Origin: Ruminococcaceae bacterium OttesenSCG-928-A16
GTDB taxonomy: Bacteria > Bacillota > Clostridia > Oscillospirales > Ruminococcaceae
Direction: 5' to 3'
DNA length: 64,000 bases
Assembly: GCA_030267215.1 (NCBI GenBank)
Contig: JAJDJP010000001.1
Coordinates: 124,001-188,000, forward strand
Position 1 is the stretch's first letter. Each line of letters begins with the position of its first letter. Shown here in pieces: positions 1 through 64,000 of this stretch. Under the pieces are notes generated by a model. That model saw only the letters and a list, made by a program, of their open reading frames with translations. It did no database searches and was not told the origin of the DNA. A program made the translations under genes and the position numbers.

Positions 1-455
1 CAGCAGACGATGAATCGGGGTTGGAAGCTGCTGCCAAAATAAAAAAACATTATCCAACCATCAAGGTTATTGCCATGACTTCGATGCCGGAACACTCTTT
101 TATACAAAAAGCAAAGGAGGCCGGTTGCGAAAGTTTTTGGTATAAAGAATATGGCAATATGGAACTGATTGATGTGATGAACCGCACCATGCAGGGGGAA
201 AGTGTTTACCCGGATAAAACGCCTGCCATTGCAATAGGCAATGTAAATAGTGGCGAAATAACCGAGCAGGAAATGATTGTGTTGCGCCAACTTTGCCTTG
301 GCTATAAATACGAGGAAATTGCTGAAAACCTCTCGATAACCCTTAACACGGTAAAATTTCATGCCAAAAACCTGCTGGCAAAAACCGGGTACCGCAGCAC
401 ACTGCAACTGGTGGTAGATGTGGTAAGTAAGCGGCTGGTGCTGCCCAAGTTTTAA
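1..455 (+). CDS. LuxR/NarL-type response regulator, C-terminal part (5' end outside window)
   Basis: Frame is open to the window edge (ADDESGLEAAAKIKKHYPTIKVIAMTS, receiver-like) and ends in a LuxR HTH (LCLGYKYEEIAENLSITLNTVKFHAKNLLAKTGYRS). Confidence 0.85.
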   Translation, partial: ADDESGLEAAAKIKKHYPTIKVIAMTSMPEHSFIQKAKEAGCESFWYKEYGNMELIDVMNRTMQGESVYPDKTPAIAIGNVNSGEITEQEMIVLRQLCLGYKYEEIAENLSITLNTVKFHAKNLLAKTGYRSTLQLVVDVVSKRLVLPKF

Positions 456-620
456 AATGGGTGCCAATTTGCGGCCGATTGAACCGTAGGCCGATAGAGG
501 CAGCGGGGCTTTTAGCGTCGGCTAAAAAAAGCGGAGCTTGCTCAGCGACCGCACGCTGCGTAGCGGCGAGGCTGTTGGACGGTATTGTATCTGCAAATTT
601 AGGTAAAACATTAAATAAAC

Positions 621-1358
621 CTAGCGGGTATAGTCTGCTTCAAACCCTTGCACTGCTTGTTCATCAAACACATAGCATGTGCCTGCGTGCCCGGCAAATG
701 CCCCCACCGGCAGTGTGTGCTGCCCCGCCAAAATGCTTGTTGCAGCGGCTTTTTTGCTGGTGCCAGTGGCAATTATAATAATGCGGCGGGCTTTTTTTAG
801 TGCTTGCAAAGTAATGGTAGCACCCTGCTGCGGGGTGTGCTTGCCGGCAAAATATTTTCGTCCCACGGTTTGGGTTGTTTCGCTTAAAGCAACAAGAGAA
901 AAATCCCCACTGGTGGGTATGCCCGGTTCGTTAAAGCCAATATGCCCATTTACGCCAACCCCTAAAATGGCCAAATCTAACGGGTTTTCATGCAAAATTT
1001 CACGCATGCGTATAAGTTCGGCATCAATGTTTTTGGCACGGCCATCAAAAGCGTTTATCTGCTGTTGTGGAATACCCGCCGGCCAATAATAGCCCTTATT
1101 CATGTAATGCAGGCAACTTCCCTCATCATTGGGGCCCAGCCCAATCCATTCATCAAGGCCAATATACTGGGCTAGGTTTAGCTGCAAGCCCTCGTTTTGT
1201 TGTTTTTGAATAAGGCTGTGATAGCAGGAAAAGGGGGTGTCTCCCGCGGCAAAGGTGGCGGTAAGGCCCGGATTTTGGGCAAACTCTGCCGCTGCCAGCT
1301 TTGCAGCATATAGGCTGGCCTCTTGGTGGTTTTTGCAAATAACTATCTGTGCTTTCAT
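621..1358 (-). CDS. nagB: glucosamine-6-phosphate deaminase
   Basis: Translation has NagB motifs (LDEWIGL, LGVGVNGHIGFNEPG). Confidence 0.9.
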   Translation of the reverse strand: MKAQIVICKNHQEASLYAAKLAAAEFAQNPGLTATFAAGDTPFSCYHSLIQKQQNEGLQLNLAQYIGLDEWIGLGPNDEGSCLHYMNKGYYWPAGIPQQQINAFDGRAKNIDAELIRMREILHENPLDLAILGVGVNGHIGFNEPGIPTSGDFSLVALSETTQTVGRKYFAGKHTPQQGATITLQALKKARRIIIIATGTSKKAAATSILAGQHTLPVGAFAGHAGTCYVFDEQAVQGFEADYTR

Positions 1359-1384
1359 ATATATACCCTTTCATCCGCTGCCTT

Positions 1385-1963
1385 TTATGTAAGGCGGCGG
1401 TTTAGTTTTGCTACCCAAAGCCCAGCAACAGCGGCGGCTACTGTGGTGCCCGCCGGTAGCAGCATGCCCACAACCACCGATACCGAGTTGCTTACGTAAG
1501 CCATTATTAGCGGGACAACAATACGTGCCAGCCCCATAACAACAATTAAAATAGAGGTGGGGAAGGAGGTTTTTCCTTTATATTCCCGCGCGCATTCGCC
1601 AAACAAAACCTGCATAAAGTGGCCACTGCACAACCCCATGCCACCCATAGCAAGGCACATGCCCATTGCACTGCCAGAAAGCACCCCGCCCCCAAGGCAT
1701 ACCGCCGTTGCCAACGCCCCCCAAACAAACAGGTGTGTGGGTGCTATAGAGAGGCGCGAAACCCCAAACCGGTTAATTGTTGCGCAAACCCAATAAACCG
1801 AGATAGAGACAGCGCCCAGTGCCCCGGCATTAAAACGAAGTACCATATAGCGCAATATCCAAACCAAAATACCGGTTTGGGTGGCAGTGGCAAAAATAGA
1901 GGCTACCAGCACGGCAATGTTACGTGGATTTTTAATATAACTTAGCAAATCGTTGCGGCACAG
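1385..1963 (-). pseudogene. MFS transporter, C-terminal half only (5'-truncated)
   Basis: Six hydrophobic segments from SYIKNPRNIAVLVASIF onward; upstream of about 1963 the frame is only antisense of deoC, so the N-terminal half is missing. Confidence 0.7.
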
Positions 1964-1965
1964 GC

Positions 1966-2505
1966 TTGTGCGTGGTGTGTGATTTCCCCTTTGGGCTTTC
2001 GCAAACGGCAAGCAAAATAATGCAGGCAGAGGATATTTGTAAAGAAGGCGATATTGAAGACCTTGATATTGTGGCAAACTATGGCTGGATACGCAGTGGC
2101 ATGTGGGACCAAGTAGGTGCCGAGATTTGTGCAGTGGCAGATGTTGCACACCGGCACGGCACCCTGCTAAAGGTTATTTTTGAAACCGATGCCCTTACCC
2201 TTGATGAGGTAGCAAAGGCCACCGACGTGGCCTGCCTTGCCGGGGCAGATTTTGTAAAAACGTCCACGGGCTTTTTTACCGGCGGTGCAGGCAATGGCGC
2301 CACCCTACAGATAATAAAGGTGATGATGGAGGTGGCTAAAGGGCGCTGCAAGGTGAAGGGGTCTGGCGGAATACGCACACGGCAGCATTTTTTAGAGCTA
2401 ATAGACATGGGGATTGACCGCATGGGCATAGGGTACCGCAGTACCCCAGTGGTTTTGGGGCTGGATACACCCGTAGAAAACGGTGGTGCCTCCGGCACGT
2501 ACTAG
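1966..2505 (+). pseudogene. DeoC-like deoxyribose-phosphate aldolase lacking the N-terminus
   Basis: DFPFGLSQTASKIMQAEDICKEG, FVKTSTGFFTGG and VKGSGGIRT match DeoC internal motifs; the expected first ~65 residues are absent. Confidence 0.75.
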
Positions 2506-2579
2506 GCGGCTGTTTTTGCAACTGGTAAAAGGGAAGTGTCCTATCTGCTTTGCGTTGCTACCGCGTGGGTTTTCTAGCG

Positions 2580-2608
2580 TGTTTTCCCCGCCGTTGTCGG
2601 GGAAAACA
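2580..2608. repeat. hairpin TGTTTTCCCCG/CGGGGAAAACA
   Basis: Perfect 11-bp inverted repeat with 7-nt loop. Confidence 0.6.
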
Positions 2609-2747
2609 TACCCAAGCTCTTTTCTATTACATACGCTTGTGGGGCGCCCAGCAAAAACCGGTGTTTGGTTGGGGGCTAGCAGTTTGTGCCGCTTAAATTT
2701 TGAGATAAACCCACTTGAAATGTATGGAGCAAGACGTACAAAGCCAA

Positions 2748-2789
2748 AGATGGAACAAACCGCAAAGGCGATTTGTTCCATCTTTTTTA
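2748..2789 (+). terminator. rho-independent terminator
   Basis: GATGGAACAAA...TTTGTTCCATC followed by TTTTTT. Confidence 0.8.
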
Positions 2790-2810
2790 TATGCCAATTT
2801 GCGGGCAAAT

Positions 2811-4163
2811 TTAACTTTTAACCGCACTATAAAAAGCCCAGCCAAGGCCGGTGCAAACGGCCCAAACAAGCAAAAACCACACAATGCTAAACCCATGCGC
2901 AAAATAGGCCGCAACCATAATTAACAGGCAGCAGGCAATGGCAAGCACTGGCATCACAAAACGCTTAAAGGGCGGTAAATCTTTTTCTTTTAAAATAAAC
3001 TTGATAAAAATGGGGATATACAATACATACAAGGCCACAATGGGCAGCTCCGAAGAATCGAAGGCGAAAGAGCCAAACCAGCCTTGGGGGGCAAGGTTGG
3101 TGCCATAAAAAAAGGTTAGCCACACAGCGCACATTAAAAGGCCCATTATGCCAGAGTTTGTGGGCATGTTGGTGGACGTATCTACCTGCGAAAGGGTTTT
3201 GGGCGCAGGGCCTTTGCCCCGCACGGCAAGCGCGTATATGCCCCTGGTGCAGCCCATCATAAGCCCGTTTAAGGTACCCAGGCAAGAGATAATTACAAAA
3301 ACAAAAAGTATGCCGCCAAGCCGGCCAAAAATATTTTTAAAGGCAAGCAAAACCCCTTGCTCTCCCTGTTCCATCATAACCTGGTTGCTGGCAGCGCCGG
3401 CCAGCCCAATGTAGTATAGAATATAAACAACCATAACAATTAAGGTGCCAGCGGTAAGGGCCAGCGGCAGGTTCTTTTTTGCGTCCTTCAACTCTGCATT
3501 TATGCTGGTGGCAACAATCCATCCTTCGTAAGCAAACGAAGTAGAAACCACAGCGGTAAACAAGGGGTTGCCGCTAATATCTTGTTGTACAACATTGGTG
3601 AAATTTTGCACAGTGGTGCCGTTTGCAAGGCCAACAACCGTGCCCACAATGGCCATTAGTATTAAGGGGATTAGCTTAATAATAGTGGTGGAAACCTGAA
3701 ACCGCCCCGCCAGCACCGGCGATAACATGCTTAAGGCATACACAGCCACCAAATAAAAGCAAGCCAGCGTCATGCATTCGCCACCGGTAATGGGCCAGCC
3801 AATTAATACACAGGTGTACCGGGCCGAAACCCAGGCCAAAACCGAGGTGATGGCGGGATAATATACAATGGACAAAAACCAGCCGATGTGATAAGCGTAC
3901 TTTTTGCCAACCACCACCTCTGCATAGTCCACCAGTCCATTTACATACTCGTATTTGGCCGCCATGGTGGCAAACACGTAAGCGCAAATAACCATAATTG
4001 CCCCGCCAATGCCCCAGGCCAAAATGCCCAGCGGCAGGTTGCCGCCGGTGGCATTTAGCACACGTTCGGCTTTAAAAAACACCCCGCTGCCCATTACAAT
4101 GCCAATAACCATTGCTATGGCGGTAAACAAGCCATACTTCTTTTTTAGGCCACCATCCATCAA
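2811..4163 (-). CDS. APC-family amino acid permease
   Basis: 450 aa, multi-TM; N-terminal GLFTAIAMVIGIVMGSGVFF typical of APC permeases. Confidence 0.85.
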   Translation of the reverse strand: MMDGGLKKKYGLFTAIAMVIGIVMGSGVFFKAERVLNATGGNLPLGILAWGIGGAIMVICAYVFATMAAKYEYVNGLVDYAEVVVGKKYAYHIGWFLSIVYYPAITSVLAWVSARYTCVLIGWPITGGECMTLACFYLVAVYALSMLSPVLAGRFQVSTTIIKLIPLILMAIVGTVVGLANGTTVQNFTNVVQQDISGNPLFTAVVSTSFAYEGWIVATSINAELKDAKKNLPLALTAGTLIVMVVYILYYIGLAGAASNQVMMEQGEQGVLLAFKNIFGRLGGILFVFVIISCLGTLNGLMMGCTRGIYALAVRGKGPAPKTLSQVDTSTNMPTNSGIMGLLMCAVWLTFFYGTNLAPQGWFGSFAFDSSELPIVALYVLYIPIFIKFILKEKDLPPFKRFVMPVLAIACCLLIMVAAYFAHGFSIVWFLLVWAVCTGLGWAFYSAVKS

Positions 4164-4595
4164 TTTCTACCCCTCGCTAATTATATTTTCAATCTCAAAA
4201 TCCTTGTCCACTATGCCGCTCAATAACGTTACTTTAAGCCAAGCGCACTAGCCGGGCTTTTGGGTCGATTAAACTATATTATCTCTTTTGTGGCGGGGGC
4301 TGTCAATTGTTGGCGCAAAAGATTAAAAGCAAATTTAAAAACCAAAGTTTTGCAAGGAGCTTTGTGCAAACACAAAAAGAATGATAAACACTTGAAAAGA
4401 GAATGTTTGGCGGGTGTTTTGCAAGCTTGTTTAATAGCAAAAAGCAACATACTAAAATCTATTCGGCAGTACAGCCGGTGGACACTTCCGAGTGTAATAT
4501 AGCTTGTTCGGTTTATAAAAAGGGTGCTATAATAAGGTTACTTTTGTTTGAAGTTAAAAATAAGCGAAAATTAGAGCATGGGAGAAACCAGTTAG

Positions 4596-5222
4596 TTGAA
4601 TAATTTAGTTACACTATCCAGCACCGAGGCCCTGCATATTACAGAGGGGGATACGGTGCTTTGTGGCGGTAGCCAAGAGTGGTTTGCCGAGCGTTGGCAG
4701 CGGCAGGCAGGCTGCGGGCCCACAAACTGCGCAGGCCTTTTGTGGCACCTTGCCCAAACAAACCCCCAATGTGCAGCGCTTTGCGTGCATAGCCCCTCCA
4801 GCAAAGCAAATTTTGTTAGCCTAATGCAGGAGGTGTGGGAGTATGTAAAACCCGGCAGCATGGGGGTAAACACCACCAATATTTTTGCCAATGGCGCAGT
4901 GGCCTACGGTAGGCAAAAAGGCGTGGCATTGCAGCCACAAACATTGGATATACCGCCGTTGCATGCGGGTGAGCGCACTTACCCGCCAGTGCAGGCATTT
5001 ATAGAAAAAGCCCTGCAAAGTGGCTTGCCGGTTGCGTTTTTAAATTTATCGAACGGAACCCTTAAAAACCTGGAGAGCTGGCACTGGGTAACCCTTGTAG
5101 CCCTGCGTGGTGGTGAAGCGCTGATGTACGACCAGGCCCAGCCACACTGGATTGACCTTGAGCGCTGGCTTGCAACCTCGGTAATGGGGGGCGGGTTTGT
5201 AACGGTGGCGCATGGGCAATAA
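4596..5222 (+). CDS. C39/papain-like cysteine-peptidase-fold protein, cytoplasmic
   Basis: SQEWFAERWQRQAGCGPTNC (Q...Cys), SWHWVTLVAL (His), MYDQAQPHWIDL (Asp) spacing like C39-type peptidases; no signal peptide. Confidence 0.55.
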   Translation: MNNLVTLSSTEALHITEGDTVLCGGSQEWFAERWQRQAGCGPTNCAGLLWHLAQTNPQCAALCVHSPSSKANFVSLMQEVWEYVKPGSMGVNTTNIFANGAVAYGRQKGVALQPQTLDIPPLHAGERTYPPVQAFIEKALQSGLPVAFLNLSNGTLKNLESWHWVTLVALRGGEALMYDQAQPHWIDLERWLATSVMGGGFVTVAHGQ

Positions 5223-5279
5223 ACCTGGCGCGATAAAAAACCATAATATACACGCGCTGTTTAAACTATGCATAAAATG

Positions 5280-5320
5280 CCCCGCCTTATTGCAGTAATA
5301 GCATAAAGGCGGGGTTGTTT
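5280..5320. terminator. terminator between convergent genes
   Basis: CCCCGCCTTA...TAAAGGCGGGG followed by TTGTTTTG. Confidence 0.75.
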
Positions 5321-5324
5321 TGTG

Positions 5325-5939
5325 CTAATTTAAAAGGCTTACACCACTGTTTTGCAAGGCGGTTTTTAAGGCGGGCATATTGCCCCTAAACACAAACCCC
5401 TGCATCCCTTCGTGGATGGCACTTTCGATATTGGCGGTTACATCGTCGATAAAAAAGCAGGTGGTAATATCTAGCCCAAATTGCCGGCAAAAAGCCCGGT
5501 AAATGGCGGGGTCTGGCTTTAGCAGCCCGCAATCGGCCGAGATAAACTGGCCATCAAAATACTGCAACGCCGTAATTTGCTTGCTAAAGGTGTGGAACAT
5601 TTTGCTGGTATTGGAAAGCAGGTAAATGCCATATCCTTTTTGTTTTAGCTGCCGTATCAACTCTTCCATTTCGGGGTAAAGTGGCACATTGCTATGCCAG
5701 TTTAGCACAAATTGCTGTGCAACGGGGTGTAGGCGGGTGGGTAACCGCTTGCGTATTTGGGTTATGGCCTGCTCGGGGTCCAGGGTGCCACGGTCCAGCT
5801 GCAGCCATTCAACCGAGCCAAAAACCTCGTGCAATAAAATTTCCGCATCTGGCCCGGGTGCAACATGTTGGTGCACATATTCTTTTACTTTATATCGAAT
5901 GAGCACGTTGCCCATGTCGAACACAATGTTTTGAATCAT
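5325..5939 (-). CDS. HAD-superfamily phosphatase (subfamily IA-like)
   Basis: MIQNIVFDMGNVLI, LLSNTS, KPDPAIY, FFIDDVTANIESA motifs. Confidence 0.85.
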   Translation of the reverse strand: MIQNIVFDMGNVLIRYKVKEYVHQHVAPGPDAEILLHEVFGSVEWLQLDRGTLDPEQAITQIRKRLPTRLHPVAQQFVLNWHSNVPLYPEMEELIRQLKQKGYGIYLLSNTSKMFHTFSKQITALQYFDGQFISADCGLLKPDPAIYRAFCRQFGLDITTCFFIDDVTANIESAIHEGMQGFVFRGNMPALKTALQNSGVSLLN

Positions 5940-6049
5940 TTAGTCCTCCGTGTTTTTGGGGTGAGGGAGTTTGCGCAAATCAATTCCCCCACCTGTGGCG
6001 GGGGAATTGGTGCTTTACAATAACAGTAGCTGGCTGGTAAGCGGCGGCG

Positions 6050-7708
6050 CTATACCACCGAAACCTTGCCTTTGCTTACCTTTAAAAAGATGAGTAGTGA
6101 AATAACCGTGCTAACGGTTAAAATAGAGGCAAGCGCGGCGGCGGTGCCATAGCTGTTGCGCACAACCTCGGTATAAATGGCAACCGAGATGGTGCTGGTT
6201 TTGCCGCCGTATAGCATGATGCTGGAGGATAGCTCGTTGATGCAGGTGATCCAGCTGAGGATAGCACCCGAGAAAATGCCGGGGGCCATTAGCCGTGCGG
6301 TAACCTTAAAAAATGTGCGCATTGGCGAAACCCCAAGGCTGATAGAAGCTTCCTCCACGCTGGGGTCCATCTGTTGCAAAAACGCGCTGCCGCTGCGCAC
6401 AGTATAGGGTAGTTTGCGCACCACATAGGCAATAACCATAATGGCAGCAGTGCCGGTTAGCAGCAAGGGGGGCTTGTTAAAAGCAACAATAAGGCTAATG
6501 CCCAAAACCGCCCCCGGTATTACATAGGGGAACATAATCAAAAGATCCATTGCTTGGGCAGCAATACCTTTTTGCCGCACCACAACATAGCTAATTAACA
6601 GCCCTATAATAATGATAAAAACAATGGCCACGGTAGAAAACACAAAGGTATTGCGTATGTTGGTGCCAAGGCGTTTGGCAATGGTAATGTAGCTGTCTAG
6701 GCTAAACCCACCCTGGAAGCCGGTGAAATCGGACTTGATAAAGCTGGTAACCAGCACCACAATTTGGGGCAAAATGCCAATGAAAGTAACCAGCATTACG
6801 GGTATAGAGGTAAGCACCCGTTTAATGCCCTTTAGTTTAATTTCTTGCGGTGGGCGCATCGAGGTCATGGTGTAGTTCTTTTTAGAAACAAAGTGCTTTT
6901 GCAATAAAAGCACCGAAGTAGAGCACAGCACAATAATAACCGAAAGGGCGCTGGCAAGGTTGGCGTTGCCGCCAATTTCGCTCATGTACTCGTTATACAC
7001 CATAACCGGCAGCACGGTGTACCCTTCGCCAATTAGCATGGGGGTGCCAAAATCGGCAAGGCTTGTCATAAAAACCATGATGGCGCCCGCCGCCACCGAG
7101 GGCAGAATAACCGGCAGTGTTACGGTAAACAGCCGCCGCAGTTTGCTGCTGCCAAGGTTTTCGGCCGCTTCTTCCAGGCTAGAATCGATGCTGCCCATGG
7201 CACCCGAAACGTACAGGTACACATAGGGGAATAATTTAAAGGTGAACACCATAATAATGCCGGCCTTGCCGTAAATGGTGGGCAGGGTAATGCCAATGCC
7301 AGAAAACAGGTTGGTGATAAACCCGGCACGGCCAAACAGCATGATCCAGCTATAAGCGCCAATAAAGGGCGGGCTCATCAGGCTCATAATAATAAAAATA
7401 TGAATATATTTTTTAAAAAAGATGTTGTAGCGTGTCATTAAATAGGCCATGGGTACGCCAATAACCATGGTGGTTAGGGTGGCAGTTATCGAAACAAACA
7501 GGCTGCGGCCCAGCGCCTCGTAATAATAGGGTTTGGTAAAAAAACGAATGTAGTTTGCAAGGGTAAGGCCTTCTTCTTTGGGCGAAAAAAAGCTGCGCGA
7601 AATAAGGGTGAAGAAGGGGTAGATAAGAAAAATTAGCATAATGCCAATAACCGCAAACTTTACCCAAAACCAAAAATCGGGCTTAAAGCGGCGCTTTTGT
7701 TTTAGCAT
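6050..7708 (-). CDS. ABC transporter permease, fused two-domain FbpB/AfuB-like
   Basis: 552 aa with two binding-protein-dependent permease domains (EEAAENLGSSKLRRLFTVTLP and EEASISLGVSPMRTFFKVTARLM EAA loops). Confidence 0.85.
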   Translation of the reverse strand: MLKQKRRFKPDFWFWVKFAVIGIMLIFLIYPFFTLISRSFFSPKEEGLTLANYIRFFTKPYYYEALGRSLFVSITATLTTMVIGVPMAYLMTRYNIFFKKYIHIFIIMSLMSPPFIGAYSWIMLFGRAGFITNLFSGIGITLPTIYGKAGIIMVFTFKLFPYVYLYVSGAMGSIDSSLEEAAENLGSSKLRRLFTVTLPVILPSVAAGAIMVFMTSLADFGTPMLIGEGYTVLPVMVYNEYMSEIGGNANLASALSVIIVLCSTSVLLLQKHFVSKKNYTMTSMRPPQEIKLKGIKRVLTSIPVMLVTFIGILPQIVVLVTSFIKSDFTGFQGGFSLDSYITIAKRLGTNIRNTFVFSTVAIVFIIIIGLLISYVVVRQKGIAAQAMDLLIMFPYVIPGAVLGISLIVAFNKPPLLLTGTAAIMVIAYVVRKLPYTVRSGSAFLQQMDPSVEEASISLGVSPMRTFFKVTARLMAPGIFSGAILSWITCINELSSSIMLYGGKTSTISVAIYTEVVRNSYGTAAALASILTVSTVISLLIFLKVSKGKVSVV

Positions 7709-8787
7709 GAAAGCACCTCCTCGGTTTCGTCGGCATACAGGTTAACCTTGCTTGCGTCAAAACCTACGGTTACAGCCTGGCCGTCGGGGCGCACTTCGTT
7801 TACGTCTTTGGTGTATTCGTTTAGCTGTATAGTTTGGCCGTTTTCCAGCTTAATTTCATACTCAATAAAGTCGCCTAAAAACACCGAAAACTCGATGATG
7901 CCGGGCATGCCCTCGCCGGTGGTAAAGGATAATTGCTCTGGCCGGGCAGAAAGGGTGGCCTTGCCGGTGTAAGCTTTGCGCAGGGGTATTTGCACCGGTA
8001 TGGTGTTTTCCAGCAGCACGGTGGCATCTTTGCCTTGGGTGCTGTTTACGGTGGCCGGTATAAAGTTAGATACCCCAATAAAGCTGGCCACAAAGGGGTT
8101 TTGTGGTTTGCGATAAATTTCTTCGGGGGTGCCAACCTGCATAATGTCGCCGTTTTTCATTACGGCAATGCGGTCCGATATCGCAAGGGCCTCCTCTTGG
8201 TCGTGCGTTACATAAATGGTGGTAATGCCAAGGCGGCGCTGCAATTTTTTTATTACCGAGCGCATTTGCACCCGCAGTTTGGCGTCGAGGTTAGAGAGGG
8301 GCTCGTCCATTAGCAAAACGCCTGGCTCGATGGCAAAAGCGCGTGCCAACGCAACCCGCTGCTGCTGCCCGCCCGAAAGCTCGTTGGGTTTGCGGTCTTT
8401 CAACGTGCCAATTTGCACAAGGTCCAATGCTTCCTGCACTTTGGGGGCAATTTGGGGTTTGGGCGTTTTTTTGGCTTTTAGGCCGTAGGCCACGTTTTCG
8501 CTTACGGTTAAATGCGGAAAAATAGCATAGTTTTGAAACACCATGCCAATGTCTCTTTTGTGTGCTTCCATGTTGTTAATCATGGTATCGTCAAAATAAA
8601 TTTCGCCGCCGTCTACACTGTTAAAGCCGGCTATCATGCGTAAAAGGGTGGTTTTACCGCAGCCCGAAGGCCCCAGCAAGGTAAAAAACTCTCCCTTTTT
8701 AATTTCTAAATTAATTTTATTTACGGCGGTAAAATCGCCATATTTTTTTGTGGCATCCTTAATAATTACTGCGTGGCTCATGGCCAA
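7702..8787 (-). CDS. ABC transporter ATP-binding protein (FbpC/AfuC/PotA-like, TOBE domain)
   Basis: Walker A LGPSGCGKTTLL, signature LSGGQQQRVALARA, Walker B LLMDEPLSNLD. Confidence 0.9.
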   Translation of the reverse strand: MAMSHAVIIKDATKKYGDFTAVNKINLEIKKGEFFTLLGPSGCGKTTLLRMIAGFNSVDGGEIYFDDTMINNMEAHKRDIGMVFQNYAIFPHLTVSENVAYGLKAKKTPKPQIAPKVQEALDLVQIGTLKDRKPNELSGGQQQRVALARAFAIEPGVLLMDEPLSNLDAKLRVQMRSVIKKLQRRLGITTIYVTHDQEEALAISDRIAVMKNGDIMQVGTPEEIYRKPQNPFVASFIGVSNFIPATVNSTQGKDATVLLENTIPVQIPLRKAYTGKATLSARPEQLSFTTGEGMPGIIEFSVFLGDFIEYEIKLENGQTIQLNEYTKDVNEVRPDGQAVTVGFDASKVNLYADETEEVLSC

Positions 8788-8815
8788 TCCCTCCCACAGA
8801 GCGTTTGTTTGAATA

Positions 8816-8849
8816 GGGCTGTTGCAAAATGTATGTTTTGCAACAGCCC
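8816..8849. repeat. intercistronic 14-bp perfect stem-loop
   Basis: GGGCTGTTGCAAAA-TGTATG-TTTTGCAACAGCCC between solute-binding-protein and ATPase genes. Confidence 0.85.
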
Positions 8850-8908
8850 TTGTTTAAAATACATGGAAATAAATTTTGCGAAAAAGTAAGGGCTCAATCT
8901 CAAGTGAT

Positions 8909-8991
8909 GTCATTCTGAGGGCGCTTTTTGCCCGAAGAATCTGAATGATGTTGGTTTTGAAAGCAAGATTCTTCACTCCGTTCAGAATGAC
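8909..8991. repeat. 'CHSERSEES'-type palindromic interspersed repeat
   Basis: GTCATTCTGA ... TCAGAATGAC termini with internal GAAGAATCT / AAGATTCTTC; one frame reads CHSERSEESCFQNQHHSDSS. Confidence 0.85.
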
Positions 8992-9050
8992 AAACGAAGA
9001 GGAGCCGCAAAGGCATCGGGTTTGGTGTTTTGGAGGTTTTAAAACACACG

Positions 9051-10127
9051 CTAGCCAACCATAATATCGTTAAAACGTTCCACAATTTGCTCTTTGTCGT
9101 TGGCGGCCCAGTCAAAGTCGTAATCTACCAATACAAGGTCGCTTAGTTTAATCATGCCTTCCACTTCAATGTCGTTGCGCACTGGGCGGCGGCCCCAATC
9201 TTGGCTTTGGCGTAGCTGGCACTCGTACGAAAGAACATAGTCGATAAACAGTTTTGCGTTTTCTTCGTTGGGGGCACCGTCTACCAATGCTACGCCATCC
9301 GGCACAGCCGAGGTACCATCTTGTGGGTAAACGTAACCAACAGTGTCGTCACCATCGTACTGCACGGCAGATTTTTCTAGCGTTAAGCCTACGTAAAACT
9401 CGCCATCTTTTACCATTTTGTGGCATTTGCCGCTAGAGTCCACCATCTTGCCATCCAGGTTGGCGTATAGATCTTCGATAAATTTCCAGCCATCTTCTTT
9501 GCCGCCGTGGCCCAAAATCATGGTAACCAACTGGGTGTAGGCAGAGCCAGATTTAGAGGGCAGGCAGTAGGCAATTTTGCCTTTCCAGGCGGGGTCCAGC
9601 AGGCTGTCCCAGCCGGTGGGCACTTCCAGGCCGTCTTTTTCTAGCAGGGCTTTGTTGTAAAACAAAACCATAGGCAGCGGAGATTCACCAATCCACAAAT
9701 CGTCAGCATCTTTGTAAGCTTCGTCAATCACGTCATCGCTGCTGCAAACATACGGGGCAAAGTGTTCTTTAAAAGCGGCCAAGCTATCGGCGCCTCCGCC
9801 CCAAAATACGTCGGCAATTGGGTTGGCAGATTCTGCCTTAATGCGGTTTAAAAGCTCGCCGGTGCCGGCGGCAACAACTTCTACTTTAATGCTGGGGTAT
9901 TTTTCCATAAAGGCGTTTATGCCGGCGTTTAGTGGGTCGGCATCGTGTGGGGAATACACAACAACGGTGCCGCTATGTTCTTTATCGGGGGTAGAGGCCG
10001 CCGGGGCGGCGCTGCCGGCAGGGGCAGAGGGTGATGGGGTAGAAGCCGGCGTACTGCCACAGGCGGCAAGGCCTGCACATAATAGGGTTGCCAGTAAAAT
10101 TGCAACTGCGCTTTTGGCTCGTTTCAT
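9051..10127 (-). CDS. ABC transporter extracellular solute-binding lipoprotein (AfuA/FbpA-like)
   Basis: Lipobox LLCAGLAACGS; VVVYSPHDADPLNAGINAFMEKYPSIKVEVV. Confidence 0.88.
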   Translation of the reverse strand: MKRAKSAVAILLATLLCAGLAACGSTPASTPSPSAPAGSAAPAASTPDKEHSGTVVVYSPHDADPLNAGINAFMEKYPSIKVEVVAAGTGELLNRIKAESANPIADVFWGGGADSLAAFKEHFAPYVCSSDDVIDEAYKDADDLWIGESPLPMVLFYNKALLEKDGLEVPTGWDSLLDPAWKGKIAYCLPSKSGSAYTQLVTMILGHGGKEDGWKFIEDLYANLDGKMVDSSGKCHKMVKDGEFYVGLTLEKSAVQYDGDDTVGYVYPQDGTSAVPDGVALVDGAPNEENAKLFIDYVLSYECQLRQSQDWGRRPVRNDIEVEGMIKLSDLVLVDYDFDWAANDKEQIVERFNDIMVG

Positions 10128-10357
10128 AATTCAAATCTCCTTTTTAATAGGGCTATGCTACTATAAAATGGGTTTGCTTTATAGCCGATAAATTTGCATG
10201 TAGGGTGGCCACCCTTGCTCTGCTTTTATTATATCGCCCAGCAACGGGGGTTTACCAGCAGGCAAAACTGACATTTGCTTTGTAATTCTGCACTTTTAAG
10301 CATTTTGTGCAAAAAAAGCGAGTATTCATTTTGGAATATAGAGGTTTTGCACAGGCG

Positions 10358-10388
10358 CAAAAAACCGGCATAACCAAAGTTATGCCGG
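10358..10388 (-). terminator. terminator of the two-component/SBP operon
   Basis: On minus strand CCGGCATAAC-TTTG-GTTATGCCGG followed by TTTTTT. Confidence 0.75.
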
Positions 10389-10509
10389 GTAAAATAGTGG
10401 TTTGGCCTTAGAATATTGCACCCTAAACCCCTGCTGGGCACAAAGAAAAGGGGCACCTGAACACAGGGGCTGGTTTAAGGTATGCCAACCCAAAAGGGGA
10501 AGGCACGGC

Positions 10510-11265
10510 TTACTGCCCGCTTGCCTGATATTCTGACGGGGAAAGCCCGGTTAATTTTTTAAACAGGGTGCTAAAATAGGTGGTGTCTTGGTAGCCAACA
10601 GCGTCGGCCACTTCGTATACTTTCAGGCGGCAATCTTTTAACAGTTGCATGGCTTTGTGCATGCGGTAGCGGGTAAGGTAGTTGTTAAAAGTGTGGTTGG
10701 TTTCTTTTTTAAATACCCGGCTAAGGTAACCTTCGCTTATGGCAAGTTCTTCGGCCACGCTTGCCACACTTATGCCCGGCTGCCCATACTGCTGGGCAAT
10801 GCAATCCATTGCCATGGCAACATAGCGGCTTTTGTCTCCCTTTTTTATCTGGAAGGATAAAATATCTTGCTGGGTGGGCGGGTTGTGCTGTTTTGGCAAC
10901 CGGCTTTTTGCTTTTTCTACGGCAGCTTCCAGCTCGCCATCGGCAAAAGGTTTTAGCACGTAATCTACCACGCCTAGCTTTACGGCGCTTTGCGCATAGC
11001 TAAAATCGCTATGGGCAGAAAGGATAATAGCCTCTACCTGTATGCCGTTTTGGGCTAGTTGCGCCAGCATTTGCACCCCGTCCATCTGCGGCATTTTCAT
11101 GTCGGTAATTACAATATCGGGGGCAAGGCGTTTAATAATTTGCAAACCGGCAAGGCCGTTTTCGGCTTCGCCCACCACAACACAGCCCAATTGTGCCCAG
11201 TTAATAGCCAGCACAATGCCTTTGCGCACCAGTGCTTCGTCTTCTACAACAACAACCTTAACCAT
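10510..11265 (-). CDS. response regulator with AraC-type DNA-binding domain (YesN-like)
   Basis: Receiver MVKVVVVEDEALVRKG...DIVITDMKMPQMDG plus AraC HTH C-terminus (VADAVGYQDTTYFSTLFKKLTGLSPSEYQ); start moved to MVKVVV. Confidence 0.88.
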   Translation of the reverse strand: MVKVVVVEDEALVRKGIVLAINWAQLGCVVVGEAENGLAGLQIIKRLAPDIVITDMKMPQMDGVQMLAQLAQNGIQVEAIILSAHSDFSYAQSAVKLGVVDYVLKPFADGELEAAVEKAKSRLPKQHNPPTQQDILSFQIKKGDKSRYVAMAMDCIAQQYGQPGISVASVAEELAISEGYLSRVFKKETNHTFNNYLTRYRMHKAMQLLKDCRLKVYEVADAVGYQDTTYFSTLFKKLTGLSPSEYQASGQ

Positions 11266-12973
11266 CTGCGGCCTCCTTTCGGTTTGGCAAGCGCACCGTA
11301 ATGGTGGTGCCAACCCCGGCTATGGAATGAGCCGACAAACCATACTGCCGCCCGTAGTTCATGCGCACAATGTGGTTTACATTATATAGCCCCAGGTGGC
11401 CTTCTACAATTTGGCTGTCTTCCTGGTGCAGCTCGGCAATCATCTCGGGCGGCATGCCACAGCCGTCGTCGGTAATCGAAATTAGCAAATCGTCTTCATC
11501 GGGCAAGGCGTAAATATAAATATAGCCGCTTTCTTTGCCTTCTAGGCCGTGCATAATGGCGTTTTCTACAAGGGGTTGCAAAATAAGCTTGGGTATCACG
11601 CTATCGGCCAGGGCAGGGGGTAAATCCAGCACATATCTAAACCGCCCCGAAAAGCGAATGCGCTGAATATCGACATAGCTTTGAATCATGTCTAGCTCTT
11701 GCTGCAGGGTAACAAAATTGCCGCCAGAGATACTGCGCCGCAAAATAACGGCAAGGTTGCTGGTGATGGTGGCAATTTGGGGCACATTGTTAATTTTGGC
11801 CAACCACTTTACGGTATCTAGCGTATTGTATAAAAAGTGGGGGTTTAGCTGGGCCTGCAACAGCCTAATTTGAGATTCATCTACCTCGTGCTGCTGTTGC
11901 AGTATGGTTTGCATGTGGGTTTGCAAATCGGTGGTCATCTGGTTAAAGTTTTGGGTAAGCTGGCCCAGCTCATCGGTGCGGCTGGTGCTAATGTGCACAT
12001 TTAAATTGCCTTGTTTAACCTGTGCCATGCCCCGGCTTAACCGGCTAATGGGCCGTGCCAGCCCCCGGCTTAGCAGCACCGAAAAAACAATGCACAAAAC
12101 AAGGCTTACCAGCGCCATAATTAAGCTAACGTTGCGCATGGTGGCAATGGTGCTGCCAGCCAAAATTTTGGGTTGCTGCAACAATAAATAATAACCACTG
12201 CCCGCAAGCACGCTGGGGTAGTATTCATCATCGCCCAGTTGCAGCGTGGTAGCGTTTGCCGCGGCAAGGTGGTTGCGCACGGTTTTAAGGGTTTTTTCGG
12301 GCAGGTTTTGGCGGCGGCTGTACACAAGGTTGCCGGTGTCGTTTAACAAAATGGCAACCTCGTTGCCGCTGTTGTATAAGCCTAAAATATCGGCAAATGC
12401 CGCAGGGGGAAACCCAACAACCGCAAAACCGGTTGCCATGCCGGTGCTGCTGGCAAGTTGCTGCGCCATGTAAAAGTTGTAAACCGGGGTGGTGCCAAAC
12501 CCCTGCACGCTGTACTGCACCGGCCCGCTGGCCTGTGCCGCTTTGTGCAGCACGCCCCAGTGCACCGGCAGCGTGGCATACGCAAGCGAACTATTGGTGG
12601 TAAAACGCAGTTTACCGCCCATATCGTACAACGAAAGAGTAACGTTGCTGGGCAGTTTGCCCAAGGCCTCGTACAGGGCAAGGTACACGTCGTCGGGGCG
12701 GGTACCGCTGTTATCTACCATAGCACGGCTAAAAAAATCGTTTCCATCGGCAACTTGGCCTAAAACACGGGTGCTTTGGGTAAAAACCAAATCCATTTTA
12801 TCGCCCATTTCGGCCAGGCGTGCCTGGGCGGTGGCGGTGGCCTGGTTTTGCACGCTTACGCTAAATAGCTGTGTCATAAGCAGGTTGCCGCCAAGCAAAG
12901 GCAACAAGGCCACCAGTAGGCAGCCTAATAATATGCGGTATTTAAACGAAAGATTGCGCACCCACTTTACCAT
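11258..12973 (-). CDS. sensor histidine kinase (YesM-like: two TM, HAMP, His_kinase, HATPase)
   Basis: HAMP region SRLSRGMAQVKQGNL, LQAQLNPHFLYNTLD, LQPLVENAIMHG, ITDDGCGM. Confidence 0.88.
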   Translation of the reverse strand: MVKWVRNLSFKYRILLGCLLVALLPLLGGNLLMTQLFSVSVQNQATATAQARLAEMGDKMDLVFTQSTRVLGQVADGNDFFSRAMVDNSGTRPDDVYLALYEALGKLPSNVTLSLYDMGGKLRFTTNSSLAYATLPVHWGVLHKAAQASGPVQYSVQGFGTTPVYNFYMAQQLASSTGMATGFAVVGFPPAAFADILGLYNSGNEVAILLNDTGNLVYSRRQNLPEKTLKTVRNHLAAANATTLQLGDDEYYPSVLAGSGYYLLLQQPKILAGSTIATMRNVSLIMALVSLVLCIVFSVLLSRGLARPISRLSRGMAQVKQGNLNVHISTSRTDELGQLTQNFNQMTTDLQTHMQTILQQQHEVDESQIRLLQAQLNPHFLYNTLDTVKWLAKINNVPQIATITSNLAVILRRSISGGNFVTLQQELDMIQSYVDIQRIRFSGRFRYVLDLPPALADSVIPKLILQPLVENAIMHGLEGKESGYIYIYALPDEDDLLISITDDGCGMPPEMIAELHQEDSQIVEGHLGLYNVNHIVRMNYGRQYGLSAHSIAGVGTTITVRLPNRKEAADG

Positions 12974-13003
12974 TATAAACACCTAAACAGTAGTTAATTT
13001 GCC

Positions 13004-14017
13004 CTACAACCCCTGCCAATATGCCAGCACAGGTTCACGAATCTCGGCCGAAAAAGCATAATCGTATTGCAAAACCGTTATTTCGTTTAGCGGCACAAGG
13101 CCTTTGTACTCCTTAATATCGGCCCGTACCGAGCGGCGGCTCATGTCATTCACCAGCATTTGCTGCACATCGCGCGAAAGGATAAAATCGATAAACAAGC
13201 GGGCATTGTTGGCGTTTGGCGCATTTTGCACCAGCGATATTGCGTCTGGCACCACGCTGGTTCCCTCGGTGGGGTACACAATGGCAATGTCGCTGCCGGC
13301 TTGTATATATCGCAGCGCAACTTCCTCCAGCGCTATGCCCACCAAAAAGTTACCGCTGGCAACGGCGGCGGTAATATCGGCCGAACGCTCTACCATTTTG
13401 CCCTGCACGTTGCTGGCAAGTTGTTCCATTTCGGCCCAGCCATTTTGGGCCGATACCTGCATGAGGGTGGAAATTGCAGTAAAGCTGGAGGCGGAAACCG
13501 TGGGGCTGGTAAAGGCAGTAAGCCCCTGCCAGTGTGGCTGCGCCAATTGTGCCCAGCCGGTGGGGGCGTTTTTGGCGCTTACCAGCTTGGTGTTATACAC
13601 CAGCACAATGGGCAGCGCCGAAAAAGGGGTCCACATATTGTTTTCGCTTTTAAAAAATGGCAGCACATTCTCGGCTTCGGGGCTTTGGTAATTTTGAAAA
13701 AACGCCCTGTATGCCTCGTGAGATTCGGCCCCGCCACCAAAAATAACGTCGGCAACAGGGGCGTTGCTTTCGTTGGCTATTTGCTCAAATAAATCTAGCG
13801 TGTTGCCGGTAACCACGGTGGTCCACACGCCGGTACGTTCCTCAAATTCCTTAATAATAGGGCCGTACACATCTAAAGGATGCGAAGTATAAACGGTGAG
13901 TGTTTGCCGTGCACCGGTGGGCAGGGAAGGCGGGCTGTTGTTTGGCATAGCGCAACCCGTTAGCGCAAACAATGCCAGCAACAGGCAAAGCAGTAGCGCC
14001 ATGGCTCGCTTTAACAT
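13004..14017 (-). CDS. second AfuA/FbpA-like solute-binding lipoprotein next to the kinase
   Basis: Lipobox LFALTGCAM; LTVYTSHPLDVYGPIIKEFEERTG parallels the 9051-10127 protein. Confidence 0.85.
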   Translation of the reverse strand: MLKRAMALLLCLLLALFALTGCAMPNNSPPSLPTGARQTLTVYTSHPLDVYGPIIKEFEERTGVWTTVVTGNTLDLFEQIANESNAPVADVIFGGGAESHEAYRAFFQNYQSPEAENVLPFFKSENNMWTPFSALPIVLVYNTKLVSAKNAPTGWAQLAQPHWQGLTAFTSPTVSASSFTAISTLMQVSAQNGWAEMEQLASNVQGKMVERSADITAAVASGNFLVGIALEEVALRYIQAGSDIAIVYPTEGTSVVPDAISLVQNAPNANNARLFIDFILSRDVQQMLVNDMSRRSVRADIKEYKGLVPLNEITVLQYDYAFSAEIREPVLAYWQGL

Positions 14018-14418
14018 GGCCGTTCCTCCTTTTTTATACCGGGGATACATTTATAACAGGACTGCTTTTAAACACGCAAACAAGGTGATTATATTCTAAC
14101 AAATATTGTTAATATTGTGGCGCAAAGTGTAAAAAATGTCAAATGTTTTTGCGTGCCAATGTGGGATACAACACTGCCGCAGAACTAGTGGTTGCAAGGG
14201 TTTAAAAGCTGCTTTTTTATACGGTGCAAGTGGGCGGCACTTGGTTGTGGTGTTTAAAAATAAAAACATAGCCGGGGTACCTGTGCAATTGTGGCGCAAA
14301 AAAAGTGGGTATGTTATACTTAATAAAAGTAAGCCCCCACTGCTAGGGGAGCAAAATACACCCCTATTTTAATAAAAAACCACTGCTTGCAGGTAACTGA
14401 TATTTTAAGGAGAGATGT

Positions 14419-15135
14419 ATGATGTCAACCCCACATATTTCGGCCCAGGCTGGGCAAATTGCCCCAACAGTGCTGATGCCAGGAGACCCTTTGCGTGCCA
14501 AATTTATTGCCGAAACCTTTTTGCAAAATGCTGTACAGTTTAACCAGGTGCGTGGCATGTTGGGGTATACGGGGCTGTATAACGGCAAGCCGGTTTCGGT
14601 TATGGGCAGTGGCATGGGTATGCCCTCTATTGGCATTTACTCGTACGAGCTATTTACCCAATATGGGGTAGAAAACATTATTCGGGTGGGCTCTGGCGGG
14701 GCCTATAGCGCCCAGCTTGCCTTGTTTGATGTGCTGCTTTGCACCGGGGCCTATAGTGAATCTAGCTATGGAAAAACCCAAAACGGAGACACCGAAGAAA
14801 TGAAAAAACCAAGCGAAGCCTTGAATGAAAAACTGCGCCAAAGCGCCAAGGCCCAAGGCGTTGCCTTAACCGAGGGCGTAGTGCACAGCAGCGATGTATT
14901 TTACCGTGCAGAACAACCGGGCACACCCTATTGGCAGGTTTTGCGCGATGAAAAAGGTTGCCTTGCGGTAGAAATGGAGAGCTTTGCGCTGTTTCATAAT
15001 GCGGCGGTTACTGGCAAAAATGCCGCCTGTGTGCTCACTATTTCCGATAGTTTTATCACCCCGGAAATAACCACCCCCGAGCAGCGTGAAAAAAGCTTTA
15101 CCGACATGATGAAGGTAGCCTTAGGAACCCTATAA
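14419..15135 (+). CDS. deoD: purine-nucleoside phosphorylase
   Basis: MLMPGDPLRAKFIAETF-like start, GSGMGMPSIGIYSYELF, AVEMESFALF. Confidence 0.9.
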   Translation: MMSTPHISAQAGQIAPTVLMPGDPLRAKFIAETFLQNAVQFNQVRGMLGYTGLYNGKPVSVMGSGMGMPSIGIYSYELFTQYGVENIIRVGSGGAYSAQLALFDVLLCTGAYSESSYGKTQNGDTEEMKKPSEALNEKLRQSAKAQGVALTEGVVHSSDVFYRAEQPGTPYWQVLRDEKGCLAVEMESFALFHNAAVTGKNAACVLTISDSFITPEITTPEQREKSFTDMMKVALGTL

Positions 15136-15161
15136 TTTAACCAAAACAAGCAGGTGAAACG

Positions 15162-15584
15162 ATGGATTTTGATGCCCGGGCACTAGCGGCGGCTGCGGTA
15201 GCAGCACGAAGCAACTCCTACTCGCCATACTCTGGTTTTGCGGTGGGGGCAGCTTTGCTGTGCGCCAATGGTGCCGTGTATACCGGCTGCAATGTAGAAA
15301 ATGCCGCCTATAGTGTAACCAATTGTGCCGAGCGCACAGCCTTGTTTGCCGCTGTAAACGCAGGCCAGCGCACATTTGTGGCGTTGGCAGTAGCGGGTGG
15401 CCCGGCAGCACAACAACCACCGCTGCCTGCTTGCCCGCCCTGCGGCGTGTGCCGCCAGGCGTTGTACGAGTTTACGGGCCCTGGCCTGCCGGTGGTGCTG
15501 GCACAAACCGAAACCGATTACACCATTACAACTTTGGGTGCGCTATTGCCCCAAGGCTTTGGCCCCGCCAACCTAAGCGAATAG
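15162..15584 (+). CDS. cdd: cytidine deaminase
   Basis: [46 protein letters not shown]. Confidence 0.92.
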
Positions 15585-15648
15585 CCCTTATACCCCTTGC
15601 CGTGCTGTGGTGTGGCCAAAACTAAGAATAAACAGGAGACCTGTTGCG

Positions 15649-15912
15649 ATGAAGAAGGAATATACCTTTGAAGCAGAGATACAAAAAGTAGAGGGTATAG
15701 ACGGTGCCTATATTCATATCCCGTTTGATGTAAAGGCTGAATTTGGCAAAGGCAGGGTGCCGGTGCACGCCACCTTTGATGGCGAACCGTACGACGGCAG
15801 CCTTGTGCGCATGCAAACGCCCGGGCACATTATTGGTATTCGCAAAGATATCCGTGCCAGAATTGGCAAGCAACCGGGCGATGTAATAAAGGTTACCCTG
15901 CAAGAACGCTAG
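15649..15912 (+). CDS. DUF1905-like small protein
   Basis: [48 protein letters not shown] resembles DUF1905. Confidence 0.75.
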
Positions 15913-16081
15913 CAGGCGCCTATTATGCGGGCGGCTGTAATTCTTTTGTAATACCATTGTAATTTAATGCCGGTTGATGTTTGAAGGCAGGATAGAGTAT
16001 TATTAGTAATAGAGATTTTAAGGGGCCTGCAAGCGTAGGCCTTGTCTTGTTATGTTATAGAAAAACGAGAAGAGAGGGGGA

Positions 16082-17344
16082 TTGGCGGTGAAAAAAGCAA
16101 TGCGGCTTGTTGCGGCTTGTTTGCTGGTTATATTTATGTTCACGGCGTGCGGTCCCTCCTCGGTGTCTACGGGTTCCACGGTGCCGCCCTCGGGCATTGT
16201 GCCGGGGCCTGGCCAAAGCAGCGATGCTAAAATTGCGCTAATTGATATTGACGGCCAACAAGAAACCGGCCTTGGCCAAGCGGTGTGGAGCGCCATAACC
16301 CGTTTTGCCGGCGAAAAGGGGCTTGGCTGCAATATTTACACCGCCACCAAAGATGATTTTACCCCCACGCTGGAGCTTGCCAAAAAAAGTGGTGCCGAAG
16401 TGGTGGTAATGCTGGGCGATGAGCTGGGTGAATTGATGGAAAAAGCCCAGCGGGAATATCCGGATTTATATTTTTTGCTTTTAAACACTACCCAGCCGTG
16501 GCAGCTGCTAAAAAATGGCGTTAGCCAACAATTTTTGGTAGAACAAGCGGGCTGGTTAACCGGCTATATGGCAGTGCAAAATGGTTTGCATAACTTAGGC
16601 GCCATTACCTTTGCAGGGCAGGGCAAGGCCCAGCAACAACGCTATGTTTTGGGCTTTGTTTTAGGGGCCGAGGCCGCGGCCGCAGCGCTTGGCCTGCCGC
16701 AGGCAAGCATAGAAATACGGGTGGCAAACCTGCCACAAGAAGCAACAACGGCCGATGTGCAAGCGCAGATGAAAACCTTTGCCGCCATGGGTGCAAAGGC
16801 AGCCTATATACCTGCCGGCAGTGCCCTTAGCGGGCTAGAGCACATGGCCAAAAAAACAGGGGTAAAACTTTTGCTGGCGGGCACTGCGGCCGAAGATGAA
16901 ACCGTTCTTTTTTCTACACAAAAAAACTTTCAGCCGGTGCTGGAGGAAATTCTCACCCAGTGGCGCGAGGGGCACTTCCCCGCAGGGCAGCAGCTGCAAA
17001 GCGGCCTGGCAGATGGCGCAGTGCGCCCCACAGCAGGCGCACTATGGGCCGAAACCGTTACCCAGCAAACCTACGAGCAAGCCTTTGCCACGTTTGAAAA
17101 AACCAAAGCGGCGGAACAACTGGATACTTTAATTGCCCAGCCCGCCGCCCAAGGCCTATTACCAAACCCCGAAGATTTTGTGCTTACGTTTGTGTGGGTG
17201 GTGCTGCCCCTGCCCGAAGGGGCTGTTAGCCAGCCGGGTAGCCTGCCCCAAAGCACGCCAGAAGCACCTGCCGCCGCAAGCACCAATAACGAAATAAACA
17301 GCGAGGAAAACCTGCCGGTTGAAGCGACATCGCAGGTGGCCTAA
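16082..17344 (+). CDS. BMP-family (Med/PnrA-like) substrate-binding lipoprotein
   Basis: Lipobox LLVIFMFTACGP; KIALIDIDGQQETGLGQAVWSAITRFAGEKGL. Confidence 0.6.
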   Translation: MAVKKAMRLVAACLLVIFMFTACGPSSVSTGSTVPPSGIVPGPGQSSDAKIALIDIDGQQETGLGQAVWSAITRFAGEKGLGCNIYTATKDDFTPTLELAKKSGAEVVVMLGDELGELMEKAQREYPDLYFLLLNTTQPWQLLKNGVSQQFLVEQAGWLTGYMAVQNGLHNLGAITFAGQGKAQQQRYVLGFVLGAEAAAAALGLPQASIEIRVANLPQEATTADVQAQMKTFAAMGAKAAYIPAGSALSGLEHMAKKTGVKLLLAGTAAEDETVLFSTQKNFQPVLEEILTQWREGHFPAGQQLQSGLADGAVRPTAGALWAETVTQQTYEQAFATFEKTKAAEQLDTLIAQPAAQGLLPNPEDFVLTFVWVVLPLPEGAVSQPGSLPQSTPEAPAAASTNNEINSEENLPVEATSQVA

Positions 17345-17392
17345 TGCGGCCAAAGTACCTTGGCGTGGCTTGCATAAAAATGTATATACCTA

Positions 17393-17432
17393 AAAACCCC
17401 TCTGCTATGCATCGGCAAAGCAGAGGGGTTTT
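17393..17432. terminator. bidirectional terminator between convergent genes
   Basis: AAAACCCCTCTGCT...AGCAGAGGGGTTTT. Confidence 0.9.
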
Positions 17433-17438
17433 AAATTT

Positions 17439-19262
17439 TTACGCCTTTTTCCCGCGCGAAGCTTTCATGCGCTGTTCGTGGTTCAAAATCTTTTTACGAA
17501 TGCGCAGGGTGGTTGGGGTTACCTCCACCAGTTCATCCGGTTTAATAAATTCTAAAGATTCTTCAAGGCTCATGCGGGTGATGGGCACCAGCCGCAGGGC
17601 ATCGTCGCTGCCAGAGGCACGCGTATTGCTAAGGTGCTTGGTTTTGCACACGTTTACGGTCATGTCTTCGGCTTTGGGGTTAACACCCACCACCATGCCG
17701 GCATACACTTTTTCGCCGGGGCCGATGAGCAGACGGCCACGCTCTTGTGCGTTATACAGGCCATAAATAACACTTTCGCCGGTTTCGAAGCTAACAAGGC
17801 TGCCGGTAGAGCGCATGGGCAAATCGCCCCGCCACTCGGCATAGCCGTCAAAAATGGTGTTCATAATACCTTCGCCATGGGTGTCGGTTAAAAACTCGCT
17901 GCGGTAGCCAAACAGGCCACGGCTTGGTATGCGAAACTCTACCCGCATACGGCTACCCTGCGGGGCCATTTGCACAAGCTCGCCTTTGCGGCTGCCCAGT
18001 TTTTGCATTACACTGCCCTGGTATTCCAGCGGCACGTCAATTACCACATGTTCCATCGGCTCCATGGTTTTGCCATCTTCCTCGTGCAGCAGCACCTTGG
18101 GGGGCGATACCTGAAACTCGTACCCCTCGCGGCGCATGGTTTCTATTAAAATAGAAAGATGCATTTCGCCACGCCCCATTACCCGGAACGACTCGGAAGA
18201 GGTGGAATCTTCCACCTTCAGCGCCACATCTTTTAATAGTTCTTTATGCAGGCGGTCACGTATCTGGCGGCTAGTAACAAACTTGCCTTCCCGCCCCGCA
18301 AAGGGAGAATCGTTAACAGAAAAGGTCATTTCCACGGTAGGGTCGTTAATTTTTAAAAAGGGCAGCGGCTGCACCAGCGATGGCTCGCACAGGGTGTTGC
18401 CAATGGTAATGTCCTCTAGCCCCGAAAAGGCTACGATGTCGCCGGCCTCTGCCTGCTGAATGGGGGTGCGCCCCACGCCCTCGAAGCTATATAGGGCAGT
18501 AATGCGCCCCTTTTGGGTTAGGGTGGGGTCGTGCCAGTCGCACACGGTCACATCCATGTTGGTTTTTATCACACCGTTTTCTATGCGGCCAATGCCAATG
18601 CGGCCCACATACTCGTTATAGTCCACACTGCTGCACAGCATGGCAAGGGGGGCGTCGGGGTTGCCCTCGGGTGCTTTTACATATTCCACAATGGTTTCAA
18701 ACAGGGGTTGCAGGCTGGTGCCTCGCTCTTCGGGCGAATAGCTGGCGGTGCCTTCGCGGCCAGAACAGAACACCATCGGAGAATCCAGCTGTTCATCGGT
18801 GGCGCCAAGGTCCATCAACAATAGTAAAATTTCGTCAATTACTTCTTTAATGCGGGCGTCGGGGCGGTCTATTTTATTAACCACAATTACCAGCGAAAGG
18901 TTTTGCGCCAAGGCCTTTTGCAGCACAAAACGGGTTTGGGGCATGCAGCCCTCGGCGGCATCTACCAGTAGCACAACCCCGCCAACCATTTTTAATACAC
19001 GCTCCACCTCGCCGCCAAAATCGGCGTGGCCGGGGGTATCGATGATGTTTACCTTAACGCCGTTGTATTGCAGGCTGGCGTTTTTGGCCAAAATGGTAAT
19101 GCCACGTTCCCGTTCAATGTCGCCGCTATCCATCACACGGTCTTCCACCTGCTGGTGGTCTCTAAACGCGCCGCTTTGTTTTAGCATTTCGTCTACAAGG
19201 GTGGTTTTGCCATGGTCTACGTGGGCAATAATAGCAACGTTCCTCAAATCTGTTCTTTCCAT
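17439..19262 (-). CDS. typA: GTP-binding translation factor TypA/BipA
   Basis: RNVAIIAHVDHGKTTLVDEML, DTPGHADFGGEVERVL; start placed at MERTDLRN. Confidence 0.95.
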   Translation of the reverse strand: MERTDLRNVAIIAHVDHGKTTLVDEMLKQSGAFRDHQQVEDRVMDSGDIERERGITILAKNASLQYNGVKVNIIDTPGHADFGGEVERVLKMVGGVVLLVDAAEGCMPQTRFVLQKALAQNLSLVIVVNKIDRPDARIKEVIDEILLLLMDLGATDEQLDSPMVFCSGREGTASYSPEERGTSLQPLFETIVEYVKAPEGNPDAPLAMLCSSVDYNEYVGRIGIGRIENGVIKTNMDVTVCDWHDPTLTQKGRITALYSFEGVGRTPIQQAEAGDIVAFSGLEDITIGNTLCEPSLVQPLPFLKINDPTVEMTFSVNDSPFAGREGKFVTSRQIRDRLHKELLKDVALKVEDSTSSESFRVMGRGEMHLSILIETMRREGYEFQVSPPKVLLHEEDGKTMEPMEHVVIDVPLEYQGSVMQKLGSRKGELVQMAPQGSRMRVEFRIPSRGLFGYRSEFLTDTHGEGIMNTIFDGYAEWRGDLPMRSTGSLVSFETGESVIYGLYNAQERGRLLIGPGEKVYAGMVVGVNPKAEDMTVNVCKTKHLSNTRASGSDDALRLVPITRMSLEESLEFIKPDELVEVTPTTLRIRKKILNHEQRMKASRGKKA

Positions 19263-19702
19263 ACAGCTTCCTTTCCATACTTTGGGCGCAATAGGGCTAT
19301 ATATTTTTACCCAAAAAATGCGGCGCATGCGCGCCGCATATCAACAACTAAATATACGCAACCAATAACCTTTGTAATTTTAACACTTTGGGGGCATAAG
19401 GTCAATATTTTTGTGTATTAAGCCACAAAACCAATCTTAAAAACTTCTTGCCGTTCTCAATAAAGCGAAGAATCTATCTTTTGAAATTGATAATTACGTG
19501 ATTTTTCTCCTTTGTCCCAAAAGTGCCTTTAAAACAATATTGCATGAAGGTGAATGTTCGGCTTCTATTAAATAGGGTTTATTTTTTGCGCAAAATATGC
19601 CAAACGTGCAAAAAACCAAAGTTTACACTAGGGGGAATATCTTCTATATGGTATAATTGGCTTATTAATAAATAGAAAAACAGGCAACAACAAGGGGTAA
19701 GT

Positions 19703-20356
19703 ATGAATAAGAAACACGGTATAGCGCTAGTTTGTTTGGCAACCTTAGTGGCCCTTGCTTTGGCAGCCTGTGGGCCGGCAGCAGGGCAAAGCGGGCCAAG
19801 CAGTGCGGGTTCGTTGCCGGTGCATGTACCATCTGTGGCAAGCTCTTCTGCCAGTGTGGCACAAAGTATATCGGTGCCTGCCGTGTCAACGTTAAGCCCC
19901 AGCGGCATAGTTTATAAAGACCCCTTTAACCCTTATGTGGCGCCCCAGCTGCCACCCGCACCTTATAATAAGGTGAACGATATAGAAAAGCTGTATGGAA
20001 GTTGGTTTTTTTATGCAGACCCTGAAACCGAAGGCTTTGAGCGCCCTGTTTACCAAATACGGGTAGCGGAAGATTATTGTATGGTTAGCGTGGGTATTTT
20101 CGAAACCGATGCAGGTGTTTTTTACTGGGGCGATGATTATATGTTTGAAAATGGAGAGATAACCACCGGCGTAAAGCGCAGTAGCATAGAGAACCCCGGT
20201 ACCATAGTGGAAGAAATAAAAATTATGGCAGAATATAGCGCTAGCGATACCAATACAATAGTGTTTACCGTAACGGCGGTAAACATAAGCCCGGAATTTG
20301 AAGAGGCTTTTACCAATATTTTAGGTAAGAAATTGCCATATACTTTCTATATGTAA
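19703..20356 (+). CDS. hypothetical lipoprotein
   Basis: Lipobox ALALAACGP, Ser/Pro-rich linker, no recognised domain. Confidence 0.7.
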   Translation: MNKKHGIALVCLATLVALALAACGPAAGQSGPSSAGSLPVHVPSVASSSASVAQSISVPAVSTLSPSGIVYKDPFNPYVAPQLPPAPYNKVNDIEKLYGSWFFYADPETEGFERPVYQIRVAEDYCMVSVGIFETDAGVFYWGDDYMFENGEITTGVKRSSIENPGTIVEEIKIMAEYSASDTNTIVFTVTAVNISPEFEEAFTNILGKKLPYTFYM

Positions 20357-20395
20357 CCGGCCATGCACAATTACTAAAAATAGGAGGCACCGATT

Positions 20396-20989
20396 TTGGA
20401 CTACACAACAATACGCGAAAATTTTGAAAAGCACGGCTTTGCCACCCAGCTGTTTGCCACCAAACAACAAGTAAAAGATTATTTTATAAATGCCCTGCAA
20501 AACCGAGCCATTGGTTTTGGTGGCAGCGTAACCCTGCGCGAACTTGGCCTATTTGAAGCATTGAGCGAGCAAAACGCTGTGGCTTGGCATAACAAGGTAA
20601 ACTCGTTTGAAGTACGGCGGCTGGCAAACCATGCGCAGGTGTACATTACCAGCGCCAATGCTGTTAGCCAAACCGGCGAAATAGTGAACATTGATGGAAC
20701 CGGCAACCGTGTTGCTATGACGGCCTTTGGCCCCGAAGTTTGTTACTATGTGGTGGGTAAAAATAAAATTGTGCCCACTTTCGCCGATGCACTACACCGC
20801 TGCAAGCATGTAGCGGCCCCGCTAAACGCCAAACGGCTAAGTGCTAAAACCCCCTGCGCCGTAAAAGGCGATAAATGTTACGATTGCAGCAGCCCCGGCC
20901 GCATTTGCCGCATTACTACGATACTGGACCGCGCGCCTTTTAGCATGAAAAGCGAAATTATTTTTGTGGATGAAGAGCTAGGTTTATAG
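20396..20989 (+). CDS. LUD-domain (LutC/DUF162-like) protein
   Basis: GFGGSVTLRELGLFEAL..., ITSANAVSQTGEIVNIDGTGNRVAMTAFGPE. Confidence 0.85.
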   Translation: MDYTTIRENFEKHGFATQLFATKQQVKDYFINALQNRAIGFGGSVTLRELGLFEALSEQNAVAWHNKVNSFEVRRLANHAQVYITSANAVSQTGEIVNIDGTGNRVAMTAFGPEVCYYVVGKNKIVPTFADALHRCKHVAAPLNAKRLSAKTPCAVKGDKCYDCSSPGRICRITTILDRAPFSMKSEIIFVDEELGL

Positions 20990-20999
20990 CAGTGCTAAA

Positions 21000-21048
21000 C
21001 AGCCCCCCTGTTTATCAAATATGCTAAACAGGGGGGCTGTGTTTTTTT
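21000..21048 (+). terminator. rho-independent terminator
   Basis: CAGCCCCCCTGTTTA...TAAACAGGGGGGCTG followed by TGTTTTTTT. Confidence 0.92.
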
Positions 21049-21108
21049 GGTTTTGGTGGCACCGGCAGGGCGAAGATAACAATTTAATTTTAGAAACGGT
21101 AGTAATGA

Positions 21109-21786
21109 TTAGAGAATAGGATCATCGTGAATATCCAGTGGGTTATGGGCGGTGTTGTTTAAGGATATGCCGCTTAAAATTTGGTCCCAGTGCGGGGTAT
21201 ATCCTTGCCATGGAATCTCCGGTGTTTGAAATATTCTTGCGGCATAAGTATTTTCAATATCCCAGTTTTCCTCTATCAGCCGGGGCGTATCGGTTTCGTT
21301 CAATACCAGTAATGTAAAATCGTTTTTCACCAAAGCTTTTAAGTATTTTTGCAGGTTTTGGGCGTCCTGGTGGCTGGCATGAAACCGCACAAACAAAGTT
21401 CTCTGGCTATCCGATATCCTACTATAAAAACGTTGGATTCTTCTCTGCATTTTTTCTATAAAGGCTGGGTAAACATCAAAAATTTTACTAGGATCATCGT
21501 TTTCCACATAGGGGAAATCGTGTACAGACATACATTCGTAAAGCTCATCGTACACCAAATAGGTATGGCCGTGTTTTTCTTTAACCGTAAGGTTTTCTAA
21601 GGCAAAATAATTTTCAAATTTAGTATCGATGGCTTTTATTAAGCAGGGAACAGATTCCAATACAGTCCAATCAAAAGGGCCCGAAAAGGAGCGCAAGTTG
21701 TGCATTTTTAGCTGTTGGGCAGGTTGGCATGGCGCACCTAGGCTAATGGCGCAATCGTACACTCCTTTTATTTGGCTCAGTTTCAT
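21109..21786 (-). CDS. DUF1796-like putative papain-like cysteine peptidase
   Basis: CAISLGAPCQPAQQLKMHNLRSFSGPFDW matches the DUF1796 signature as remembered. Confidence 0.75.
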   Translation of the reverse strand: MKLSQIKGVYDCAISLGAPCQPAQQLKMHNLRSFSGPFDWTVLESVPCLIKAIDTKFENYFALENLTVKEKHGHTYLVYDELYECMSVHDFPYVENDDPSKIFDVYPAFIEKMQRRIQRFYSRISDSQRTLFVRFHASHQDAQNLQKYLKALVKNDFTLLVLNETDTPRLIEENWDIENTYAARIFQTPEIPWQGYTPHWDQILSGISLNNTAHNPLDIHDDPIL

Positions 21787-21968
21787 TTTGTTGTCTCCCA
21801 GTTATGGCTTAAACAATTATTTTTTATATGTATATGGTAAAGACCATAATATAAAATCCTATCTGGTTTGTCAATGAATAATAAGGCAATGGCGGCAGTA
21901 TGTAGGGTAGCCCTACGCCCAATTGCACAAGGCAAAGCATAAAAAGCAGAACCACTGCTTTTTATTTT

Positions 21969-22004
21969 CACTTTACTAATTTACTTGACTAAATTAGTAA
22001 AGTG
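21969..22004. promoter_or_regulatory. perfect 15-bp inverted repeat (his operator candidate)
   Basis: CACTTTACTAATTTA-CTTGAC-TAAATTAGTAAAGTG. Confidence 0.8.
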
Positions 22005-22013
22005 CGTTATTAT
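21985..22013 (+). promoter_or_regulatory. candidate sigma-A promoter of his operon
   Basis: TTGACT - 17 nt - TATTAT upstream of hisZG. Confidence 0.65.
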
Positions 22014-22111
22014 AAATTTAACCTGTTTTTGCCTTATTACAGGTAAGCAAAAACACCAAGTAAAACTGTGCTACTATAGTAGCATACTATGCGGGTTTAA
22101 GGGGGAAACAA

Positions 22112-23692
22112 ATGGGTTTTACATTACCAGCCCTGCGAAGGGAAGAAAAGGTTGCCCTGCAACTGCGGGCGCTGTTTGAGCAAAAAGGCTATGCCCTGTA
22201 CCGCATGGGCAGTTTTGAAGAATATGACCTGTATATGCAAAATAAGCCCTTTTTGGCAGGGGAGGATATCATCACCTTTACTGGGGTGGATGGCCGCCTA
22301 AAAGCGCTGAAACCGGACGTGACGCTCTCGATTGTGAAAAACACCCAAGCGGGCGAGCAGCGCCGGGCCTATTATAACGAAAACGTGTTTCGGCGCAGCC
22401 GCCAAACCGGCGAATATAGAGAAATTAACCAGATTGGGCTGGAATTTATTGGCGGAGATGGCCGCAGCGCCGAAGCCGAAGTGTTGGGGCTTGCGGTGCA
22501 AAGTCTTTCGGTGGTGGGCGAAGGAGCACTGGATCTTTCACACATGGGGTTTATAGAGGCGATGCTGGCCCCCCTTGGCACCGGCCCAAAGCGAGAGTTA
22601 GCCCTGCAAGCCCTGCGGGACAAAAGCGCCCATGGTATGCGGCAGGCGGCAACAGGGTTGCCGGCAAAAACCATTCATAACCTGGTGGCGCTGGGTACCC
22701 TTTCGGGGCCGTTTGTGCAGGCATTGCAGGTGGCAAAAAACCTGGCCCTGGGCGTGCCCGGCGCCGTGCGGGCGTTAGATGAATTGGAAAGCTTGTATGA
22801 AAAATTGGAAAAAGCCATTGCCAAAGAAACACCCCAAGTAGCGGTAAGGCTCGATTTTTCGATACTAAACGATGTGAATTACTATAACGGGTTAATTTTT
22901 CAGGGATATCTGCGCGGGGTGCCCCGGGCAATATTGTCTGGCGGCCGGTACGATAACCTGCTGCACCGGTTTGATAAACCCCAAGGTGCCATGGGTTTTG
23001 CACTGTACCTAGATGAGCTGGAAAGGCCCACCAACGGGCCGGATACAGAAGCGGATTTGGCGGCAAATAACAGGTATTTAAACATTGCCCTGCCCAAGGG
23101 GCGGCTGGGCAACAAGGTGTATAAAATGTTTGAGCAAGCGGGCTGTGCCTGCGGAGGTATTTTGGAAGAAAGCCGAAAACTGGTGTTTGAGGACGAATCC
23201 AACAAGGTGCGGTACTTTTTGGTAAAACCTTCCGACGTAGATATTTATGTAGAGCACGGCGCCGCCGATATTGGCGTGGTGGGCAAGGATGTTTTGCTGG
23301 AAAGCGGGGCCGATGTGCTGGAACTGCTGGATTTACAACTGGGGAAATGCCGCATAGCCGTAGCGGGGCGGGTTGGCTTTGCCGAAGACCCAGCCCTGCC
23401 GCTGCGGGTAGCTACCAAGTACGAGCAGGTGGCCCGCCGCTATTATGCAGAGCGCAACCGCGAAGTGGAAATTATCAAACTGCATGGCTCAATAGAGCTT
23501 GCGCCACTGCTGGGCTTGTCGGACGTAATTGTGGATATTGTGGAGACCGGCACAACCTTGGTAGAAAACAACCTGGAAGTGCTGGCAGACATTGTGCCGT
23601 CGTCGGCACGGCTTATAGCAAACCGTGCGGCGTGGCGCTTTAAAGGCGCTACCATACAGGCGCTGGCAGAAAGGCTGGGTGAACAGTTGTGA
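22112..23692 (+). CDS. hisZG: fused HisZ (regulatory) - HisG (short-form catalytic) ATP phosphoribosyltransferase
   Basis: N-terminal HisRS-like HisZ (YRMGSFEEYDLYM, KPDVTLSIVKN, ILSGGRYDNLL) continuous with C-terminal HisG (YLNIALPKGRLGNKVYKMFEQAG, VDIVETGTTLVENNLE). Confidence 0.88.
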   Translation: MGFTLPALRREEKVALQLRALFEQKGYALYRMGSFEEYDLYMQNKPFLAGEDIITFTGVDGRLKALKPDVTLSIVKNTQAGEQRRAYYNENVFRRSRQTGEYREINQIGLEFIGGDGRSAEAEVLGLAVQSLSVVGEGALDLSHMGFIEAMLAPLGTGPKRELALQALRDKSAHGMRQAATGLPAKTIHNLVALGTLSGPFVQALQVAKNLALGVPGAVRALDELESLYEKLEKAIAKETPQVAVRLDFSILNDVNYYNGLIFQGYLRGVPRAILSGGRYDNLLHRFDKPQGAMGFALYLDELERPTNGPDTEADLAANNRYLNIALPKGRLGNKVYKMFEQAGCACGGILEESRKLVFEDESNKVRYFLVKPSDVDIYVEHGAADIGVVGKDVLLESGADVLELLDLQLGKCRIAVAGRVGFAEDPALPLRVATKYEQVARRYYAERNREVEIIKLHGSIELAPLLGLSDVIVDIVETGTTLVENNLEVLADIVPSSARLIANRAAWRFKGATIQALAERLGEQL

Positions 23693-24969
23693 TTGAAATT
23701 TGGGATAGCCGGGAGATTTCGCTGGCAGACATTGTAAGCCGGCGGGAGGCAGAACAGCCAGATGTTTCTGGCGCGGTGGGTGGCATATTGGCCGATGTAC
23801 GCCAAAATGGAGATACCGCCGTGCTTGCCTATACCAAGCGCTTTGACGGCGCAAACCTTGCCGATATGAAGGTGACCGAAGAGGAATTGCAGGCCGCCCG
23901 GCAGCAGGTAGGCGAAAGCTACCTGCGCATATTGGCCGATGCAGCGGAAAACATACGCATTTACCACCAAAAGCAGCTGCGGCAAGGCTTTACCATGGCC
24001 GAAAAGCCCGGGGTGGTAATGGGCCAAAAAATTACCCCGCTGGCCAAGGTGGGCATTTATGTGCCCGGTGGCACGGCGGCCTACCCCAGCACCGTGTTAA
24101 TGAACGCGATACCAGCCAAAATTGCCGGGGTTGGCCGGGTGGTAATGGTTACCCCGCCGGGGCAAGATGGCAAGGTGAACGCCGGGGTATTGGCGGCGGC
24201 ATGGGTGGCCGGCATTACCGAAATTTTTAAAGTGGGCGGTGCCCAAGCGGTGGCAGCGCTAAGCTATGGCACTGGCACCATACCCAAGGTAGATAAAATT
24301 GTGGGGCCGGGCAACTTGTATGTGGCTACGGCCAAGCGCATGGTGTATGGCACGGTGGATATTGATATGATTGCCGGCCCCAGCGATGTGCTGGTAGTGG
24401 CAGACGATACCGCAAACCCGGCCTTTGTGGCGGCAGATATGCTGGCCCAGGCAGAGCACGACGAGCTGGCCGCCGCCGTGTTAGTTACCACCAGCCAGGC
24501 GCTTGCCGGGGCGGTAAAGCAGCAGCTGGCCAGCCAGCTAAGCACGTTGCCCCGCAAAGATATTGCACAAGCTTCTTTGCAGGCCAACGGCCGCATTATT
24601 GTGGCTCAATGTGTGCAAGAAGCTATGGAAATTGCCAACGCCCTAGCGCCAGAGCACTTGGAATTGTGCGTGGCAGACCCCTTTGCGCTGCTGCCTGTGG
24701 TGCAAAACGCCGGCAGCATCTTTTTGGGCAACAACACCCCAGAAGCGTTGGGAGATTACTACGCCGGCCCCAACCACACCCTGCCCACCGGTGGCACAGC
24801 CCGGTTTTCATCCCCGCTTTCGGTAGATGATTTTATTAAAAAAAGCAGCTTTCTATATTATTCTGCGGGGGCGCTGGCAAAGGTAGGGGCAGACGTAGCC
24901 ACTTTTGCCGATAGTGAAGGGCTGGGCGGCCACGCCAACAGCGTTCGGCTGCGAATGGACGAGAAGTAA
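23689..24969 (+). CDS. hisD: histidinol dehydrogenase
   Basis: YVPGGTAAYPSTVLMNAIPAKIAGV, AGPSDVLVVAD, GPNHTLPTGGTARFSSPLSVDDF. Confidence 0.95.
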   Translation: MIEIWDSREISLADIVSRREAEQPDVSGAVGGILADVRQNGDTAVLAYTKRFDGANLADMKVTEEELQAARQQVGESYLRILADAAENIRIYHQKQLRQGFTMAEKPGVVMGQKITPLAKVGIYVPGGTAAYPSTVLMNAIPAKIAGVGRVVMVTPPGQDGKVNAGVLAAAWVAGITEIFKVGGAQAVAALSYGTGTIPKVDKIVGPGNLYVATAKRMVYGTVDIDMIAGPSDVLVVADDTANPAFVAADMLAQAEHDELAAAVLVTTSQALAGAVKQQLASQLSTLPRKDIAQASLQANGRIIVAQCVQEAMEIANALAPEHLELCVADPFALLPVVQNAGSIFLGNNTPEALGDYYAGPNHTLPTGGTARFSSPLSVDDFIKKSSFLYYSAGALAKVGADVATFADSEGLGGHANSVRLRMDEK

Positions 24970-25005
24970 TCGGCTACATCTGTTTTGTTTGTTAGGAGGA
25001 ATTCC

Positions 25006-26058
25006 ATGTCTCGCTTTTTGCACCCCAAATTTAATACACTGGCCCCCTACACACCGGGGGAGCAACCACAAAACCGTGCCTATATAAAGCTAAACACCAA
25101 CGAATGCCCTTACCCGCCCTCGCCAAAGGCGGTGCGGCAAGCGGCAGCAGAGGCAAAACAGTTAAACCTTTATTCGGACCCTACCTGTGCCAGCCTAAAG
25201 GCCGCCATGGCAAAGTATTTAGGGGTGCAGCAAAGCCAGGTGTTTTTGGGCAATGGCAGCGATGAGATACTTGCCTTTTGTTTTATGGCCTTTTGTCAAG
25301 CGGGGGCGGCCTTTGCAGATATTACCTACGGCTTTTACCCGGTATACGCAAGCCTGTGCGGTATTACCCCCCACATTGTGCCGCTGCGGCAAAATTTTAC
25401 CCTTGCGCCAGAGGATTATAGGCAGGTTGGCAGTACCATTTTTATTGCTAACCCCAACGCCCCCACCGGGCTGGCCCTTTCTTTGGCAGAGCTAGAAAAA
25501 ATACTACAGTGGAACCCGGAAAACTTGGTAGTGGTAGACGAAGCCTATGTAGATTTTGGGGCGCAAACTGCCCTGCCGCTGCTGCAAAGCTACAACAACC
25601 TTTTGGTGGTGGGCACCTTTTCCAAGTCTCGGGCTATGGCGGGGGCACGGTTGGGGTATGCGGTGGGCAGCCCGGAATTGATTGAGGACCTGGGTAGGAT
25701 TCAGTACAGCTTTAACCCCTATAATGTAAACCGAATGACCCAGGCCGCCGGGGTGGCAGCATTGCAGGATAACGCCTATTTTGAAGAATGCCGTGCCAAA
25801 ATTATTGCCACCCGTGCCAAAACGGTGGATGCATTAGAGAAAATGGGGTTTGAAGGCCCCCAAAGCCTTGCTAATTTTGTGTTTGTGCGCCATCAACAAG
25901 CCTCGGCACAGCAGCTTTACCATGGCCTGAAAGAGCAGGGCATTCTGGTGCGGTGGTTTAACAAACCGCGCATAGATGAATACCTGCGCATCACCATTGG
26001 CACAGGGCAAGAGATGGATACCCTGTTTGAGGTGCTACGGCAGCTATTGCCCGGCTAA
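25006..26058 (+). CDS. hisC: histidinol-phosphate aminotransferase
   Basis: KLNTNECPYPPSP, NPNAPTG, VVDEAYVDFG, TFSKSRAMAGARLGY. Confidence 0.92.
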   Translation: MSRFLHPKFNTLAPYTPGEQPQNRAYIKLNTNECPYPPSPKAVRQAAAEAKQLNLYSDPTCASLKAAMAKYLGVQQSQVFLGNGSDEILAFCFMAFCQAGAAFADITYGFYPVYASLCGITPHIVPLRQNFTLAPEDYRQVGSTIFIANPNAPTGLALSLAELEKILQWNPENLVVVDEAYVDFGAQTALPLLQSYNNLLVVGTFSKSRAMAGARLGYAVGSPELIEDLGRIQYSFNPYNVNRMTQAAGVAALQDNAYFEECRAKIIATRAKTVDALEKMGFEGPQSLANFVFVRHQQASAQQLYHGLKEQGILVRWFNKPRIDEYLRITIGTGQEMDTLFEVLRQLLPG

Positions 26059-26204
26059 AACAAAAGCAATGCGCCAATTTGCTATAATGCTAATGAAGCG
26101 ATGGAATGCCCCTTTTTTAAAAGGATAGCCCGAGAGGGCCGGGTGTTGTCTTTTAAACTTTAGTTTTTGGTTTGTATAAATATTTTAACCATGAGGTGAT
26201 GATA

Positions 26205-26795
26205 ATGCGTACTTCTCGTTTACAACGCTCCACCAGCGAAACCGAGATATCTTGTGCAGTAGAGCTGGACGGCACCGGCCAGTATGAAATTGATACCGGC
26301 TGCGGTTTTTTAAACCATATGCTGGAGCTTTTTGCCCGCCATGGCCGCTTTAACCTTAACGTGCTTTGCCGGGGAGATGTGCAGGTAGATTACCACCACA
26401 CGGTGGAAGATATTGGCATTCTGTTAGGTCGTGCCTTTTCTCAGGCGCTGGGCAACCGTGCAGGTATTGTTAGGTATGGTAGCATGCTGCTGCCTATGGA
26501 CGAAGCGCTGGTACTTTGTGCCGTGGATATTAGCGGCCGGGGCCTGCTGGTGTATAAATTAGATTTGCCCGCAAAGCAAATTGGCGATTTTGATTTGGAG
26601 CTGGTGAAGGAGTTTTTTATGGCCTTTGCGCGGGAGCTTGGGGCAACCATTCACCTGCGGCAGCTAGATGGAGAAAACAGCCACCACATTGCAGAAGCCG
26701 CCTTTAAAGGCTTTGCCCGGGCACTGGCGGCGGCGGTGGCCATAAACCCGCAAGCAGCCGAAGAAATTCCCTCTACCAAAGGCACTATTTTGTAA
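26205..26795 (+). CDS. hisB: imidazoleglycerol-phosphate dehydratase
   Basis: TGCGFLNHMLELFARHG, DYHHTVEDIGILLGRAF, ENSHHIAEAAFKGFARAL. Confidence 0.95.
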   Translation: MRTSRLQRSTSETEISCAVELDGTGQYEIDTGCGFLNHMLELFARHGRFNLNVLCRGDVQVDYHHTVEDIGILLGRAFSQALGNRAGIVRYGSMLLPMDEALVLCAVDISGRGLLVYKLDLPAKQIGDFDLELVKEFFMAFARELGATIHLRQLDGENSHHIAEAAFKGFARALAAAVAINPQAAEEIPSTKGTIL

Positions 26796-26839
26796 TTGGG
26801 TATTAAACAGGGCTTACTAAACTATTGGGGAGGAAAGAC

Positions 26840-27469
26840 ATGATTGCCATTGTGGACTATGGTGTGGGCAACTTGTTTAGCCTGCGCAGCAGCCTTAGCG
26901 CGCTGGGGCTGGTGGCAGAGGTAACCGGAGACCCAAAACAGCTGGCAGCAGCAAGCCATATTATTTTGCCCGGTGTAGGTGCTTTTGCCAATGCCATGGC
27001 AAAATTGCAGGGGGCTGGGCTGGCGGGGGTGGTAAGGCAGCAAGCCGCCGCCGGCAAACCGCTGCTGGGCATTTGCCTTGGCATGCAGCTCTTGTTCCAA
27101 AAAAGTTATGAATTTGGAGAGCACGAGGGCCTGGGGCTGGTGCCCGGCCAGGTGTGCCCCCTTGCGCCAGATTTGGCAATGGCCGGCTACAACTACAAGG
27201 TGCCCCACATTGGCTGGAACCCGCTGCAGATACAGCGCCCCCAAAGCCCTATTTTGCGCTACACGCAAGAGGGGGATTCGGTCTATTACGTGCACAGCTT
27301 TTATGCCAAAAACTGCGATGAAGCAGTGGTTGCCACCAGCGAATACGGGGTTACAGTAACCGGCGCCGTGCAAAAAGGCAATGTGTTTGGCACCCAGTTT
27401 CACCCAGAAAAAAGCGGGGACGTGGGCCTTGCCATGTTAAAAGCATTTGCGGAGGTGGAAACATGTTAA
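26840..27469 (+). CDS. hisH: imidazole glycerol phosphate synthase, glutamine amidotransferase subunit
   Basis: IVDYGVGNLFSL, PLLGICLGMQLLF, VFGTQFHPEKSG. Confidence 0.95.
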   Translation: MIAIVDYGVGNLFSLRSSLSALGLVAEVTGDPKQLAAASHIILPGVGAFANAMAKLQGAGLAGVVRQQAAAGKPLLGICLGMQLLFQKSYEFGEHEGLGLVPGQVCPLAPDLAMAGYNYKVPHIGWNPLQIQRPQSPILRYTQEGDSVYYVHSFYAKNCDEAVVATSEYGVTVTGAVQKGNVFGTQFHPEKSGDVGLAMLKAFAEVETC

Positions 27470-28179
27470 TTTATCCGGCTATTGACCTGCTGGGCGGTAA
27501 AGCGGTGCGCCTGTACCAAGGAGACTACGACAAGGTAGAGGTGTTTGGCAACGACCCAGCGGCCTTTGCAGCCCAGTTTGCGGCGGCGGGGGCAAACCAC
27601 CTGCATGTGGTAGACCTAGACGGCGCAAAGCAAGGAACACCCCAAAACTTTGCTGCGGTGCAGGCCATTGCCAGCACCACCGGCATGTTTATCGAGCTTG
27701 GCGGCGGTATTCGCACCCAAAAAATGGTAGAGCAATGCTTTGCCGCCGGCATTGGCCGGGTAATATTGGGCACCGCTGCTTTAAAAGACCCCATTTTCAC
27801 CCGCAGTGTGGTAAAAAAATATGGCGATAAAATAGCGATAGGGGTGGACGCCCGAGACGGCAAAGTGGCTATAGAAGGATGGCTGGCCACCTCTGAAACT
27901 GACAGCTTTGATTTTTGCCGTGAAATGCGAGATATTGGGGTAAACTATATTATTTACACCGATATTTCGCGGGATGGAACCGGCAAAGGCGCTAACCTGG
28001 AAGTGTATGGGCGCCTAGCCGAAATTGAGGGGCTGAACATCACCGCTTCGGGCGGGGTCTCTAGCCTGGAGGACGTGCGGCAGCTAAAAGAAATGGGCCT
28101 ATATGCCGCTATTTTAGGCCGGGCACTGTACACCGGTGCGGTTCATTTGGCCCAAGCGGTGCAACTGGCAAAAGCGTAA
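27463..28179 (+). CDS. hisA: phosphoribosylformimino-5-aminoimidazole carboxamide ribotide isomerase
   Basis: IYPAIDLLGGKAVRLYQGDYDK, ELGGGIRT, YTDISRDGTGKG. Confidence 0.95.
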   Translation: MLIYPAIDLLGGKAVRLYQGDYDKVEVFGNDPAAFAAQFAAAGANHLHVVDLDGAKQGTPQNFAAVQAIASTTGMFIELGGGIRTQKMVEQCFAAGIGRVILGTAALKDPIFTRSVVKKYGDKIAIGVDARDGKVAIEGWLATSETDSFDFCREMRDIGVNYIIYTDISRDGTGKGANLEVYGRLAEIEGLNITASGGVSSLEDVRQLKEMGLYAAILGRALYTGAVHLAQAVQLAKA

Positions 28180-28238
28180 GCAAACAAAGGCAACACAAGG
28201 TTTTAATTGGCTTTAAAACAGCAAAGCGAGGAAACAAC

Positions 28239-29003
28239 ATGGTGGCAAAACGCATCATTCCCTGTTTGGATATCCGGGATGGACGGGTGGTAAAAGGGGT
28301 TAATTTTAAAGGCCTGCGAGATGTAGAAGACCCGGTGGCTATGGCCGCCTACTACAACCAGCAAGGGGCAGATGAACTGGTTTTTTACGACATTACCGCC
28401 TCGGCCGAGGGGCGGGGTATTTTTACCGATATTTTAAAAAAGGTGGCAGCGCAGGTGTTTATTCCGCTAACAGTGGGGGGCGCTGTGAACAGTTTGGCAG
28501 ATTTTGACCGGGTGCTGAACTGTGGTGCCGACAAGGTGAGCGTGAACTCGGGTGCTATTGCCAACCCCGCCTTGGTGGGCCAAGGTGCCCGCCGTTATGG
28601 CAGCCAGTGCGTGGTGCTATCTATGGATATTAAGCGGGTGGGCGAGGGTTGGCACATTTTTGCCAAGGGCGGCCGGGTAGATACCGGCCTGGATGCCTTG
28701 GACTGGGCCATGCGTGGGGAAGCAGAGGGTGCCGGGGAGCTGGTGGTAAACAGCATGGACACCGACGGAGTGAAAAACGGCTTTGACCTGCCACTGTTGC
28801 AAGCCATATCGCAACGGGTAAAAATTCCCATTGTCGCCTCTGGCGGGGCGGGCAACAAGCAGCATTTTGCCAATTTGTTTGCGCTAGAGGGGATAGACGC
28901 GGGGCTGGCGGCCTCCATATTCCACTACAAAGAGGTAGGCATACCGGAGCTTAAAGCTTATTTAGCCGGCAAAGGCGTGCCGGTGCGGCTGCGGCAACAA
29001 TAA
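28239..29003 (+). CDS. hisF: imidazole glycerol phosphate synthase, cyclase subunit
   Basis: [46 protein letters not shown]. Confidence 0.95.
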
Positions 29004-29023
29004 AAACAGCAAGGAGCAGGACA

Positions 29024-29671
29024 ATGGAAGGTTTGGAAAAGCTGAAATTTGATAAAGATGGCCTGATACCGGCAGTGGTGCAAGATTTTAACACCGGACA
29101 GGTGCTTATGGTTGCTTATATGAACAAAGAAAGCCTGCAAATAACGCTGGCAGAAAAACGCACCTGCTTTTGGTCTCGCAGCCGGCAGCAGCTGTGGCGC
29201 AAAGGGCAAACCAGCGGCAATGTGCAGCATGTTGTGGCCATGATGACAGATTGCGACGCAGATGCGCTGGTGGTGCAGGTGATAAAAAAAGGCCCCGCCT
29301 GCCATACCGGTGCCGAAAGCTGCTTTTTCAACACCTTGTATCAGGATGAAACCCAGCAAAAACTTACCCTACAGGCGTTGTATCATTTAATTATGGGCCG
29401 CAAAACCACACCACAACAGGGCAGCTATACCAGCTACCTGTTTGGCAAAGGGCGCGAAAAGATATTAAAAAAGGTGGGGGAAGAATCTACCGAAGTGGTG
29501 ATTGCCGCCATGAAAAAGGACGACCAAGAAACCATTTTCGAAATATCGGACCTTTGCTACCATATTTTGGTGCTGATGGCCGAGGCCGGCATTACCCCGG
29601 ATGAAGTGATGGCAGAGCTAGCCAGCCGCCATGTGGTAGACCATAAGGTAAAACAAGAAACCATGAAATAA
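29024..29671 (+). CDS. hisIE: bifunctional phosphoribosyl-AMP cyclohydrolase/phosphoribosyl-ATP pyrophosphohydrolase
   Basis: HisI half ([26 protein letters not shown]) fused to HisE half ([30 protein letters not shown]). Confidence 0.94.
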
Positions 29672-29730
29672 AATTCTTTCCGGTGCTTATTAAAAATACC
29701 AAAAACTTATTTTGTTGCTTTAGATATAGC

Positions 29731-29780
29731 AAAAACCCGCTTATTATCGCCAGTTACATGCGATTGAAAAGCGGGTTTTT
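29731..29780. terminator. terminator 3' of his operon
   Basis: AAAAACCCGCTT...AAGCGGGTTTTT. Confidence 0.8.
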
Positions 29781-29783
29781 ATG

Positions 29784-29835
29784 TGGTGGAAGCGAAGGGG
29801 CTCGAATTCTTGAAAGCCTGCACGTTTTGCTTGTG
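29784..29835 (-). pseudogene. decayed tRNA-Val 3'-half
   Basis: 39/52 identity by eye with the corresponding part of the intact tRNA-Val at 30482-30557, same orientation, CCA end preserved. Confidence 0.65.
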
Positions 29836-29964
29836 CCAAAATTGGGGCAGGCTAATAGGGGCGATAACAATTGCTGTTTGCGTTGTATTTACCACGGAAT
29901 ATCTTGCCTTTTAGTGCTATACTAAGCCTATAAAAGAAACGAACGCAACGAAAGGAAGATTGAA

Positions 29965-30282
29965 ATGGAAAAAGTTTATAAATTTCAGCAGTCCGCCGAG
30001 AAACTGATTGAAAAGATTTTGGATGATGATGTAGCGATGATTAATCACATGATTCTGAACCAGAATGAAGCGCTCCCGCAGCACTATTCCAACTCGAACG
30101 TTTACATGATTATTGTGCGTGGGTGCATCACAGCCCAGCTGGGAGAAAACCCGCCAAAACGCTATGAACACGGAAATCTCTTGAACATTCCGGGCCAAAT
30201 AAAGATGAATATTTCTAACCAAGATGTGGAACAAGCGGAGTTTTTTGTGGTGAAAGCACCTAGCCCAAGGCTTTATAAATAG
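29965..30282 (+). CDS. small cupin-like protein
   Basis: 105 aa, good RBS (GAAAGGAAGA); VYMIIVRGCITAQLGE..RYEHGNLLNIPGQIKMNISN cupin-like. Confidence 0.6.
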   Translation: MEKVYKFQQSAEKLIEKILDDDVAMINHMILNQNEALPQHYSNSNVYMIIVRGCITAQLGENPPKRYEHGNLLNIPGQIKMNISNQDVEQAEFFVVKAPSPRLYK

Positions 30283-30440
30283 CCAGCTGATTTTAATGGC
30301 CTTGCAAAGGGTTAATGCCCGGGTTAACCAATAAATAATGTGAAGTATGAATAATAAAGCAGGAGCTACCCAAAGCGGGTAGTTCCTGCTACTTTTTAAA
30401 CTTTTTAGAGTACGAGTTGACCATTTTGAATTTTGAAAAA

Positions 30441-30476
30441 GAAAAACACCGCCAATTAAGCAAATAATTGACGGTG
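30441..30476 (-). terminator. terminator of tRNA-Val
   Basis: On minus strand CACCGTCAATTA...TAATTGGCGGTG then TTTTTC. Confidence 0.75.
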
Positions 30477-30481
30477 CTACG

Positions 30482-30557
30482 TGGTGGAAGCTAAGGAACT
30501 CGAATCCCTGACCCCCTGCACGTCAAGCAGGTGCTCTACCAGCTGAGCTAAGCTTCC
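30482..30557 (-). tRNA. tRNA-Val(GAC)
   Basis: GGAAGCTTAGCTCAGCTGGTAGAGCACCTGCTTGACGTGCAGGGGGTCAGGGATTCGAGTTCCTTAGCTTCCACCA; cloverleaf, anticodon loop TTGACGT. Confidence 0.93.
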
Positions 30558-31021
30558 ATACGAATAGTCTGCGTCACTTGAATACGCGGTTATCTTCTTG
30601 CCAATTTTCCGTCTAGCTGCGTTGTCCTCAATCGGCCGCCTTGTTAGATGAAAAATAGATGGCGAATATATCCCGAAATTTAAATGACACAAACTACTAG
30701 GGAAAATGCAGGCAAGCAATGTACAAACATAGTAATATAACTTTACGCAAAAAGCAAGGTTATTTGCTAAAAATAAGGGGCTGGGCAAAGCCCCAACCCA
30801 CGCAGATATTTGGTTGTGATACTGCTACCAATATGGTATAATAACCGCACAAGTTTACAGTTATTATATGTTTTGTTTTAAAGCAGGCTATCTTGCCCCG
30901 TGGTGGGGCGGCGGTGGCAATGTGCCATTATGCCATTTGCTGTGTTCGTGGTATAATTGGGCTTGGCTTAAAGCAATAACAACAAGGCGGCTGGTTGCAA
31001 CTGGCAAAGGGAGGTGCGGGC

Positions 31022-31543
31022 ATGCGTGTGCTAGGGCTAGACCCCGGCTATGCCATTGTAGGCTACGGCGTGCTAGATGGCGCCGGAACCGATTTTGTGC
31101 CGGTTACCTTTGGGGCTATCACTACCCAGTCTCACACTGTTTTTGAAGACCGGCTGGCCGAAATTTTTACCGACATGCAAACCCTTTTGCACGATGTAAA
31201 ACCAGATGCCATGGCCATTGAAACGCTGTTTTTTACCAGCAACCAAAAAACCGTAATTGCCGTGGCCGAAGCCCGCGGCGTAATATTGCTGGCGGCAAAG
31301 CTGGCGGGTGTGCCTATTTTTGAATACACCCCCCTGCAGGTAAAGCAAAGTGTTGCGGGCTATGGCCGTGCCACCAAAAAACAGGTGCAAGAAATGACCC
31401 GCCGCCTGCTAAAACTAAAAAAAATACCCAAGCCTGATGATGCCGCCGATGCCCTTGCCATGGCGATTTGCCACATGCACTCGGCCCGCAGCCTGCGCTT
31501 TGGTAAAGGCGAAACCAAACGCCAACAAATGGGGTATTATTAG
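31022..31543 (+). CDS. ruvC: Holliday junction resolvase RuvC
   Basis: MRVLGLDPGYAIVGYGV, AIETLFF, VKQSVAGYGRATKKQV, DDAADALAMAICH. Confidence 0.95.
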   Translation: MRVLGLDPGYAIVGYGVLDGAGTDFVPVTFGAITTQSHTVFEDRLAEIFTDMQTLLHDVKPDAMAIETLFFTSNQKTVIAVAEARGVILLAAKLAGVPIFEYTPLQVKQSVAGYGRATKKQVQEMTRRLLKLKKIPKPDDAADALAMAICHMHSARSLRFGKGETKRQQMGYY

Positions 31544-31780
31544 GGTGTTGCTTTTAGCAGTGTTCAACGATGCCTTTCAAAGTATCTTTTACTTATTTCT
31601 ACGTTATCCTTCCTCGCAAACATCAAGTATTACTTGGTCGTCTGCCTTGAAATAAGCAAAACCCATTCTGGAATTCATCATTTCAACTACTAAAGGCAAC
31701 ACCTGCAAACTAAAAATCACCAAAGAATTGATTAGGCAACAGCAAACGTGTTCTATTGTTTTCAAGGAGGCATAAAAAGC

Positions 31781-32389
31781 ATGATTTATTCCCTTACCGG
31801 TATTTTGGTAGAAAAAACCCCCGGTGAAGCCGTAATAGAATGTGGCGGTATTGGTTATTTGGTTAGCATACCTGCCACGGCCAGTGGCGCGCTGCCCGCA
31901 GTGGGCGAGCGCGCTACCCTTTATACCTATATGAATGTAAGCGAAAACGATGTGTCTCTGTTTGGGTTTGCCAACAAAGAGGGGCGGGATATGTTCCGCA
32001 TGCTTACCACTGTTTCGGGGGTGGGGCCTAAGGTGGGGGTGGCCATTTTAAGTGCCCTTTCGCCAGAAAAAATTGTGCTTGCCATTAGCACCGGAGACCA
32101 TAAAACCCTAACCGCTGCCAATGGCGTTGGCCCAAAGCTGGCCCAGCGGCTGGTGCTAGAGCTAAAAGACAAGGTGGCCAAAGGCATCACTGCCGGTGGT
32201 CTTTCTATCGATGATATGGCAGGCGGGGGTGCCCAGCCGGCGGGCGGTGCCTCGCAGGCAGTGGCGGCGCTGGTAAGCCTGGGCTACACCGGTACCGAGG
32301 CCGCCACAGCGGTGGCCAAAGTAGACCAAACCTTGCCGGTGCCGGAGATTATCCGCATTGCGTTGCAGGGCATAGGGGGTGGCAGGTAA
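31781..32389 (+). CDS. ruvA: Holliday junction DNA helicase subunit RuvA
   Basis: MIYSLTGILVEKTPGEAVIECGGIGYLVSI, GVGPKVGVAILS. Confidence 0.94.
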   Translation: MIYSLTGILVEKTPGEAVIECGGIGYLVSIPATASGALPAVGERATLYTYMNVSENDVSLFGFANKEGRDMFRMLTTVSGVGPKVGVAILSALSPEKIVLAISTGDHKTLTAANGVGPKLAQRLVLELKDKVAKGITAGGLSIDDMAGGGAQPAGGASQAVAALVSLGYTGTEAATAVAKVDQTLPVPEIIRIALQGIGGGR

Positions 32390-32392
32390 ACC

Positions 32393-33490
32393 ATGGCAAT
32401 AGAACGAATGAACTTTGAACAGGATAGCCGGGAAGACGAGCGCGAACGCCTGATATCTCCCGAGATGGAAGTGGAGGATTTTGAGGGTGAGGTTTCGCTG
32501 CGGCCCCGTGTGCTAGAAGATTACATTGGGCAGGAAAAAGCCAAAGAAAACCTAAAAATATATTTAGATGCCGCCAAAATGCGTGGCGAGCCGCTGGACC
32601 ATTTGCTACTATATGGCCCACCGGGCCTTGGTAAAACCACCTTGGCCGGTATTGTTGCGCACGAAATGGGGGTTCAAATTCGGGTTACCTCGGGCCCGGC
32701 TATCGAAAAACCCGGCGACCTTGCGGCCTTGCTTACCAACCTGCAAGAGGGCGATGTGCTGTTTATCGATGAAATTCATCGGCTTTCGCGCCAGGTAGAA
32801 GAAGTGCTGTACCCCGCGCTGGAAGACTACGCGCTGGATATTATGATTGGCAAAGGCCCTAGTGCGCAGTCTATTCGCATTAATTTGCCGCGCTTTACAC
32901 TTATTGGTGCCACCACCCGTGCCGGCCAGCTAACCAGCCCCCTGCGCGATAGGTTTGGCGTAATGCTAAAGCTGGAGCTATACAGCCCGCAAGAACTGGC
33001 CCTTATTGTGCGGCGTAGTGCTGGTATACTAGATGTTGCCTGCGACGATGGCGGCGCGCTGGAAATTGCCAAATGCAGCCGTGGCACCCCCCGTGTTGCC
33101 AACCGTTTGCTAAAACGTGTGCGAGATTTTGCCATGGTAATGGGCAAAGATTTGGTGGACGATGAAGCCGCCCTGTACGCCCTAAAAAAAATGGAAATTG
33201 ATACCTCTGGCCTTGATAATTTAGACAGAACCTTGCTGCGTGCCGTAATAGAAATGTACGGCGGCGGCCCCGTTGGGCTAGAAACTTTAGCCGCTGCCCT
33301 TGGCGAAGAAGCCGTTACGCTAGAGGACGTGTGCGAACCCTATTTAATGCAGATGGGTTTTTTAACCCGCACCCCGCGCGGGCGCTGCGTAACCCATTTG
33401 GCCTACCGCCATTTGGGGCTAAACCCGCCCCAACAAACAGCCGACGGCCAGCAAAGCTTTGAAGATTTGCTGGGCAAACAAGAGGGATGA
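32393..33490 (+). CDS. ruvB: Holliday junction DNA helicase RuvB
   Basis: [55 protein letters not shown]. Confidence 0.96.
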
Positions 33491-33562
33491 GGTGGGCATT
33501 AAACCCTTGCCCTTAACTAACGACTAGTGACTACAGGCTAGCGACTATTTAGGAGATGTGCC

Positions 33563-34426
33563 ATGCTGGCAGCAAAAAATTGGCAAGATTATGAATTGCT
33601 GGACGCCACCGCCGGCTTTAGGCTGGAGCGCTGGAACAAGGTACTTTTGCAACGGCCAGACCCACAAGTGATTTGGCAAACGCCGCAGCAAAGCAATTTG
33701 TGGGGCAGGGTAGACGCCATTTACCACCGCAGCGAAAAAGGCGGTGGTGGTTGGGAGTATAAAAAAAGCCTGCCAGAAAAATGGAAGATAAACTATAAAG
33801 GGCTAACCTTTGTGGTTAGCCCCACCGGCTTTAAGCATACCGGTGTTTTCCCCGAGCAAGCGGTAAACTGGGACGAATACACCCGCCTAATACAGGCTGC
33901 AAACCGCCCCATAAAGGTGCTAAACCTGTTTGGCTACACGGGTGGTGCCACGCTGGCTTGTGCTGCGGCGGGTGCGGCGGTAACCCATGTAGATGCCAGC
34001 AAAGGCATGGTTGCCTGGGCACGAGACAATGCCGCCGCAAGCCATTTGCAAGATGCCCCTGTGCGCTGGATTGTGGACGATTGCCAAAAGTTTGTAGCGC
34101 GCGAACTGCGCCGTGGCAGCCAGTACGATGGCATTATTATGGACCCACCCAGCTATGGCCGTGGCCCCGGTGGCGAAATTTGGAAACTGGAAGATGCTAT
34201 TTATCCGCTGCTTGCCCAAACAGCGCAGCTATTAACCAGCACCCCCTTGTTTTTTACGGTAAACAGCTATACCACCGGCCTTGCGCCCGGCGTAATGGGC
34301 TACATGCTGGCGCAGCTGCTGCCGCCCCGTTTTGGTGGCACCGTTACCAGCACCGAAATTGGCCTGCCGGTTACCGCCAGTGGCGGCATATTGCCGTGCG
34401 GGGCATCGGCCTGGTGGGTAAAGTAG
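33563..34426 (+). CDS. class I SAM-dependent methyltransferase (RlmI/RlmK-like)
   Basis: VLNLFGYTGGATLACAAAGAAVTHVDASKG, DGIIMDPPSYGRGPGGEIW. Confidence 0.85.
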   Translation: MLAAKNWQDYELLDATAGFRLERWNKVLLQRPDPQVIWQTPQQSNLWGRVDAIYHRSEKGGGGWEYKKSLPEKWKINYKGLTFVVSPTGFKHTGVFPEQAVNWDEYTRLIQAANRPIKVLNLFGYTGGATLACAAAGAAVTHVDASKGMVAWARDNAAASHLQDAPVRWIVDDCQKFVARELRRGSQYDGIIMDPPSYGRGPGGEIWKLEDAIYPLLAQTAQLLTSTPLFFTVNSYTTGLAPGVMGYMLAQLLPPRFGGTVTSTEIGLPVTASGGILPCGASAWWVK

Positions 34427-34547
34427 TTGCTGCTTGCACGGGTACCCCAAATGCCCTTAGAATGACCTTGCTTGAACATTTGCATGAGATTTTTTTGAAA
34501 TTGGCTTTGCCGATACGAACAAGTAACATTTGGTTGCGCAAAAGTGA

Positions 34548-34759
34548 TATAATAAAGCCAATTTACTTAAAAACCAAGCCGGTTTAAACGGCGGTACATC
34601 GCCGCCGGTGCACCTACGGTGCTAAATTGGCTATAAAAAGCGCAAACACTCACCCTTGCAGAGGTGGGTGCGCAAATTTTTTGCGTATTTAAAACGGTAC
34701 CGTTTTAAAGTTTACCAAGGATAAAGCGAAAAGAAGTTTTGCCAAAAGGAGATAACCGA
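34548..34759 (+). promoter_or_regulatory. structured 5' leader upstream of ecfA1 (promoter -10 TATAAT, hairpins, terminator-like stem)
   Basis: TATAAT near 34548, GGTGCACCTACGGTGC hairpin, CACTCACC...GGTGGGTG stem followed by AAATTTTTT. Confidence 0.5.
34688..34709. repeat. perfect 22-bp palindrome
   Basis: TTTAAAACGGTACCGTTTTAAA. Confidence 0.9.
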
Positions 34760-35629
34760 ATGCCCGACATGATAAAAACCGAGGATATTGCGTTCCGGTA
34801 TGATGAAGACCACCCTTATGCAGTAGATGGCGTAAGCCTTGCGGTGCAAAAGGGTGAGTTTGTGGCGATACTAGGCGCCAATGGGTGCGGTAAATCTACC
34901 CTTGCAAAGCATTTTAATGCCATTTTGGTGCCCGAGCGTGGCACCGTTTGGGTAGAAAATATAAAAACCACCGAGGAAGAACGCCTGTACGATATCCGCC
35001 AGAAGGTGGGCATGGTGTTCCAAAACCCAGATAACCAAATTGTGGCAACTGTGGTGGAAGAAGACGTGGCCTTTGCGCTGGAAAACCTGGGTGTGCCACC
35101 CGACGAAATGCGGCAGCGCATTGATGTTGCCATGGAAGAAGCCGGTATTTTAAAATACCGCCACCGCCAGCCGCACAAACTTTCGGGCGGGCAAAAGCAG
35201 CGGGTGGCTATTGCCGGCGTGCTTGCCATGAACCCCGACTGCCTAGTGCTGGACGAAGCCACCGCCATGCTGGACCCCCGTGGCCGAGATAAAATTATGC
35301 GCACTGTAAAACGCCTGAACAAAGAGCGTGGCATTACCGTGCTGCACATTACCCACTATATGGAAGAAGCCGCGATGGCCGACCGGGTATTGGTGATGGA
35401 AAACGGCAAAATTGCTTTTTCGGGCACACCCAAACAGGTGTTTAGCCAGGTAGAAGAAATGCGTGCTTTGCACCTGGATATCCCCCAAGCGGCCGAGCTG
35501 TGCGAAAAGCTGACCGCAGCGGGTTTTAATATGCCCCGTGGTGTAATTACCGCCGAGGAATGCGCCCGCCTTTTATACGAAAAACTAACGGGCCAAGCCG
35601 CCCTTGCGCCTAAGGAGGCAGGCCTGTGA
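34760..35629 (+). CDS. ecfA1: energy-coupling factor transporter ATPase 1
   Basis: GANGCGKSTLAKHFNAIL, LSGGQKQRVAIAGVLAM, LVLDEATAMLDP. Confidence 0.93.
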   Translation: MPDMIKTEDIAFRYDEDHPYAVDGVSLAVQKGEFVAILGANGCGKSTLAKHFNAILVPERGTVWVENIKTTEEERLYDIRQKVGMVFQNPDNQIVATVVEEDVAFALENLGVPPDEMRQRIDVAMEEAGILKYRHRQPHKLSGGQKQRVAIAGVLAMNPDCLVLDEATAMLDPRGRDKIMRTVKRLNKERGITVLHITHYMEEAAMADRVLVMENGKIAFSGTPKQVFSQVEEMRALHLDIPQAAELCEKLTAAGFNMPRGVITAEECARLLYEKLTGQAALAPKEAGL

Positions 35630-36498
35630 ACCCAATTTTAAAAACCGAAGACTTAACCTATACCTATAACCTTGGCCTGCCCGATGCAACCGAAGCCATC
35701 CATAGCATTAATATGGAGATGGAGGAAGGCGGGTTTTTAGGCATTATAGGGCCAACCGGGTGCGGTAAATCTACGCTTATTACCCATTTTAACGGCCTGC
35801 TAAAGCCAACCAAGGGTAAGGTGTATATTGCCGGGCAAGATATTTGGGAAAACCCCAAAAAAATCCGCCATTTTCGTTTTATGGTGGGGCTTGTTTTCCA
35901 ATACCCCGAATACCAGCTTTTTGAGGAAACCGTAGCCAAAGATATTGCCTTTGGCCCCAAAAACATGGGCCTTGCCGAAGGCGAAGTGCAGGATAGGGTA
36001 AGCCGTGCTGCCCGTTTTTGTGGCCTTTCGCAGGAAATGCTAACCCGCAGCCCGTTCGAGCTTTCGGGTGGGCAAAAACGGCGGGTGGCCATTGCCGGCG
36101 TGCTTGCCATGCAGCCCAAATTGCTGGTGCTAGATGAACCCGCCGCCGGGCTTGACCCCGAAGGCCGAGATACCATTTTGCAAGAGTTAAAACAATACCA
36201 CCGCGAAACCGGCACCAGCATTGTGCTGGTTAGCCACTCGATGGAAGATGTGGCCAAATACGCCGAAAAGGTGCTGGTGATGAAGGACGGCAGCATTGCC
36301 ATGTACGACGATACCCCGCGCATTTTTGCCCGTGCCGAAGAGCTGCTTTCTATGGGGCTTTCGGTGCCGCAAATTACCAAAATATTTATGCAGCTAAAGC
36401 AAATGGGGCTAGATATTGACACCGATGTTTACACTGTGAAATATGCCACCGAAACCCTTTTGCGCATGGCAGAAAGGGGGAACGGCAGTGCTACGTGA
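35626..36498 (+). CDS. ecfA2: energy-coupling factor transporter ATPase 2
   Basis: GPTGCGKSTLITHFNGLLKPT, LSGGQKRRVAIAGVLAM, LDEPAAGLDP. Confidence 0.93.
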   Translation: MNPILKTEDLTYTYNLGLPDATEAIHSINMEMEEGGFLGIIGPTGCGKSTLITHFNGLLKPTKGKVYIAGQDIWENPKKIRHFRFMVGLVFQYPEYQLFEETVAKDIAFGPKNMGLAEGEVQDRVSRAARFCGLSQEMLTRSPFELSGGQKRRVAIAGVLAMQPKLLVLDEPAAGLDPEGRDTILQELKQYHRETGTSIVLVSHSMEDVAKYAEKVLVMKDGSIAMYDDTPRIFARAEELLSMGLSVPQITKIFMQLKQMGLDIDTDVYTVKYATETLLRMAERGNGSAT

Positions 36499-37309
36499 TA
36501 TTACCATTGGCCAGCATTTCCCCGGCAATTCGGCCCTGCATAAGCTAGACCCCCGCCTTAAAATTATGCTTACCATTGCGTATATCGTAATGCTGTTTGT
36601 GGGCACAAACCCCTTTGGGCTGCTTTTGTCCATCGTCTTTTTATTTGTGGGGTATATGGTGGCCAAAATACCCGGGCGCATGGTGTGGCGCAGCATTAAA
36701 CCGCTGCTGCCGGTGCTGGCGTTTACCGCTATTTTAAACCTGTTTTTTATGGCGGGTACCCCGGTGTTTCAGTGGTGGGTTATTACCATTACGTGGCAGG
36801 GCATATACTATGCCATTATTATGGCGGTGCGCATTGTGTGCCTAATTGCGGGCACCAGCCTGCTTACCTATACCACCAGCCCCATTGTGCTAACCGATGC
36901 CATTGAACGGCTGTTAAGCCCGTTGGCAAAACTGCACTTCCCCGCGCACGAGCTTGCCATGATGATGACCATTGCGCTGCGGTTTATCCCTACTTTAATA
37001 GAAGAAACCGACAAGATTATGAGCGCCCAAAAAGCCAGAGGAGCCGAGCTTGATACCGGCAATATTATGCAGCGCATCAAAGCGCTAATACCGGTGCTTA
37101 TCCCGCTGTTTTTATCGGCGTTTCGCCGGGCAGACGAGCTTGCCATGGCAATGGAATGCCGCTGCTACCACGGTGGCGAGGGGCGCACCCGCCTGCGGCA
37201 GTTGCACATTACAAAGCAAGATATAGCCATTACGCTGGGCTGTGTGCTGTTGTTTGTAGCGGTTGGGTTTTCGGGTGTTTTGTACACCCGGCTTACCGGG
37301 TTTGCGTAA
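36488..37309 (+). CDS. ecfT: energy-coupling factor transporter transmembrane protein
   Basis: GTG start overlapping ecfA2; LHKLDPRLKIMLTIAYIV, AQKARGAELDTGN, MAMECRCYHGGEGRTRL. Confidence 0.92.
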   Translation: MLRDITIGQHFPGNSALHKLDPRLKIMLTIAYIVMLFVGTNPFGLLLSIVFLFVGYMVAKIPGRMVWRSIKPLLPVLAFTAILNLFFMAGTPVFQWWVITITWQGIYYAIIMAVRIVCLIAGTSLLTYTTSPIVLTDAIERLLSPLAKLHFPAHELAMMMTIALRFIPTLIEETDKIMSAQKARGAELDTGNIMQRIKALIPVLIPLFLSAFRRADELAMAMECRCYHGGEGRTRLRQLHITKQDIAITLGCVLLFVAVGFSGVLYTRLTGFA

Positions 37310-37428
37310 TAGCCGCTAGTTAAGGGCAAAGGGTAAAATCCTCGCCCATAAATTCCCCTCTATGCGGGGGGCTATGATATTTTGCATTAAAGGATAAAGG
37401 CTATGTGAAGGCGGAGGTGAGGTTAAGA

Positions 37429-38187
37429 ATGGAAAAAAACTTTCTGCTTACCCTTGCGTTTAATGGCGCCGCTTACCACGGGTTTCAGGTACAGCAAAAT
37501 GCGCTTTCGGTTTGCACGGTGCTGCAAAATGCCATGCAAAAAGTGCTGCATGCCCGCCCCGATGTAAAGGGTTGCAGCCGCACCGATGCCGGCGTGCATG
37601 CCACCGAGTATTGTGTAAGCTTTAAAAGCGATACCGCCATACCGCCCCACAAGTTGCCGCTTGCCTTTAACAGCCACCTGCCCAAAGATATACGGGTGAA
37701 AAGTGCTAGGCAGGTTCCACAAGGTTTTCATGCCCGGTACTCGGCCAGTGGCAAGCAGTATCGGTATGTTTTTTTAAGCTCCTCGGTAGATGACCCCCTT
37801 GCCCCCGGGCTTTACTACCGTGTGGCGCCCGGCTTAAATGCCGCCGAAATGAACAAGGCAGGTAAACTGCTGGTAGGTAAGCATAATTTTGCTTCGTTTA
37901 TGTCTGCCGGCAGCGATATAGAAGACACGGTGCGCACCGTGCATAACCTAACCGTTACCCCCGAAGGTGAACGGGTATTTGTAGATATTGCCGCCGATGG
38001 TTTTTTGTATAACATGGTGCGCATTATTGCGGGCACCCTGCTAAAGGTGGGTAATGGCCGCTTGCCGGCCACACAGGTACAGGCTGTTTTACAGGCCCAA
38101 AACCGTGCCGCAGCGGGCGAAACAATGCCCGCTAAGGGGCTTTTTTTAAGCAAGGTGTTTTATCCGCCCAGCGCTTTTGAAGAATAG
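37429..38187 (+). CDS. truA: tRNA pseudouridine synthase A
   Basis: LAFNGAAYHGFQVQ, CSRTDAGVHATEYCVSF, FLYNMVRIIAGTLL. Confidence 0.93.
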   Translation: MEKNFLLTLAFNGAAYHGFQVQQNALSVCTVLQNAMQKVLHARPDVKGCSRTDAGVHATEYCVSFKSDTAIPPHKLPLAFNSHLPKDIRVKSARQVPQGFHARYSASGKQYRYVFLSSSVDDPLAPGLYYRVAPGLNAAEMNKAGKLLVGKHNFASFMSAGSDIEDTVRTVHNLTVTPEGERVFVDIAADGFLYNMVRIIAGTLLKVGNGRLPATQVQAVLQAQNRAAAGETMPAKGLFLSKVFYPPSAFEE

Positions 38188-38235
38188 GCGAGGGAATGCT
38201 CGTACTACAAATAGCAACAAAAGGAGGTGTGCTAC

Positions 38236-39945
38236 ATGGCAAAAGAGGACGAAAATAAGAGAAAAAAGAAGAAACCCAAGCACACCAACCTGGCGGTGCC
38301 GGGGGGCAAAAACAAAGCCCGCAGCAAAGGGCTGGCCGCTAAAACAGGTGCCCCTTATAAAGTGGGGGGCGTGCCTGCCCCCAAAAGGCCAGTGGCGATG
38401 TTTGATATGCAGCGTACCCCCGAACAACCCGATACCGCCGCAAAACCAAACCCGGCCAACGAGCCGCTAACCCCCAGCACAGTGCCCACACCGCACAGCG
38501 AAGGCCCGGGTGCAGAAGGCACAGATGTTCGGGAAGAAAAGCAGGCCCGCCCCAAAGGGCAAACCATGCAGTTTCCAGCTATACGGCCGCAAAATACACC
38601 ACAACAAGAGCCAGAAGCCCTGCCGCCCAATGCGCGTAAAATGCCAAAAAGGGCAAGTGGGCATACGGCTGCGGTACAGGCTGGCCGCCGCAAAAAGCGT
38701 GGCAAATATTTGCGGGTGCTAATTGCGCTGCTGGTAGTGCTGGTGTGTGTGCTGTTTTATACCACCGGGCTGTACCTTTCGGCTGCCACCTCTATTGCCG
38801 ATATGTATGAAGGAATGCGCCTCAGCCTTTCGCCGGGGCAGGGGTTCCCCACTAATTTTGCGGTAACCGGCTATAAGCAGGCAAAGCCAATGGGCAACAG
38901 CGGGTTTGCTGCCCTGGGCGATAAAGACCTTGCACTGGTGGGCGCAAATGGTGAAGAACAGTTGCGTGTGCAACATGGGTATGTTGCACCTGCCATGGCA
39001 GTGGGGCCTACCCGTGTGTGCGTGTACAACCGTGGCAGCACCGAATATACCGTTACCAACCGCAGCAAGGTGTTGTTAAAAACCAATGCCGAAAATGGTA
39101 TTTTGTTTACCAGTGTTAGTTCGGGTGGTTCGTTGGCACTGGCTACGGCCTCGCAGTACCGTGCCACCGTGCAGGTGTATAGCCCCAGCAATTATACCGA
39201 GTGGCGCTGGAACTGGAGCTCGGCCAAAGATATCCCTATACAGGGCGTTTTTGATACCGACAACAAAACACTGGCGCTTGCCTGCGTAAGCTCGGCCAAC
39301 GTTACCCTGTCCTCGGTAATTTACTTATTTAAAACCGACCGCAGTGCCCAGCAAGGTGCCGAAATGGCAACCATAGCCGTAACCGACGCGGTACCGGTAC
39401 AGATGGAATTTATGGGCGGCAAGCTGCTGGTACTATACGACACCGGCTACGCCGCCCTGTACAACAAAGCCGGGCAAGAGCTGGCTCGCTACGACTATGC
39501 GGGGCAATCTTTGCACACGGCCAGCATGGGTGCCGGCAAGTTGGCGCTTATCTTTGGCTCTTTTGCGCAAGATAATGCCCATGTGGTGCTGCTAAACAGC
39601 AACCTAGAGTTGCTGGGCCAGGCCACCATTACCGGCACCGTGGTAAGCGAGGTGCTGGCCACCAAAGCCGGTGTTTTTGTGCTGGCGGGTAAAGAGGTTT
39701 TGGCTTACTCGGCCGAAATGCAGCCTACCGCTACCCAGTTTAACCAAGAAAAAAGCTATGGGCTGGTGTGGGCAAACCAGCCGCTGCTGCTTACAGCAAG
39801 CGGGGCTCAGCCTATTCATAATTTGCTTACGGCTACGCCGGCAGAGGTATCTTCGCCGGTGCCGGCAAGCGTGTCCGTGCCACAAAGCGTGCCCCCTTTG
39901 CCAGAGGGGGCGTCCCCCGAAAGCGAGCCGGAACCCATGGCGTAA
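38236..39945 (+). CDS. membrane-anchored hypothetical protein (DUF5711-like)
   Basis: Basic Lys/Pro-rich N-terminus, one TM (YLRVLIALLVVLVCVLFYTTGLYL), beta-propeller-like extracellular region. Confidence 0.7.
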   Translation: MAKEDENKRKKKKPKHTNLAVPGGKNKARSKGLAAKTGAPYKVGGVPAPKRPVAMFDMQRTPEQPDTAAKPNPANEPLTPSTVPTPHSEGPGAEGTDVREEKQARPKGQTMQFPAIRPQNTPQQEPEALPPNARKMPKRASGHTAAVQAGRRKKRGKYLRVLIALLVVLVCVLFYTTGLYLSAATSIADMYEGMRLSLSPGQGFPTNFAVTGYKQAKPMGNSGFAALGDKDLALVGANGEEQLRVQHGYVAPAMAVGPTRVCVYNRGSTEYTVTNRSKVLLKTNAENGILFTSVSSGGSLALATASQYRATVQVYSPSNYTEWRWNWSSAKDIPIQGVFDTDNKTLALACVSSANVTLSSVIYLFKTDRSAQQGAEMATIAVTDAVPVQMEFMGGKLLVLYDTGYAALYNKAGQELARYDYAGQSLHTASMGAGKLALIFGSFAQDNAHVVLLNSNLELLGQATITGTVVSEVLATKAGVFVLAGKEVLAYSAEMQPTATQFNQEKSYGLVWANQPLLLTASGAQPIHNLLTATPAEVSSPVPASVSVPQSVPPLPEGASPESEPEPMA

Positions 39946-40029
39946 AACGCACCGGGAACCTGTTTGGCCGCAATGCAGATGGGCGATTCCCCGGATTTTG
40001 CACCTATTCTTTCTAAAAGAGGTATGTTT

Positions 40030-40707
40030 ATGAATGTGTATTCGATTTTATTAGATGCCGTGATGCTGCTGGTGTTGTTGGGCTGTGCCTTTTACTATGC
40101 TAGCCGTGGCTTTTTTGCCAGCCTGCTTGGCTTTTTTGGCACCTTAATAGCGCTAATAGGCAGCTTTTTTGCGGCCAATTGGGCTTCGCCGCTTATTTTT
40201 ACCGGCCTTTTTAAAACCGGGCTGGAAGAACGGGTGGCCGCCCTGCTAAACGAAGGCGCTGTACAAACGGTTGGGCAGGTGCTAAAAAATCTGTTTGGAT
40301 TTTTGCCGCAATCGGTAGCCGATGCCATTGGGGCAGCACTGGGCGAGAGCATTGTGGCAAACGCCCCCGGTGTGGCGGCTGCTATTGTAGAAAAGGCAGT
40401 AATGCCGCTGGTGGTGCCCATCATCACCCTTATCCTCTTTTTGCTTTTGTTTTTGGTTTTGCGTGTTTTATTAGGGGCTTTTAGCAAGCTGTTAACCAAT
40501 GTAAATAAAATACCGCTGCTGGGCACGGGCAACCGCCTGCTGGGGTTTGCCGCCGGCATTTGCATTGGGGTGCTGTATGGCTTTTTAATTATGTGCGTTA
40601 TTTGGGGCATAGATGCTGCCTATGGCGGGGGTGCGCTTGCCCAGCAATATTTAAGTGGCAGCTTGGTATATCGTTTAACCAGTGCCTTTAATATTTTTGC
40701 AGCGTAG
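40030..40707 (+). CDS. CvpA-family membrane protein
   Basis: VYSILLDAVMLLVLLGCAFYYASRGFFASLLGFFGTLIALIGSFFAANW. Confidence 0.8.
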   Translation: MNVYSILLDAVMLLVLLGCAFYYASRGFFASLLGFFGTLIALIGSFFAANWASPLIFTGLFKTGLEERVAALLNEGAVQTVGQVLKNLFGFLPQSVADAIGAALGESIVANAPGVAAAIVEKAVMPLVVPIITLILFLLLFLVLRVLLGAFSKLLTNVNKIPLLGTGNRLLGFAAGICIGVLYGFLIMCVIWGIDAAYGGGALAQQYLSGSLVYRLTSAFNIFAA

Positions 40708-40754
40708 CAGGCAATTATCACACAATTACCACGGGTTGGCGTATTGCTAAATGG

Positions 40755-40771
40755 GGTAAAATGTGGTAAAA
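40755..40771 (+). promoter_or_regulatory. CtsR-like heptad direct repeat upstream of clp gene
   Basis: GGTAAAA-TGT-GGTAAAA; 7-3-7 layout as in CtsR boxes but A instead of C at position 4. Confidence 0.4.
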
Positions 40772-40898
40772 TTAGCTTAGTGCAACCCATTGTTTTTGTG
40801 TTTACACGGTTGCTAAAACCAATACATGCAGGCGGTAAGCGCCTTATATACAGATAAAAACAACAAACTATAATGGGCTGTTGTGTAGCTTACATAAC

Positions 40899-40922
40899 GC
40901 AGCGCAAAATCACTTGCGCTGC
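40899..40922. repeat. hairpin in clp leader
   Basis: GCAGCGCAA-AATCAC-TTGCGCTGC. Confidence 0.65.
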
Positions 40923-40968
40923 GCTTTTCCATACTATTTTGCAATGTGCAAAGAAAGGCTATTTAATT

Positions 40969-43299
40969 ATGGTAATGTGTAAAAAATGTAATAAACGGCC
41001 GGCGGTTGTGTTTGTGCAACGTAACGAGGGCGGCAAAACCAAAAACGAAGGCTACTGCCTTACCTGCGCGCACGAGCTTGGCATTAAACCGGTAGATGAT
41101 ATGATCAAGCAGTTCAGAATTTCGGAGCAAGACCTGGAGAGCATGGAAGAACGCTTTGCCGATATGATGGAAGACGGCGGCGGAATGGACATGTTAAGCA
41201 GCATGCAAAACATGCAAAATATGGATGACCTTGGCATTGGCGAAGGTGCCGAAGAGGATGATGGCGAGGGGGATAGCCCCGATGAATTTAAGCCGGGTGG
41301 TTCGGCTACGTTTCCTTTTCCGTTTGGGCAGCGCCGGCAAAGTGGCACCGATGAAAAAGAAAAAAGCAAACGTGGCGGCAACGCTAAAAATAACAAACGC
41401 AAATTTTTAGATACCTACTGCGAAAACCTGAATGAAAAGGCGGCCAATGGCAAGCTGGATAAAGTAATTGGCCGCGACCGCGAAATTTACCGCACGCTGC
41501 AAATTCTTTCTAGGCGGCAAAAAAATAACCCCTGCCTTATTGGCGAAGCGGGGGTTGGTAAAACCGCTATTGCCGAGGGCATTGCCCTGCGCATTAGCAG
41601 TGGCGATGTACCCAGCCGGCTAAAAAATAAAGAAATTTACCTGATGGACCTAACCAGCCTTGTGGCAGGTACCCAGTTTCGCGGGCAGTTCGAAAGCCGC
41701 ATTAAGGGCCTGATTAACGAGGTGAAAGAGGCTGGCAATGTCATTTTGTTTATCGACGAAATTCATAACATTACCGGCGCCGGAGACTCGGAAGGCGCGA
41801 TGAACGCCGCCAATATATTAAAGCCAGCGCTTTCTCGCGGCGAAATACAGGTAATTGGCGCCACCACTTTTGCCGAGTACCGCAAATATATCGAAAAAGA
41901 CCAAGCGCTGGAGCGTCGGTTTCAGCCGGTGCGGGTAGAAGAACCCAGCATTGAAGACACTGTGCAGGTGCTAATTGGTGTGAAAGAATACTACGAAGAC
42001 CATCACCATGTAAAAATAAGCAACGAGCTGGTAGAGCAAGCGGTGAAATTGTCTGAGCGGTATATTACCGACCGTTTTTTGCCCGACAAAGCCATCGATT
42101 TGCTGGACGAAGCCTGTGCGTCTTCGAGCTTAAGCCACACCGAAATTACCAATTGGCAGGATAGTTTGCTGGAACTTGCCAAGCTTAAAGAACAAGAAAA
42201 AGAACTGGAACAGCACAAAGACCCGGATTTTGAAAAACTGGCCGAAGTGAAAAGCGAAGTTGCCCGCACCGAAAAGGCGAGCAAAGAGCTGGAAGCCAAG
42301 GTAGATAAAATTCAGGTTACCATGGACGACCTTGCCAAGGTAATTGAATTGTGGACGGGTATCCCGGCTGTGAAAATTGCCGAAACCGAATACAAAAAAC
42401 TGGCTGGCCTGGAAGCGCACCTAAAAGAAAAGGTGATTGGACAGGACGAAGCGGTAAACCTGGTAGCAAAAGCAATCAAGCGTTCGCGGGCCGATATTTC
42501 GGGCCGGCGGCGCCCTGCTAGTTTTATATTTGTTGGGCCTACCGGTGTTGGTAAAACCGAGCTGGTAAAACAGCTTGCCTACCAATTGTTCGATTCGGTA
42601 GATCCGCTGATTCGCCTGGATATGAGCGAATTTATGGAGAAGCACGCAGTTAGCCGGCTCATTGGCTCGCCCCCAGGGTATGTTGGCTACGATGAAGCCG
42701 GCCAGCTTACCGAAAAGGTGCGCCGCAAACCCTACAGCGTGGTATTGTTCGATGAAATTGAAAAAGCCCACCCCGACGTGATGAACATTTTGCTGCAAAT
42801 TTTGGATGAAGGCAAAATTAATGATGCACAGGGCCGGGCTGTAAGCTTTGAGAATACCGTGATTTGCATGACCTCGAATGCTGGTTCTAGCGATAAGGTA
42901 AGCGAAACCGGCTTTAATAAAAGCTTTGCCGACATTAGCAGCTCGAAAGCGATGAAAGCGCTGCAAGACTTTTTGCGCCCCGAGTTTTTAAGCCGGGTGG
43001 ATGAAATTGTGGTGTTTAAACCGCTAAACCAGCAAAGCCTAGAGGCTATTGCTGCCCTAATGCTGGGCGAATATAAAGAACCACTTGCCACCCGTGGCAT
43101 TACCCTTGCGTGGGACGAAGAGGCCCTGAAGTTATTGTGCGAAAAAGCCGCCGGCGGCAAGTTTGGCGCAAGAGATCTGCGCCGGGTTATCCGCAAAGAG
43201 GTGGAAGACCGCATTGCCGAGCGTATTATAGCCAATACCGGCCTGCAAAGTGTGCGGGTAGTGGTTAAAAATGGCGAGATTGACACCGAAACTACTTGA
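40969..43299 (+). CDS. clpE: ATP-dependent Clp protease ATP-binding subunit, ClpE-like with N-terminal zinc finger
   Basis: N-terminal CKKCN...CLTC, two AAA domains ([30 protein letters not shown]), acidic linker. Confidence 0.85.
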
Positions 43300-43371
43300 T
43301 AGAATTGCCCTTGACTTTTTGAGCAAAAAATTGTATCCTAATATTCGTTGCTGGGCTTCCGGCAACGATAT

Positions 43372-43445
43372 GCAGGCGTAGTTTAGTGGTAAAACCCCAG
43401 CCTTCCAAGCTGGCTTTGTGGGTTCGATTCCCATCGCCTGCTCCA
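43372..43445 (+). tRNA. tRNA-Gly(TCC)
   Basis: GCAGGCGTAGTTTAGTGGTAAAACCCCAGCCTTCCAAGCTGGCTTTGTGGGTTCGATTCCCATCGCCTGCTCCA; anticodon TCC, encoded CCA. Confidence 0.95.
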
Positions 43446-43454
43446 TATTTAATT

Positions 43455-43524
43455 AAGTCGAACAACCAACACAGCATTTTTGTTTTCCCAAAGATGGTTG
43501 TGTTGGTTGTTTGACTTTAATTTT
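43455..43524 (+). terminator. 19-bp stem terminator inside the islet
   Basis: AAGTCGAACAACCAACACA...TGTGTTGGTTGTTTGACTT (one G-U) followed by TAATTTTTT. Confidence 0.75.
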
Positions 43525-43570
43525 TTATAAAAGTATTAACTTGAATGCAAACTAATTTGAGGAGGTAATT

Positions 43571-43954
43571 GTGGATATTTGGATTCCTGTCTTGGCTGCT
43601 TTAGTAACAGGGTTGATTTCCTTTATAGCTTCGACTATGAAGTCAAGTAAGGAGCTTGACAAAGTCAAAATTGAGAACGAGTCAAAATTGGAGCAATTGA
43701 AACAACAACACCTTGATGAAATGGACAAACTTGAAAAGGAACATCTAGCGGCTATAAAGAAAATGGAAACTGAAGTAGAATTAAAATTAAAGGAATATGG
43801 CGATACAAAAGAAACAGATGTTAAATATGGATTTTTGAATGATATTATAAGGCAAGCTCTGACTAATCCTCAACAAGCTGCTCAAAGTATGGAAGGGCTT
43901 CAAAAACTATCTGATTTGGCAAAGCAGATGTCAAACGATAATGAAAAAAAGTGA
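43571..43954 (+). CDS. orphan membrane-anchored coiled-coil protein, 127 aa
   Basis: GTG start with GGAGGT RBS; N-terminal TM (IPVLAALVTGLISFIAS) then Glu/Lys-rich coiled coil; AT-rich codon usage unlike neighbours. Confidence 0.75.
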   Translation: MDIWIPVLAALVTGLISFIASTMKSSKELDKVKIENESKLEQLKQQHLDEMDKLEKEHLAAIKKMETEVELKLKEYGDTKETDVKYGFLNDIIRQALTNPQQAAQSMEGLQKLSDLAKQMSNDNEKK

Positions 43955-43991
43955 AGATTTTTGTTCGACTTTAGGTAAGATGCCTGCTCCA

Positions 43992-44038
43992 AAAAACAAG
44001 CCCTTGCGCCGTATCCCGGCGCAAGGGCTTGTTTTTTT
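43992..44038 (+). terminator. strong terminator, presumed original terminator of tRNA-Gly
   Basis: AACAAGCCCTTGCGCC...GGCGCAAGGGCTTGTT + TTTTTT. Confidence 0.9.
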
Positions 44039-44103
44039 ATAAGGCTAAATATTTTAAACCCTTTGACTTTGCGGGCATACAACTAGGCAGATTTAAGCGC
44101 CTA

Positions 44104-44123
44104 ATGTAATGTAGTTATTACAT
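44104..44123. promoter_or_regulatory. inverted repeat ATGTAAT-GTAGTT-ATTACAT
   Basis: Perfect 7-bp arms, 6-nt spacer, upstream of sugar locus. Confidence 0.5.
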
Positions 44124-44198
44124 AAAAAAGGCCTTGTGGATATACGATAACACAAAAGTGGTTTTGTTGGTTAACTCTACAAATTATGCAAAATTGCA

Positions 44199-44227
44199 TT
44201 GACAGAGCGCTTTTTGTGCCATAATAT
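44199..44227 (+). promoter_or_regulatory. sigma-A promoter of sugar locus
   Basis: TTGACA - 17 nt - TAATAT. Confidence 0.8.
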
Positions 44228-44240
44228 GAAGCTACAATGA

Positions 44241-44259
44241 ATATGTAATGACATTATGA
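44241..44259. promoter_or_regulatory. candidate GntR-family operator, copy 1
   Basis: ATATGTAATGACATTATGA just after the predicted start site; 17/19 identical to 49802-49820. Confidence 0.6.
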
Positions 44260-44290
44260 TGTAACACCAATAGATGAGAGGGGTTTATGC

Positions 44291-45340
44291 ATGAAAAGCC
44301 TGGTTGTGGATGCAAAGGGGAACCTAAGTGTACAAGAGCTGCCAAAGCCTGCTTATGGCGAATGCCAGGCGCTTGTAAAAATGCTAAGTTGTGGCGTGTG
44401 CAATGGCACCGATACAAAAATTATACATGGTACTTTTAAAAACTTTAATAGCTACCCCGCAGTGCTAGGCCACGAGGGCGTGGGGCAAGTGGTAGAAATT
44501 GGCAGCAAGGTTACCAATTTAAAAGTGGGCGACATTGTGCTGCTACCCTTTTTAGAGGGGGAAACCGGCGGCATTGCCTCGGGCTGGGGGGCCTTTTCAG
44601 AATATGCGGTGGTGGGGGACGCACAAAGCTATATTAACAATGGCATGGGCCCCGGTACGCCGCATTTTTCGGAAGGTTATTTTGCCCAAAATGTAATACA
44701 CCCCACCGATAAAGTGGATGCGGTGGGGGCGGCTATGGTTATCACTTTTAGGGAGGTACTAAGCGCCATAAAGCGCTTTGGCTTTAAGCCCAACCAAAAC
44801 CTGCTGGTGTTTGGTGCGGGGCCTGTGGGGCTTTGCTTTACCCGTTTTGCCAAATTAATTGGTATGCAAACCGTAATAACAGTAGATATTTCGGACGAAA
44901 AAACCACAGCGGCCAAACAAGCTGGGGCCGATTATGCCTTTAACAGCACCACCTGCGATGTAAATGCCGAGGTGAAGAAGCTGTTTCCCGATGGAATGGA
45001 TTATGTGGTGGATGCCGTGGGCATTAACCAGCTTATTAACCAGGCCATGGGCCTAATTAAGTACAACGGCAAAATTTGCTGCTATGGTATATCGCCCCAG
45101 CTGGGTATGCAGCTAGATTGGAGCGCCGCCCCCTATAACTGGAGCTTGGATTTTGTGCAGTGGCCCTCTAAGCTGGAAGAAAGCGAGGCCCATGCCCAGG
45201 TAATGGCCTGGATTAATTTGGGCGTGCTAAATCCAATGGATTTTATATCGGATGTTTTTGATTTTGAACATGTGCTGGACGCCTTTAAATTGGTAGAAGA
45301 GCGTAAAAGCGGCACAAAAAAAATAGTGGTTACCTTTTAG
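44291..45340 (+). CDS. zinc-type alcohol/polyol dehydrogenase
   Basis: CGVCNGTDTKI, LGHEGVGQVVEIG, VFGAGPVGLCFTRFAK. Confidence 0.88.
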   Translation: MKSLVVDAKGNLSVQELPKPAYGECQALVKMLSCGVCNGTDTKIIHGTFKNFNSYPAVLGHEGVGQVVEIGSKVTNLKVGDIVLLPFLEGETGGIASGWGAFSEYAVVGDAQSYINNGMGPGTPHFSEGYFAQNVIHPTDKVDAVGAAMVITFREVLSAIKRFGFKPNQNLLVFGAGPVGLCFTRFAKLIGMQTVITVDISDEKTTAAKQAGADYAFNSTTCDVNAEVKKLFPDGMDYVVDAVGINQLINQAMGLIKYNGKICCYGISPQLGMQLDWSAAPYNWSLDFVQWPSKLEESEAHAQVMAWINLGVLNPMDFISDVFDFEHVLDAFKLVEERKSGTKKIVVTF

Positions 45341-45437
45341 TTTAAAATAGCAAAGCCTATGTTTTTATTAACCTGTATACACATAACCGCCTTGCAAAGC
45401 AATTGTTAGCGGCCAAACAATAAAAGGAGTGTTCCAA

Positions 45438-46424
45438 ATGAGGGAATCGAAACTGTTTTGTGCCCTGCCAGAGTATATTTGCACGCCAGATGGTATGGCG
45501 ATTGACAAGTACGATAATTTGGTGCTTTCTTGCCCTAACTTTGCCCAAGATGACATGAGCGGTTGTGTGGTTAAAATTAACAAAGAAGGCGTTGTTACCA
45601 AATGGTTCGACGTACCAGTACACCCCGAAACCGGTGTTGCCCGTAACATGGGTATCGATTTTGATGAAAACTGGAATGTATACCTGTGCGACAACCAGGG
45701 TTGGAGCGAAAAACCCGAACTGCTTTTTAAAGGCAGGGTGCTAAAGGTAGAGGTAGATGATGCTGGCCATATTTTTAAAACCACTGTAGTGGCTAAAAAT
45801 ATGGAACATCCAAACGGAATACGAATAAAAAATGGCTATATGTATGTAACCCAAAGTTACATGCACCCCGCCAAACGGGAAGACGGCAAGCTGGTGAGTG
45901 GGGTTTACCGCTTTAAGCTGGACGATGCAGAAATTGACGTTAAAAATGATTTGACCGACGAGCATTTATTTGCCACCTTTGTTACGAGCGACCCCAACTG
46001 CCAGTATGGCGCCGATGGTATCGCGTTCGATTCGAAGGGGGATTTGTATGTGGGCAATTTTGGCGATGGCGAAATATATAAGCTGGAGTTAGACGCCGAA
46101 GGGAACTTGAAAAGCAACACCCCCTTTGCTAAAAATGCTAGCCAGCTGCAAAGCACCGATGGCATGATTTTTGACCAAGATGATAACTTGTATATTGCCG
46201 ATTTTAGCGCCAACGCCATTGCCATGGTAACGCCAGACGGCAAAGTGCAGCGCATTGCCCAAAGCCCCGATTGCACCGGCCTAGACGGCGGGCTGGACCA
46301 ACCGGGAGAACCGATTGTGTGGAATGGCCGCATCATTGCCTCTTGCTTTGATTTGGTTACAGGGCCAGACAAGGTAAATACCAAGCACGAAATGCCCGCC
46401 ACACTGGCAGAATTGCCGTTGTAG
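45438..46424 (+). CDS. SMP-30/gluconolactonase/LRE-family protein
   Basis: PDGMAIDKYDNLVLS, HPNGIRI, GADGIAFDSKGDLYVGNFGDGEIYKL, DNLYIADFSANAI. Confidence 0.85.
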   Translation: MRESKLFCALPEYICTPDGMAIDKYDNLVLSCPNFAQDDMSGCVVKINKEGVVTKWFDVPVHPETGVARNMGIDFDENWNVYLCDNQGWSEKPELLFKGRVLKVEVDDAGHIFKTTVVAKNMEHPNGIRIKNGYMYVTQSYMHPAKREDGKLVSGVYRFKLDDAEIDVKNDLTDEHLFATFVTSDPNCQYGADGIAFDSKGDLYVGNFGDGEIYKLELDAEGNLKSNTPFAKNASQLQSTDGMIFDQDDNLYIADFSANAIAMVTPDGKVQRIAQSPDCTGLDGGLDQPGEPIVWNGRIIASCFDLVTGPDKVNTKHEMPATLAELPL

Positions 46425-46466
46425 TAGCTGGTTTTTGTAGCATAAATACAGAGAGGGTGGGGGAGA

Positions 46467-48005
46467 ATGACGCAATATATATTGGCGCACGACCTTGGCA
46501 CAAGTGGCAACAAAGCCACACTGTATGGGCTAGATGGAATACTGGCCGCCAGCGTATTGTGCGAGTACCCCACCTTTACCCCCCACCCCGGTTGGGTAGA
46601 ACAAAACCCCGATGACTGGTGGCAGGCTGTGTGCACCGGCACGCAGCAGCTATTGCAAAAAGCAGGGGTGCAGCCGGGGCAGGTGGCGGCCATTAGTTTT
46701 AGCGCCCAAATGATGGGCTGCCTGCTGGTAGACGCAAAAGGGCAGCCGCTGCGTAACATGATTATTTGGGCCGATACCCGTGCCGCCAAACAGGAAAAAG
46801 AAATGGAAGAACTGCTGGGGATGGAGTTTGTATACCGTACTACTGGCCACCGCATCAGTGCTTCCTATTCGGCGGCAAAGCTGCTGTGGGTGCGCGAAAA
46901 CGAGCCCGAAGTATACGCCAAAGCAGCTAAAATGCTGCACGCGAAGGATTATATTATCCATAAGCTTTGCGGCCAGTTTGTAACCGATTATAGTGATGCG
47001 TCGGGCACCAATTTGTTCGATATCAACACAAAAGAATGGTCTATGCCTATTTTGCAGGCGCTTGATATTAACCCGGCTTTGCTGCCCAATGCCTACCCCA
47101 GCGCTACTGTGGCAGGCGGGGTTAGCACTCGCGCAGCGGCCGAAACTGGGCTTTTGCAGGGTACGCCAGTGGTAATTGGCGGCGGCGATGGAAGCTGTGC
47201 CTGCGTGGGCGCAGGTGTGGTAAAAGAGGGCACCGCCTATAACGTGCTGGGGTCTTCTTCTTGGATATCGCTTGCCAGCAAAACCCCCGTGTACGATAAA
47301 GAAATGCGCACCTTTAACTGGGTGCATTTGGACGAAAACCTGTACACCCCCTGCGGCACCATGCAGGCGGCGGGTTATTCGTATCAATGGTATAAAAATG
47401 TGCTGTGTGGTGCCGAAACACACGCTGCGGCGCAAGCGGGCAGCAGCCCCTACAAGCTTATTGATGAAGGCGCCGCACAGGCAAAACCAGGGGCCGGCGG
47501 GCTGCTATACTTGCCCTACCTTTTGGGCGAGCGCAGCCCCCGCTGGAACCACGAGGCCCGGGGCGCATTTGTGGGGCTTTCGGTAAACAGCAGCAAGGGC
47601 GATATTTCCCGTGCGGTGTTAGAAGGGGTTGGCTTTAACCTGCGGGTAATTTTGGATATTTTGCGTGCGGGGCACCCCATACAAGAAATAACCATGATTG
47701 GCGGCGGCGCTAAAGGCGCCGTATGGCTGCAAATTTTGGCCGACATTTGGCAGTTGCCCCTGCAACTACCCACCTACCGCGAAGAAGCCACCAGTATGGG
47801 GGCCGCCATTTGCGGGGGTGTGGCCATTGGGGCTTACCAAGGCTATAACGTAATAGAAAAAATGAACAAACCACAACAAACCGTGCAACCAAACCCAAAG
47901 CTGGCCCCGTTGTATAACAATTTGTATGCGGCTTTTAATACGGCATACCAAAATTTGGTGCCAACTTACACACAACTGGCCGCGTTTAACCAAGCATATC
48001 CATAA
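46467..48005 (+). CDS. FGGY-family carbohydrate kinase (xylulokinase-like)
   Basis: ILAHDLGTSGNKATLY, WADTRAAKQ, IGGGDGSCACVGAG, IGGGAKGAVWLQILADIW. Confidence 0.88.
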   Translation: MTQYILAHDLGTSGNKATLYGLDGILAASVLCEYPTFTPHPGWVEQNPDDWWQAVCTGTQQLLQKAGVQPGQVAAISFSAQMMGCLLVDAKGQPLRNMIIWADTRAAKQEKEMEELLGMEFVYRTTGHRISASYSAAKLLWVRENEPEVYAKAAKMLHAKDYIIHKLCGQFVTDYSDASGTNLFDINTKEWSMPILQALDINPALLPNAYPSATVAGGVSTRAAAETGLLQGTPVVIGGGDGSCACVGAGVVKEGTAYNVLGSSSWISLASKTPVYDKEMRTFNWVHLDENLYTPCGTMQAAGYSYQWYKNVLCGAETHAAAQAGSSPYKLIDEGAAQAKPGAGGLLYLPYLLGERSPRWNHEARGAFVGLSVNSSKGDISRAVLEGVGFNLRVILDILRAGHPIQEITMIGGGAKGAVWLQILADIWQLPLQLPTYREEATSMGAAICGGVAIGAYQGYNVIEKMNKPQQTVQPNPKLAPLYNNLYAAFNTAYQNLVPTYTQLAAFNQAYP

Positions 48006-48051
48006 AGGGAAACAGGCAACAGGTAAACCGCCAACAAAGGGGGAACGCTTT

Positions 48052-48801
48052 TTGAAAGAGCACAATTTATATAACATAGATAAAGCCGTGCCGGTGCCGC
48101 TTTATTACCAAATAAAGCAATCTATTTTAGCGGCCATACAAGAGGGCCAGCTAAAAGGTGGCGACATGTTGCCCACCGAGCTTGATTTTTGTGTAAATTG
48201 TGGCATTAGCCGCCCCACCATACGGCAGGCCCTTAGCGAGTTAGTAACCGAAGGCTATCTGTACCGTTTAAAGGGCAAGGGTACCTTTGTGGCACAGCCC
48301 AAAATAGATGCCCGTTTTTTAAACAAGCTGCAAAGCTTTAACCAAGAAATGACCCAGAAGGGGTTAGTTCCTTCCACACAGGTACTATCGGTACAAACCA
48401 TAGAGGGAAAAAGCAGCATAAATAAGCTGCTAAATATTCCCGCAGGCGAAAAACTGCTGTACCTGGAGCGGGTGCGCTATACCGATGGCGAACCCATTGT
48501 GTATTTAGAAACCTACCTGCCTAACACCCTTTTGGGCGGGCTTGCACAAGAAGATTTCACCCATAAATCGCTGTATTCTTTGCTGGAAGAAAAATACAAC
48601 CTGCGGGTAGAAAAGGTGCAGCGCGAGATAGAAGCGGTAAACGCTACCACCCATGTGGCCGGCCTGCTAGAAATATCTAAGGGCAAAGCCATTTGTTTGG
48701 TAACCACCGTGGCCTATGCGGGCGATATGATGCCGGTAGAGTACTCGGTGGCACGCTACCGGGGCGACCGCAACAAATTTAGCGTAGAGCTGTACAGATA
48801 A
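48052..48801 (+). CDS. GntR-family (HutC/UTRA) transcriptional regulator
   Basis: VPLYYQIKQSILAAIQEGQLKGGDMLPTE, ISRPTIRQALSELVTEGYLYRLKGKGTFV; TTG start with AAGGGGG RBS. Confidence 0.88.
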   Translation: MKEHNLYNIDKAVPVPLYYQIKQSILAAIQEGQLKGGDMLPTELDFCVNCGISRPTIRQALSELVTEGYLYRLKGKGTFVAQPKIDARFLNKLQSFNQEMTQKGLVPSTQVLSVQTIEGKSSINKLLNIPAGEKLLYLERVRYTDGEPIVYLETYLPNTLLGGLAQEDFTHKSLYSLLEEKYNLRVEKVQREIEAVNATTHVAGLLEISKGKAICLVTTVAYAGDMMPVEYSVARYRGDRNKFSVELYR

Positions 48802-48813
48802 GCGGGGAAGATA

Positions 48814-49758
48814 ATGCATACAGAAAAGGTAAAACTGGCCCTGTTGGGCATGCAACGCCATAGCTGGGAACAAGGCGTTGCCATGCAAGCTTTTTTAGAG
48901 CAAGGCGATATGGAAGCCGTGGTGGCGCTGGCTAAAGAAGCAGTGTGGCGCCAAACACCAGATGGCCGTGCCGCCATGATAGGCGTGAGCGATGCCATAA
49001 CAGACCCCTGCGCAGTGGGTGAGGGCTTGCTGGCAGCAGCAAACCACACCAAAGCGCAAGATTTACTTCACGGTAACCAACTGCTATTGCAATGGGCCTT
49101 GCAAAAAGCCCCACGCAATGCCAGCGGCGTGTTGTATCATCTAAATACAAGCAAACAATTCTGGGTAGATTCTATGTACATGCTGCCGCCGTATTTAGCG
49201 GCCTCGGGCTATTATACGCAAGCGCTAGATAATTTATATGGTTATTGGCAAGCATTGTTTGATGAAGAAGCCAGCCTGATGCACCACATGTGGGATGATG
49301 AAACAAAAACCTATGTGCGTGCCGCCCACTGGGGTGTAGGCAATGGCTGGGCCTTGGCTGCGCTGGCACGCATGTTTAACTTGCTGCCAACAAAAATGCT
49401 GCCCGAAAAGCAGCGAATTGCCGCCATGGGGCAAACATTGGTAGATGGTGTACTAAAATATATGCGGCAAGATGGCCTTTTTCATGATGTGGTGGACGAC
49501 CCTTCTACTTTTGTAGAAACCAATCTTTCGCAAATGCTGGCCTACACGCTGTACCGTGGCGTGCACAGTGGCTGGCTGCCAAGCAGCTATTTAGCCCCGG
49601 CGCAAAAGCTGCGCAGCGCCGCCCGCAGCAAGGTAGATGAATATGGCCTGGTGCAGGGCGTGTGTGGCTCTCCCTCTTTCGATAAACCCGGTGTTGCGCC
49701 CGAAGGGCAGGCTTTTTACCTTTTAATGGAATCAGCAGCGGCACAAGCAAACAAATAA
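48814..49758 (+). CDS. glycoside hydrolase family 88/105-like protein
   Basis: MQRHSWEQGVAMQAFLE, FWVDSMYMLPPYLA, LMHHMWDDETK, WGVGNGWALAALARM. Confidence 0.8.
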   Translation: MHTEKVKLALLGMQRHSWEQGVAMQAFLEQGDMEAVVALAKEAVWRQTPDGRAAMIGVSDAITDPCAVGEGLLAAANHTKAQDLLHGNQLLLQWALQKAPRNASGVLYHLNTSKQFWVDSMYMLPPYLAASGYYTQALDNLYGYWQALFDEEASLMHHMWDDETKTYVRAAHWGVGNGWALAALARMFNLLPTKMLPEKQRIAAMGQTLVDGVLKYMRQDGLFHDVVDDPSTFVETNLSQMLAYTLYRGVHSGWLPSSYLAPAQKLRSAARSKVDEYGLVQGVCGSPSFDKPGVAPEGQAFYLLMESAAAQANK

Positions 49759-49801
49759 AATATAGCCCCCTAATACATATAAGCAAACGTACTATTCTCG
49801 T

Positions 49802-49820
49802 ATATGTAAAGACATAATGA
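49802..49820. promoter_or_regulatory. candidate GntR-family operator, copy 2
   Basis: ATATGTAAAGACATAATGA; 17/19 identical to 44241-44259. Confidence 0.6.
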
Positions 49821-49905
49821 CATATAAGGCGAAAGTATTGTTCTTAAAGTGGTTTTATCTGGGCATTGGGCCTGGTAAACAGAATAAATTTTTGGAGGAA
49901 GAAGT

Positions 49906-51258
49906 ATGAAAATTAGTAAAAAAGTTCTTGCGCTAATGCTTGCCTGCCTATTGGTGTTTGGCGCCCTTGTTGGCTGTGCCGATAATGGCGGCGCTAGCTC
50001 TGCAGCGGGCACACCCCCGGCAGGCAGTGTGGCAGCCGGCGGCGATGTGGATGATTCGCTGGTGAACACCGAGCTAAGTGGCGAAATTACCCAGTGGGTG
50101 TGGGGAGACTACGAAATTCGCGGTGCGGTAGATTTTAATAAATACTACCCCAACATCAAGGTTAACTATGTTTCGGTACCCAGCGATGAGTACGAGCAAA
50201 AGATTTTAACCGCCCTTGCCACCGGAACAGACCTGCCCGATGTTGTTAACATTGAAAGCGCGGCGCGCGGCCAGTTTAACAACATGGATGTGTGGGAGCG
50301 GCTGGATGCAGCGCCCTACAACCTAGACACAAGCAAGGTTTTGCCCATTGGCATACCGCTAATGAGCAACGAAAAAGGCGAAATTGTGTGTGTACAGGTA
50401 GATAACTGTGTAGCAGGCTACGCCTACGACCGTGAACTTGCCATTAAATATTTTGGCACCGATGACCCCGCCGAAATGGAAAAGATTTTTAGCGACCTGG
50501 ATAGCTTTGTTGAAAAAAGCAAAGCAGTGGGCGAAGCCGGCGAAGACTATATGTTTGCCAGCGTAGACGATGCTTATTCTGCCGTAAGTGGCCTGTATCA
50601 AAAAGACCCCGTAGTGGTAGATGGCAAGCTAAACACCGATAAATCGGTGCTGCCAACCTACGAATTTATTGAAAAACTGGTTGCCAACAAAGCCGTGGGC
50701 CCTTATGTAGAGTGGACCCCCGCCTGGTACACCTCTTTTGCCAGCAACAATATCATTTTTTACCGTGCACCGGCGTGGTTTATTAGCTTTATGATGAAGC
50801 CCAACGATCCGGATTCTGTTGGAAAATGGGGCATGATGACCCCTCCCGGCGGCGGCTTTAATGCTGGCGGTACGGCGTATGCTATCCCCAAAGGCGCAAA
50901 AGAAGAAAACAAAGAGCTGGCCTGGGCTTACATTCAATGGCTAACCCTAAGCCAAGAAGGTGCCGAAAGCTTCTACAATGCGCACGCAACCTCTACTTTG
51001 TATGCCCCGGCATATGATACCGACCTGTATAAAGGTGAGCCCGATCCCTTCTTTAAAGAGCAAAACGTAACCGAAAAGCTGAACGAAATTGCAGCAGACC
51101 CCCGCACCACCGCTAGCATTATGACAGCTTACGATTTTGTTATGAAAAACGCCAACGCACAAGCATTAAGAGATTTGGAAGCGGGCATGAGCGCACAACA
51201 AGCTTATGCTAAGTTTAAAACAGAAGTTTTGGCTGCCGCAACCGATTTAAGCGAGTAA
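49906..51258 (+). CDS. sugar ABC transporter substrate-binding lipoprotein
   Basis: Lipobox FGALVGCAD; family 1 SBP features (TALATGTDLPDVVNIESAARGQF). Confidence 0.88.
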   Translation: MKISKKVLALMLACLLVFGALVGCADNGGASSAAGTPPAGSVAAGGDVDDSLVNTELSGEITQWVWGDYEIRGAVDFNKYYPNIKVNYVSVPSDEYEQKILTALATGTDLPDVVNIESAARGQFNNMDVWERLDAAPYNLDTSKVLPIGIPLMSNEKGEIVCVQVDNCVAGYAYDRELAIKYFGTDDPAEMEKIFSDLDSFVEKSKAVGEAGEDYMFASVDDAYSAVSGLYQKDPVVVDGKLNTDKSVLPTYEFIEKLVANKAVGPYVEWTPAWYTSFASNNIIFYRAPAWFISFMMKPNDPDSVGKWGMMTPPGGGFNAGGTAYAIPKGAKEENKELAWAYIQWLTLSQEGAESFYNAHATSTLYAPAYDTDLYKGEPDPFFKEQNVTEKLNEIAADPRTTASIMTAYDFVMKNANAQALRDLEAGMSAQQAYAKFKTEVLAAATDLSE

Positions 51259-51274
51259 ATAAAACGAACCCGGC

Positions 51275-51305
51275 CTATCCGGTGGTATTTGCTGCCACCG
51301 GATAG
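51275..51305. repeat. intercistronic stem-loop
   Basis: CTATCCGGTGG...CCACCGGATAG. Confidence 0.75.
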
Positions 51306-51314
51306 ACATGATAT

Positions 51315-51332
51315 AGCTGCCAATTGGCAGCT
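51315..51332. repeat. perfect 18-bp palindrome
   Basis: AGCTGCCAATTGGCAGCT. Confidence 0.8.
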
Positions 51333-51397
51333 GGCATAGCTACAAATGGCAATCCATCTTTACACTTAAATTAACAACCAGTTGTTGCAAAATAAAT

Positions 51398-52357
51398 GTG
51401 GGTGAAATGATGAAAACAACAAACCAAAGTGGTACCTCTCCCTTAGCAAAAAAGCATAAAGGCGGCTATTTGCGCAGGCAAAAAACAGCACCCTATTTGT
51501 TTGCTTTGCCTTATTTTCTTATCTTTTTGGCTTTTTCGGTGTTCCCTATTTTGTTTAGCGGCTTTATAAGCTTAAACGATTGGAAAGGCTATAACGAGCC
51601 TACTTTTATTGGTTTGCAAAACTATATCGAAGTATTTGGCGACCCCCGTTTTTACAAAGCGCTTGGCAACACCTTGCTGCTAATGGTTATGATTATTCCG
51701 TTTCAGCTTGTTTTGGGTTTTTTGTTGGCGCTGTTTTTAAATAGCAAATATATGAAGTTAAAAAAGACCTTTCGTCTTTTGAATTTTTTGCCCTATTTAA
51801 CAACCCCCATTGCGTTGGGTGTTATTTTTGCATTATTGTTCGACCCTGCCTTTGGCACCGTAAACCAGGTGCTAGAGTGGTTTGGCATAAATGCCATTAA
51901 CTGGACAAAAGAGGTGTGGCCTGCACGGGCGCTGGTTTCTATGGTTACTGTTTGGCGCTACACCGGGTATACCGCGGTGCTGTTTATGGCGGGCATTACC
52001 AACATTAACACAGATATTTACGAGGCAAGCGAGATTGATGGGGCTTCTTCTTGGCAGCGCACCTTCCGCATCACGCTTCCTTTATTAAAACCGGTTACCA
52101 CCTTTGTTGTGCTTAGCACCATGATTGGCTGCTTCCAAATTTTTGAAGAGCCATTTATGATTTTTAATGTGGCTGGCAAATTGGTGGGTGGGCCTAATAA
52201 CTCGGTGCTAACCGGCATATGGCTGTTTTACGATACCGCTTTTAGCAATCAGTTCCGCAACGGATACGCGGCCGCTATTGCAGTGTGCCTGTTTGCGGTT
52301 ATTGCGGTAATATCCTTTGTGGCCAACAAACTTATGAGCGGTAAGGAGGATGGCTGA
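51398..52357 (+). CDS. sugar ABC transporter permease (MalF/UgpA-like)
   Basis: YLFALPYFLIFLAFSVFPILFS; EAA loop EASEIDGASSWQRTFRITLPLLKP. Confidence 0.9.
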   Translation: MGEMMKTTNQSGTSPLAKKHKGGYLRRQKTAPYLFALPYFLIFLAFSVFPILFSGFISLNDWKGYNEPTFIGLQNYIEVFGDPRFYKALGNTLLLMVMIIPFQLVLGFLLALFLNSKYMKLKKTFRLLNFLPYLTTPIALGVIFALLFDPAFGTVNQVLEWFGINAINWTKEVWPARALVSMVTVWRYTGYTAVLFMAGITNINTDIYEASEIDGASSWQRTFRITLPLLKPVTTFVVLSTMIGCFQIFEEPFMIFNVAGKLVGGPNNSVLTGIWLFYDTAFSNQFRNGYAAAIAVCLFAVIAVISFVANKLMSGKEDG

Positions 52358-53195
52358 TATGAAGATAAAAGCAAGGCGAAAAATACATTGGCAAACAGTT
52401 GTGCTAATGGTGGTTATGGTGGTAGCTTCTTTGGTGGCCATTGCGCCGTTTTGGTTTATGCTAAACATGGGCACCTACAAAGCAAACGAGCTATATACCG
52501 GCATCAAATTAATTCCAAGCAATTATCTGGCACAAAACTTCAAATCACTCATGACCATTAACTTCTCCCGCTATTACGTTAACTCTTTGCTGGTATCTAC
52601 CCTGTGTGCAGGGCTAACGGTGCTGGTGTGCTCCATGTGCGGGTATGCGCTTTCTAAATATAAATTTAAAGGGCGCAAAGCCATGGGTAATGTGGTTATG
52701 CTTACCATGATGGTACCCACCCAGCTTAGTTTGGTTGGCTTTGTAATAGAAATGAACAAAATTGGCTGGCTAAACAGTTTGCTGCCGCTTATTATTCCGC
52801 CGGCTGCCAGCGCATTTGGCGTGTTTTGGATACGCCAATACACCCGAGATTGTATTCCAGATTCGGTAATAGAAAGCGCGCGGCTGGATGGTTGCGGCGA
52901 GTTTAGAATTTTTGTGCAAATTGGGCTGCCTTTTATGGGCCCCGCTTGTATGACACTGGCCCTGCTTTCGTTTTTGTGGAGCTGGAATAGCTTTGTTACC
53001 CCCATGATTGTGCTAACCAACGAAAAACTGTACACCGTGCCCTTGGGTATAAGGCAGCTGGCAACCCAGTTCCGCACCGACATTGGCGCGCAAATTTTGG
53101 GCCTTAGCCTTGCCACCATTCCCATGCTGTTGTTGTTTGCGCTGTTTTCTAAAAATTTAATTAGTGGGCTGGCCAGCGCCGCAGTAAAGGAGTAA
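52350..53195 (+). CDS. sugar ABC transporter permease (MalG/UgpE-like)
   Basis: EAA loop ESARLDGCGEFRIFVQIGLPFMGPA; CGYALSKYKFKGR. Confidence 0.9.
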   Translation: MADMKIKARRKIHWQTVVLMVVMVVASLVAIAPFWFMLNMGTYKANELYTGIKLIPSNYLAQNFKSLMTINFSRYYVNSLLVSTLCAGLTVLVCSMCGYALSKYKFKGRKAMGNVVMLTMMVPTQLSLVGFVIEMNKIGWLNSLLPLIIPPAASAFGVFWIRQYTRDCIPDSVIESARLDGCGEFRIFVQIGLPFMGPACMTLALLSFLWSWNSFVTPMIVLTNEKLYTVPLGIRQLATQFRTDIGAQILGLSLATIPMLLLFALFSKNLISGLASAAVKE

Positions 53196-53201
53196 CAATA
53201 C

Positions 53202-54365
53202 ATGTTGAATTTTGAGTTTTTAAACCCAACCAAAATTATTTTTGGCAAGGGAAGCCATAAACAAGTTGGGCAGCAGGTGGCGCAGTATAGCCACAATGTT
53301 TTGCTGCACTATGGCGGCACCTTTTTAAAAAGCAGCGGTGTGTTAACCGAAATAACCACCTCGCTAAAGCAGGCCGGCATTACCTATACCGAGCTACCGG
53401 GTGTGGTGCCAAACCCCCGCCTTAGCTTAGTGCACCAAGGTGTTGCACTGTGCCGCGAAAAAAATATTGATTTTATTTTGGCAGTAGGGGGCGGCAGCGT
53501 AATCGATTCTGCCAAGGCTATTGCGGCCGGGGTGCCCTATACCGGCGATGTGTGGGATTTTTACAGCAGCGATAAACGCCCGGAAACAATGCTACCGGTA
53601 GGCGTGGTGCTAACCATACCGGCGGCAGGCAGCGAAAGCAGCGATGGCACTGTTATAACCAACCAGCAGGGGCCGTATAAACGCTCGTTTGTAAGCCCGC
53701 TGGCATTCCCCAAATTTGCCATGCTAAACCCCGAGCTATGCTACACCTTGCCGGCAAACCAAATTGCCGCCGGTGGTGCCGATATTTTAGCCCATGTAAT
53801 GGAACGCTATTTTTCGCGCACGCCCAACACCGATATGAGCGACCGCCTGTGCGAAGGCACCATGAAAGCCATTATGAGCAACGTGCCCAAAGCACTGCAA
53901 AACCCGCAAAATTACGATACCTGGGCCGAGGTTATGTGGGCGGGTAACGTGGCACATAATGGCTTGCTGGGCAAAGGCAAGCAAGAGGATTGGGCCAGCC
54001 ATGCAATAGAGCACGAGGTAAGCGCACAATACGATATTGCCCATGGGGCAGGGCTTGCCATTATTTTCCCGGCGTGGATGAAGTATGTGTACCAAGAGGA
54101 CACAAGCCGGTTTGTGCAGTTTGCTGTGCGGGTGCTAGGGGTAGATTTACCCTACCAAAACCCCGACGCTATTGCGCTAGAGGGCATTAGGCGGGTGGAA
54201 GCGTTTTTTAAAAGCCTGGGCCTTGCTACCACCTTTACGCAGGCGGGCATTGGCGACGAACACTTTGCCCTTATGGCCGAGCGTGCCTGTGGAAACGGCA
54301 CCCAAGGCAGCTTTAAAAAGCTAAACAAGCAAGACGTAATGGCTATTTTTGAACTGGCAAAATAA
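53202..54365 (+). CDS. iron-containing alcohol dehydrogenase (BDH-like)
   Basis: NPTKIIFGKGSHKQVGQQV, AVGGGSVIDSAKAIAAG, HAIEHEVSAQYDIAHGAGLAIIFPAWMKY. Confidence 0.9.
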   Translation: MLNFEFLNPTKIIFGKGSHKQVGQQVAQYSHNVLLHYGGTFLKSSGVLTEITTSLKQAGITYTELPGVVPNPRLSLVHQGVALCREKNIDFILAVGGGSVIDSAKAIAAGVPYTGDVWDFYSSDKRPETMLPVGVVLTIPAAGSESSDGTVITNQQGPYKRSFVSPLAFPKFAMLNPELCYTLPANQIAAGGADILAHVMERYFSRTPNTDMSDRLCEGTMKAIMSNVPKALQNPQNYDTWAEVMWAGNVAHNGLLGKGKQEDWASHAIEHEVSAQYDIAHGAGLAIIFPAWMKYVYQEDTSRFVQFAVRVLGVDLPYQNPDAIALEGIRRVEAFFKSLGLATTFTQAGIGDEHFALMAERACGNGTQGSFKKLNKQDVMAIFELAK

Positions 54366-54521
54366 AAAAGGCAAAGCAATAACTGTTTTGTGGCACTATA
54401 AGCTTACAGGTAACCCCACAAAGGGCAACCAATGCAAAAGCTTTTGTAGGTTGGCTACAATTTTAATTATTGATAATATTAGGGCCGCGCACTGGCCAAA
54501 AATACGAAGGTGTGAAACTAA

Positions 54522-55214
54522 ATGAGTGAATTATTGCAGCAGATGACCCCCGAAAAACTGGCCCAATATTTTGACCATACCTGCCTAAATGCAAATGCCG
54601 TGCAGGCTAATTTCGAAAAACTATGTGCCGAAAGCCGGCAATATGGTTTTAAAATGGTAGCCATAAACCCTGCACCGGTAAAGCTATGCAAAAAGTTGCT
54701 GGCAGGCAGTGGTGTGCTTGTGGGGGCAGCGGTAGGGTTCCCTTTGGGGCAAAATACCAAAGCGGTGAAGGTGGCCGAAACCATAGACGCGATTCAAGAA
54801 GGGGCCGATGAGATTGATTATGTAATTAACATTGGCCAGCTTAAAGATAAAAATTACACCTATATAGAAGAAGAAATGCAGGAAATTGTGCAGGTTTGCC
54901 GCCAACATGGCCGCACCAGCAAAGTTATTTTTGAAAACTGCTACCTTACCGACGACGAAAAACGTGAATTATGCCGTATTGCGCTGCGTGTAAAACCAGA
55001 TTTTATTAAAACCTCTACGGGTTTTGGCCCCAGTGGGGCAATGTTGCAAGACGTACAGCTGATGAAAGATATGGTGGGCGATGCCATTAAAATTAAAGCG
55101 GCAGGTGGCATACGCAACCTAGAAACAGCGCTTGCGCTTATCCAAATAGGGGTGCAGCGCATTGGTTCTACCTCCAGCGTGGCCATTGTGCAAGAGCTAA
55201 TGAACAGCTTGTAA
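54522..55214 (+). CDS. deoC: deoxyribose-phosphate aldolase
   Basis: FDHTCLNANA, GFPLGQNTKAVKVAE, FIKTSTGFGPSGA, IKAAGGIRN (both Schiff-base-region lysines present). Confidence 0.88.
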   Translation: MSELLQQMTPEKLAQYFDHTCLNANAVQANFEKLCAESRQYGFKMVAINPAPVKLCKKLLAGSGVLVGAAVGFPLGQNTKAVKVAETIDAIQEGADEIDYVINIGQLKDKNYTYIEEEMQEIVQVCRQHGRTSKVIFENCYLTDDEKRELCRIALRVKPDFIKTSTGFGPSGAMLQDVQLMKDMVGDAIKIKAAGGIRNLETALALIQIGVQRIGSTSSVAIVQELMNSL

Positions 55215-55227
55215 AGGGGAAACGAGA

Positions 55228-56025
55228 ATGCGGGAACAAGAGGTAACATTAACCCTGTGCATACACAGCAAAACAGGGCAGTTGCGCGCACAAAACAAAG
55301 GCGTTAACACCGTAGAAATGGCCCCACCACCTTACCAAGAGGGGGACCGGATTGTGCTGTACACCAGCCATTGGCCGGTAGCGCTGCAATTGCAGCTAGA
55401 TAAAGCCCTGCCCCCAGCGCTGGTGTGGCTGGTGGCCAACCGTGTGGAGTTTCCGGTGCCTTTTGGCGAGCCACACGACGCATACCCGCCAGAAGCTTTT
55501 GTGGCACAAGCCCCCTTGGTGTGGGCAAAGTTGGCACCCCAAACATTGTGGGGCGGCTACCGCAACCTAAGCGAAAACCCGCTGGATAGGCGAGGGGAAA
55601 CGGTGTATTTCCCCCATTGTACAGCCAGTGTAGAAACAAGGGATGAATCGGTTTTTGCGGCACGCAACACCATAGATGGTGTGGTGGAGCCTAAAAGCCA
55701 CGGTGCCTGGCCGTACCAAAGCTGGGGAGACGATGAAAACCCCCATGCCGAAATTATGATAGAATTTGGCCGAACGGTAACGGTGGATAAAGCCGTTATT
55801 AACCTGCGGGCAGATTTTCCTCACGATAGTTATTGGCAGCAGGCTACGTTGCTGTTTTCAGACGGCAGCAGCGAGTTGCTGCATTTGCATAAAACAGGCG
55901 ACGGGCAAGAGTTTGCGTTTGCCCCCCGTGCAATAGAATGGATGAAAATGACACAGCTTGTAAAAGCAGAGGATGACTCGCCATTTCCGGCGCTTACGCA
56001 GTGGGGTATTTGGGGGCAAGGCTAA
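55228..56025 (+). CDS. cytoplasmic discoidin/F5-8C-like carbohydrate-binding protein
   Basis: AARNTIDGVVEPKSHGAWPYQSWGDDENPHAEIMIEFGRTVTVDKAVINLRADFPHDSYWQQATLLFSDGS; no signal peptide. Confidence 0.55.
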   Translation: MREQEVTLTLCIHSKTGQLRAQNKGVNTVEMAPPPYQEGDRIVLYTSHWPVALQLQLDKALPPALVWLVANRVEFPVPFGEPHDAYPPEAFVAQAPLVWAKLAPQTLWGGYRNLSENPLDRRGETVYFPHCTASVETRDESVFAARNTIDGVVEPKSHGAWPYQSWGDDENPHAEIMIEFGRTVTVDKAVINLRADFPHDSYWQQATLLFSDGSSELLHLHKTGDGQEFAFAPRAIEWMKMTQLVKAEDDSPFPALTQWGIWGQG

Positions 56026-56111
56026 TTGCAGGCCTGGCAACCGTAGCGGGTAAAAAGTTGCCATTGCCGTAAAACAGGGCGTTGGCGTAATAATAGCAGG
56101 AGTGTGATAAT

Positions 56112-57467
56112 ATGGGCTTTAAACAAGATTTTGTGTGGGGAGCTGCCACGGCTTCTTATCAAATAGAAGGGGCCGCCTACGAGGGAGGCAAGGGGCTTTC
56201 TAACTGGGATGTATTTTGCAAGCAACCCGGCAATATTTACGAAAACCACAACGGCGATGTAGCATGCGACCATTACCACCACCTGGCCGAAGATGTGGCC
56301 CTGATGAAAGAACTGGGCATAAAAGCGTACAGGTTTTCTTTTAGCTGGCCCCGGCTTATGCCACAGGGCACCGGCACAGTAAACCCCGATGGGATACGGT
56401 TTTACCAAACTTTAATTGATGAATTGCTGCAAAACGGAATTACACCTTATGCTACGCTGTTTCATTGGGATTATCCCTATGCTTTGCAAAAGCGTGGTGG
56501 CTGGTTAAACCCGGCCAGCCCCCAGTGGTTTGCCGAATATACCGAAACGATAATTGGCCTTTTTGGCAACAAAATAAAGCACTTTTTTACCTTTAACGAG
56601 CCACAATGTTTTATTGGCCTTGCTTTTACAGGCCGCGAAATGGCCCCAAAACTACAAGTAACCCGCCGTGATATTTTGCAAATGGCCCACAACGTGTTGC
56701 TTGCCCATGGCAAAGCGGTGCAACTGCTGCGTGCCGGTGTGCCGGGCTGCAAAATTGGCTATGCCCCTACAGGCAGCACCTATATCCCGGCCAGCAACAG
56801 CGCCCAAGATATTGAAGCGGCCCGCAAAGCTACCTTTACGGTAGATGTGAATGGCGATTGGCCGATGGGTATTTCCTGGTGGAGTGACCCTATCTTTTTT
56901 GGGGAATACCCGGCCGAGGCAGCGCAGGCATTTGGCGATGATATGCCCGCCATTGGCCCCAATGACATGAAAATTATTAGCCAGCCGTTAGATTTTTATG
57001 GCCACAACATTTATAATTCTACCCCGGTAAAAATGGGCGAAAATGGCCAGCCGGTGGTGCAGGCATTTAAACCCGGGCACCCGCGCACAGCGGTAAACTG
57101 GCCCATAACCCCCGAAGGGCTGTACTGGGCACCCAAATTTTTGCACCAGCGCTATAAACTGCCGGTTATTATTACCGAAAACGGCCTTTCTTGCCACGAC
57201 GTTGTATCGCTGGACGGTAAGGTGCACGACCCCAACCGTATTGATTTTACCCAGCGGTATTTGCAGCAGTTGCAGCGTGCTGCGCAAGACGGTGTGGAGG
57301 TGGATGGATACTTCCACTGGAGTTTGATGGATAATTTTGAGTGGGCCAAAGGATATAGCGAGCGGTTTGGGCTAATTTATGTAGATTTTGAAACCCAAAA
57401 ACGCACCCCCAAAGATAGTTTTTACTGGTATGCAAGTATTATTAATAGCAATGGCAGCCTGCTGTAA
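56112..57467 (+). CDS. GH1-family beta-glucosidase/6-phospho-beta-glucosidase
   Basis: DFVWGAATASYQIEGAAYEGGKGLSNWDVF, TFNEPQC, IITENGLS, GYFHWSLMDNFEWAKGYSERFGL. Confidence 0.93.
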   Translation: MGFKQDFVWGAATASYQIEGAAYEGGKGLSNWDVFCKQPGNIYENHNGDVACDHYHHLAEDVALMKELGIKAYRFSFSWPRLMPQGTGTVNPDGIRFYQTLIDELLQNGITPYATLFHWDYPYALQKRGGWLNPASPQWFAEYTETIIGLFGNKIKHFFTFNEPQCFIGLAFTGREMAPKLQVTRRDILQMAHNVLLAHGKAVQLLRAGVPGCKIGYAPTGSTYIPASNSAQDIEAARKATFTVDVNGDWPMGISWWSDPIFFGEYPAEAAQAFGDDMPAIGPNDMKIISQPLDFYGHNIYNSTPVKMGENGQPVVQAFKPGHPRTAVNWPITPEGLYWAPKFLHQRYKLPVIITENGLSCHDVVSLDGKVHDPNRIDFTQRYLQQLQRAAQDGVEVDGYFHWSLMDNFEWAKGYSERFGLIYVDFETQKRTPKDSFYWYASIINSNGSLL

Positions 57468-57475
57468 AAACCACT

Positions 57476-57513
57476 AAAAGCCTGCACACTTATGTTAGTG
57501 TGCAGGCTTTTTA
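57476..57513 (+). terminator. terminator ending the sugar locus
   Basis: AAAAGCCTGCACACT-TATGTT-AGTGTGCAGGCTTTTT. Confidence 0.93.
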
Positions 57514-57558
57514 TAAGGCTAAAGCAGTGTTTTACCACTGTAGAATAGCGGGTGTAAC

Positions 57559-58398
57559 TTATGCAGTGTAGTTAAAAAAACCACTGCCTGTTTTGCGGCC
57601 CAGTTTACCGCCCCGCACCATTTTGCGTAGCAATGGGTGGGGCCGGTACTTCGAATCTCCCATTTCGCTATACAAAACTTCCATAATGGCAAGGCATACG
57701 TCCAGGCCAATTAAATCTCCTAGTGCCAGGGGGCCCATGGGGTGGTTTGCGCCCAGCTTCATGGCGGTGTCTATGTCTTCGGCGCTGGCAATGCCCTCGG
57801 CGTAAATGCCCACCGCCTCGTTTACCATGGGCACCAGCAAGCGGTTTACCACAAAGCCGGCACAATCTTGCACCACAACCGGCGTTTTGCCAATGGCCTG
57901 CGCAATTTCCACAATCTTATCCACAAGCTCGGGCGGGGTGGTAAGGCCACGCACAACCTCCACCAGTTTCATTACCGGGGCGGGGTTAAAAAAGTGCATG
58001 CCAACTACCGGGCGGCCAAGCCCGGCGCTTAACTCGGTAACCGAAAGCGATGAGGTGTTGGTGGCAAACAAGGCCTCGGGTTTGCATAGGCTGTCAAGCT
58101 CTGAAAACAGTTCTTTTTTTAGGTCCATTTTTTCCAAAGCGGCTTCCACAACAAGGTCGCATTCGCCCGCTTGTTTAGCAAGGCCTGTGGTAATGCGGCC
58201 AAGCAACGCATCCATTTCCGGCTGGGTCATTTTCTCTTTGCTTACCAGCCGGGCAAGGTTTTTGGCGATTTTTGCTTTGCCACCCTCGGCCCATTCTGGT
58301 TTAATATCGCATAGCAGCACGGTATAATTGGGGTTTGCGGCAAAAGCCTGGGCAATGCCCGCCCCCATGGTACCGGCGCCTATCACGGCTACTTTCAT
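57559..58398 (-). CDS. hbd: 3-hydroxybutyryl-CoA dehydrogenase
   Basis: VAVIGAGTMGAGIAQAFA, GMHFFNPAPVMKLVEVV, FVVNRLLVPMVNEAV. Confidence 0.93.
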   Translation of the reverse strand: MKVAVIGAGTMGAGIAQAFAANPNYTVLLCDIKPEWAEGGKAKIAKNLARLVSKEKMTQPEMDALLGRITTGLAKQAGECDLVVEAALEKMDLKKELFSELDSLCKPEALFATNTSSLSVTELSAGLGRPVVGMHFFNPAPVMKLVEVVRGLTTPPELVDKIVEIAQAIGKTPVVVQDCAGFVVNRLLVPMVNEAVGIYAEGIASAEDIDTAMKLGANHPMGPLALGDLIGLDVCLAIMEVLYSEMGDSKYRPHPLLRKMVRGGKLGRKTGSGFFNYTA

Positions 58399-58472
58399 CG
58401 TACCACCCTCCTTTTATTGTTGGTTGGTTTTGTATTAACAAACAGTTGTTTTGCGCCAATAGAGGCCTATTT

Positions 58473-59249
58473 TTATTTGCCGGTATATGGGGCAGGTTTG
58501 CGTTTTTCTAAAAAAGCGGCCATGCCTTCTTTTTGGTCTTGGGTTGCAAAACATTGGCCAAACACTTTGGTTTCTAGCCGGGTTGCTTTGTTTAATGGCA
58601 GCCCCACGCTGGCATCTGCCACTTGTTTAACCGCCCGCACCCCAAAGGGGGCATTGGCTGCTATTTTTTGTGCCATTTCAAGGGCTTTTTCCATTAAGCT
58701 GGCCGCAGGCACCACCTGGTTTGCAAGGCCAATGGCCAGCGCTTCTTCAGCTTTTACTTTGCGGGTGGTATAGGCAAGCTCTTTAGCGCGTGCCAAGCCC
58801 ACCGTGCGCACCAGCCGTTGCACGCCGCCATAGCCGGGCAATATGCCAAGGCCCACCTCGGGCAGGGCAAACACGGCATTATCGGCACAAATGCGTATAT
58901 CGCAGCTAAGGGCAAGCTCGCACCCGCCGCCCAGCGCAAAACCATTTACCGCCGCAATTACTGGCATGGGCAGGCCCTCCAGCAGCTCCATCACCAGGTT
59001 GCCCTCTGCCGAAAAAGCCTCGGCTTCGCTGGGGTTAAAGTCCTTCATTTCGCCAATATCGGCCCCGGCCACAAAGGCTTTTTCGCCCGCACCGGTTAGT
59101 ATTAGGCAGCGCAGGTTTGAGCCAGCAATCTCCTTCAGCAGTGTTGTCAACTCTGCCACCATTTCGCTGTTTAAAGCGTTTAATGCCTGCGGGCGGTTAA
59201 TGGTTAGCGTGCCCACTGCGTTTTCTACAGTATACTCCAAATATTGCAT
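58473..59249 (-). CDS. crt: enoyl-CoA hydratase/crotonase
   Basis: TINRPQALNALNSEM, AFVAGADIGEMKD, AVNGFALGGGCELALSCDIRI. Confidence 0.92.
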   Translation of the reverse strand: MQYLEYTVENAVGTLTINRPQALNALNSEMVAELTTLLKEIAGSNLRCLILTGAGEKAFVAGADIGEMKDFNPSEAEAFSAEGNLVMELLEGLPMPVIAAVNGFALGGGCELALSCDIRICADNAVFALPEVGLGILPGYGGVQRLVRTVGLARAKELAYTTRKVKAEEALAIGLANQVVPAASLMEKALEMAQKIAANAPFGVRAVKQVADASVGLPLNKATRLETKVFGQCFATQDQKEGMAAFLEKRKPAPYTGK

Positions 59250-59348
59250 GGGTTACATCCTTTCTACACCGCCAAGCTAAAGCATGGGGGTGGTTGAGGG
59301 TTAAAGCGTATTTGGTAAAAAAGCAAAACCATTTGCCATACGTTGCCG

Positions 59349-60023
59349 TTATTGCATTTGCTTTATGTCTTTAGAAATAAGTAGCTTTGCACCGGTGCAA
59401 TTTTGTATTTCTTCCAGTGTAAATTCAGGGTTATATTCGGTAAGCAAAATGCCTTCGGGCACAACCAGCATTACACCCATTTCGGTAATAATTTTGTTTA
59501 CACAATTTACAGCGGTGTAGGGTAGTTTGCATTCTTGCAGTATTTTGTGGTTGCCGCGTGCGGTGTGCTCCATTGCTACAATCACATCTTTTGCGCCCAC
59601 AACAAGGTCCATAGCGCCGCCCATGCCCGGCACTTTTTTGCCCGGAATAATCCAGTTAGACAAGTTGCCGTGGCTGTCTACTTCCAGTGCGCCTAAAATG
59701 GTGCAATCTACGTGGCCACCACGTATTAAAGCAAACGATAGGGCAGAGTCGATAAAGCTTCCGCCCGGCAAAACCGAGGCAGGGGCGCCGCCTGCGTTTA
59801 CCACAAACAGCGGGTCGTACATCGGGTTTTTGCTGCCCGGCTGCGGGCTGGGGCCGGTGTTAATAATTCCATTTTCGGATTGCAGCACCACGTGGATATC
59901 CTTGGGCAAAAAGGTGGGAACCAGCGTAGGAAGGCCGATACCTAGGTTTACAAGGTCGCCGTCTTTTAGCTCTTGGGCGGTGCGCTTGGCTATAAAGTTT
60001 TTAATATCTTCTTTGTTCATCAT
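59349..60023 (-). CDS. atoA: acyl-CoA:acetate/acetoacetate CoA-transferase beta subunit
   Basis: VNLGIGLPTLVPTFLP, LQSENGIINTGPSP, GGHVDCTILGALEVD. Confidence 0.9.
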   Translation of the reverse strand: MMNKEDIKNFIAKRTAQELKDGDLVNLGIGLPTLVPTFLPKDIHVVLQSENGIINTGPSPQPGSKNPMYDPLFVVNAGGAPASVLPGGSFIDSALSFALIRGGHVDCTILGALEVDSHGNLSNWIIPGKKVPGMGGAMDLVVGAKDVIVAMEHTARGNHKILQECKLPYTAVNCVNKIITEMGVMLVVPEGILLTEYNPEFTLEEIQNCTGAKLLISKDIKQMQ

Positions 60024-60706
60024 TCGCGGCCTCCTTCCACAACATAGTGCACCAAAACACCGGGGGTTACTACATTTTCGGGTTCTATTTGGCCGGTTTC
60101 CACCACCGTATCAGCCTCGGCAATTACCACCTTGGCGGCGGTGGCCATTACCGGGTTAAAGTTGCGGGTGGTGCCCTTGTACCAAATATTGCCGTGGGTG
60201 TCTATTGTGTGGCCGCTTAGCAGTGCAAAATCGGCTTTCAGGGGTCGCTCTAGCAAATAGGTTCGGCCGTCTACCTCTACAATACTATGCACATGCTCGG
60301 CGCCCTCTACGGTGGTGCCAACCCCGGTAGGGGTAAGCACACCACCAAGGCCGGCACCGCCGGCACGTATCATTTCGGCAAGGCTGCCTTGGGGTATCAA
60401 CACCACTTCCAGTGTTCCGTCGTTCATCTGCTCGGCCACTTCGGGGTTTAAACCCACATGGGTGGCAATTAGCTTTTTTACTTGTTTGTTGTGCACCAGT
60501 TTTGCAACACCATAAAAGTCATCGCCATCTGGCCCGTTTGGCATCGAAGCATCGTTGCAAATAAGGGTTAAATTGCGGGTGCCTTTTTGGGCCAGTGCTG
60601 CCAATATGCTATGCGGGTTGCCGCACCCCATAAACCCGCCCACCATAATGCTGGCACCTTCGGGTATCATTTCTGCCGCTTGCGCGGGGGTTATAAATTT
60701 TGCCAT
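60020..60706 (-). CDS. atoD: acyl-CoA:acetate/acetoacetate CoA-transferase alpha subunit
   Basis: EGASIMVGGFMGCGNPHSIL, THVGLNPEVAEQMNDGTLEVVLIPQGSLAEMIRAGGAGLGG. Confidence 0.9.
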   Translation of the reverse strand: MAKFITPAQAAEMIPEGASIMVGGFMGCGNPHSILAALAQKGTRNLTLICNDASMPNGPDGDDFYGVAKLVHNKQVKKLIATHVGLNPEVAEQMNDGTLEVVLIPQGSLAEMIRAGGAGLGGVLTPTGVGTTVEGAEHVHSIVEVDGRTYLLERPLKADFALLSGHTIDTHGNIWYKGTTRNFNPVMATAAKVVIAEADTVVETGQIEPENVVTPGVLVHYVVEGGRE

Positions 60707-60830
60707 GGTATCCCTCCTGCCTGTAATGGTGCTACAGGGTATTTTTATGTTTACTTTGAAAATATTTTGGCCTTATGATACTATTTAAAGTAACAATATT
60801 GCTTGGCTTAATGCCGCAAGGGGGCAGGTT

Positions 60831-61637
60831 ATGAAAAACACTTTTTTAATTGGCGAAGTATCTAAGTTGGTTGGAATTTCTACAGAAACCCTGCGCTTTT
60901 ACGAAAAAGAGGGTTTAATTATTCCGCAAAAAAGCGAAGCCAACGGCTACCGGTATTACACCATGCAAGATATAAACCAGTTAATTGACCTTGTGTTTTT
61001 TCGTGATATATCCCTTAGCATTAAGGAGATAAAAGAAATTGTTAAAACGCGTGGCAACCAAGATATGCGCCAATTTTTTACCGAAAAGCAGCGGGATGTG
61101 GAAAAAAGTATCCACAACCAAACCCTACTATTGTACAAGCTGCGCGCCATAGAAGAAGCCCACCAAACCATAGAGGCTGGGCTTGGGGTATGCTCTATTT
61201 TGCCACACCCTTCGTTTTATGTATTGTCGGAGTATGACGAGAGCGCCGAAAGCTTGTTTATTCAAAAAGACGGGCAGTCGATTGCGGCCTCGCACCTGTA
61301 CCACCTGTGCAGCATTGGTGGCGCTATAGAGAAGGACGCCGCAGGCAACTGGGACATTGAAAAACAGTATTTGTATATTTTGCGCCGGGCCGCCATGGAT
61401 TATGGCGTAACCGAAAAATTTAAGGATAAAACGCTGGTAAACAGCAAGCGTAGTGCCCACACGGTGGTGGCGCTAAGCACGCCAGAGGCCCTGCTACAAG
61501 GCGTAACCAATTTGCTGGCCTGGATGGACGAAAATGGCTACAGCCAAACCGATTTAATACGCTTTAACTACCTGCTAACCAATGTGTTTGGCCGCCACAC
61601 CCAAAGCTATGCCGAGCTATGGATACCGGTGGTGTAA
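60831..61637 (+). CDS. MerR-family transcriptional regulator
   Basis: FLIGEVSKLVGISTETLRFYEKEGLIIPQKSEANGYRYY. Confidence 0.92.
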   Translation: MKNTFLIGEVSKLVGISTETLRFYEKEGLIIPQKSEANGYRYYTMQDINQLIDLVFFRDISLSIKEIKEIVKTRGNQDMRQFFTEKQRDVEKSIHNQTLLLYKLRAIEEAHQTIEAGLGVCSILPHPSFYVLSEYDESAESLFIQKDGQSIAASHLYHLCSIGGAIEKDAAGNWDIEKQYLYILRRAAMDYGVTEKFKDKTLVNSKRSAHTVVALSTPEALLQGVTNLLAWMDENGYSQTDLIRFNYLLTNVFGRHTQSYAELWIPVV

Positions 61638-61643
61638 GCCAGG

Positions 61644-61964
61644 TTACTGGTTTTTGCCTCCATATGTTTTATAACTTTTGCGCAGTTTAAAAAAGTTCAT
61701 AAACACATACATTAGCAGCACAAAAAAGGGTATGCACAGGTAGGTAATAGCCATGGCCGAAATGCTGGTGAAAAAAATTACCAGCATGCTAATAAGCGCC
61801 AAAATAGAAGATAGTTGCAATGCCAGCTTGCGCACCATGCGGAACTGGCGGTCATACTCTGGCGAAGAGGCAAACATTTTTTTTGCAACTGCCCCTGTTA
61901 TTAAAATACAGGCCAGCGTTATAAGCAAAAACGAAAAGTAATACACCATCATTGTCTCTCTCAT
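61644..61964 (-). CDS. small hypothetical membrane protein
   Basis: 106 aa with three hydrophobic segments, between kdd and MerR gene. Confidence 0.5.
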   Translation of the reverse strand: MRETMMVYYFSFLLITLACILITGAVAKKMFASSPEYDRQFRMVRKLALQLSSILALISMLVIFFTSISAMAITYLCIPFFVLLMYVFMNFFKLRKSYKTYGGKNQ

Positions 61965-62011
61965 AGCAAGTCCTTTCTGTAACAGGGGTGTGTGTTGTTT
62001 TTTGGTTCAAT

Positions 62012-63049
62012 TTATCCGCCGTAAACCCGCTCAAAATAACTGCGGATTACATCATTTTCAAGCAAAATTTGGTACACTATTTCGGCATGGCCTTTGGTGT
62101 AACCGGTGCCAACCAAAAGGGTCATTTCTTTGCCAACGCCCTCGCACCCAAGCGCCACCTTACTAAACACGGTAGACATGCTAAAAAACAAGGCCTTGCC
62201 GTGGTCTTTGCAGCTTAAAATAGAGGACATTTCGGTGCTGTCAGTGTTTACGGTGTTCACCACAAAATCGGCCAGGGTGCCGTTGGTAAGCCTATCTACC
62301 TCGCGCATTACGGCAAGGTTATCTTGTGCGTTCATGCACAATACGTGGTCGGCCACGCCGGCATCTCGCACCAGTTGGCATTGGGCTTCGCTGCTATCTA
62401 TAGCAATAACAAGGCCGGTGTTGCCCGCTCGTTTTTTGGCCTCGTGCAGGCACAGCAGGCCCGCTTTACCAGTGCCAATTACAACCACCTTATCGCCGGC
62501 ATGCACATACTTTGCCGTCCAGCCGGGTGCGCCGGCTACGTCCATAGCGGCCAGGCACAGTGCCTTGCTTAAATGCGGCGACATTTTTGCATAAATGCCA
62601 GATTCAAACAAAATGGCTTTGCCTTTTACAAATACCTGGTCGGTGTCCACGTCAATTTCGGTAATTTCTTGTAAAAATAGGGGGGTTAAGGTTAACGATA
62701 CCATGGTGGCAATGGTTTCGCCCTCCACAAGGTCTACCTTACCCAGCAAATCTTCGCCAATTTTTTCTATGCGGCCAACCAGCATGCCGCCAGAGCCAGT
62801 GTCGGGGCATTGAAACTTGCCACGCTCGGCCACTATGGCCAAAATTTCGGCTTTAATGCGTTCTTTGTCGCCGTTATTGCGCCGTTTTAAAGCATTAAAA
62901 GCGGTAGAGGTAATGTTTAAAATATCGGCGTCAATCAATATTTCGTTGCTTAAAATTTCGGGTGTGTTGTCAATTTTCCATGCGGCTTGTGGCAGGCAGC
63001 CGTTGCTTGGCTGCAGTACACGGTGTTCTCCATATTTTCCTTTTTCCAT
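62012..63049 (-). CDS. kdd: L-erythro-3,5-diaminohexanoate dehydrogenase (lysine fermentation)
   Basis: 345-aa zinc-less MDR-like protein; GEHRVLQPSNGCLPQAAWKIDN...PDTGSGGMLVGRIEKIG recalled as Kdd family. Confidence 0.82.
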   Translation of the reverse strand: MEKGKYGEHRVLQPSNGCLPQAAWKIDNTPEILSNEILIDADILNITSTAFNALKRRNNGDKERIKAEILAIVAERGKFQCPDTGSGGMLVGRIEKIGEDLLGKVDLVEGETIATMVSLTLTPLFLQEITEIDVDTDQVFVKGKAILFESGIYAKMSPHLSKALCLAAMDVAGAPGWTAKYVHAGDKVVVIGTGKAGLLCLHEAKKRAGNTGLVIAIDSSEAQCQLVRDAGVADHVLCMNAQDNLAVMREVDRLTNGTLADFVVNTVNTDSTEMSSILSCKDHGKALFFSMSTVFSKVALGCEGVGKEMTLLVGTGYTKGHAEIVYQILLENDVIRSYFERVYGG

Positions 63050-63199
63050 AAGTTCTCCCTGTTTGCGCGGCGCTACAGTAATTTTTTTAACAAAGGTGCG
63101 GCTACATTGGCTTACTTAGTGCAAATGCACCCAAAAAGCAGGCTTTGCTATATTTAGCTTACCGCATAACAGTTTTGTACGCAAGGTGCCATTATTTTG

Positions 63200-63232
63200 T
63201 GTCTTTCCCCCGCCCCGGGCGGGGGAAAGACA
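63200..63232. repeat. 16-bp stem-loop between permease and kdd
   Basis: TGTCTTTCCCCCGCCC-C-GGGCGGGGGAAAGACA. Confidence 0.8.
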
Positions 63233-63267
63233 TTTTGTTTGTGCAGGCGGTTGCCTGCAAGCGCTAC

Positions 63268-64000
63268 TTATTTTTTAGATTGAAAGATGGATTCGGTACG
63301 TTCTTCTTCGGTTACCGAGTTGCGGTATTTGCTGGAAACTCCATACAGGATAAGGCCCAGCACAATCCAGCCAATTAGGTAGCCAATGCCTACGTTGCCC
63401 ATGTACCCGGGCGAAGCAGGAATAAGTGTGATGATGATAAGAATGGCTGACACGATGCTGGCCACAATAGCCATGGGGGCGCCGCCCGGCATACGGAAGG
63501 GGCGCTTCATGTCTGGCTCGGTTTTGCGCAGGCGCGCCGCCGAAAGCGAAACGAAGAACCAGCCCACAACAAATGCGGTAGAGCCAATAATGGTAAGTGG
63601 GTCTATAAGGCCAATGCCAATAAAAGGCCCTGCCAATGTGGCAATGGCGCATAAGGCATTGCCGCCAAGCGGTGTGCCGTATTTAGGGTGCACTTTGGCA
63701 AAAAAGCCGGGTAAAAACCGTGCACGGCCAAGGCCCATAATTAGGCGGGCGCCAGCTATGTAGCAGCCGTTCCAGGTGGTAAACAGGCCAGCCAAAGCGG
63801 CTACCAGCGAAAGCCAGTACATAATTTCGCCAATAATGCCGGGGTACAAATTGCGGAACATGATGGAAACGGCCGGACGGGCTTGCTCGGCAAATTGCAT
63901 CCAGGGCATTGCCATACCAGTCGAAAGAATCATCATGCAATAAAAACCACCAGCTGCCATAACGGCAATAAGAAGTACCTTGCCAAGGTTTTTAAAGTTT
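63268..64000 (-). CDS. APC-family amino acid permease, C-terminal part (N-terminus outside window)
   Basis: Multi-TM, TWNGCYIAGARLIMGLGRARFLPGFFAKVHPKYGTPLGGN typical of APC permeases; frame remains open to the edge. Confidence 0.85.
   Translation of the reverse strand, partial: NFKNLGKVLLIAVMAAGGFYCMMILSTGMAMPWMQFAEQARPAVSIMFRNLYPGIIGEIMYWLSLVAALAGLFTTWNGCYIAGARLIMGLGRARFLPGFFAKVHPKYGTPLGGNALCAIATLAGPFIGIGLIDPLTIIGSTAFVVGWFFVSLSAARLRKTEPDMKRPFRMPGGAPMAIVASIVSAILIIITLIPASPGYMGNVGIGYLIGWIVLGLILYGVSSKYRNSVTEEERTESIFQSKK

What the first reader, a model, noticed from the sequence alone, without database searches (positions are those of the whole stretch)
43436..43991. 546-bp mini-islet wedged between tRNA-Gly and its terminator
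tRNA-Gly ends ...GCCTGCTCCA at 43445. The same 10 bp recur exactly at 43982-43991, directly followed by a strong terminator (AACAAGCCCTTGCGCC stem + T run) that would have sat right behind the tRNA before insertion. Just inside the repeats lie 11-bp inverted arms: AAGTCGAACAA (43455-43465) and TTGTTCGACTT (43961-43971), 9 and 10 nt from the duplicated core. A third one-mismatch copy (TTGTTTGACTT, 43507-43517) forms a new terminator hairpin with the left arm. The interior is visibly AT-rich against GC-richer neighbours and holds a single ORF. The layout resembles tRNA-targeted integration by a tyrosine recombinase acting in trans, with no integrase of its own. The core is short, so coincidence or an ancient scar must be excluded.
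Basis: partly seen in the sequence, partly recalled or inferred. Interest (0 to 1): 0.75.

Follow-up and report, generated by a model that had tools for sequence, protein, structure and literature searches.

The report
Single-gene islet behind a tRNA gene
A 546-base foreign piece, carrying one gene of a family found in prophages and restriction-modification operons, has been slipped in between a glycine tRNA gene and its transcription terminator; it is most likely the stripped remnant of a larger integrated element that has lost its own integrase.

Summary
The tRNA-Gly end GCCTGCTCCA recurs 546 bp downstream, directly in front of a perfect 21-bp terminator stem. In other genomes of the family, stand-alone tRNA-Gly(TCC) genes mostly have their terminator 0-8 nt behind CCA, so the second copy is the old tRNA/terminator junction and the 546 bp is an insertion. 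The islet is the most AT-rich stretch of the window. Its single 127-aa gene (membrane helix plus coiled coil) belongs to phrog_2542, a family carried by Streptococcus prophages and, in gut Clostridia, mostly lying inside type I or III restriction-modification operons. Four same-genus genomes lack the gene; one shows an islet-free locus, another a tyrosine-recombinase island with type I RM genes behind tRNA-Gly. No integrase, sibling copy or mobiliser was found, so 'moved in trans' is unproven; I read it as a decayed, att-flanked island (CIME-like). The 'third arm copy' is just the other half of the islet's own hairpin terminator. In a sister genus, a structured non-coding unit repeats behind many tRNAs and deserves its own study.

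The parts
43372..43445 (+). tRNA-Gly (TCC), the target gene, downstream of clpC
   Evidence: ARAGORN and Rfam RF00005
43436..43445 (+). core copy 1 GCCTGCTCCA: 3' acceptor strand, discriminator base and CCA of tRNA-Gly (left end of the islet)
43451..43527 (+). islet-borne hairpin terminator behind the tRNA; its ascending strand contains the left arm AAGTCGAACAA (43455-43465), its descending strand the 'third copy' TTGTTTGACTT (43507-43517); T-rich tail follows
   Evidence: RNA fold -37.8 kcal/mol, z -9.6; inverted repeat I2
43511..43539 (+). weak promoter-like pair TTGACT-17-TATTAA for the islet gene (read by eye; below the threshold of the promoter scan)
   Evidence: sequence reading; not listed
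43571..43954 (+). only ORF of the islet, 127 aa: N-terminal transmembrane helix plus coiled coil, phrog_2542 family
   Evidence: (E 3.6e-15)
43961..43971 (+). right arm TTGTTCGACTT, perfect inverted copy of the left arm
43982..43991 (+). core copy 2 GCCTGCTCCA, the displaced tRNA-Gly 3' end (right end of the islet)
43991..44037 (+). original tRNA-Gly terminator (21-bp perfect stem), now behind the islet; probably also terminates the islet gene
   Evidence: family comparison

Best explanation
A tyrosine-recombinase element once integrated at the acceptor-stem end of this tRNA-Gly gene, using GCCTGCTCCA as the shared core. The element-borne copy kept the tRNA intact, and the host's own tRNA tail and terminator were pushed to the far side. 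The element has since lost everything, its integrase included, except the two attachment-site flanks, a hairpin terminator that now closes the tRNA transcript, and one intact cargo gene. That gene encodes a small membrane-anchored coiled-coil protein of a family otherwise found in prophages and inside restriction-modification operons, so its most likely role is accessory to defence or phage exclusion. Shown: the insertion, its ends and its composition, the absence of the gene from four same-genus genomes, an islet-free locus in one of them, and the gene family. Inferred: the recombinase class, the loss by deletion, and the defence-type role.
For: Exact displaced tRNA 3' end at the far end. In the family, stand-alone tRNA-Gly(TCC) genes mostly have the terminator 0-8 nt behind CCA, as it is behind the second copy; some even share the CTCCA-AAAAACA-stem form. 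Same-genus G003 shows clpC-tRNA-Gly-terminator without islet. The gene is absent from all four same-genus genomes. Lowest GC of the window. The cargo is phrog_2542, found in Streptococcus prophages and lying inside or beside RM operons in most relatives. In same-genus G002 the tRNA-Gly(TCC) gene is directly followed by a ladder of recombinase genes (two with Phage_integrase hits), a DUF6262 gene and type I RM genes, so this tRNA is used as an integration site in the genus. The second, older integrase-less islet at tRNA-Val in the same window, absent in G001, G003 and G004, fits a genome that keeps such leftovers.
Against: The core is only 10 bp. No intact relative with these arms was found, so the parent element and the deletion are not seen. 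The one gene is intact and tightly packed between the ends, with no pseudogene debris, as a purpose-built cassette would be. The genome is a 78% complete MAG in 95 contigs, so a parental copy could be missing.
Confidence: 0.6

Rival explanations
1. A minimal non-autonomous cassette that is still mobile: the two ends rejoin to a symmetric site (TTGTTCGACTT-10 nt-GCCTGCTCCA-9 nt-AAGTCGAACAA) cut by a tyrosine recombinase supplied in trans by another element.
For: Perfect core and perfect arms at symmetric distances; one complete gene with its own ribosome-binding site and terminator; eight places with tyrosine-recombinase genes elsewhere in the genome, several close to other tRNAs.
Against: Single copy; arms unique in 378 kb of the genome that was read; no copies or same-ended elements elsewhere.
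Confidence: 0.22
2. The repeat is the tail of a decayed second tRNA-Gly gene (an old tandem tRNA duplication), with a foreign gene inserted between them by some other route.
For: tRNA genes are often clustered in this family; GTTCGA, the T-loop motif, lies in the right arm upstream of core copy 2.
Against: Upstream of the 10 bp there is no further tRNA homology in register (GTTCGA is 5 nt too far; extends the match to 10 nt only); the terminator sits exactly 0 nt behind the copy; arms flank both ends.
Confidence: 0.1
3. Coincidence: a vertically inherited gene lies between tRNA and terminator and the 10-mer repeat is accidental.
For: A 10-bp core is short.
Against: 0 matches in the 833-kb reverse-strand control, exact abutment to the terminator, gene absent in the genus, lowest GC.
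Confidence: 0.03

Closest known systems
CIMEs, cis-mobilizable elements (PMC7563491, PMC5704250)
   Same: Flanked by attL- and attR-like repeats at the 3' end of a housekeeping gene, no recombination or mobilisation genes, cargo only; defined as decayed ICEs or IMEs. CIMEs are reported at tRNA-Lys in Streptococcus agalactiae (cited in PMC7563491).
   Different: Classical CIMEs there are 1.2-13 kb and microCIMEs 130-220 bp without genes; this one is 546 bp with one gene, and no ICE or IME parent was identified.
tRNA-targeted genomic islands as mapped by Islander (PMC4383910)
   Same: Intact tRNA gene followed, same strand, by a displaced 3' fragment of itself.
   Different: Islander requires an integrase gene and at least 2 kb, so islets like this are filtered out by design.
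Recombinase ladders of the Tn554 / GInt type (PMC5385486), as in same-genus G002 behind tRNA-Gly
   Same: Same tRNA gene used as target; RM-type cargo in G002.
   Different: The G002 island carries several recombinase genes plus a DUF6262 gene; its end sequence is unrelated to the islet's ends, and the GInt paper does not mention tRNA targets.
Tycheposons (described in PMC10872708)
   Same: tRNA-bordered, cargo-carrying elements moved by tyrosine recombinases.
   Different: 4-200 kb with their own XerD-type recombinase; none here.
phrog_2542 proteins of Streptococcus prophages (e.g. KT337359, Javan427, Javan617) and Bacillus phage SPbetaL2
   Same: Same size, N-terminal membrane helix plus coiled coil; in the Streptococcus phages the gene lies in the early region near the repressor.
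   Different: 26-29% identity; there part of a full prophage.

Membership tests
CIME (cis-mobilizable element) | Retains attachment sites at both ends | tested here: met
   10-bp core at both ends plus inverted arms; by sequence only
CIME (cis-mobilizable element) | No recombination, conjugation or mobilisation genes | tested here: met
   single 127-aa ORF, phrog_2542
CIME (cis-mobilizable element) | Derived by deletion from an ICE or IME | tested here: inconclusive
   no parent element with the same ends found
CIME (cis-mobilizable element) | Can be mobilised in cis after accretion | not testable with these tools
   needs an experiment
microCIME | 130-220 bp and no gene (PMC7563491) | tested here: not met
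   546 bp with one gene
tRNA genomic island (Islander definition) | tRNA gene plus displaced same-strand 3' fragment | tested here: met
tRNA genomic island (Islander definition) | Integrase gene inside, length 2-200 kb | tested here: not met
   no integrase, 546 bp
Tycheposon | Own tyrosine recombinase, 4-200 kb | tested here: not met
   definition from PMC10872708
phrog_2542 protein family (the cargo) | Profile match over most of the length | tested here: met
   E 3.6e-15, residues 3-121 of 127
phrog_2542 as part of an RM operon | Located within a restriction-modification operon, usually between modification or specificity and restriction genes | tested here: not met
   most relatives do; the islet gene is alone

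The most novel reading that the evidence does not exclude
The islet is a living minimal cassette: one defence-type gene between symmetric recombination sites, moved between tRNA-Gly genes by integrases borrowed from other elements, and one of a wider, overlooked class of sub-kilobase elements that settle between tRNA genes and their terminators in gut Clostridia. The tRNA-Val islet here and the structured 130-180-nt units of a sister genus could be further members.
Probability: 0.15. Interest if true: 0.75.

Novelty: new member of a known kind. Interest (0 to 1): 0.4.

Why it matters
Island finders such as Islander discard anything under 2 kb or without an integrase (PMC4383910), so leftovers of this kind are not counted. 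This case shows that a single cargo gene can persist at a tRNA with intact attachment-site flanks, where a later element could pick it up, and that the gene kept is an orphan of a family tied to restriction-modification operons and prophages. It also gives a simple recipe, the tRNA tail repeated directly in front of a terminator, for a systematic census.

Tried and rejected
Protein scan of genome contigs and viral contigs with the islet protein: no relatives at that sensitivity. Islet DNA in phages and islet protein in plasmids: none. Patterns of core plus arms in IMG/VR: hits were chance matches in coding DNA. Core plus left arm in 386 family genomes: only this locus is behind tRNA-Gly; two other matches have unrelated spacers and were not examined further. 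The other GCCTGCTCCA copies in the genome that were read (8 of 11) have no tRNA near them. The idea that phrog_2542 genes are generally tRNA cargo: three lie behind tRNAs (here, G283 behind tRNA-Arg, G378 behind tRNA-Trp with a broken ORF), but most lie inside RM operons, so it is not a rule. Rfam on the islet: nothing above a gathering score except the tRNA. The islet's hairpin and arms were compared by eye with integron attC core motifs (GTTRRRY / RYYYAAC) and do not fit.

Full report
WHAT IS THERE. tRNA-Gly(TCC) lies at 43372-43445 behind clpC. Its last ten bases, GCCTGCTCCA, recur at 43982-43991 and run straight into a 21-bp perfect terminator stem. Between them is one ORF of 127 aa with a good ribosome-binding site. 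The arms AAGTCGAACAA and TTGTTCGACTT are at the stated places. The so-called third copy is the other strand of a long hairpin that begins with the left arm. That hairpin is the terminator the tRNA now uses, so the three arm copies reduce to a terminator plus one extra inverted copy at the right end.

IS IT MORE THAN CHANCE? In 97 tRNA loci with 833 kb of downstream DNA, the exact last ten bases of the tRNA recurred six times downstream and never on the opposite strand. Five of the six lie within 700 bp: both tRNAs of this window, a tRNA-Ile in an rRNA-type spacer, and two tRNA-Gly loci of another genus. Arms of this quality at both ends arise in 0.055% of shuffles, but an 11-bp inverted repeat somewhere in so AT-rich a sequence is common (27%), so the arms alone would not carry the case. 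The islet has the lowest GC of any 546-bp stretch tested in the window (33.7% against 49.9%).

IS IT AN INSERTION? Yes, by comparison. Among stand-alone tRNA-Gly(TCC) genes of the same family the terminator mostly begins 0-8 nt behind CCA, with exceptions at 16 and 25 nt. In the window this is true only of the second copy (0 nt). Several relatives show CTCCA followed by AAAAACA and a stem, as here. G003, of the same genus, has clpC, tRNA-Gly and a terminator with no islet. None of the four same-genus genomes has the gene, although those assemblies are 63-94% complete.

WHAT DOES IT CARRY? The protein matches phrog_2542 (E 3.6e-15) and is 26-29% identical to proteins of Streptococcus prophages and of SPbetaL2. 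In the Streptococcus phages the gene lies in the early region near the repressor and, where annotated, the integrase. In Clostridia most relatives found sit inside or beside restriction-modification genes. In type III operons they lie between Mod and Res, and in type I operons among HsdM, HsdS and HsdR. Three are behind tRNA genes: this one, G283 (tRNA-Arg) and G378 (tRNA-Trp, with an in-frame stop). G283 and a genome of another genus (G101) share a 548-column alignment of the gene with its near flanks (87% identity) in unrelated surroundings, so genes of this family can move as small pieces. The N-terminal membrane helix and the coiled coil are read from the sequence. The defence-type role is inferred from neighbourhood only.

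WHO PUT IT THERE? The layout is the signature of tyrosine integrases at tRNA genes (Islander principle, PMC4383910). In same-genus G002 the tRNA-Gly(TCC) gene is directly followed by an island with successive recombinase genes (two with Phage_integrase hits), a DUF6262 gene, and type I RM methylase and specificity genes. The target is therefore in use in this genus, for RM-type cargo, although the ends of that island do not resemble the islet. No element with the islet's own ends was found in 386 family genomes, IMG/VR or phage records. The genome has other tyrosine-recombinase genes, several near other tRNAs, but the arm sequence is unique in the 378 kb that I read.

REMNANT OR CASSETTE? One deletion from just behind the gene to just inside the right end would turn an ordinary island into this islet, and integrase-less leftovers flanked by att sites (CIMEs) are common where they have been looked for (PMC7563491). 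The same window holds a second such leftover: behind tRNA-Val (30482-30557, minus strand) a 42-nt displaced tRNA-Val fragment, 34 of 42 identical, stands before a terminator about 690 bp away, with a single 105-aa ORF in between. Three same-genus genomes have a plain tRNA-Val with its terminator. I therefore favour a remnant (0.6) over a trans-mobilised cassette (0.22), but the perfect ends and intact gene keep the second open.

SIDE FINDING. In a sister genus (G187, G374, G336) a 130-180-nt non-coding unit follows at least seven different tRNAs. Each copy begins with an inverted copy of that tRNA's own T-arm (exact in 8 of 12) and ends with a direct copy of that tRNA's own tail (last 18 nt exact in 9 of 12), far closer to its own tRNA than to the others. 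The unit has a branched secondary structure in which 15 of 36 pairs show changes on both sides and matches no Rfam family. It is not homologous to the islet and is absent from G000, but it is unexplained and worth a separate study.

LIMITS. The genome is a 78% complete MAG; only one genome per species could be searched; no metagenome scan was available; nothing here shows present-day mobility or function.

Noticed in passing
window 29784-30557 (minus strand): Second tRNA islet in the same window: tRNA-Val(GAC) 30482-30557, then a terminator, one ORF (29965-30282, plus strand, 105 aa; cupin-like by eye, no Pfam hit) and a displaced 42-nt tRNA-Val fragment (29784-29825, 34/42 identical) directly before another terminator. 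tRNA-Val is followed by a plain terminator in same-genus G001, G003 and G004; a 78%-identical copy of the ORF's DNA lies elsewhere in the genome (G000:C22) beside a ferredoxin gene..
   Followed up: partly
L184-L206 (genomes G187, G374, G336; sister genus): Dispersed 130-180-nt non-coding unit behind many different tRNA genes (Gly, Lys, two Ser, Glu, Arg, Gln; tandem at Glu). Left end is an inverted copy of the target tRNA's T-arm, right end a direct copy of its tail followed by a second, often near-identical terminator. Covarying branched structure (15 of 36 pairs with double changes), no Rfam match, no IMG/VR hit. Looks like an undescribed structured element that copies or adapts to its target..
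   Followed up: partly
L109, L113, L217, L218, L220, L221, L227, L231-L235, L237: A small membrane-helix plus coiled-coil gene (phrog_2542) recurs inside type I and type III restriction-modification operons of gut Clostridia (e.g. Mod-X-Res, HsdM-HsdS-X-HsdR). No defence model of PADLOC covers it convincingly..
   Followed up: partly
L124 (G002, same genus) 1-13837: tRNA-Gly(TCC) is directly followed by an island with successive large recombinase-type genes (398, 733 and 534 aa; two with Phage_integrase hits), a DUF6262 gene and type I RM methylase and specificity genes; its end next to the tRNA carries repeats of TATGCACGATA..
   Followed up: partly
L108 and L110 (G283 and G101): The phrog_2542 gene with its near flanks aligns over 548 columns (87% identity) in two genera in unrelated surroundings, with a small inverted repeat before the gene: possibly a mobile single-gene unit..
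   Followed up: no
L151 (G000:C64) tRNA-Ile: In what looks like an rRNA spacer (tRNA-Ala, tRNA-Ile), the last 15 nt of tRNA-Ile recur 78 nt behind the gene..
   Followed up: no
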